DNA from: Patescibacteria group bacterium AH-259-L05 | GTDB lineage: Bacteria > Patescibacteriota > Patescibacteriia > UBA2591 > UBA6264 | DNA length: 32,649 bases | Assembly: GCA_027717985.1 (NCBI GenBank) | Contig: JALLOO010000009.1 | Location: forward strand, 1-32,649 | Reading direction: 5' to 3' | Shown here: piece by piece, positions 1 to 32,649 of the stretch | Position numbering within the stretch: the first letter of the stretch is position 1 | Layout: the number at the start of each line of letters is the position of its first letter | Notes under the pieces: model-generated | The model's database searches: none | What the model was told of the DNA's origin: nothing | The model's input: only the letters and a program-made list of their open reading frames with translations | Translations under genes and position numbers: made by a program

Positions 1-14
1 GTGAAAAAATATGA

Positions 15-20
15 TATAAT
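15..20 (+). promoter_or_regulatory. -10 box TATAAT in TGATATAAT context for the 58-240 ORF
   Basis: atgatataat about 40 nt upstream of an SD-preceded ORF; the -35 region is at the window edge. Confidence 0.5.
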
Positions 21-57
21 ATAGATAACAATAAACAAAAAAACAAAGGAGGCAACC

Positions 58-240
58 ATGCTTCGAAAGAAATCAATATTTCATGCTTGTGTTCTATTCG
101 CTATCGTGACGCTGATTTCTGTCGGTCTTGGGGTAGGAACATATTTAGAATCCCATGATCTGATAGCAACTTTCGTACCAGGAGTCACTTTATTCCTTTT
201 TGGTGGGTACATGTCTCTCGAGGTATTTCTAAGAGGATGA
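58..240 (+). CDS. small two-TM membrane protein, 60 aa, unknown function
   Basis: aaaggaggcaaccATG; two hydrophobic segments; followed by a hairpin terminator. Confidence 0.65.
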   Translation: MLRKKSIFHACVLFAIVTLISVGLGVGTYLESHDLIATFVPGVTLFLFGGYMSLEVFLRG

Positions 241-254
241 TAGTAATAAATAGT

Positions 255-283
255 GGTCACTCATTAACCAACAATGAGTGACC
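255..283 (+). terminator. hairpin terminator
   Basis: GGTCACTCATT-aaccaac-AATGAGTGACC followed by TTATTTAG. Confidence 0.65.
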
Positions 284-439
284 TTATTTAGTAAAACAAA
301 GTATTGATTAGTTACCATATAGAGGATGATTCTTTAATCCAACCAAGCAGGTTCTCATAACGTCCAACGTGGAGAGTTTTTATTTTTGGGGAAAAGTGGT
401 GTTGACACGGTGACATTTTAAACGACTTGATGCGGGCTA

Positions 440-468
440 TTGACAAGAACAGAAGAATATGATATACT
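440..468 (+). promoter_or_regulatory. sigma70-type promoter (TTGACA-17-TATACT)
   Basis: TTGACA 440-445, 17-nt spacer, TATACT 463-468. Confidence 0.85.
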
Positions 469-485
469 ATATATAGTCATGGCAT

Positions 486-549
486 GGCGCTATGACATAG
501 AACCTTTCAGCGCCCGGATGGGCTCAAAGGGTCGGATGACCCAGGAGGT
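486..549 (+). promoter_or_regulatory. structured 5' leader with two GGAU-loop hairpins next to the SD
   Basis: GCCC-GGAT-GGGC (512-523) and GGGTC-GGAT-GACCC (529-542) followed by AGGAGGT; alternative stem GGCGCT(486-491)/AGCGCC(509-514). Confidence 0.5.
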
Positions 550-553
550 AACA

Positions 554-1027
554 ATGTTAACCCAAAAAACGAGAAGAGCGCAAACGGTTGAACAACAGAA
601 ACGCCTTATTAATCGTGACTTTCCTTGGATGTGGGCGTTAATGAATCATTGGCGTTTTGGTCTGCATACCATCTACGCAGGCTATCCAGATTCGTCTTTG
701 ATAAACACGCTCTCGGGACCATGCGTTGATAAACATTGGCACGGGATGAATTATGAATACTGGATTCGGTGCGTTTGGCCACCCCGTGTTAGTCGTACTA
801 GCGTAGAAAAAGTGGTCCGCCTGAAATCCATTTCTAACCGCTCTTGGGCACAATGTATCATAGAAGAGGCTAAAGGAATGGATGTTCTTAATATTGTGAA
901 AGTCTTCTATGAAGGAATCGATAATGGAGATGAAGAGATACGAAAAGTGTTCAACATTTATCGTCCATCAAAGGGAGATAAATCCTTCGATCCTCTTCTT
1001 TATGAGCTCATGTGTCAATCAAGATGA
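554..1027 (+). CDS. hypothetical protein, 157 aa
   Basis: ATG 554 has SD aggaggt; the longer ORF from 440 would start inside the promoter. Confidence 0.65.
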   Translation: MLTQKTRRAQTVEQQKRLINRDFPWMWALMNHWRFGLHTIYAGYPDSSLINTLSGPCVDKHWHGMNYEYWIRCVWPPRVSRTSVEKVVRLKSISNRSWAQCIIEEAKGMDVLNIVKVFYEGIDNGDEEIRKVFNIYRPSKGDKSFDPLLYELMCQSR

Positions 1028-1049
1028 TGTAGCTAAAAGAGGAATATTC

Positions 1050-1076
1050 AAGGCGGTGCTGATAAAGCGCCGCCTT
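1050..1076 (+). terminator. hairpin downstream of the 554-1027 gene
   Basis: AAGGCGGTGC-tgataaa-GCGCCGCCTT. Confidence 0.5.
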
Positions 1077-1100
1077 AACTATTTTCTCATCAGGAAACAA

Positions 1101-1128
1101 ATAAAGCGCGGAAATTGTCGCGCTTTAT
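1101..1128. terminator. bidirectional terminator between convergent genes
   Basis: perfect ATAAAGCGCG-gaaattgt-CGCGCTTTAT; overlaps the 3' end of rocD. Confidence 0.6.
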
Positions 1129-2340
1129 TTATGTTGTCAAAACCTTTTCTATTTTCTCTAATCCTGTGGAGAGTTGTTCTTTGCTAATAATCAATGGTGG
1201 GCTTAAACGTAGTACATGATGATGTGCTTCCTTGCAAATTACTCCCTCTTTAAGAAGCGCTTCACAAAACCTACGAGCGCCACCAGCTTCTGGTTTAAGC
1301 TCTATACCAATCATTAAACCCTTGCCTCTTATTACCTTGATATAAGGACTTTTAATCTGGCGCAATTGTTCTATCGCATATATTCCTAATTCATGTGCTC
1401 TTTTTGGAATTTCTTGTTTTTGGACGATTTTGAGCGCTTTTCTTGCAACAGCGCATGCAAATGAGTAGCCGCCAAACGTACTTCCATCATCGCCAGGTTT
1501 ATAGTATTGCAGAATCTTTCTCGATCCTACAATAGCTGAAATAGGAACGATGCCACCTCCTAAACTTTTTCCTACAATCAGGATGTCTGGGATAATTCCT
1601 GCTTCTTTAAAACAGAAGAGACCACCGGTTCTTCCAAGGCCAGTTTGAATCTCATCAAGTAAAAGAAGAATATTTTCTCTATCACAAATTTCTCGGATTG
1701 TTTTTAAATAGTCATTTGAGGGGACGATTATACCACCCTCTCCCTGCACTGGTTCAACTAAAAATGCGATGGTATTTTTATTAATGGCATTTTCTAAAGC
1801 ATGAGGATCATTATAGGGAATGAGTTTGAATCCTGGCGTATGAGGGCCAAAATCATCTCTGTATTGTGGTTCACTTGAACAGCTAATAGCGGCAAGTGTT
1901 CTTCCATGAAAGTTATCCGTGCATACAATGATTTCTGCTGTATTTCTTTTCATCTCTTTTTTTCGATATGCATACATTCGTGCTGTTTTAACTGCTGCTT
2001 CAAATGCTTCAACACCAGAATTTTTTGGTAGCATCATGTCTAAGCCAGTAAGAGTAGTAAGTTCTTTGCCTAAAAGAGCAAGTTGATCATTATAACATGC
2101 TCTGGTCAATAACGCCCCGCTATCAAGATGCCGCTTGGCTGTATCGAGAATTTGCGGATGACCATGTCCTAGGTTCAGGGCAGAATATGCAGCCCAAAAG
2201 TCAAGATACTGGTTTCCTTCTGCGTCATAAACATAAATTCCTTTCCCTCGTGTCAAGTTAACCGGTAATGTATCATACGTGTTGGCAATAAACTGATTGT
2301 ACATAGTAATGATTTCAGCAGAAGATAGCTTTTGTTTCAT
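1129..2340 (-). CDS. rocD: ornithine-oxo-acid aminotransferase (class III PLP aminotransferase)
   Basis: LLTRACYND, MLPKNSGVEAFEAAVKTAR, LLLDEIQTGLGRTG, VGKSLGGG, HHVLRLSPPLIIS; SD aaaggaggtcaacgATG. Confidence 0.9.
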   Translation of the reverse strand: MKQKLSSAEIITMYNQFIANTYDTLPVNLTRGKGIYVYDAEGNQYLDFWAAYSALNLGHGHPQILDTAKRHLDSGALLTRACYNDQLALLGKELTTLTGLDMMLPKNSGVEAFEAAVKTARMYAYRKKEMKRNTAEIIVCTDNFHGRTLAAISCSSEPQYRDDFGPHTPGFKLIPYNDPHALENAINKNTIAFLVEPVQGEGGIIVPSNDYLKTIREICDRENILLLLDEIQTGLGRTGGLFCFKEAGIIPDILIVGKSLGGGIVPISAIVGSRKILQYYKPGDDGSTFGGYSFACAVARKALKIVQKQEIPKRAHELGIYAIEQLRQIKSPYIKVIRGKGLMIGIELKPEAGGARRFCEALLKEGVICKEAHHHVLRLSPPLIISKEQLSTGLEKIEKVLTT

Positions 2341-2374
2341 CGTTGACCTCCTTTTTAAGGAACAGTTACTAAAT

Positions 2375-2402
2375 ATTATATCATTTTAAGACAGGTTGTC
2401 AA
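2375..2402 (-). promoter_or_regulatory. rocD promoter (TTGACA-16-TATAAT)
   Basis: reverse strand ttgaca acctgtcttaaaatga tataat. Confidence 0.75.
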
Positions 2403-2418
2403 GGATACTCTTCTTTAG

Positions 2419-2447
2419 TTGACAGATTTAAAAAATTGTGATATAAT
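2419..2447 (+). promoter_or_regulatory. promoter (TTGACA-17-TATAAT) divergent from rocD
   Basis: ttgaca gatttaaaaaattgtga tataat. Confidence 0.85.
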
Positions 2448-2507
2448 TAAGCGAGAACATTACCATTGTTAAGGGAAAACAACAACGTATTAATAGGGAG
2501 GACAAAA

Positions 2508-3182
2508 ATGTGGTATTGGTTGATAGGTGCGGGACTTTTATTACTCTTGTATTGTTTTGTGCAAAGCTATATTGTTACGAAAGTTTTTATGGAGCTCAGT
2601 GCTCGCTCGTTAGTAAAGGAAGCAAAAAAGAAAGGGGTTCAAAAACCTTTTTTAGGGAATATGGTTGTGATGGAGGGCGAGATTACAGAAGATAAGGTAA
2701 TACGTGTAATCAGAGAGATTATGTGGCTTGAAAAAGAAGTTGAGGCACCTGAAATTAATATACTTTTGGATTCAATCGGGGGGAGTATTGTGGGTAGTCA
2801 TGCTATTTGTAAAGCTATGAAGAAGTCCCAAAAGTCAATAGTGATCAGGAGCTATAAAGCTTTTTCTTCTGCTGCACTTGTTCTCGCAAATGGTACAAAA
2901 GGAAAGCGATTTATATATGATGCTTCGGGAGTTTTTATTCATAACGGACATTTCGGGTCATCTTCTAAAACAGATTTTATTGTTCATGTATTATTCCCCT
3001 TACTAGTTAGAAATATGGACAGAATAGAGGGAAGATTGCTTTCAGGACAAACAGGACAACCTTTTGAAAGGCTGCTTGCTGATAGGAAAAACGAAACTGT
3101 TTTTACTGCTGAAGATGCAGTAGCGTATGGATTCGCAGACAATGTTTTTACTGGCAGGATAGTACCTTTGAGTCAAAAATAA
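2508..3182 (+). CDS. membrane-anchored ClpP-fold serine protease, 224 aa
   Basis: N-terminal TM; ClpP-like LDSIGGSIVGSHAI, KAFSSAALVLANGTKGKRF (Ser), SGVFIHNG (His), FERLLADRKN..FTAEDAVAYGFAD (Asp); SD gggagg before ATG 2508. Confidence 0.75.
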   Translation: MWYWLIGAGLLLLLYCFVQSYIVTKVFMELSARSLVKEAKKKGVQKPFLGNMVVMEGEITEDKVIRVIREIMWLEKEVEAPEINILLDSIGGSIVGSHAICKAMKKSQKSIVIRSYKAFSSAALVLANGTKGKRFIYDASGVFIHNGHFGSSSKTDFIVHVLFPLLVRNMDRIEGRLLSGQTGQPFERLLADRKNETVFTAEDAVAYGFADNVFTGRIVPLSQK

Positions 3183-3213
3183 GCGGTGAGATATCTCATC
3201 CGCTTATTTTTTT
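3181..3213 (+). terminator. hairpin terminator after the ClpP-like gene
   Basis: AAGCGG-TGAGATATCTCA-tCCGCTT followed by ATTTTTTT. Confidence 0.75.
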
Positions 3214-3219
3214 AAGAGG

Positions 3220-3248
3220 TTTACAGTATTAAAAAATAGTGGTATAAT
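3220..3248 (+). promoter_or_regulatory. promoter (TTTACA-17-TATAAT)
   Basis: tttaca gtattaaaaaatagtgg tataat. Confidence 0.8.
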
Positions 3249-3250
3249 AA

Positions 3251-3290
3251 AAGAACCTTTGAAAGGAATAATATTTGTATCCAAACTTTA
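3251..3290 (+). repeat. two-hairpin repeat family, copy E (internally deleted)
   Basis: aagaacctttgaaaggaataatatttgtatccaaacttta, shared with 12107-12179. Confidence 0.75.
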
Positions 3291-3508
3291 AACAATTTAA
3301 ATATATGCAGGGAGAAGAAAAACAAAATGTATCATATTACCGCTTGGTGACCTTGCTGGTCTTGATTGTTGTGTTTGTATGGGGATTTACGATTTTTCAA
3401 CTGGTTGTATATGTTAGCACTACCCAAGAACATGAAGAAATGCTGAAAGGTTTGACTGTTGAGCGGATTGATTATCGAGCATTTCATCAACCGGTTCAAA
3501 TTCAGTAG
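3275..3508 (+). CDS. small TM protein, paralogous to the N-terminus of the next gene
   Basis: YVSTTQEHEEMLKGLTVERIDYRAFH vs YISTTEAHEQMLKELTKERIDYLAMH; start TTG 3275 or ATG 3305. Confidence 0.6.
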   Translation: MYPNFKQFKYMQGEEKQNVSYYRLVTLLVLIVVFVWGFTIFQLVVYVSTTQEHEEMLKGLTVERIDYRAFHQPVQIQ

Positions 3509-3519
3509 GAGTGTATATT

Positions 3520-4359
3520 ATGGCAGAAGATTTAACCGTAAAACAATTACGTTTTGCAAAATGGTATCTTACCTATAAAAAGAGTTTGCGCTATATACTC
3601 ATTAGTTTTTTAGTTGTGATTAATGTGAGTTTGTGGGCATTAGCGCTCTATCAATTTATTTTTTATATCAGTACCACTGAAGCGCATGAGCAAATGTTGA
3701 AAGAGTTGACTAAAGAACGAATTGATTATCTTGCGATGCATAAACTATTTGCTCCGCATGATATTGTTATTAATAAATATATGGTGGTATATAATGAGGG
3801 GACAGGCTATGATTTGGTTGCAGATATTGAAAATTCAAACCAAAATTGGCGGGTAAGACAACTTGCTTATTATTTTATGTGGAGTGAAGGACAAAGTGAG
3901 GAAAAAACAACATTTTTATTACCCAATTCAAATAAACTGATATTTACGTTTGAACGGAATTTAGATTCTAAACCCAATAATCTCGAGCTTATTTTTTCTG
4001 ATGTTAGATGGAGACGGGTTCGCGAAGATAGGAAACTATTAGAAATTTTGCCGCAAATTAAAGTACGTGATATTGCGTTACAATATGTAGTGCCAGAAAA
4101 AGAATTAATTGCCCTTCCTAAGATAACATGGACCGTAGACAATCAATCGGTATATAGTTTTTGGCAGGTTAATTTTGTGGTGGTATTGTATAGTGGTAAT
4201 AAAATTTCAGGCATTAATGTTTTTCCGGCAAAAGAACTCATAGCAGGGCAGGAGCGTGAAGTTGAGTTTCGATGGCTTAACCCTCCAAAGTCAGATGCGA
4301 TAGAAATTCTATTGGAAATCAATGTGTTTGACTCCTCTATGTTCATGCCTGCTACTTAA
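3520..4359 (+). CDS. hypothetical protein with one N-terminal TM and a predicted extracytoplasmic domain
   Basis: taggagtg SD before ATG 3520; TM near residues 20-45. Confidence 0.75.
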   Translation: MAEDLTVKQLRFAKWYLTYKKSLRYILISFLVVINVSLWALALYQFIFYISTTEAHEQMLKELTKERIDYLAMHKLFAPHDIVINKYMVVYNEGTGYDLVADIENSNQNWRVRQLAYYFMWSEGQSEEKTTFLLPNSNKLIFTFERNLDSKPNNLELIFSDVRWRRVREDRKLLEILPQIKVRDIALQYVVPEKELIALPKITWTVDNQSVYSFWQVNFVVVLYSGNKISGINVFPAKELIAGQEREVEFRWLNPPKSDAIEILLEINVFDSSMFMPAT

Positions 4360-4371
4360 TTACGTTAACCA

Positions 4372-5472
4372 ATGAAGCGTTTTACTTTTCTTAAACGATT
4401 TGATACTGTTTTATTTATATTCATGGTGTTGCTTATCGCCTTGGGGCTAGCAACACTTTATAGTTTATCCCTTTCTTTTGAGCATGAGGGGATGAGCAAT
4501 TTTTCTAGACAACTGATTTTTACGGGTATTGGATTGGTATTATTTGGTGTGGTTTCGGTTACTGATTTTCGCTTTTTTCGCAGTGTTTCTTACTGGATAT
4601 ATATCATCACCATTTTACTTTTAGTTGCGGTGTTGATTTTTGGGGTGACCTTTCGTGGTGTCAAAGGATGGTTGAGTTTGGGGTTTTTTAATTTTCAGCC
4701 GACTGAATTAGCTAAGCTTGCCGTGATTTTAGTATTAGCGCATTTTTGGCAGGAAGCGCGGCGCCCCATCAAAATTACAGATGTTATGGTAAGCTTTGTT
4801 ATTGTTCTCCCGAGTATATATTTAATACTTCGCCAACCAGATTTGGGCTCTGCCGCGATGATTATTATTTTATGGATTGCTATTTTTTTATTGGTTGATA
4901 AAAATAAAAAGCATATTGCGGGCTTATTAGTAATCCTTATTATTATTGCATCGTTAAGTTGGATGTTTGTATTAGAAGATTATCAAAAAGATCGTATCTT
5001 TACCTATATTAATCCAGATTTAGATCCATTAGGGCGCGGTTATCAAATCACGCAGTCAATAGTGGCCGTTGGTTCAGGAGAGATTATCGGACGTGGTTTT
5101 GGCTTGGGTTCGCAATCGCAGCTGCATTTTTTACCCGCACCAGACACTGATTTTATTTTTGCGGTATTAGCTGAGGAGTTTGGTCTTATGGGGTCATTAT
5201 TACTTTTAGGGCTTTTTACCCTTTTGATATACCGATTGATACGAATTAGTGAAGTGGTATATGGTAATTTTAGTTTAGTGCTCGTATTGGGTATTACCTT
5301 ATATATATTTTTACAAATGGGAATTAATATTGGCATGAATATAGGGTTGATTCCCGTCATCGGGGTTCCCTTGCCATTGGTAAGTTACGGGGGGAGTTCA
5401 TTATTGATTAGTATGATAGCGGTTGCATTAGTGGAGAGCGTCGTAATGCATCAACCATTTACAAAAACATAA
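4372..5472 (+). CDS. rodA: rod shape-determining protein RodA (SEDS family)
   Basis: RQPDLGSAAM, LHFLPAPDTDFIFAVLAEEFG, GLIPVIGVPLPLVSYGGSS. Confidence 0.93.
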   Translation: MKRFTFLKRFDTVLFIFMVLLIALGLATLYSLSLSFEHEGMSNFSRQLIFTGIGLVLFGVVSVTDFRFFRSVSYWIYIITILLLVAVLIFGVTFRGVKGWLSLGFFNFQPTELAKLAVILVLAHFWQEARRPIKITDVMVSFVIVLPSIYLILRQPDLGSAAMIIILWIAIFLLVDKNKKHIAGLLVILIIIASLSWMFVLEDYQKDRIFTYINPDLDPLGRGYQITQSIVAVGSGEIIGRGFGLGSQSQLHFLPAPDTDFIFAVLAEEFGLMGSLLLLGLFTLLIYRLIRISEVVYGNFSLVLVLGITLYIFLQMGINIGMNIGLIPVIGVPLPLVSYGGSSLLISMIAVALVESVVMHQPFTKT

Positions 5473-5480
5473 GTATGTGA

Positions 5481-5486
5481 TATAAT
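5481..5486 (+). promoter_or_regulatory. extended -10 box TGTGATATAAT upstream of rplY
   Basis: TATAAT 5481-5486, 9 nt before ATG 5496. Confidence 0.5.
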
Positions 5487-5495
5487 CAATTGTCT

Positions 5496-6173
5496 ATGGA
5501 AACACTTAGTGCACAGGAGAGAAAAATAAAAGGACGAAAAACAAATTTTCTTCGGAACAAAAAAATTATCCCCGCGGTCGTGTACGGGCATGGTTTTGAT
5601 TCATTGCCTATTGAGATTTCATATACTGATTTTATAAAGGTGTATAAGGCAGCAGGGGAGAGCAGTTTAATTACGTTAGAGATAAAAAATAAACAACCTG
5701 TTAAAAGTTTAATTTATAAACTACAGTACCATCCGCTCACTGATAAAATTATTCATGTTGATTTTTATAAAATAAAAGCTGGTGAGAAGATTACGGTTGA
5801 AGTTGAGCTTACATTCAGGGGGGTATCGTCAGCGGTTAAAGATTTAGGCGGAACCTTAGTGACACCCTTGAGTAAAGTAGAGATAGAATGTTTGCCAGAA
5901 GATTTAATAGGTGAAATCGAAGTAGATATATCTGGCTTAAAGGAGTTTGGCGATGCAATCAGGGTCAGAGATTTAAACGTACCTTCAAAGGTGAAGATAT
6001 TACAGGATCTGAAAGAAGTAGTTACTATAGTTGAGCAGCCGCAAATAGAAGAAAGAGAGAAACCTGAAGAAGAAGTATCAAAAGAAGCTGAAGAGGGAAA
6101 ACAAGCAGAGGAAAAATCTGAAGAAGGGAGAAAAGAAGAGAAAAAGTCAGAAGGAGCGTCTGAGGTAAAATAG
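5496..6173 (+). CDS. rplY: 50S ribosomal protein L25 / CTC, acidic C-terminal tail
   Basis: AQERKIKGRKTNFLRNKKIIPAVVYGHG, VDFYKIKAGEKITVEVEL, DISGLKEFGDAIRVRDL. Confidence 0.9.
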   Translation: METLSAQERKIKGRKTNFLRNKKIIPAVVYGHGFDSLPIEISYTDFIKVYKAAGESSLITLEIKNKQPVKSLIYKLQYHPLTDKIIHVDFYKIKAGEKITVEVELTFRGVSSAVKDLGGTLVTPLSKVEIECLPEDLIGEIEVDISGLKEFGDAIRVRDLNVPSKVKILQDLKEVVTIVEQPQIEEREKPEEEVSKEAEEGKQAEEKSEEGRKEEKKSEGASEVK

Positions 6174-6182
6174 TGCCTATTT

Positions 6183-7211
6183 ATGCATTTGATAAGACAA
6201 AAAAAGACCATCCTTATTATTGCTGGTCTTTTTTTAATAATACTTTTTATTTTCGTATCGCGTAGCGGTAAGGATACATCAATGGTCCAAAAACAGCAGG
6301 ACACAGAAGCGTATACTCCGCAATTTTTAAAGCTTCCTATCTCTATGGTACTAGATAATTTTAAAGACGCTCGGCCGTTAAGCGGCATTGAAAACGCTTC
6401 TATTATATATGAAGTGCCGGTTGAAGGTGATATCACCCGCTTTTTAGGTATTTATAATCAAGAGTCGTTGCCGGATAAGATTGGGCCGATCAGATCAGCC
6501 CGGCCATATTTTGTTGAGTGGGCAGAAGAATATGGTGCGCTTTTTGTTCATGTGGGCGGTAGTCCCAAAGGATTAGATACGCTTCGGCAAAGTCAATATA
6601 TTCCGTATAGTATTAATGAGATGAGCTCTCATAGAATTTATTTTTGGCGTGATGGGCAGCGATCCATGCCGCACAATACCTATACGTCAGCGCAGTTAAT
6701 TGTCAATGTAATAGAGCAAAAAACTCTTATCAGCGAACCTCGATCAGATTTTAAATCCTGGTCATTCAAATCAGAGTCCCGACATCCGACATTAGAATAT
6801 ACTTCTGATGAGATTGAGCCTTCACAATTACCACGGTTATCTCAAATACTTAAAATTGATTATCGTGAGCCAGTGATTTGGCAGTATCGGGAAGTTGAAA
6901 ATGTGTATGTGCGACATCAAAATGGTGAAGTTTTTGTTGGCGAAAATAATTCTGAGGTACACGCAAAAAATATTGTTATACAAATTACTGATATTGTTCC
7001 CATAGATTCGCTTGATAGGCGTACGATTAGAACCACAGGAGCAGGAAATGCATTGATATTCCAGCAGGGGATAGTCATAAGAGGGACATGGATACGACAG
7101 GATCAATCTGCTCGTACTATATTTTATGATGAAAATGGTAAGGAAATAGAATTTGTCCTAGGAAATATATGGATTAACATTGTTTCGCCTGATCACCGCA
7201 TTCTTTATTAA
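6183..7211 (+). CDS. DUF3048 (YerB-like) protein
   Basis: VMLDNF-like MVLDNFKDARPLSGIENASIIYEVPVEGDITRFLGIYN, IGPIRSARPYFVEWAEEY; N-terminal TM. Confidence 0.85.
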   Translation: MHLIRQKKTILIIAGLFLIILFIFVSRSGKDTSMVQKQQDTEAYTPQFLKLPISMVLDNFKDARPLSGIENASIIYEVPVEGDITRFLGIYNQESLPDKIGPIRSARPYFVEWAEEYGALFVHVGGSPKGLDTLRQSQYIPYSINEMSSHRIYFWRDGQRSMPHNTYTSAQLIVNVIEQKTLISEPRSDFKSWSFKSESRHPTLEYTSDEIEPSQLPRLSQILKIDYREPVIWQYREVENVYVRHQNGEVFVGENNSEVHAKNIVIQITDIVPIDSLDRRTIRTTGAGNALIFQQGIVIRGTWIRQDQSARTIFYDENGKEIEFVLGNIWINIVSPDHRILY

Positions 7212-7228
7212 CCCTTGTCACCTTGGAA

Positions 7229-7276
7229 AACTTGGGGACCGAGTCCCCAAGTTAGGCTTAACTAAGCCTAATTTTT
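7229..7276 (+). terminator. double-hairpin terminator
   Basis: AACTTGGGGAC-cga-GTCCCCAAGTT overlapping TTAGGCTTA-AC-TAAGCCTAA then TTTTT. Confidence 0.8.
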
Positions 7277-7280
7277 GCTC

Positions 7281-7309
7281 TTGACAAGGATAAAAAAATA
7301 TGTTATACT
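7281..7309 (+). promoter_or_regulatory. promoter (TTGACA-17-TATACT)
   Basis: ttgaca aggataaaaaaatatgt tatact. Confidence 0.85.
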
Positions 7310-7359
7310 ATATATAATCTCAAGTATTGAGAAAAACCTTTGAAAAAGGAGGGAAGAAA

Positions 7360-7908
7360 ATGTCGAAAAGAACAAGAGGAGCCGTGAATATAGCAAGTGC
7401 GGTAGCCGTTCTGATTTTCCTTGGTTGGTCGATCAGGTATGCGGATAAGCAATCGCAGGAACCGCAGTGGGAGGGAACGCATTGGAACAGAAATCAGTTG
7501 CCAGCAGATGATCAATCGTCATGGGAATGGAAAGTTCATGCCAATATCAATATTAATGGTTGGTTAGAAAGCTATCTGTTCGGGAGTCAGGAAAGCGGAT
7601 ATCTAGAACTTTGGTATGGTAGAACAGATGATGGGATGAGCAAAATGAAGATATATACTGGCAAGGATGAATTCCATAACCTTGTTTGCCGCAGTGAAGA
7701 TGGTGTGGTGAAAGAGATGGGGAATCTCTTGTTAGGTTATCCATTTTTGCTGGAATTTAGAGACAATTATGTCTTCCGCACGTTACCCGATCATATACAA
7801 GATGAGCTGCGTAGAGCTATCTATTCTGTACCTGATTGGCTTGAAGATGAATATGAAGACAGCATTCCTGGCAACAGACAAGAATCTACGCCTATCTATA
7901 CTGCATAA
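7360..7908 (+). CDS. hypothetical membrane-anchored protein, 182 aa
   Basis: aaaggagggaagaaaATG; N-terminal TM; own promoter and terminator. Confidence 0.65.
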   Translation: MSKRTRGAVNIASAVAVLIFLGWSIRYADKQSQEPQWEGTHWNRNQLPADDQSSWEWKVHANININGWLESYLFGSQESGYLELWYGRTDDGMSKMKIYTGKDEFHNLVCRSEDGVVKEMGNLLLGYPFLLEFRDNYVFRTLPDHIQDELRRAIYSVPDWLEDEYEDSIPGNRQESTPIYTA

Positions 7909-7927
7909 CACGGTCAAAGAAATAAAG

Positions 7928-7956
7928 AAGTGGTTAAAGTCAAACTTTAACCACTT
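7928..7956 (+). terminator. hairpin terminator
   Basis: AAGTGGTTAAAGT-caa-ACTTTAACCACTT then TTgaatttt. Confidence 0.7.
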
Positions 7957-7996
7957 TTGAATTTTATAATAAAATTGGAGCTCCGAGCCCCGATTA

Positions 7997-8257
7997 TTAT
8001 CTTTTAGTAGCTACATTTGTTTTGTCAGAACGGACTTCGCTGATTACTTTTTCAACTTCATTACGAGATATTTTTTTACCAGCTTTGTTAAATTCATCTA
8101 ACATTTTTTTAAAAGTCAGTGACGGCATGGACAACCGTTTAATGGAAATCATATCTTTTTCATCACTAATATAAACCTCTGCGCCGCTCCATTTTTTGCG
8201 CAGCCCTTTTGGAAGAGTAATAGAACCATTTTTAACCTTCGTAGTTTTGATAGTCAT
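7997..8257 (-). CDS. AbrB/SpoVT (MazE-like) domain protein, antitoxin-like
   Basis: KTTKVKNGSITLPKGLRKKWSGAEVYISDEKDMISIKRL. Confidence 0.7.
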   Translation of the reverse strand: MTIKTTKVKNGSITLPKGLRKKWSGAEVYISDEKDMISIKRLSMPSLTFKKMLDEFNKAGKKISRNEVEKVISEVRSDKTNVATKR

Positions 8258-8386
8258 AGTAATAATGATTTTTGATTATAATGCTTTATTGTTTTATTAT
8301 AACTTGTTTTAAAAGTATGTCAAGTTTTTGGGGCCGCAAATTACTGTTGTCAATCCAACACTTTTGAATTTTAGATAATAATTATT

Positions 8387-9433
8387 TTATTTGCTTCTTT
8401 CTTTTTGGAGTGTCGCAATAATGGGGTCAAGGTGACCGTCTAAGATTTGTTCTAAACCATGCCATGATTTTTTAATACGGTGATCCGTAATCCGGTCTTG
8501 GGGGAAATTATAGGTTCTAATTTTTTCTGAACGATCGCCCGTGCCAATATGTGTCTGTCGCTTTTGCTTTAATTCTTTTTGTTTTTTTTCTTCCTTTTGT
8601 GCTAAAAGTCGTGAACGCAGGATCGTCATAGCCCGTTCTTTATTTTGCCCCTGGCTTCGCTCATCTTGACATGAAACCACAAGGTTAGTAGGAAGGTGCG
8701 TGATTCTTACGGCAGTTTCATTTTTTTGTACATTCTGGCCTCCATGTCCAGAAGCGCGAAAGGTATCTATTTTTAAGTCTTTGGGGTCAATGGTAATATC
8801 AACTTCTTGTGCTTCTGGCAATACCACCACTGATGCGGCTGAAGTATGAAGACGGCCGTTTTTTTCTGTTTCAGGTATGCGTTGGACGCGATGAACGCCG
8901 CTTTCAGTTTTAAGTGTGCCATATACATTTGGTCCTTTAATTTCAAATATTACTTCTTTTAATCCGCCAATGTTGGTTGAATGGGAAGAAATAAGGTTTA
9001 TTTTCCATTGTTTTTGTTCTGCAAATCTCCGATACATGCGGAAGAGATCTGCAGCAAATAGCGCTGCTTCTTCACCACCGGTTCCGGCGCGGATTTCTAT
9101 AATTGCATCTTTGGTGTCAAGCTTTGAGCTTTGTTTGGTATTGTGAGTAATTTTTTCTTCTATTTCATTCTTTTTTTTCTGTAACGCTTGTATTTCTGAA
9201 TCAATCAGATCAACCATTTCTTCATTTGACTCAACTTCACGCAGTTTTTGTGTTTCAGCTAATTTTTTATTTATCTCGCCCAATTCTTCAACTAATCGCA
9301 GGAGTTCTTTTGCCTGGTTATATTTTTGAGAGATTTGGCTTAATTTCTCCGGCGTATTATAAAATTCAGGGTCTTGGAGTTGACCTTCTAATTCAGTTAA
9401 CTGTTGTTTAAGTTGTTCGACATCGACGCTCAT
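8387..9433 (-). CDS. prfA: peptide chain release factor 1
   Basis: [13 protein letters not shown] (PxT), [40 protein letters not shown]; start set to MSVDVEQLK at 9433. Confidence 0.93.
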
Positions 9434-9437
9434 AATT

Positions 9438-9510
9438 AAAGTTTGGATACATATATTACTCCTTAACAAACTTCAAGGTTCTGACGAGCGGAGCGAGGAA
9501 CGGTTCTTAT
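9438..9510 (-). repeat. two-hairpin repeat family, copy C
   Basis: reverse complement of taagaacc...gaaccttgaagtttgttaaggagtaatatatgtatccaaacttt; fills the rpmE-prfA spacer. Confidence 0.8.
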
Positions 9511-9746
9511 TTCCCTTTTTTCTTGGATGGCTGCATTGCTTTTGACCTTTTAAGAATTTTTTCATATCGTTCTACTCTGCCGGCAGTATCAACAAATTTT
9601 TGTTTGCCTGTATAAACAGGGTGGCAATGGGAGCAAACCTCTACCTCCATTGATTTTACAGTAGAGCCAGCAGTAAATTCGGCGCCGCAGGCGCATACAA
9701 TTTTTGCCTTTTGATTATATGGTGGATGTATATCTTGTTTTGTCAT
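9507..9746 (-). CDS. rpmE: 50S ribosomal protein L31
   Basis: [53 protein letters not shown]. Confidence 0.93.
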
Positions 9747-9758
9747 ATAGTATTATTT

Positions 9759-9799
9759 TAAGAACCCTCCTCGCTTCGCTCGTCAGAACCTTGAAATTT
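9759..9799 (+). repeat. two-hairpin repeat family, copy G (first hairpin only)
   Basis: taagaaccctcctcgcttcgctcgtcagaaccttgaaattt. Confidence 0.75.
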
Positions 9800-9936
9800 C
9801 TTCGAGCTTCACAAATTAAAAAATGAATTTTTTATTTGCTTCACCTCTTGAAATTATAGCACAAATTATTTATTTGACAATAGCTTTCCCTTTTTTTATT
9901 ATTATGGTATAATATGAATATTAAATTATTTTGTTT

Positions 9937-10695
9937 ATGATAAAAATACCTTCAGTAACAGAATTAGCAAAAGCCGGTGTCCATTTAGGACATCGGACTA
10001 CCAAGCGTCATCCAAACATGGATCCTTATATTTATGGGATAAAAAATACCATCCATGTTATTGATTTAGAAAAAACAACTGAAGAGCTTACAAAAGCGCT
10101 TCAGTTTATTATTGAGAAAATAAGTGAGGGAGCAACCATTTTATTTGTCGGCACCAAGGCGCCTGCAAAAGATATTGTTAAAACACAAGCCGAAAAACTA
10201 AAGGTTCCCTATGTAGTTGAGCGATGGCTTGGTGGAACCTTGACCAATTTTCAAACCATTATAAAACTCATTGAAAAATTTAACAAAATGGTAAGTGATA
10301 AAGAAGGTGAGGCATTGGAGAAGTATACTAAAAAAGAGCGCCATGAATTGGATAAAGAATTGCATCGGTTAGAGATCATGGTAGGTGGCATCAGGACCCT
10401 GACCAAGAAGCCAGATCTGCTCTATATTATTGATATTGGCAATGAAAAAACAGCAATTCGTGAGACACGGCGCTTGAATATTCCCGTGGTAGGCGTTGTT
10501 GATACGAATGCCAATCCTGAATTAGTTAATTGGCCTATTCCGGCAAATGATGATGCTATAAAATCAATTGAATTAATTACGAAATTGGTGGCTGAGGCAA
10601 TTGAGGAAGGCAGGAAGAAGACGAAAATAAAGGAGAAGGGCGAAACAAAGGAAAAACAAGAGAAAAAAATAACAACCAAGAAAGACAAAAAATAA
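9937..10695 (+). CDS. rpsB: 30S ribosomal protein S2
   Basis: LAKAGVHLGHRTTKRHPNMDPYIYG, FVGTKAPAKDIV, RWLGGTLTNFQTI. Confidence 0.95.
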   Translation: MIKIPSVTELAKAGVHLGHRTTKRHPNMDPYIYGIKNTIHVIDLEKTTEELTKALQFIIEKISEGATILFVGTKAPAKDIVKTQAEKLKVPYVVERWLGGTLTNFQTIIKLIEKFNKMVSDKEGEALEKYTKKERHELDKELHRLEIMVGGIRTLTKKPDLLYIIDIGNEKTAIRETRRLNIPVVGVVDTNANPELVNWPIPANDDAIKSIELITKLVAEAIEEGRKKTKIKEKGETKEKQEKKITTKKDKK

Positions 10696-10773
10696 GGAGA
10701 CCTTGTAAATCTCGCTCGGGCGCAAAAGAAAAAATAAATTTTTTCTTTTGACCCTCACTTCAATTTGTAGTTT

Positions 10774-11352
10774 ATGGAGACTAAAATAATACAACAATTA
10801 CGAGAGACTACCGGAGCCGGGATTCTTGATTGTCAAAAAGCTTTAAAGGAATCCAAAGGCGATTTTGATATAGCAATAGAGATTTTGCGAAAAAAAGGGC
10901 AAAAAATGGCTCAGGCAAAAGGTTCTCGTGCAACACATGAAGGGATTATTGATACATATATTCATTCAAATCAAAAAATGGGTGCCATGGTAGCGGTAGT
11001 GTGCGAAACTGATTTTGTGGCAAGAAATCAAGAATTTAAAGAGTTGGTTCATGATCTCTCGATGCAGGTAGCGGCAGCAAATCCTATGTGGGTGAGCTCT
11101 CAAGATGTGCCGCAAAATGTGATTGAAAAAGAAAGAGAAGTATATCTTGAAAGTATTGATAAACACAAAGATCAAAAGGTAAAAGAGAAAATTATTCAAG
11201 GGAAATTACAAAAATTTTATACTGAGGTTTGTTTATTAAATCAGCCATTTATTAAAGATGACAGCATAACGACTGGCGAGTTAGTCGAGAAAAAAATTGC
11301 AACGTTAGGAGAAAATATACAAGTAAAGCAATTTGTACGATTTTCATTATAA
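10774..11352 (+). CDS. tsf: translation elongation factor Ts, short form
   Basis: QLRETTGAGILDCQKALKESKGDFDIAIEILRKKG, VCETDFVARNQEF. Confidence 0.95.
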   Translation: METKIIQQLRETTGAGILDCQKALKESKGDFDIAIEILRKKGQKMAQAKGSRATHEGIIDTYIHSNQKMGAMVAVVCETDFVARNQEFKELVHDLSMQVAAANPMWVSSQDVPQNVIEKEREVYLESIDKHKDQKVKEKIIQGKLQKFYTEVCLLNQPFIKDDSITTGELVEKKIATLGENIQVKQFVRFSL

Positions 11353-11358
11353 ATCCCC

Positions 11359-11463
11359 TTTGTCATTCCTCACTCTGTGAGGAATGACAAAAAAAGGTTG
11401 TCATTCCGTCTCTCGGAATGATAAGGGGAATAGGTGTCATCCGCACGAAATGTGGAATGACAA
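11359..11463. repeat. cluster of three GTCATTCC...GGAATGAC palindromes
   Basis: TTTGTCATTCCTCAC-tct-GTGAGGAATGACAAA (11359-11391); TTGTCATTCCG-CGGAATGATAA (11398-11424); TGTCATCCGCAC-GTGGAATGACA (11435-11462). Confidence 0.85.
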
Positions 11464-11480
11464 AAAGGGGATAAAACATT

Positions 11481-12143
11481 ATGAATAGTAAATTTTTAAG
11501 TGTTATTCTTCTGGTAATTGTATCAGTTGTGTTATCTGGCTGTGTAAAAACTGATGCCCAAGATGTTAATTTTGAAACAATTATGTCACAAAGAAAAGCA
11601 GTTATTATTATTGCGCAGGAGGGATTTCAAGACGTTGAGTACAGTAAAACAAGAGAAGTATTAGAGAAAAATGATATTGTGATAAGTGTCGCAAGTGCGG
11701 GAGGTGGAACAGCAGTAGGGAAGTTTGGTGGTGAGGTTGAGGTTGATATAACATTAGATGAAGTAAATGTTAGTGATTTTGATGCGATTATTTTTATCGG
11801 CGGTCCTGGAGCACGGGATTATATGGAAAATGCTCGCGCGCATGAACTGGCAAAAGCAACGTTGGATCAGGGGAAACTATTAGGAGCGATTTGTATTGCG
11901 TCAACTATTTTAGCTCATGCAGGCGTTCTTCAAGGTAAAAAAGCCACGGTGTGGTCCGACCCCTTAGATAAAAGTGGCATTGAGATATTAAGTAATAAAG
12001 GAGCAACCTATGTTGATCAAAGTGTAGTTGTTGATGGCAATATTATAACCGCAAATGGGCCTGCATCAGCTTCTTCATTTGGTAAAAAAATAGCGCAAGT
12101 ATTAAATAAGAACCGTTCCTCGCTCCGCTCGGAAGAACCTTGA
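11481..12143 (+). CDS. DJ-1/PfpI family lipoprotein
   Basis: VVLSGC lipobox; AVIIIAQEGFQDVEYSKTREVL, DAIIFIGGPGA, GKLLGAICIASTILAHAGVL. Confidence 0.85.
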   Translation: MNSKFLSVILLVIVSVVLSGCVKTDAQDVNFETIMSQRKAVIIIAQEGFQDVEYSKTREVLEKNDIVISVASAGGGTAVGKFGGEVEVDITLDEVNVSDFDAIIFIGGPGARDYMENARAHELAKATLDQGKLLGAICIASTILAHAGVLQGKKATVWSDPLDKSGIEILSNKGATYVDQSVVVDGNIITANGPASASSFGKKIAQVLNKNRSSLRSEEP

Positions 12144-12179
12144 AGTTTGTAGGGAATAATATTTGTATCCAAACTTTAA
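12107..12179 (+). repeat. two-hairpin repeat family, copy D
   Basis: taagaaccgttcctcgctccgctcggaagaaccttgaagtttgtagggaataatatttgtatccaaacttta; overlaps the 3' end of the PfpI ORF. Confidence 0.85.
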
Positions 12180-12203
12180 GTAAAAAGTTAAAAAGTTAAA
12201 TTT

Positions 12204-13208
12204 ATGACCAACATAGCAATCAATGGATTTGGCCGTATTGGCCGTGCAACGTTTCGGCACGCTATCTCATCTAAGATATTACAGGTTACGGCGATTAACG
12301 ACCTTGTTGATATAAAGACATTAGCGCATCTGCTTCAATATGATTCTATCTACGGCAGATATGAGAAACAAGTCAGCTATGATGACAATCACTTAATTGT
12401 TAACGGCAAAAAATATCCAGTTTTTGCCGAGAAAGAGCCAGAAAACTTGCCCTGGGAAAAGCTTGGCGTAGATATTGTTTTAGAATCTACTGGTGTGTTT
12501 CGATTAAAAGAGGCGGCTCAAAGACATATTACTGCTGGTGCAAAAAAAGTAATTCTTTCCGCACCGCCAAAAAGTGATGATGTCCCTATATATATTTTAG
12601 GAGCAAATGAGAAAACATTTAACCCGCAAAAAGATATTATTATTTCTAATGGGTCGTGTACGACCAATTGCTTGGCGCCGGTGTTAAAAGTATTGCATGA
12701 CAAATTTAAGATCAGCAATAGTTTCGCAACCACGATTCATGCATATACGAGTTCACAGCGCTTGGTTGACCTGCCGCATAAAGATTTGCGCCGCGCCCGC
12801 GCTGCAGCAGTTAATATTGTTCCTACCAGTACAGGCGCAGCGAAAGCAGTATGTGCAGCAATTCCTGATTTATTAGGGAAATTTAGTGCTTCAGCAATTC
12901 GTGTTCCGATCCCTATTACTTCATTAAGCGATATAATGTGTGTATTAGAAAAGTCAACCACTGCAGATGATATTAATACCGCGTTTGAAGTAGCAGCCAA
13001 GGGCGATTTAAAAGGTATTTTAGGTATAACATATGAGCCATTAGTTTCATCTGATTTTATTGGCGATTCTCATTCTGCAGTTGTTGATTGTTCATTAACG
13101 ACAATGCAGGGCGGCAATATTGTTCAAGTGGTAGCGTGGTATGATAATGAATGGGGATATGCGTGCCGATATGTTGAGCTTGCTGAATATATAGGGGAAA
13201 AGATTTAA
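12204..13208 (+). CDS. gap: glyceraldehyde-3-phosphate dehydrogenase
   Basis: INGFGRIGRATFRHA, ISNGSCTTNCLAPVLKVLHD, ARAAAVNIVPTSTGAAKA, WYDNEWGYACR. Confidence 0.95.
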   Translation: MTNIAINGFGRIGRATFRHAISSKILQVTAINDLVDIKTLAHLLQYDSIYGRYEKQVSYDDNHLIVNGKKYPVFAEKEPENLPWEKLGVDIVLESTGVFRLKEAAQRHITAGAKKVILSAPPKSDDVPIYILGANEKTFNPQKDIIISNGSCTTNCLAPVLKVLHDKFKISNSFATTIHAYTSSQRLVDLPHKDLRRARAAAVNIVPTSTGAAKAVCAAIPDLLGKFSASAIRVPIPITSLSDIMCVLEKSTTADDINTAFEVAAKGDLKGILGITYEPLVSSDFIGDSHSAVVDCSLTTMQGGNIVQVVAWYDNEWGYACRYVELAEYIGEKI

Positions 13209-13217
13209 GGCCTAACA

Positions 13218-14945
13218 ATGAACATTGAAGATATAAAAAAAAGCATTATAAATACCGTGCAGAAGGCTTTAGACTTGCCTTCTGATTTTGTTTTAGATTT
13301 AGATTTGCCCCCTGATCCGAAAATGGGTGATGTATCTATCTCATGTTTTGAAATTGCGAAACATATAAGCCAATCACCAGAGAAAATCGCTGCTCATATA
13401 TCTAGGAAAGTCCAAGCTAATTCTATAATACAAAAGGTGGAGAATGTAGGGCCGTATATTAATTTTTTTCTTAAGAAAAATGTATGGTTTGAATCAGTCT
13501 TAGAACAGATTTACAAACAGAAACAAAGGTTTGGAAATATACGAGAAGAAAAAGAAAAAAAAATTGTACTTGAGTATTCAAGCCCTAATACTAATAAGCC
13601 GCAGCATTTAGGACATTTGCGTAATAATTTTTTAGGATGGAGTCTGGCACAAATATTACAGACAGCGGGACATAAAATTATTAAAGTTAATCTTATCAAT
13701 GATCGAGGTATTCATATTTGTAAATCAATGTTGGCATATCAGTTATGGGGAAATAATAAAACGTCTGAATCAGAGAACATAAAGGGCGATCATTTTGTCG
13801 GTGATTATTATGTGCTGTTTGAAAAAAAAGTTCAGGAAAATCCTGAGCTTTTAAAAAAAGCACAAGAATTGTTAGAAAAATGGGAAAAACGTGACAAAAA
13901 AACACGCAAACTATGGAAGGAAATGAATACCCGGGCTTTAGATGGGATTAATCAAACATATAAAAAAATAGGCGTTCGTTTTGATAAAGTTTATTATGAG
14001 AGCAAAATATATAAACGCGGTAAAAACATTATATTAAAAGCTTTGAAAAAAGATTTATGTTACGTGCGAGACGACGGGGCAGTTGAAATTGATTTAACGG
14101 GACATGGATTAGATAAAAAAGTGCTGTTAAGAGCAGATGGGACAAGTGTATATATAACACAAGATATTGGACTGAGCCAATTACGATATAAACAATTTAA
14201 GCCAGATACGTGTATTTATGTGGTTGGCTCAGAACAGGATTATCACTTCAAGGCCTTATTTAAAATATTACAAGTTTTTGGATTTGAATGGGCAAGAAAC
14301 TGTTATCATCTCTCCTATGGATTGATTTCGTTACCCAAGGGAAGAATGAAGTCACGCGAAGGCGAGGTTGTTGATGCTGATGATATTATTTTAGAGATGG
14401 AAAATTTAGCAGAAAAAGAGATTATAAAGAGAAGCCCGGATTTAGATAACAATGAGGTTAAAAAAAGAGCCGAAGCGATTGCGTTATCAGCCTTAAAATT
14501 TTATCTTTTAAAATTTACGCCTCAGCAAAATATTAAATTCAATCCAGAAGAATCGCTTTCGTTTGAGGGAGATACGGGGCCATATGTGCAATATACGTAT
14601 GCGCGCATCCAGTCCATCCTAAGAAAATCTAAACTATCAGAGCCCGGCACTGATAGTAGGATTGATTATTCAGAATTGGGAAATGATGAAGAAATTGAGT
14701 TATTAAAACAGTTGTTTGTATATCAGAATATTTTAGCTCGCTGTGTTGATGAGTATAATCCTGCGTATTTATGTACGTATATATTACAATTATCACAAAC
14801 GTTTAATAAATTTTATCATAAACACCATGTTTTGCAGGCAAAAGACAACGTAAGACATGCGCGATTAGTTTTAATCTCTGCGATTGCCCACGTCATTAAA
14901 AATAGCCTTAATCTGCTGGGCATAGATGTTTTAGATGAGATGTGA
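13218..14945 (+). CDS. argS: arginyl-tRNA synthetase
   Basis: EYSSPNTNKPQHLGHLRNNFLGWSLA (HIGH), YVVGSEQDYHFKALFKIL, KGRMKSREGEVVDADD. Confidence 0.95.
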   Translation: MNIEDIKKSIINTVQKALDLPSDFVLDLDLPPDPKMGDVSISCFEIAKHISQSPEKIAAHISRKVQANSIIQKVENVGPYINFFLKKNVWFESVLEQIYKQKQRFGNIREEKEKKIVLEYSSPNTNKPQHLGHLRNNFLGWSLAQILQTAGHKIIKVNLINDRGIHICKSMLAYQLWGNNKTSESENIKGDHFVGDYYVLFEKKVQENPELLKKAQELLEKWEKRDKKTRKLWKEMNTRALDGINQTYKKIGVRFDKVYYESKIYKRGKNIILKALKKDLCYVRDDGAVEIDLTGHGLDKKVLLRADGTSVYITQDIGLSQLRYKQFKPDTCIYVVGSEQDYHFKALFKILQVFGFEWARNCYHLSYGLISLPKGRMKSREGEVVDADDIILEMENLAEKEIIKRSPDLDNNEVKKRAEAIALSALKFYLLKFTPQQNIKFNPEESLSFEGDTGPYVQYTYARIQSILRKSKLSEPGTDSRIDYSELGNDEEIELLKQLFVYQNILARCVDEYNPAYLCTYILQLSQTFNKFYHKHHVLQAKDNVRHARLVLISAIAHVIKNSLNLLGIDVLDEM

Positions 14946-14951
14946 TATAAT
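14946..14951 (+). promoter_or_regulatory. extended -10 (TGATATAAT) upstream of the pilus locus
   Basis: tgtgatataat overlapping the argS stop codon. Confidence 0.45.
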
Positions 14952-14986
14952 ATAAGAAGTAACGAGTAACGGGTTACTAGAGTTTT

Positions 14987-15370
14987 ATGGCTGACAAAAA
15001 ACATAAAATACTTATTGCAGAGGATGATATTTTTATTTCTCGTGCATATAAAGATGGGCTTGAACAGGCGGGGTTTGAGGTTATTACTGCGGCAGATGGT
15101 CAAGAGACATTGGAAAAAATTCGTACGGAAAAGCCGCGCCTGGTCTTGCTTGACTTAATTATGCCAAACAAAAATGGCTTTGAAGTTTTAGAAGAGGTAA
15201 AAGGGGATGAGGCATTAAGGAAGGTACCTATTGTTATCCTGTCTAATTTAGGACAGGAATCAGATATTGAAAAAGGCAAAGAACTGGGGGCAATTGATTA
15301 TTTAGTAAAAGCTGATTTAAGTATGAGGCAAGTAATTGAAAAAATAAAACAATATGTAACTAAGACATAG
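14987..15370 (+). CDS. single-domain CheY-like response regulator
   Basis: KILIAEDDIFISRAYKDGLEQAGFEVITAADG, RLVLLDLIMPNKNGFEVLEEVK, PIVILSNLGQ, DYLVKAD. Confidence 0.9.
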   Translation: MADKKHKILIAEDDIFISRAYKDGLEQAGFEVITAADGQETLEKIRTEKPRLVLLDLIMPNKNGFEVLEEVKGDEALRKVPIVILSNLGQESDIEKGKELGAIDYLVKADLSMRQVIEKIKQYVTKT

Positions 15371-17065
15371 ATGAAAATTACACCTGAAAAATTAAAAGCA
15401 CTTCTGGTTGATCCAGGGCATATCTCAGCACCACAGTTTAAAGCTGCTGTTGATGAGGCAAAGAAGAGGAAAAAAGATCTTGCCGATGTTATAGTAGATA
15501 ACAATTTAATTAAGGATGAGCAGTTGGGACGTTTGTTAGCTGAAGAGAGCGAGTACCCTTTTGTTAATCTGCGAAAAGAGAAAATAGATGAAACAGTGCT
15601 TAATTTAATTCCTGAGCTGGTTGCCCAATCAAAAGGAGTGATTGCGTATGAACATACAAAAGAAGGGGTAAAAGTTGGGATGGTTATGCCAGATGATTTA
15701 GAGGTGCGGCATTTAATAGAAAAGCGCATCGGGGAAAGAGTGCTGCCGCGATTTATCACCAAGCGCGACTTAAATGAAGCGCTTTTTAAGTATAAGCCAT
15801 CATTAAAAGAAGATTTTGAAGACATTTTAAAAGAACTGGAGAGAAGTGATCTGCCAAGAGATAAGCGGGATGACGCAATCGTTAAAATGGTTGACGCACT
15901 GCTTATATATGGATATGAGAATAAAGCATCTGATATTCATATTGAGCCGTATATAAATAAAGTTATGGTACGCTTCAGGATTGATGGAGTGATGCATGAT
16001 GTGTTAGAGATTCCTAAAGAGCTGTTGGATTTTATTATTACGCGCATTAAAATTTTGTCTAAACTTCGTATTGATGAACATCGGGCAGCACAGGACGGCA
16101 AATTCCGTTTTAATACAAAAGGAGGACTTGTTGATGTGCGTGTTTCTGTTGTTCCGGTAACCGAGGGGGAAAATGCAGTAATGCGTCTGTTATCTGCAAA
16201 GGGACGCCAATTTAATCTTGTTGGTCTTGGTTTATTGGGGCATGATTTAAAAAAAGTAAAACGGGCAATCCGCCGGCCGCACGGTATGATTTTAGTTACC
16301 GGTCCTACCGGGAGCGGAAAAACAACAACATTGTATGCGGTGTTGGAAATTTTAAATGTCAGAGATATTCATATTTCAACTATTGAAGATCCTGTAGAGT
16401 ATGATATAGAGGGTGTGAGCCAAATCCAAGTCAATCCTAAGACTAATCTTACGTTTGCGAAAGGGTTGCGCGCTATTGTACGTCAAGATCCTGATATTAT
16501 TATGATAGGAGAGATTAGGGATAGAGAGACCGCCGGGATTGCGGTAAACTCTGCCTTAACCGGTCATTTGGTGCTCTCTACGCTTCATACCAATGATGCA
16601 GCCACCACATTGCCGCGGTTACTTGATATGCGGGTGGAGCCGTTTTTGGTTGCCTCAACCGTTAATGTTGTAATTGCACAGCGTTTGGTGCGCAAAATTT
16701 GTGAAAAGTGCCGTGCTTCATATACATTAACCAAAGAAGAAAAAGCAAATATTCTTGTTGAGCCAGCAGTTATTACTATTTTAAAACGATTAGGACATGA
16801 AAATTTAGATAAGATTACTCTTTTTAAGGGCAATGGATGCAAGGCATGCACCGAAAGCGGGTATAAGGGGCGTATTGGCGTTTTTGAAGTGCTGGAAATG
16901 GAAGAGAATATAAGGGAATTGGTTTTAGGGCATGCGTCGAGTAATGAACTTATGAAAAAAGCAGTTAAGGAAAACGGCATGACAACCATGCTCTATGACG
17001 GCCTTGAAAAGGTATTTCGCGGCATGACAACCATAGAAGAAGTGCTTCGCGTCACCCGCGAATAA
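15371..17065 (+). CDS. pilB: type IV pilus assembly ATPase PilB / GspE
   Basis: ASDIHIEPY, GPTGSGKTTTLYAVL, TIEDPVEYDIEGVSQIQVN, GEIRDRETAGIAVNSALTGHLVLSTLHTNDA, CxxC pairs. Confidence 0.95.
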   Translation: MKITPEKLKALLVDPGHISAPQFKAAVDEAKKRKKDLADVIVDNNLIKDEQLGRLLAEESEYPFVNLRKEKIDETVLNLIPELVAQSKGVIAYEHTKEGVKVGMVMPDDLEVRHLIEKRIGERVLPRFITKRDLNEALFKYKPSLKEDFEDILKELERSDLPRDKRDDAIVKMVDALLIYGYENKASDIHIEPYINKVMVRFRIDGVMHDVLEIPKELLDFIITRIKILSKLRIDEHRAAQDGKFRFNTKGGLVDVRVSVVPVTEGENAVMRLLSAKGRQFNLVGLGLLGHDLKKVKRAIRRPHGMILVTGPTGSGKTTTLYAVLEILNVRDIHISTIEDPVEYDIEGVSQIQVNPKTNLTFAKGLRAIVRQDPDIIMIGEIRDRETAGIAVNSALTGHLVLSTLHTNDAATTLPRLLDMRVEPFLVASTVNVVIAQRLVRKICEKCRASYTLTKEEKANILVEPAVITILKRLGHENLDKITLFKGNGCKACTESGYKGRIGVFEVLEMEENIRELVLGHASSNELMKKAVKENGMTTMLYDGLEKVFRGMTTIEEVLRVTRE

Positions 17066-17077
17066 GCTATAGTATCT

Positions 17078-18163
17078 ATGAAACAAAAAAAGAAATCATT
17101 ATTTGAGAAAGAGATTGCTATCGGTGGTGTGACATTAACCCATAAGGCAATCTTTGCTCGTCATTTATCAGTAATGCTTAAGGCAGGGCTTACCATTATT
17201 GAGGCATTGGAGATTGCAAAGGATTCTACAACAGGAAAATTTAAAAAAATATTATCTCAGGTAATGCATTCAGTTCGTTCAGGCCGTTCATTTACCGAAT
17301 CATTGAAAGATCATGGCCGTGTATTTTCAGGGCTTTTTGTCAATGCGGTGTATGCAGGTGAGCAGTCAGGAACGTTAGAAAAGAATTTGGGGAATATTGC
17401 AAAACAGTTAGAAAAAGAGCGCGAACTCGTTTCAAAAATAAAAGGAGCAATGCTTTATCCGATTGTGGTATTAATTGCCGCGTTTATATTAGGCATGGTT
17501 ATTTCTTTTTTAATATTGCCCAAGATTATACCCCTTTTTGAAGGTTTAGGAACAGAGTTGCCCGCAACCACAAAAGCTTTAATATGGTTTTCACATTTTG
17601 TCCAAGCGCATGGACTGATTTTATTTATCGCCATTATTATATTGGTAATAGCACTGACGTGGGTTATACGGCAAAAATGGAGCAGGCCCGTGACTCATTT
17701 ATTGCTCTTAAATACTCCGGTCATTGGAAAATTGGTCAAGAATACTAATTTAGCCCGGTTTTCAAGAATATTGGCTACCCTTATAAGAAGCGGCATTAAT
17801 ATTGATGAAGCAATTCATATTACTAAGGATACGGTTGGCAATTATTATTACCAAAGGGCATTAGATGACGTGAGTAAAAGAGTAGGTAAGGGAACAGAGC
17901 TTTCAGAAAACTTTGATGAATTTGATCATTTATTTCCCACTTTAGTGGTAAAAATGATTAAGGTGGGAGAAAAGTCAGGAAAGCTTGAAGAAGTATTATT
18001 TTATGTAGCTGAGTTTTATGAGACCGAAGTTGATACCTCGGTTAAGTCATTATCAACAGCTATTGAGCCAATTCTTCTTATTGGCATTGGTTTGATTGTC
18101 GGTTTTTTAGCGTTATCAATTATCACGCCGATTTATAAGATTACCGGGGGAATTGCACGATAA
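17078..18163 (+). CDS. pilC: type IV pilus inner-membrane platform protein PilC / GspF
   Basis: FARHLSVMLKAGLTIIEALEIA, SLKDHGRVFSGLFVNAVYAGEQSGTLE, LARFSRILATLIRSGINIDEAI, MIKVGEKSGKLEEVL. Confidence 0.93.
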   Translation: MKQKKKSLFEKEIAIGGVTLTHKAIFARHLSVMLKAGLTIIEALEIAKDSTTGKFKKILSQVMHSVRSGRSFTESLKDHGRVFSGLFVNAVYAGEQSGTLEKNLGNIAKQLEKERELVSKIKGAMLYPIVVLIAAFILGMVISFLILPKIIPLFEGLGTELPATTKALIWFSHFVQAHGLILFIAIIILVIALTWVIRQKWSRPVTHLLLLNTPVIGKLVKNTNLARFSRILATLIRSGINIDEAIHITKDTVGNYYYQRALDDVSKRVGKGTELSENFDEFDHLFPTLVVKMIKVGEKSGKLEEVLFYVAEFYETEVDTSVKSLSTAIEPILLIGIGLIVGFLALSIITPIYKITGGIAR

Positions 18164-18164
18164 T

Positions 18165-19169
18165 ATGAAATCTTTTACTCTCATCGAGCTTCTTATCGTT
18201 ATCAGTGTAATGGTGATTGTCATTGCCGCAGGTGTGCCTCTTTATGGTAATTTACAGGTAACGAGTCAGCTAAATGAAAATACGAATCAAATTATTCAAA
18301 CAATACGAACAGCGCATCAGCGAAGCGTCTCGAGGGTCAATGACAGTTCACACGGCGTACGCTTTGAAATAAATCCTTCAAGCAATGATCAATACATTTT
18401 ATATCAAGGTTCGTCGTATAGTACGAGAGATAGTAGTTATGATAGGACGGTTACCTTAGATAGCCCTCTTCATATAGCAACAACGCTCAGTGGTAATGAA
18501 GTTAATTTTTCGAGGAGTTTAGGAACGCCCAATACAACCGGAAGTATTGTTCTTTCTCATGATACGACAGGAACAAGGGCGATCAGTATTAACAGTTTTG
18601 GTATTGTTGAAGAGGTGGTCCCTGAAAGCGAAGTAACGTTGTATGCAGGTAGAGATTCATATATGCGCCAGGGAGTACCTAGTACAAATTATGGGACTGA
18701 TGCCCAGATTCAAGAATACCCTCGAAATATTGGATACAACAGACGAGGGCTTATTTGGTTTGACCTTTCCTCTATACCAGGGGGTGCGACGATTAATTCA
18801 GCCACACTCTATCTTTACGAAGCACAAACATATGGGCTTGCACGAACGGTCGCCATTCATAGATTGACACAGGGTTGGACGGAGAGCGGTGTTACGTGGG
18901 CTAGCTATGATGGAACAAATTCGTGGACTTTATCTGGTGGTGACTACGATACAACGCCAACAGCTACTGCTGTTATAACTTGGACAGGAGCATTGAAATG
19001 GGATAGTTGGGATGTTACCGCTGGTGTTGGTGAATTTATTAATAACACGTACTCCAATTATGGCTGGCTTATAAAAGACAATACTGAGGATACATCAGAG
19101 GCATACTGGTTTTTCGCCTCACGCGAGGTCACAAATCAGCCATACCTGGTGGTAAATTATTCTTTGTAG
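18165..19169 (+). CDS. prepilin-like protein with C-terminal DNRLRE-like domain
   Basis: MKSFTLIELLIVISVMVIVIAAGVPLYGNL; C-terminal VTLYAGRDSYMRQGVPSTNYGTDAQIQ..RRGLIWFDLSSIPGGATINSATLYLYE..WTESGVTWASY. Confidence 0.85.
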   Translation: MKSFTLIELLIVISVMVIVIAAGVPLYGNLQVTSQLNENTNQIIQTIRTAHQRSVSRVNDSSHGVRFEINPSSNDQYILYQGSSYSTRDSSYDRTVTLDSPLHIATTLSGNEVNFSRSLGTPNTTGSIVLSHDTTGTRAISINSFGIVEEVVPESEVTLYAGRDSYMRQGVPSTNYGTDAQIQEYPRNIGYNRRGLIWFDLSSIPGGATINSATLYLYEAQTYGLARTVAIHRLTQGWTESGVTWASYDGTNSWTLSGGDYDTTPTATAVITWTGALKWDSWDVTAGVGEFINNTYSNYGWLIKDNTEDTSEAYWFFASREVTNQPYLVVNYSL

Positions 19170-19173
19170 CCAC

Positions 19174-22100
19174 ATGACGGACATAAAATATAACAATGCA
19201 CAGTCTATTCTAGAGGTCATACTTGCGGTGGCTATTTTTTCTTTAATTAGTATGGTTATGGTATCGTTTATAACCGGCGGGTTTCAAGGGATACAGCAAG
19301 GAGGTGATCAAACTGAGGCAGAGGCTTTGGCGAGTGAAGGAATTGAGGCAGTTCGTGCTGTTCGTGATAGAGCATGGAACGAGCTTATACCAAGTCCGGC
19401 AGTTGTTTCTATAAGCGGAAGCCAGTGGATTATATCAAGCGGCGCTTCAGAGTTAATTAATAATAAATATACACGAGCGATTATATTTAATTCTGTATGC
19501 CGTGATGCATTAGATGAAATTGCAACCTGTCCTGGCACGTATGTGGATATTCATAGTACACAAGTTGTAGTTACCGTGAACTGGGAAACACGAGAAGGAG
19601 TTACCAATACCGTACGAAAAACAGCATATTTAACCAACTGGGATTCAACTGAGTGGGCACAAACGGATTGGAATGGCGGCTCAGGGCAGAGTATTTGGTC
19701 TGATACAACCCGGTATGATTCAGACGACAGCAATATTGATTATAGTACGGTAACTGGTCAAGTTACTCTTGTTGATAACTCAATTGGCAGATGGATATTC
19801 GCTGGCGGCGTACAGGTTATTGATACCACTGATAGTGATTTTAATAGCGGGGATACGACTGATGATACAGCTATATCAGGAGCAGGTGTAGGCGCAAGTA
19901 TTGTTTTGGCTCAAAGTGTTATATGGACTGAACATGCTGACAGCGGTTTAGCCACCAATCAGAATTTAAACGATTTAGATATTGTATCTTCATTGAATAT
20001 TTGGGCAGTGGGGAATAGCGGCAAAGTGTTGCATTATAATGGTACTACGTGGTCAGAATTTGATGATATGGGCAAACCAAAGATATTTGCAATAGATATG
20101 ATATCAAGTACTGATGGTTGGGCTATTGGTTATAGTGGTAAAATATATCATTACAATGGTACGAGTTGGAGCGAGTTTGTAGATACTGGCTCTATGACCT
20201 GGCGTTCTATAGATATGGTTTCCGCCACTGACGGATGGGCAGTTGGTGAGAGCGGATATATATATCACTATGATGGTGCAAATTGGACTGAATTTATGGA
20301 TACGGGCGGCGAGGATTGGTATGGCGTTGATATGGTTTCCGCCACTGACGGATGGGCAGTGGCGCAAAGCGGGAAGATTCTTCATTATAATGGCACCAAT
20401 TGGTCAGAAGTTTTGTCTCCGGTGGGGGATAATTTAAATAGTATTTCCATGATTTCATCCACTGACGGATGGGCAGTGGGTGATATAGACAAGAGAGTAC
20501 TTCATTATGATGGTAACAGCTGGACTGAAGTTGTTTCGCCAACAGGTCTTCATTTACAAAGTGTTTCCATGACATCTGCCACAGACGGCTCAGCAGTTGG
20601 CGATGGCGGTGTTGCACTTCATTATGATGGGATCAATTGGTCAGAGGTTACATCACCCATTTTTAATGATATTTTTGCGGTAGAAATGAGCTCTTTTTCA
20701 AGCGGCTGGGCAGTTGGAGAGAATGGCCGCATATTGCAATATGGAAGTTTTTATCTCAATTCAGGAACATTTTTATCAAGAATATTTGACAGTAGTGATA
20801 CAAATACTTCATGGGATCAGGCGTACTGGACTGAAGTCCTTCCTTCAGGATCAGATTTAACCATTGCGACGAGAACGGGTAATACAAGTACGCCGGATGA
20901 AACATGGTCAGCATTTAGTGCGGAATTAACTGATTCTGACTCATCTACTATCTCCTCTCCTGATGGCAGATATTTCCAGTATCGAGCCACGCTTATTAGA
21001 GGAGATAGTGCGAGCGCAACACCACAGTTAGATGATATTACGATTATCTATAACGCGCCAACCACTAAGAATTTAAATGATATCAGTATTGTATCCTCAT
21101 CAAATATTTGGGCAGTGGGGAATAGCGGCAAAGTGTTGCACTATAATGGCACTACGTGGTCAGAATTTATAGATCTGGGAGGAGAAGAGATCTATGCGAT
21201 AGATATGGATTCTGCCAGTGATGGCTGGACAGTAGGCGAAGGAGGAAAAATGTTTCATTATGATGGTACTACGTGGTCATCTGGGTCTTCACCAACAAAC
21301 AAAAATTTAAATGATGTTTTTATCGTGGATAATGATGATGGTTGGGCAGTGGGTGATAACGGGACAATTATTTATTATGATGAGTCCTGGTCATCAGTTT
21401 CATCGCCAACCAATCAACATCTTAATTCTTTGTTTATGACAGATGAAGACGATGGCTGGGCTGTTGGAGAGGATGGTAAGGTATTACAAGCTAATGATGG
21501 GGATTGGTCAGAGTTTACAGATACCGGGGATCAGGTCTGGTATGATATTTTTATGGTAAGTGACAATGATGGTTGGATGGTGGGTGACAGCGGCAGAATC
21601 TGGCACTATAATGGGACTAGTTGGTCAGAGTTTATAGATACCGGGAGCACAAACTGGAGGACTGTATATCTTGTCTCATCCGCTGATGGTTGGGCAGGAG
21701 GGAGCAATGGAGAATTATATCATTTTGATGGGAACAGTTGGACAAACGCGTCATCACCAACCACTCGGCGTATTAAAAGTATTGAAATGATTGATACGGC
21801 TGATGGTTGGGCCGTAGGCAATAACGGAACTATACTCCAGCTGACCACTGAAGGATTATATGCTGAAAATGGCTGGCTTATTTCTTCAGCATTTGATATG
21901 GGTAACACGTCGCCTGTCCAAGTTATTGCATGGGATCAAATAATTCCAACATGCTCACCAAGTTGTGAGGTTAGATTTCAGTTGCGTACTGCGCCAGATG
22001 CGAGCGGTTCACCCGGTACCTGGACATCTTGGTATGGAGCGACTGGCGCCGGCTCTTATTTTACAAATGCCAATGGCACTATTGTTTCAGCAGATATTAA

Positions 22101-22191
22101 TGGCAATCAATGGGTGCAGTATCGAGCAGAGTTAATCGGTGACGGGCTTAATACAGCAGTTCTACAAGAAGTACGCATAAACTATAAGTAG
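19174..22191 (+). CDS. giant prepilin-like surface protein with two 7-repeat propeller regions and two similar beta-rich modules
   Basis: NNAQSILEVILAVAIFSLISMVMVSF prepilin N-terminus; about 14 repeats DGWAVGxxGxIxHYxGxxWSEF with a 39-aa period. Confidence 0.85.
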   Translation: MTDIKYNNAQSILEVILAVAIFSLISMVMVSFITGGFQGIQQGGDQTEAEALASEGIEAVRAVRDRAWNELIPSPAVVSISGSQWIISSGASELINNKYTRAIIFNSVCRDALDEIATCPGTYVDIHSTQVVVTVNWETREGVTNTVRKTAYLTNWDSTEWAQTDWNGGSGQSIWSDTTRYDSDDSNIDYSTVTGQVTLVDNSIGRWIFAGGVQVIDTTDSDFNSGDTTDDTAISGAGVGASIVLAQSVIWTEHADSGLATNQNLNDLDIVSSLNIWAVGNSGKVLHYNGTTWSEFDDMGKPKIFAIDMISSTDGWAIGYSGKIYHYNGTSWSEFVDTGSMTWRSIDMVSATDGWAVGESGYIYHYDGANWTEFMDTGGEDWYGVDMVSATDGWAVAQSGKILHYNGTNWSEVLSPVGDNLNSISMISSTDGWAVGDIDKRVLHYDGNSWTEVVSPTGLHLQSVSMTSATDGSAVGDGGVALHYDGINWSEVTSPIFNDIFAVEMSSFSSGWAVGENGRILQYGSFYLNSGTFLSRIFDSSDTNTSWDQAYWTEVLPSGSDLTIATRTGNTSTPDETWSAFSAELTDSDSSTISSPDGRYFQYRATLIRGDSASATPQLDDITIIYNAPTTKNLNDISIVSSSNIWAVGNSGKVLHYNGTTWSEFIDLGGEEIYAIDMDSASDGWTVGEGGKMFHYDGTTWSSGSSPTNKNLNDVFIVDNDDGWAVGDNGTIIYYDESWSSVSSPTNQHLNSLFMTDEDDGWAVGEDGKVLQANDGDWSEFTDTGDQVWYDIFMVSDNDGWMVGDSGRIWHYNGTSWSEFIDTGSTNWRTVYLVSSADGWAGGSNGELYHFDGNSWTNASSPTTRRIKSIEMIDTADGWAVGNNGTILQLTTEGLYAENGWLISSAFDMGNTSPVQVIAWDQIIPTCSPSCEVRFQLRTAPDASGSPGTWTSWYGATGAGSYFTNANGTIVSADINGNQWVQYRAELIGDGLNTAVLQEVRINYK

Positions 22192-22194
22192 TTT

Positions 22195-23226
22195 ATGAAA
22201 TTTCAAATTACAAATTCCAAACAAGCCGGATTCACCCTTATCGAGCTTTTAATTGTTATTGCTGTTATCGCCATCATTGCCTCAGTTGTCTTTGTAGCAC
22301 TCAATCCTTTACAGCGTTTTCAAGATACTCGAGATTCTCAACGCAGACAGGATATTAGTGCCATTGCTGATGCGATAAGAATCTATCAAATAGTGAATGC
22401 TGGTCAAGTACCTGCTGGGATTGATGAAAATTGGAGGATGTTAGGAACTGATACCACGGGCTGTAATGTTACCTGCGGATTTAGCGGGACACCCACTACG
22501 GTCTTGTCTCGGGTGGCAGATGGCAATGATGATGCTGAGGAACAAAATCCGCCCAATGGAAATATGTATATAACAAGTACTGATCTTGAATTGGTTGTAG
22601 AAGGCGGTACCGTAGACCAAGAAGTTGGTATGCGTTTTTTAAATATGACTCTTCCCCAGAGCGATACGATTTCAAATGCCTATATTGAGTTCACGGTTGA
22701 TGAAACAGATTCAGGCACGACCAATCTGACGTTTTACGGCGAAGATATTGATAATGCTCCTGCATTTACCAGTACAGATGGGGATATTACGAACAGATCC
22801 AAGACATCGGCGGGTGTTTCATGGAATAATGTGCCAGCATGGACTTCAGTTGGTGCAACCCACCAGACCCCTAGTCTTGCTTCTATTATTCAAGAGATTG
22901 TTAATAGGTCTGGGTGGATTGGCGGTAATGCAATCGTCATTGTTGTTGATGGTACGGGAGAGCGGACAGCAGAGTCATATAATGGGAGTCCTGCACAAGC
23001 ACCGTTGTTAGTTGTTGAGTATCAATCTGGCGGGGCGGTGGCAACACAGCCATCCTGTCTTGATTTATCCTCTACTTTAAGTTCGCAATTATCTGCTATT
23101 GGTCAAGATCCTTCTGATGGTAGCGCTGCGAGATCCTACTATGCACTGCGTCGTCGGCCCGCAGGGCAGATCGATGTTATCGCCTGCAGTCCAGAGGGGG
23201 GACAGGATATTAGTAGAACTAAGTAA
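22195..23226 (+). CDS. prepilin with a DNRLRE-like domain inserted in the pilin scaffold
   Basis: AGFTLIELLIVIAVIAIIASVVFVALNPLQRFQDTRDSQRRQDI; insert about 22495-23040; scaffold resumes at CLDLSSTLSSQLSAIGQDPSDGS. Confidence 0.85.
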   Translation: MKFQITNSKQAGFTLIELLIVIAVIAIIASVVFVALNPLQRFQDTRDSQRRQDISAIADAIRIYQIVNAGQVPAGIDENWRMLGTDTTGCNVTCGFSGTPTTVLSRVADGNDDAEEQNPPNGNMYITSTDLELVVEGGTVDQEVGMRFLNMTLPQSDTISNAYIEFTVDETDSGTTNLTFYGEDIDNAPAFTSTDGDITNRSKTSAGVSWNNVPAWTSVGATHQTPSLASIIQEIVNRSGWIGGNAIVIVVDGTGERTAESYNGSPAQAPLLVVEYQSGGAVATQPSCLDLSSTLSSQLSAIGQDPSDGSAARSYYALRRRPAGQIDVIACSPEGGQDISRTK

Positions 23227-23243
23227 CCCGTACCCAGTAAAAT

Positions 23244-23807
23244 ATGTTAAAAATAAATAAAAAGAATTACTCGTTACGTGTTATACGTTATTCATTACGA
23301 TCAGGCTTTACCCTCATAGAAACTTTGGTCTATGTCGCTATCATTGGTATAGTAATCGTTTCGTTTGTAACCTTTAGTATTTCTATTTCAAATTCTCGAA
23401 ATAAAGCATATGTTACTACTGAGGTACAGGAAAATGCACGTATAGCCTTGGAGGTGATACGTCAAAGAATACACGCGGCGAATAATGTTACTATAGGCTC
23501 TTCAACATTTGATACTGATCCGGGTATCTTGTCTTTGCAGGTTGCTGATACGAGTAGAAATCCAACGATTATTGATTTAACTGCTGATGATGGATCGTTG
23601 CGTATTACCGAAGGGGTAAATAGTCCGGTCATAATCACCAGTGATGAGGTACGTGTAGTAAATTTAGTATTTACCAATTTAACATCACCAAATATAAGCC
23701 GAGAAAATATTAGAATTGAGATCACCGTTGATTATAATACTACCGGGGGTGATGTTGAATACAATTATTCATATAGTTTACAAACAGCAGTTAGTTTACG
23801 TCAGTAA
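23244..23807 (+). CDS. minor prepilin-like protein (PulJ/PilW-like)
   Basis: SGFTLIETLVYVAIIGIVIVSFVTF; ENARIALEVIRQRIHAANNV. Confidence 0.8.
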   Translation: MLKINKKNYSLRVIRYSLRSGFTLIETLVYVAIIGIVIVSFVTFSISISNSRNKAYVTTEVQENARIALEVIRQRIHAANNVTIGSSTFDTDPGILSLQVADTSRNPTIIDLTADDGSLRITEGVNSPVIITSDEVRVVNLVFTNLTSPNISRENIRIEITVDYNTTGGDVEYNYSYSLQTAVSLRQ

Positions 23808-23919
23808 CTCATAGAGTTAACCATTGACAATTGACAAAATGTCACATGTCAAGGGTTCACCGATAGATAATAAAAGTATGTTAAAGCACACATGTCAAAG
23901 GACAAATGTCAAAGGTCAC

Positions 23920-24318
23920 ATGTCACACAAGAGTGCTGTTGCAGCTCTTCTGATTGTTATCATTATAAGTGCTGTTGCTCTTCTTATGGCATATTCTGCA
24001 TCAATTCTTGGGATAGGAGAGCTTGATATAGGATATACTGCACAACGTGGTGGGGAAGCATTTTCAGTTGCAGATGGATGTGTTGAAGAAACATTACGAA
24101 GGATTACCCTTGATAGTAATTATGGCATAGGAGCAGGATTAATTAACTTAACAGTTTCTAATGGATCATGTACAATACAAGTGTCGGATCTTGGCAGCAG
24201 TCGAAGAAGAATAGTTGTTACGGGCACAAGTGGAGTGTATAATAAGAAGATAGAGACAGAAATTACGTTAAGCAGTACTCCTATAACTATAGATACGTGG
24301 CAAGAAACCACAGATTAA
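23920..24318 (+). CDS. PilX-like minor pilin (ORF open from 23824)
   Basis: KSAVAALLIVIIISAVALLMAYSASILGIGELDIGYTAQRGGEAFSVADGCVEETLRRI; the upstream ORF extension is repeat-derived. Confidence 0.7.
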   Translation: MSHKSAVAALLIVIIISAVALLMAYSASILGIGELDIGYTAQRGGEAFSVADGCVEETLRRITLDSNYGIGAGLINLTVSNGSCTIQVSDLGSSRRRIVVTGTSGVYNKKIETEITLSSTPITIDTWQETTD

Positions 24319-24319
24319 A

Positions 24320-25585
24320 ATGAAACAAAGTGATATCATAACAGGACTACAAAAACGGACAGTCGTCTCATGGCTCTCTATGTTTTTTGTGTTGGCTATT
24401 TTATTATTTTTAGCGCCCATGGGGCTTATTTTTTCCTGGCAAATGGTAATCTTGTTTTTAGCGTCTGCTGCGGCTCTTAATCTATTATTTAGCTGGTTTG
24501 TTAAAAAAAATATATTTATTGAGAGTAGTACGTGGCTGTGGCCGTTTTCAGAAATTTGGATTATTAGCTTAATTGTATACTATACTGGTGGGTTTGCATC
24601 TGTATTTAGTTTTCTCTATCTTGTTCCTATTATAACGTCGGCGTTGTTATTTTCTTTAAGTGCGGGATTGAGCATGGCAGTTCTTTCGAGCCTTGCCTAT
24701 TTATCTCTCACGATGATGGAATTGTATGAGATAATTCCCCATATTTCATCTCTCGGCGTACGAATTTTAACGTGGGACGATAATTTTTATATCGCATTTT
24801 CAGTTCTTTTAAATCGTATTCTTATCTTTTTTGCAGTAGCATATTTTGGTGGATATTTATCAGGCAAGCAACGGGCAGTTGAGCGAATGAAAAGTGAATT
24901 TGTATTTTTAGCTTCACATCAATTGCGAACACCGATTACCGCGATTCGATTATTTGTTGAAATGCTTAGAGATTCTGCAAAAGAAGAACTGAGTGATCAG
25001 AATAAACGATATTTAGAAAATATTTATCATTCTACCAAGCGAATGATTCAGTTAGTGGGAGACTTACTTAATGTTTCTCGTATTGAATCAGATCGACTGA
25101 CCATCAGGCCGCAAATGACTCGCCTTGAAGGTCTTGTTGCTGATGTAATTGAAGAGACAAAGCCGCTGGCTGATGTAAAAGGCTGCCGATTTAAATTTAG
25201 TAGACCCGAGGCGCGATTGGATAAGGTTTTGATTGATCCAAGACTTCTTCGCCAGATACTTCATAATCTAATAACCAATGCGATTCATTATTCAAGGCAA
25301 GAGGGAGGAGATATTGTGATTTGTCTTGAGCGAGGGAAAAAAGATTATACGATTAGTGTTAAAGATTTTGGCGTTGGAATTTCTAACGCTGACAAGAATA
25401 GAATTTTTGAAAAGTTTTTTAGAGCAGATAATGCGATTAAATTAAAGCCTGAGGGAACTGGTCTCGGCCTTTATATTGTTAAAACACTTATTACTACTCT
25501 TGGAGGAAAAATTTGGTTTGAGTCAGAGTTAAATAAGGGGACTACGTTTTATATCGTTATACCCAAGAACAATAAATCAAAATAA
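24320..25585 (+). CDS. PilS-like sensor histidine kinase
   Basis: multi-TM N-terminus; FLASHQLRTPITAIR, NLITNAIHYS, VKDFGVGIS, FFRADNA, GTGLGLYIVK. Confidence 0.93.
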   Translation: MKQSDIITGLQKRTVVSWLSMFFVLAILLFLAPMGLIFSWQMVILFLASAAALNLLFSWFVKKNIFIESSTWLWPFSEIWIISLIVYYTGGFASVFSFLYLVPIITSALLFSLSAGLSMAVLSSLAYLSLTMMELYEIIPHISSLGVRILTWDDNFYIAFSVLLNRILIFFAVAYFGGYLSGKQRAVERMKSEFVFLASHQLRTPITAIRLFVEMLRDSAKEELSDQNKRYLENIYHSTKRMIQLVGDLLNVSRIESDRLTIRPQMTRLEGLVADVIEETKPLADVKGCRFKFSRPEARLDKVLIDPRLLRQILHNLITNAIHYSRQEGGDIVICLERGKKDYTISVKDFGVGISNADKNRIFEKFFRADNAIKLKPEGTGLGLYIVKTLITTLGGKIWFESELNKGTTFYIVIPKNNKSK

Positions 25586-27634
25586 ATGTTTTCTTTTCTA
25601 CAAAAAAAATCTGTTGGCCTTGATATTGCTGATCATACGATTGAGGCAGTTGAGTTGATAAGAACAGGAGCCGGGACAAGAGTAGTAAATGTATCGCGTC
25701 TCGTATTAGAGCCAGGCATACTTACGCGCGGAAGGATTAAACATAAAGAAAAATTAGTTACTGCAGTTAAAAAGGTGTTATTATCTGCCAAGCCGAATCC
25801 TATTATTACAAAAAAGGTATATTGTGCACTTCCTGAAAGTCAAGTATATACCCATGTTTTTGATACGGTTTTATATGGTAAAGATATAAATGCACGAAGC
25901 GTTGTTGAAAGGCGAAGACAATTGATTTTAGAGGATATTCAAAAAACCATCCCGCTTCCCAAGGAAGATATTGTATATGATAGTCGGGTGATCGGTGCGC
26001 GAGCAGTAGATCGTAAGAGCATTAACGTAGAGAGCGTTGTGGTGGCGGCACATAAGGAGGTAGTTTTAGAGTGGCAGCAGTTTTTTAAAGACCTTAAAAT
26101 AGATATAGATTTTTTTGATATTGAAGCATTGGCAGTATTTCGTGGTTTATTTCCCAAGCCAGTTAAAAAACCGGTATGCATTATTGATATAGGTGCGGTC
26201 ACGACAACGGTTGCTATTTTTGAAAAGATTGATTTGCGTTTTTCATATTCAATATATACTGCCGGCGATATTTTAACCGCTGCTATCGCACAAGAATTAA
26301 AACTTAAAACAGATAAGGCAGAAGAAATGAAAATAAAAAATGGCTTAACAGGAGATAAGACCATTGCGCAGGTTATAAAAAAAACGCTTGATCCAATAGT
26401 ACATGATATAAAAGAGTCGGTCGAATATTATGAGGCTAAGCGGCAAAAAAAAGTAAGCGAGATTGTTTTAGTTGGCGGTTCTTCTCGATTGCGCGGGTTG
26501 GTTGATTATTTTACAAAACAGGCGGGTATGCCAGTACGAATAGGAGAGTTAGCATTTGCGTTTGGCAAAAAAAAGTCAGAGAAGAATCTTTTTTATATTG
26601 GCGCTCTTGGCATGGCACTTCGCACATTATCTAAAAAATGGGAAGATCGGCATCCTCAAATAAGTTTAATACGAGAACCGCATGTAAAAATAAAAGAGAT
26701 AAAAGAAGAGGAAGAGCAGATTAGGTCACGTGATCAATCAAGAGAGACGCAAGAACAAAAAAAAATCAAATCCTTTCGATCTAAGGAAAGGCTACATCAA
26801 AAAAAAGTTCGTTTGCAAAAGATTATACTCGCCCTTATTGTTATCGGGGGGATAGGATTGCTCATAGCTGCGTATACGTATCGTGAACGCGAAAAAATAC
26901 AGCAACGTAAAGAAATACAGTCTCAGGCTTTGCAATATAGCACCACCCAATCATTTGATATAGACATCCCCGTTGCTATAGATGAACGTGAATATACAAG
27001 CGATAGAGCAAAAGGTAGAGCCATTACCAGTACTATTTTAGGAGCTCAAACGTATGATGAGGCAGTGGCGCGTGCTCGTATCCAAGCAGAAAAAGAATTA
27101 CAGCAAGGAGAAGTATTGTGGCAAAAACCAATAAGCCAAGAGTCTGAAGTATTAAAATTTCCGCTTATAATTAAGTGGGTCGCCTATGTTTTCTACGATA
27201 GTAATGATCTGATTATAAAAGAAGTAGACAAATTAAATAAAAACAATATTGACTATGCACTTAACAATATTGTTAAGCTTAAGCTTGAGCCAAGCGACAA
27301 TAAAAATATATATATTCTTACTGGCAGGGTGACGATTTCAGTAAATCAGCTGATTGAGATTGAGGAGCCAGAAGAAGAAAGCGCAGAGGAAACGGGAGAG
27401 GAAAAGATAGACAAACAACCTGAAGTGATTGGGCAAGAAGTGGTAAAGATTCAAGAAACAGGCATTGCGTATTTAAATGCTAGATCAGGTCCAGGAACAA
27501 ATTATGATAAAGTTGGAAGAGTTTATCCTGGAAAAAGTTATCCACAGTTGCAGGAACAAGATTTATGGTATAAAATAAAGATAGATGATACTACGGAGGG
27601 ATGGATTTATTCTATCTATACTACAAAAGAGTAA
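25586..27634 (+). CDS. pilM: PilM-like (FtsA/actin fold) protein fused to a TM segment, an extracytoplasmic region and a C-terminal SH3b domain
   Basis: VGLDIADHTIEAVEL, CALPESQVYTHVFDT, CIIDIGAVTTTVAIFE, EIVLVGGSSRLRGLVDYF; TM IILALIVIGGIGLLIAAYTY; SH3b AYLNARSGPGTNYDKVGRVYPGKSY..EGWIYSIYTT. Confidence 0.85.
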   Translation: MFSFLQKKSVGLDIADHTIEAVELIRTGAGTRVVNVSRLVLEPGILTRGRIKHKEKLVTAVKKVLLSAKPNPIITKKVYCALPESQVYTHVFDTVLYGKDINARSVVERRRQLILEDIQKTIPLPKEDIVYDSRVIGARAVDRKSINVESVVVAAHKEVVLEWQQFFKDLKIDIDFFDIEALAVFRGLFPKPVKKPVCIIDIGAVTTTVAIFEKIDLRFSYSIYTAGDILTAAIAQELKLKTDKAEEMKIKNGLTGDKTIAQVIKKTLDPIVHDIKESVEYYEAKRQKKVSEIVLVGGSSRLRGLVDYFTKQAGMPVRIGELAFAFGKKKSEKNLFYIGALGMALRTLSKKWEDRHPQISLIREPHVKIKEIKEEEEQIRSRDQSRETQEQKKIKSFRSKERLHQKKVRLQKIILALIVIGGIGLLIAAYTYREREKIQQRKEIQSQALQYSTTQSFDIDIPVAIDEREYTSDRAKGRAITSTILGAQTYDEAVARARIQAEKELQQGEVLWQKPISQESEVLKFPLIIKWVAYVFYDSNDLIIKEVDKLNKNNIDYALNNIVKLKLEPSDNKNIYILTGRVTISVNQLIEIEEPEEESAEETGEEKIDKQPEVIGQEVVKIQETGIAYLNARSGPGTNYDKVGRVYPGKSYPQLQEQDLWYKIKIDDTTEGWIYSIYTTKE

Positions 27635-27676
27635 ATAATTATTTAAGAGTGCACAAGTGCACAAAAAAGGTCTTAC

Positions 27677-28210
27677 GTGTTAAATAAAAAAAATATGGTA
27701 AAAGCAAATAATAACGGATTCACACTTATCGAGCTTTTAATCGTAATTGCTGTGATTGCTATTTTAGCTGGTGTTGTATTTGTTGCATTAGACCCACTGA
27801 CCAGGTTTCGAGATGCACGCGATTCTTCTCGATGGTCGGATGTTAACGAAGTTCTAAGTGCTATAAAAATCGATCAGGTTGATAATGACGGCACCTACCT
27901 TAGTGCGATTACAAGTATGACTGCAGGAGAGGTATACATGATTACTGATGGCGGCGGCACTGATTGTGATGGAGGAAATGCTAATTGTGATACTAATGTG
28001 ACTGCAGAAGTAGTTGCAGGTGATCACTGTGTTGATTTAGTAGGTTTGGTTACTGAAGGATATCTTGGAGATATTCCTCTTAGTCCTGATGGGGCTGGTA
28101 CATGGACAGCGGCGCTCTCTGGTTATACACTTCAGCGTGATGCAACAGGTATTGTCACCGTCAGAGCATGTGAATCTGAAAATACGACTGAAATTTGGGT
28201 AGCACGATAG
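27677..28210 (+). CDS. type IV prepilin, simple scaffold
   Basis: NGFTLIELLIVIAVIAILAGVVFVALDPLTRFRDARDSSRWSDVNEVLSAIKIDQ; CVDLVGLVTEGYLGDIPLSPDG. Confidence 0.88.
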   Translation: MLNKKNMVKANNNGFTLIELLIVIAVIAILAGVVFVALDPLTRFRDARDSSRWSDVNEVLSAIKIDQVDNDGTYLSAITSMTAGEVYMITDGGGTDCDGGNANCDTNVTAEVVAGDHCVDLVGLVTEGYLGDIPLSPDGAGTWTAALSGYTLQRDATGIVTVRACESENTTEIWVAR

Positions 28211-28376
28211 GAACCTTTCACTCCGTTCGCAGAACCTTGAAGTGGACATCTTTGATGTCATTTCGAGCGTAGCGAGAAATCTTACACCTTTGTATACGGA
28301 GTATAATGAGATCCCTCGACTCGCCATTCGGGCTCGCTCGGGATGACACTTCGTGTCATTTGTATTCAGACTTTAA
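28208..28376 (+). repeat. composite: two-hairpin repeat copy H apparently interrupted by a TGTCATTTCGAGC/TCGGGATGACA element
   Basis: outer taggaacctttcactccgttcgcagaaccttgaagt (28208-28243) and atttgtattcagacttta (28358-28375); inner tgtcatttcgagcgtagcgagaaatct...gggatgacacttcgtgtcat. Confidence 0.6.
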
Positions 28377-28383
28377 AAAAATT

Positions 28384-29139
28384 ATGAGACCCAAAACATT
28401 TATCTTTTCTCTTGGAGGCTCACTTATTGTTCCCGGAGAAAGGATAGATGTTTTATTTTTACGAGTATTTAAAAATTTTATCGTGCCGCTCCTCAATAGA
28501 GGGTGTAAAATTGTTATTGTTGTTGGTGGCGGAGGGATAAATAAGAAATATAATATAGCTTCACAGAAAATTGCTTCCCCCTTGTCATCCCGCGCTTCGG
28601 GCGGAATGACAAAAGAGAAAGGCGGGATGACAGGAGAAGGGAATAAGATTAAAGATGAGGATTTAGATTGGTTAGGAATTGCTGCAACAAAATTAAATGC
28701 AGAGCTGCTTCGGGTTATATTTTCTCAATATGCGCATAAAACAGTTCTTGACAATCCACATACCAATATTAAAACTAATAAGAAATTAATTATTGCCTCG
28801 GGATGGAAACCAGGGTGCTCATCAGATTTAGATGCAGTGTTGTGGGCAAAACGATTTGAGGCACACGAAGTAATTAACCTAACTGATATTGATTATGTGT
28901 ATGATAAAGACCCTGATGTATATAAAAATGTAAAACCAATCAAGAATATATCGTGGAGTGAGTTTATTAGTATAGTTGGAAAAAAATGGTCACCGCGTGG
29001 CAATTGGCCATTTGACCCTATTGCATCACAGTTAGCTCAGAAGTTAAAAATAAAAGTAGTAATTGTAAATGGCAAAAATTTAGATAATCTTAAAAATTAT
29101 ATGCAGGGCAAAAAATTCAAAGGAACAGTGATAGAATAA
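28384..29139 (+). CDS. pyrH: archaeal-type UMP kinase (amino acid kinase family) with repeat-derived insertion
   Basis: FIFSLGGSLIVPGERID, VIVVGGGGINKKY, DEDLDWLGIAATKLNAELL, NLTDIDYVYDKDPDVYKNVK, FDPIASQLA, VVIVNGKN. Confidence 0.85.
   Translation: MRPKTFIFSLGGSLIVPGERIDVLFLRVFKNFIVPLLNRGCKIVIVVGGGGINKKYNIASQKIASPLSSRASGGMTKEKGGMTGEGNKIKDEDLDWLGIAATKLNAELLRVIFSQYAHKTVLDNPHTNIKTNKKLIIASGWKPGCSSDLDAVLWAKRFEAHEVINLTDIDYVYDKDPDVYKNVKPIKNISWSEFISIVGKKWSPRGNWPFDPIASQLAQKLKIKVVIVNGKNLDNLKNYMQGKKFKGTVIE
28582..28632 (+). repeat. GTCATCCCGC palindrome plus half-unit inside the UMP kinase ORF
   Basis: TTGTCATCCCGC-gcttcgg-GCGGAATGACAA followed by GGCGGGATGACA. Confidence 0.85.
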
Positions 29140-29155
29140 CTGTGGATAAAGTGAT

Positions 29156-29186
29156 TTGACAAATTTTCTTAAAGTTTTAATATAAT
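29156..29186 (+). promoter_or_regulatory. rplJL promoter (TTGACA-19-TATAAT)
   Basis: ttgaca, 19-nt spacer, tataat just before the L10 leader. Confidence 0.6.
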
Positions 29187-29190
29187 ATTG

Positions 29191-29288
29191 CCGCAGACCG
29201 TAGGTGTCCGACATGGACTTAATACAGCCTACCGAGGTAAAAGTGATAATTTATTAATTATTGTCTGCGGTAATACGCAGTTTTTATT
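29191..29288 (+). ncRNA. ribosomal protein L10 leader with overlapping intrinsic terminator
   Basis: CCGCAGAC(29191-29198)/GTCTGCGG(29263-29270); GTAGG/CCTAC with accgaggt; competing CTGCG-gtaata-CGCAG-TTTTTATT (29265-29288). Confidence 0.85.
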
Positions 29289-29304
29289 ATGAGTGTGCAA
29301 ATAA

Positions 29305-29344
29305 CAAGGTTCTTCCGAGCGAAGCGAGGAAGGTTCTTATTTTA
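29305..29344 (-). repeat. two-hairpin repeat family, copy F (first hairpin only), in the rplJ 5' UTR
   Basis: caaggttcttccgagcgaagcgaggaaggttcttatttta. Confidence 0.7.
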
Positions 29345-29348
29345 AACT

Positions 29349-29867
29349 ATGGCCAAGACACGTGAACAAAAACAAGCTATTGTAGAACAATTTACCCATG
29401 AATTTGAGAATACAAAAAGTGTAGTATTTGTTGATTATTATGGATTGAATGTTGGCGAAGTTGATGAGCTTCGTAAACTCTTAAAAGAAAAAGCATGTAA
29501 ATATATTGTTGGGAAAAAAACACTTTTAAAACGGTCTCTCGATAGTGCAGACCTTAAAAATATTGATATAGATTCGATGCAAGGAGGGCTTGGGGTCGTA
29601 TTTGGGAGAGATGATGAGATGGCTCCTGCTAACGTTGTTTCTCAGTTTATGAAAAAACATAAACAAATGAAGATTCATGGAGGAGTGTTTAATACTGAAT
29701 TTATTGATGCAAATACAGTCAAGATATTAGCTGAATTACCATCACTGCAAGAGTTACGAGCACACGTAGTTGGCGTTATTAAGGCGCCAGTCAATAATTT
29801 TGTTAGTGTATTAAACGGAAATATAAGGGGGTTGGTATATGTATTAGCAAATATAAGCAAAGCTTGA
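29349..29867 (+). CDS. rplJ: 50S ribosomal protein L10
   Basis: KTREQKQAIVEQFTHEFENTKSVVFVDYYGLNVGEVDELRKLL, VGKKTLLKRSL. Confidence 0.93.
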   Translation: MAKTREQKQAIVEQFTHEFENTKSVVFVDYYGLNVGEVDELRKLLKEKACKYIVGKKTLLKRSLDSADLKNIDIDSMQGGLGVVFGRDDEMAPANVVSQFMKKHKQMKIHGGVFNTEFIDANTVKILAELPSLQELRAHVVGVIKAPVNNFVSVLNGNIRGLVYVLANISKA

Positions 29868-29938
29868 AATTTAAAAGGTTTATTATCTTTATTGCTAAAT
29901 TATAAGCAAATAGTTATTAATTCATTAAATTAAAATAT

Positions 29939-30373
29939 ATGGCTGAAGAAACTCAAAATAAAGACGAAAAACAAAAAGAGAAACCAGTCAAGGTTCCAAC
30001 CAAGTTTAAAGATATTGTAGAGCAAATAGAAAAAATGAGCGTGGTAGATCTATCAGAGCTCGTAAAAGTTTTAGAAGAAAAGTTTGGTGTATCAGCGCAG
30101 GCGCCTGTTGCGGTCTCTGCTACGCCAGCTGCTGATACAAGTGCAGAGTCAGAAGAAGAACAAAGCAGTTTTAATGTTGAGCTTACTGAAACGGGGGGGA
30201 ATAAGATCGCGGTTATTAAAGCAATTCGAGAGTTTGTTTCTATTGGGTTAAAAGAAGCCAAAGATCTAGTTGATACTGCGCCAAAAGTGGTAAAAGAAGG
30301 TGTAAGTAAAGAAGATGCTGAAGCTATGAAGAAAAAACTTGAGGAAGCAGGCGGCAAAGTAACGTTAAAATAA
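29939..30373 (+). CDS. rplL: 50S ribosomal protein L7/L12 with N-terminal extension
   Basis: [69 protein letters not shown]. Confidence 0.95.
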
Positions 30374-30393
30374 AAAAACGCGATGCTAATATA

Positions 30394-30431
30394 CTAATGC
30401 ATACGAATTATACTAATATTCGTATCATTAG
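30394..30431. repeat. AT-rich inverted repeat
   Basis: CTAATG(c)ATACGAAT-tatactaat-ATTCGTATCATTAG. Confidence 0.7.
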
Positions 30432-30441
30432 AATCAATTCG

Positions 30442-30505
30442 TAAAGCTTGGATACAAATATCATACCTTACAAGCTTCAAGGTTCTGACGAAGTCAGGTT
30501 CTTAT
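30442..30505 (-). repeat. two-hairpin repeat family, copy A (tandem with B)
   Basis: aaagcttggatacaaatatcataccttacaagcttcaaggttctgacgaagtcaggttcttat. Confidence 0.9.
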
Positions 30506-30566
30506 AGTTTGGATATAAATCTCACTCCTTTCAAACTTCAAGGTTCTGACGAAGTCAGGTTCTTAT
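30506..30566 (-). repeat. two-hairpin repeat family, copy B
   Basis: agtttggatataaatctcactcctttcaaacttcaaggttctgacgaagtcaggttcttat; last 28 nt identical to copy A. Confidence 0.9.
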
Positions 30567-30582
30567 ATTGGCATCGGTTTTT

Positions 30583-32649
30583 TTATAACTCTATCTCGTA
30601 TATCTTTGTGCCATTGAGCAGCCAGGCAATGTTTTCGTTACGACTTACAATAAAGTCTATGAGATTGTTAAATTGAGGACTCGTAAACTGTTTTATTAGT
30701 TTTCCATCTTTCAAGAATTTAATTAATCGATTGGTAGGTCCATCTAAAAGGTACAGATATTTCATATCAGTAGTAGTAAAGAGTTTTATATTCCCTTTTA
30801 GAGTAATAATATTAGGATCTGCTGTTGAAAGCGCTGGCTTAATATCATCGAGCTCAAATGCTGCGCGGTTATTTCTGAAAAATTTATATATTTCTCCTGT
30901 TTTTTTTAATATATAGATAGAGCCATCAATAGTGAATGAAAGTGTATCAGCAATGTTGGTGCCATCTTTAACCCATATTTCTTCTTTACCAAACCCATCA
31001 ATGGTTTTTGAATATTTATAGATTTGATTTTGAGCATTTTCTAACAGGTACAGCCGGCCATTATAAAGGTAAAAATCAGTGATCTCTGATATGTCGTGTT
31101 CACGGGCAAGTTTTATAGGCTCTAATTTTGCATCAATTATATTAAAGGTTGCAATTCCTTGATTATTGTCGTATCCAATAAGAATATCATTGTCAAGCGG
31201 GACCAATTTTTCTAATCGCCCCACGTTAGTTGAAGTATTGTTAACCATTTCAGTACTAGCTGTTTCTACATTAAAGCGGTAGATATAGTTATTTGAAGCG
31301 TCAAAAATGTAAAAGTCATTAAACAGGTTTGTCATCCCCGATGGATTTATATTTTTATACTGTTGTCCAAGATCAATTAAGAGATCGGGCTCATCAATGG
31401 TAGTGATGCGATAAAATTTATTTAACGTAGTACTATATTTGGTATAAAAAAGTTCATAGGTTTGTTTTTGTTCTTTTGTTTTTTGAGGGAGAGAAGTTAA
31501 AAGCTGTTTCATCTGTGTAAGGAATGTTTGTAAATTTGATTCATCTTCATAAATTAAGGCAATAGAAAGTTCTGATTCTATCTTTTTTAAGTTTTGTATG
31601 GTTTGTACATATTCTCTTTTTTGCTGTGCCTTATATTCTTGACTTCCTAAGATAACAATGCTGATGACAAATAAAAAGCCAGAAATAATCAGGATAATAA
31701 ATAATGTTTTTTGCCACATAATACCTCGGGGGGTCGTAGAACGAAGTTTCACTACCCCTCCATGTGTTTTTACTTGCTTTGGCGCTTTGAGCTTGAGGGA
31801 ACGTTTTTGAGTGCTTAATTTTTTTATTGTTTGAAATATTTTTGTAAGTACGGTGAGCACTTTTTGCCTTGTGGTAATAAATATTTTTGTGATGCGTGTT
31901 GAGCGAGATACAATGGTGGGGAGTATTTCTTCTTCAGGTTCTTTTTCCTTATCTACTTCAACAGTTATTTTTTCTTCTTTTGATTCAAGGTGTTCAGATT
32001 CATCCTCTGGTGATTGTATTATGAGTGATTCGTCGCGATGAGAAATAGCTAAAAGGAGTACATTGATTCTATTTAAATCATCTGATAAAAGCTGCTTTAT
32101 TTCATCAGTAGCATTTTTAAGCGGCTGAACTTTAAAAACCTGAATAATTTTTTTAGTACTGAAATAATCAAATAAATTTGGTGATGCAAACAGCAGAACA
32201 TTGTCTTTTTCTAATGATCCGTTCATTAAATTTGAAAATTTGGTTGATTTATTCTTGCCGGCCGAAAGTTTTTGTAATTTCCCTTCAGGAGTCCCTGACA
32301 TAAGGTACGTTTTAATCTCACCTATAGGAGCAAAATAAACAGTAGTATTTTTCAGTGCAATGACTTCAATATCAAGTTCATCAATATATTTTTCAAACAA
32401 TTCTGAGGAGTGAGCTTTTTCTTTTGAGATCCATTTATTAAGGGATTGCAATAAATCCTCAAATTCTTTTTCAATATCATTACCCGTCCGCAACGTTTTA
32501 TAAAATTCTCTTGACGTGAAGTCAATAAAATTTTGTATCCACTCTTTTGCATGAGAAAGCGTATCGTTTCCTAACACACCTTTGAAATGGATGGATATGA
32601 GTATGGCAAGTTTACCAAATTTTTCCAGGAATTTTTTTTCTGGATCAGC
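30583..32649 (-). CDS. PPM/PP2C-like domain, TM segment and extracytoplasmic propeller-like domain; 5' end outside the window
   Basis: frame open to the right edge upstream of the listed GTG 32577 start; VYFAPIGEIKTYLMSG..GSLEKDNVLLFASPNLFDYFS; TM LFIILIISGFLFVISIVIL; repeated DFYIFDASNNYIYRFN / DFYLYNGRLYLLENAQNQIYKYS. Confidence 0.7.
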   Translation of the reverse strand, partial: ADPEKKFLEKFGKLAILISIHFKGVLGNDTLSHAKEWIQNFIDFTSREFYKTLRTGNDIEKEFEDLLQSLNKWISKEKAHSSELFEKYIDELDIEVIALKNTTVYFAPIGEIKTYLMSGTPEGKLQKLSAGKNKSTKFSNLMNGSLEKDNVLLFASPNLFDYFSTKKIIQVFKVQPLKNATDEIKQLLSDDLNRINVLLLAISHRDESLIIQSPEDESEHLESKEEKITVEVDKEKEPEEEILPTIVSRSTRITKIFITTRQKVLTVLTKIFQTIKKLSTQKRSLKLKAPKQVKTHGGVVKLRSTTPRGIMWQKTLFIILIISGFLFVISIVILGSQEYKAQQKREYVQTIQNLKKIESELSIALIYEDESNLQTFLTQMKQLLTSLPQKTKEQKQTYELFYTKYSTTLNKFYRITTIDEPDLLIDLGQQYKNINPSGMTNLFNDFYIFDASNNYIYRFNVETASTEMVNNTSTNVGRLEKLVPLDNDILIGYDNNQGIATFNIIDAKLEPIKLAREHDISEITDFYLYNGRLYLLENAQNQIYKYSKTIDGFGKEEIWVKDGTNIADTLSFTIDGSIYILKKTGEIYKFFRNNRAAFELDDIKPALSTADPNIITLKGNIKLFTTTDMKYLYLLDGPTNRLIKFLKDGKLIKQFTSPQFNNLIDFIVSRNENIAWLLNGTKIYEIEL

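Follow-up and report, generated by a model that had tools for sequence, protein, structure and literature searches.

A candidate minor pilin with two Ycf48-type propellers in a pilus-operon slot with a variable middle in Patescibacteria

Results

We describe a gene from a tiny, uncultivated Patescibacteria organism (Patescibacteria group bacterium AH-259-L05) whose 1,005-residue product, P0001 (19174-22191, plus strand), joins a PilV/GspI-type pilin module, a propeller, a beta-rich module (S1), a second propeller, and a second beta-rich module (S2). It lies in the window, the whole 32,649-nt stretch of DNA that was analysed, within a genome assembly of 1.03 Mb in 63 contigs that is 77.5% complete. 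At the level of sequence, both the domain architecture of the protein and its slot in a pil operon are shown; related species exchange the middle of the gene in this slot, and the two-propeller form is one of its states. We consider it probable that P0001 is a modular minor pilin, processed by PilD and located at or near the pilus tip, with propellers that bind outward and a middle that can be exchanged. Modular pilins, and a propeller pilin of Saccharibacteria that host binding requires, have already been published, and the 1,005-residue protein is a variant on these.

Domain Architecture

The frame and length of the ORF in the original prediction are both correct on re-reading, and the 39-residue period it had noticed dominates residues 256-940, with a mean BLOSUM62 self-score at offset 39 of 1.06, where shuffled sequences reach at most -0.52. 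With a blade HMM we located exactly 7 + 7 units, at residues 261-529 and 629-891 (nt 19954-20760 and 21058-21846), ranges close to those of the two seven-repeat blocks first proposed (about 19950-20750 and 21060-21845). As had been suggested, profile comparisons support placing the propellers in the Ycf48/PSII_BNR family: PF14870 scores 53.9 bits on the protein (cutoff, 27), and an alignment profile matches solved Ycf48 structures (E 3e-12). An AvrE_T3Es match (17.8 bits; cutoff, 24) overlaps the propeller repeats and was rejected, being taken as propeller cross-matching.

Table 1. Positions in the window of the parts of the 1,005-residue protein and of neighboring pilus genes
Feature	Positions	Strand	Basis or remark
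PilB-type extension ATPase with MshEN domain (c-di-GMP type)	15371..17065	+	family scan
PilC/GspF platform protein	17078..18163	+	family scan
GspH-slot pilin with DNRLRE/CBM96 domain	18153..19169	+	family scan
Prepilin leader, aa 1-9 (MTDIKYNNA)	19174..19200	+	sequence; cleavage predicted between Ala (-1) and Gln10, Glu at +5
PilV/GspI-type pilin module, aa 10-154	19201..19635	+	AF2, alignments; helix 12-64, beta-sheet 76-154, conserved Cys pair 109/119
Conserved NWDS..W.QTDW.GG.GQ..W segment, aa 155-200, closing the constant N-terminal scaffold	19636..19773	+	alignments
Linker, aa 201-246, predicted disordered (pLDDT <50; aa 199-247 in the full model)	19774..19911	+	AF2
Beta-propeller 1, aa 247-529: 7 blade units, closing strand 247-253	19912..20760	+	period, blade HMM, AF2
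66-nt tract, blade 1 of propeller 1	19996..20061	+	2 mismatches to 21103-21168
Beta-rich module S1, aa 529-627	20758..21054	+	HMM, hhalign
Beta-propeller 2, aa 629-891: 7 blade units	21058..21846	+	period, blade HMM, AF2
66-nt tract, blade 1 of propeller 2	21103..21168	+	matches 19996-20061; recent copy or conversion
Terminal beta-rich module S2, aa 898-1005	21865..22188	+	HMM, hhalign; kept by nearly all relatives, irrespective of their middle
Second modular pilin: N_methyl + CBM96-like module	22195..23226	+	family scan, comparison with L037
GspJ/PilW-like minor pilin	23244..23807	+	family scan
GspK/PilX-like protein, named by position; no family match	23824..24318	+	position
PilM, 682 aa, with a transmembrane segment and SH3_3 at the C terminus	25586..27634	+	family scan
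PilA-like pilin, probable major pilin	27677..28210	+	family scan, operon comparison

The AlphaFold2 model of the whole protein (pTM 0.41, from 17 aligned rows) leaves the arrangement of the domains unfixed, and its blade pLDDT is mostly 80-95 across both blocks, with both propellers close to 90. Each propeller has 27 modelled strands, and in propeller 1 a preceding strand (residues 247-253) is able to complete the 28 of a closed 7 x 4 ring. Two closed propellers and two matching sandwiches had been expected from such a model; it gives two seven-unit, putatively closed propellers, the strand count of propeller 1 fitting 7 x 4, and S1 and S2 come out beta-rich at a pLDDT of about 50-75. Because their fold is poorly predicted, the term "sandwich" is not established for them, and the pilin-propeller-sandwich-propeller-sandwich order originally proposed holds as an order only. 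Foldseek matches the model to tandem-propeller structures, BT4663 (E 9e-20) and AIP1, with low whole-chain TM-scores because the model does not determine domain orientation. The similarity first noted between the modules that follow the two propellers is homology, as S1 (residues 529-627) and S2 (residues 898-1005), at only 29% identity, align by hhalign over 95 columns (probability 95.5%, E 1.4e-8), and their HMM cross-matches score above 500 shuffles.

The signs of a prepilin N-terminus are mixed. Glu5 and a hydrophobic 53-residue helix (residues 12-64) are present, and AlphaFold2 models the pilin module as this helix followed by strands at residues 76-154 (pLDDT about 55-85), but the leader has Ala rather than Gly at -1, and PF07963 (N_methyl) is not reached by the protein itself in a Pfam scan at E 0.1. 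Among its relatives 21 of 41 match PF07963; most have Gly at -1, and the Ala of P0001 is shared by L070 and L071, plus L099 and L102. PilD and PilT are both encoded in the source genome. Given the Ala at -1 in the P0001 family, processing is the weakest link of the pilus reading.

The 66-nt tracts, each in the first blade of its propeller, differ at 2 sites, and this near-identity indicates recent copying inside the gene. Against the sister protein, positional blade matching is strong in propeller 2 (72% vs. 40%) and weak in propeller 1 (50% vs. 44%, p 0.02). In other pairs the propellers and the pilin base diverge at similar rates, so the weak matching of propeller 1 is a local feature only, and we rejected the idea that blades generally turn over rapidly. 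We likewise rejected a diversity-generating retroelement as the cause of variation among propellers: the sole reverse transcriptase found in this incomplete genome resembles, judged by sequence, a group II intron maturase. Blade amplification is already known as a process in propellers (PMC9218822).

The Pilus Operon

The pilus genes of the window run in the order PilB, PilC, GspH-slot pilin, the 1,005-residue gene, second modular pilin, GspJ-like, GspK-like, PilS-like kinase, PilM, and PilA-like pilin (Table 1). In most of the 40 related loci that we fetched, the gene has the PilV/GspI position, between the GspH-like and GspJ-like pilins; in the window, an extra pilin (22195-23226) separates the 1,005-residue gene from the GspJ-like gene. 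The CBM96-like module of this extra pilin is 68% identical over 190 residues to a stretch of L037, a protein which belongs to another lineage, lies at a contig edge, and has the S module at its end; modules therefore probably also move between pilin genes. The sister locus L070 has both CBM96/DNRLRE pilin genes, and L071 has a 155-residue GspH-slot pilin and no match to the second of these genes.

A PilS-like histidine kinase with six transmembrane segments (24320-25585) lies inside the operon, and a single-domain response regulator (14987-15370) directly precedes pilB. With its fused transmembrane segment and SH3_3 domain, PilM is expected to be partly extracytoplasmic. Near the start of the GspK-like gene (23878-23925), a 14-nt unit is repeated 3.4 times, and every unit contains AAAGGA and ATG; copy number could therefore affect the start or frame of this gene. 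A 61-nt sequence occurs twice (89% match) between convergent genes at 30448-30567. The same genome encodes a second PilB-PilT-PilC cluster (L115, on contig C37 of G000); TM7x likewise has two pilus systems.

Constant Ends and a Variable Middle

Relatives of the N-terminal 200 residues (E <= 1e-8) were found in 134 of 381 genomes of the class and in 74 of 380 genomes sampled across the phylum. Named relatives of the gene are Patescibacteria (Uhr-, Magasanik-, Falkowbacteria, and others). The search for orthologs in pil loci of this phylum that had been proposed proved positive: in all 40 fetched loci, as far as contig ends permit, the gene has neighbors from the PilB-PilC-GspH-X-GspJ-GspK-PilM-PilA operon. 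Nearly all of these loci keep the pilin base and the terminal S module, and the middle varies, a propeller plus S occurring in it one to three times or giving way to something else. Ycf48-type propellers are present in 14 of the 40 and in the window, as one block (L071, L078, L080, L082, and L099, the last cut by a contig end), two blocks (the window, L070, L076, L086, L091, and L100), or three blocks' worth (L074 and L079, with 14 + 7 units, L108, and L109). Other middles contain LamG, LVIVD repeats, CBM_4_9, or DUF4082, or are without a family match, and in L096 (324 residues) and L127 (309 residues) nothing separates the base from S.

Most blocks have seven units, with six in block 2 of L070, in L071, and in block 3 of L109; block 2 of L076 also counts six but contains a run of N. 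The sister protein (L031/L070) has 7 + 6 units, and its propeller 2 (L031 residues 639-865) is also modelled with six blades. Six units are thus found in this region and in L071 residues 343-567 where propeller 2 of the window gene has seven: blade number has changed between orthologous propellers. Some genomes of family f18 (L126-L138) have two giant pilins, one of ~640 residues that is conserved across genera and another with a variable middle, ranging from 309 to 1039 residues.

Closely related loci show how the middle changes. L072 and L076 belong to one genus, with pil operon DNA about 70-73% identical and PilM 66% identical, and their alignment breaks near residue 196 and returns near the C terminus, LamG in L072 standing against two propellers in L076. 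Likewise, the congeneric L127 (309 residues) and L129 (1,030 residues) have bases of 62% and S modules of 52% identity, with ~720 extra residues between them in L129. The middle is unchanged in the congeneric pairs L131/L133 (74%), L135/L138 (69%), and L136/L137 (57%), so exchange is recurrent and not constant. On a pilin tree built by quick search, parsimony requires 7 changes of the propeller trait, at least 4 of them on well-supported (starred) branches. Constant ends and cassette exchange are shown insofar as sequence comparison can show them.

Discussion

Modular pilins are an established class, widespread and diverse, in which bulky binding domains are grafted on an N-terminal pilin module (PMC8179133); they include the adhesin PilB and PilC of S. 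sanguinis and an 860-residue Falkowbacteria pilin with 12 IPR013211 repeats (PMC8179133). The 1,005-residue protein likewise combines a pilin module with two domains that are not pilus specific (PF14870-type propellers), and differs from the surveyed modular pilins in its two tandem Ycf48-type propellers alternating with S, its constant S cap, and the exchange of its middle within genera. The closest tested case is PilX2 of the Saccharibacteria strain TM7x, also a Patescibacteria minor pilin with a seven-bladed propeller, described as one RCC1-repeat propeller, without which the share of hosts bound drops from about 10.6% to 4.6% (PMC12206443). By this description PilX2 is set apart from our protein, which has two propellers, of Ycf48 type, occupies the PilV/GspI slot, and matches no RCC1 family in a Pfam scan at E 0.1.

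Propellers are also shown at type IV pilus tips in the PilY1/PilC adhesins, but PilY1 is not a pilin and the 1,005-residue protein has its own pilin module, with PF05567 (PilY1) unmatched in its Pfam scan. Ycf48/HCF136 (PF14870), of the same propeller family by profile, is a single propeller that acts in photosystem II assembly. The best structural match, the BT4663 ectodomain of Bacteroides (4a2m), is extracellular and has tandem propellers followed by a beta-sandwich, but belongs to a membrane sensor kinase, not a pilin, and is about 10% identical. Our literature search for Ycf48-type propellers joined with pilins returned one unrelated cyanobacterial paper and nothing further.

In the reading that we favor, the N-terminal pilin module would be cut by PilD, and the cut pilin would join the operon's GspH-, GspJ-, and GspK-like pilins in a type IV pilus, at its tip or close to it. 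Both seven-bladed propellers, of Ycf48 type, and the S modules would point outward and bind another cell or a polymer, and PilT-driven retraction would pull the cell to the bound target; the pilin base and terminal S would form a constant scaffold, and the middle an exchangeable, repeat-expandable cassette. Processing, tip location, binding, and the partner are what we infer. The role of "tip adhesin" originally suggested is plausible, because the slot of the gene is that of a PilV/GspI minor pilin, its product exceeds the bulk that a shaft subunit could have, and a propeller pilin of Saccharibacteria is required for full binding to the host (PMC12206443).

We think it unlikely that the protein instead replaces PilY1 as a factor for tip-complex assembly or mechanosensing, its propellers priming extension or sensing tension with no specific partner bound. 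The gene does belong with the minor pilins; PilY1, which has a propeller at its C terminus, primes pili together with minor pilins (PMC7541494); and PF05567 matched in 0 of 286 genomes of the class, in a search that had no positive control genome, so that its absence is not established. Such priming would predict a conserved propeller, however, and close relatives with the same operon have LamG or nothing in its place. It seems rather improbable that the prepilin helix anchors the protein in the cell membrane, as a surface protein outside the filament: the Ala at -1, the unmatched PF07963, and the very large ectodomain would suit this, but linkage to the pil operon is strict (40/40 loci), and the orthologues mostly have Gly at -1, match N_methyl in 21 of 41 cases, and retain Glu5.

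That the propellers are carbohydrate-active (sialidase-like) enzymes or DNA-uptake receptors we regard as very improbable. Sialidase propellers fall in the Asp-box supercluster. PSII-like propellers belong to the same supercluster (PMC9218822), and the Thermus tip pilin ComZ is proposed to bind DNA (discussed in PMC8179133). Against this, family scans match no glycoside-hydrolase family in the protein or its relatives, the blades are near-uniform and lack a blade-specific catalytic insert, and relatives frequently carry cassettes of lectin-like LamG or CBM fold.

We tentatively propose, as a possibility, that in many Patescibacteria one tip minor-pilin slot is a specificity cassette, in which the base and S cap stay constant and the middle is swapped as a whole, deleted, or expanded in steps of one propeller plus S, setting the partner cell or polymer; if true, this could be likened to the way in which phages swap tail-fibre modules. 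The whole-unit shifts in propeller number (one, two, or three) between related pilins are useful for the study of repeat-fold evolution. For the question of how Patescibacteria pick their partners, a single slot whose ends stay constant while its middle can be exchanged offers a defined place to look, and cassette type could be compared with host range over genomes.
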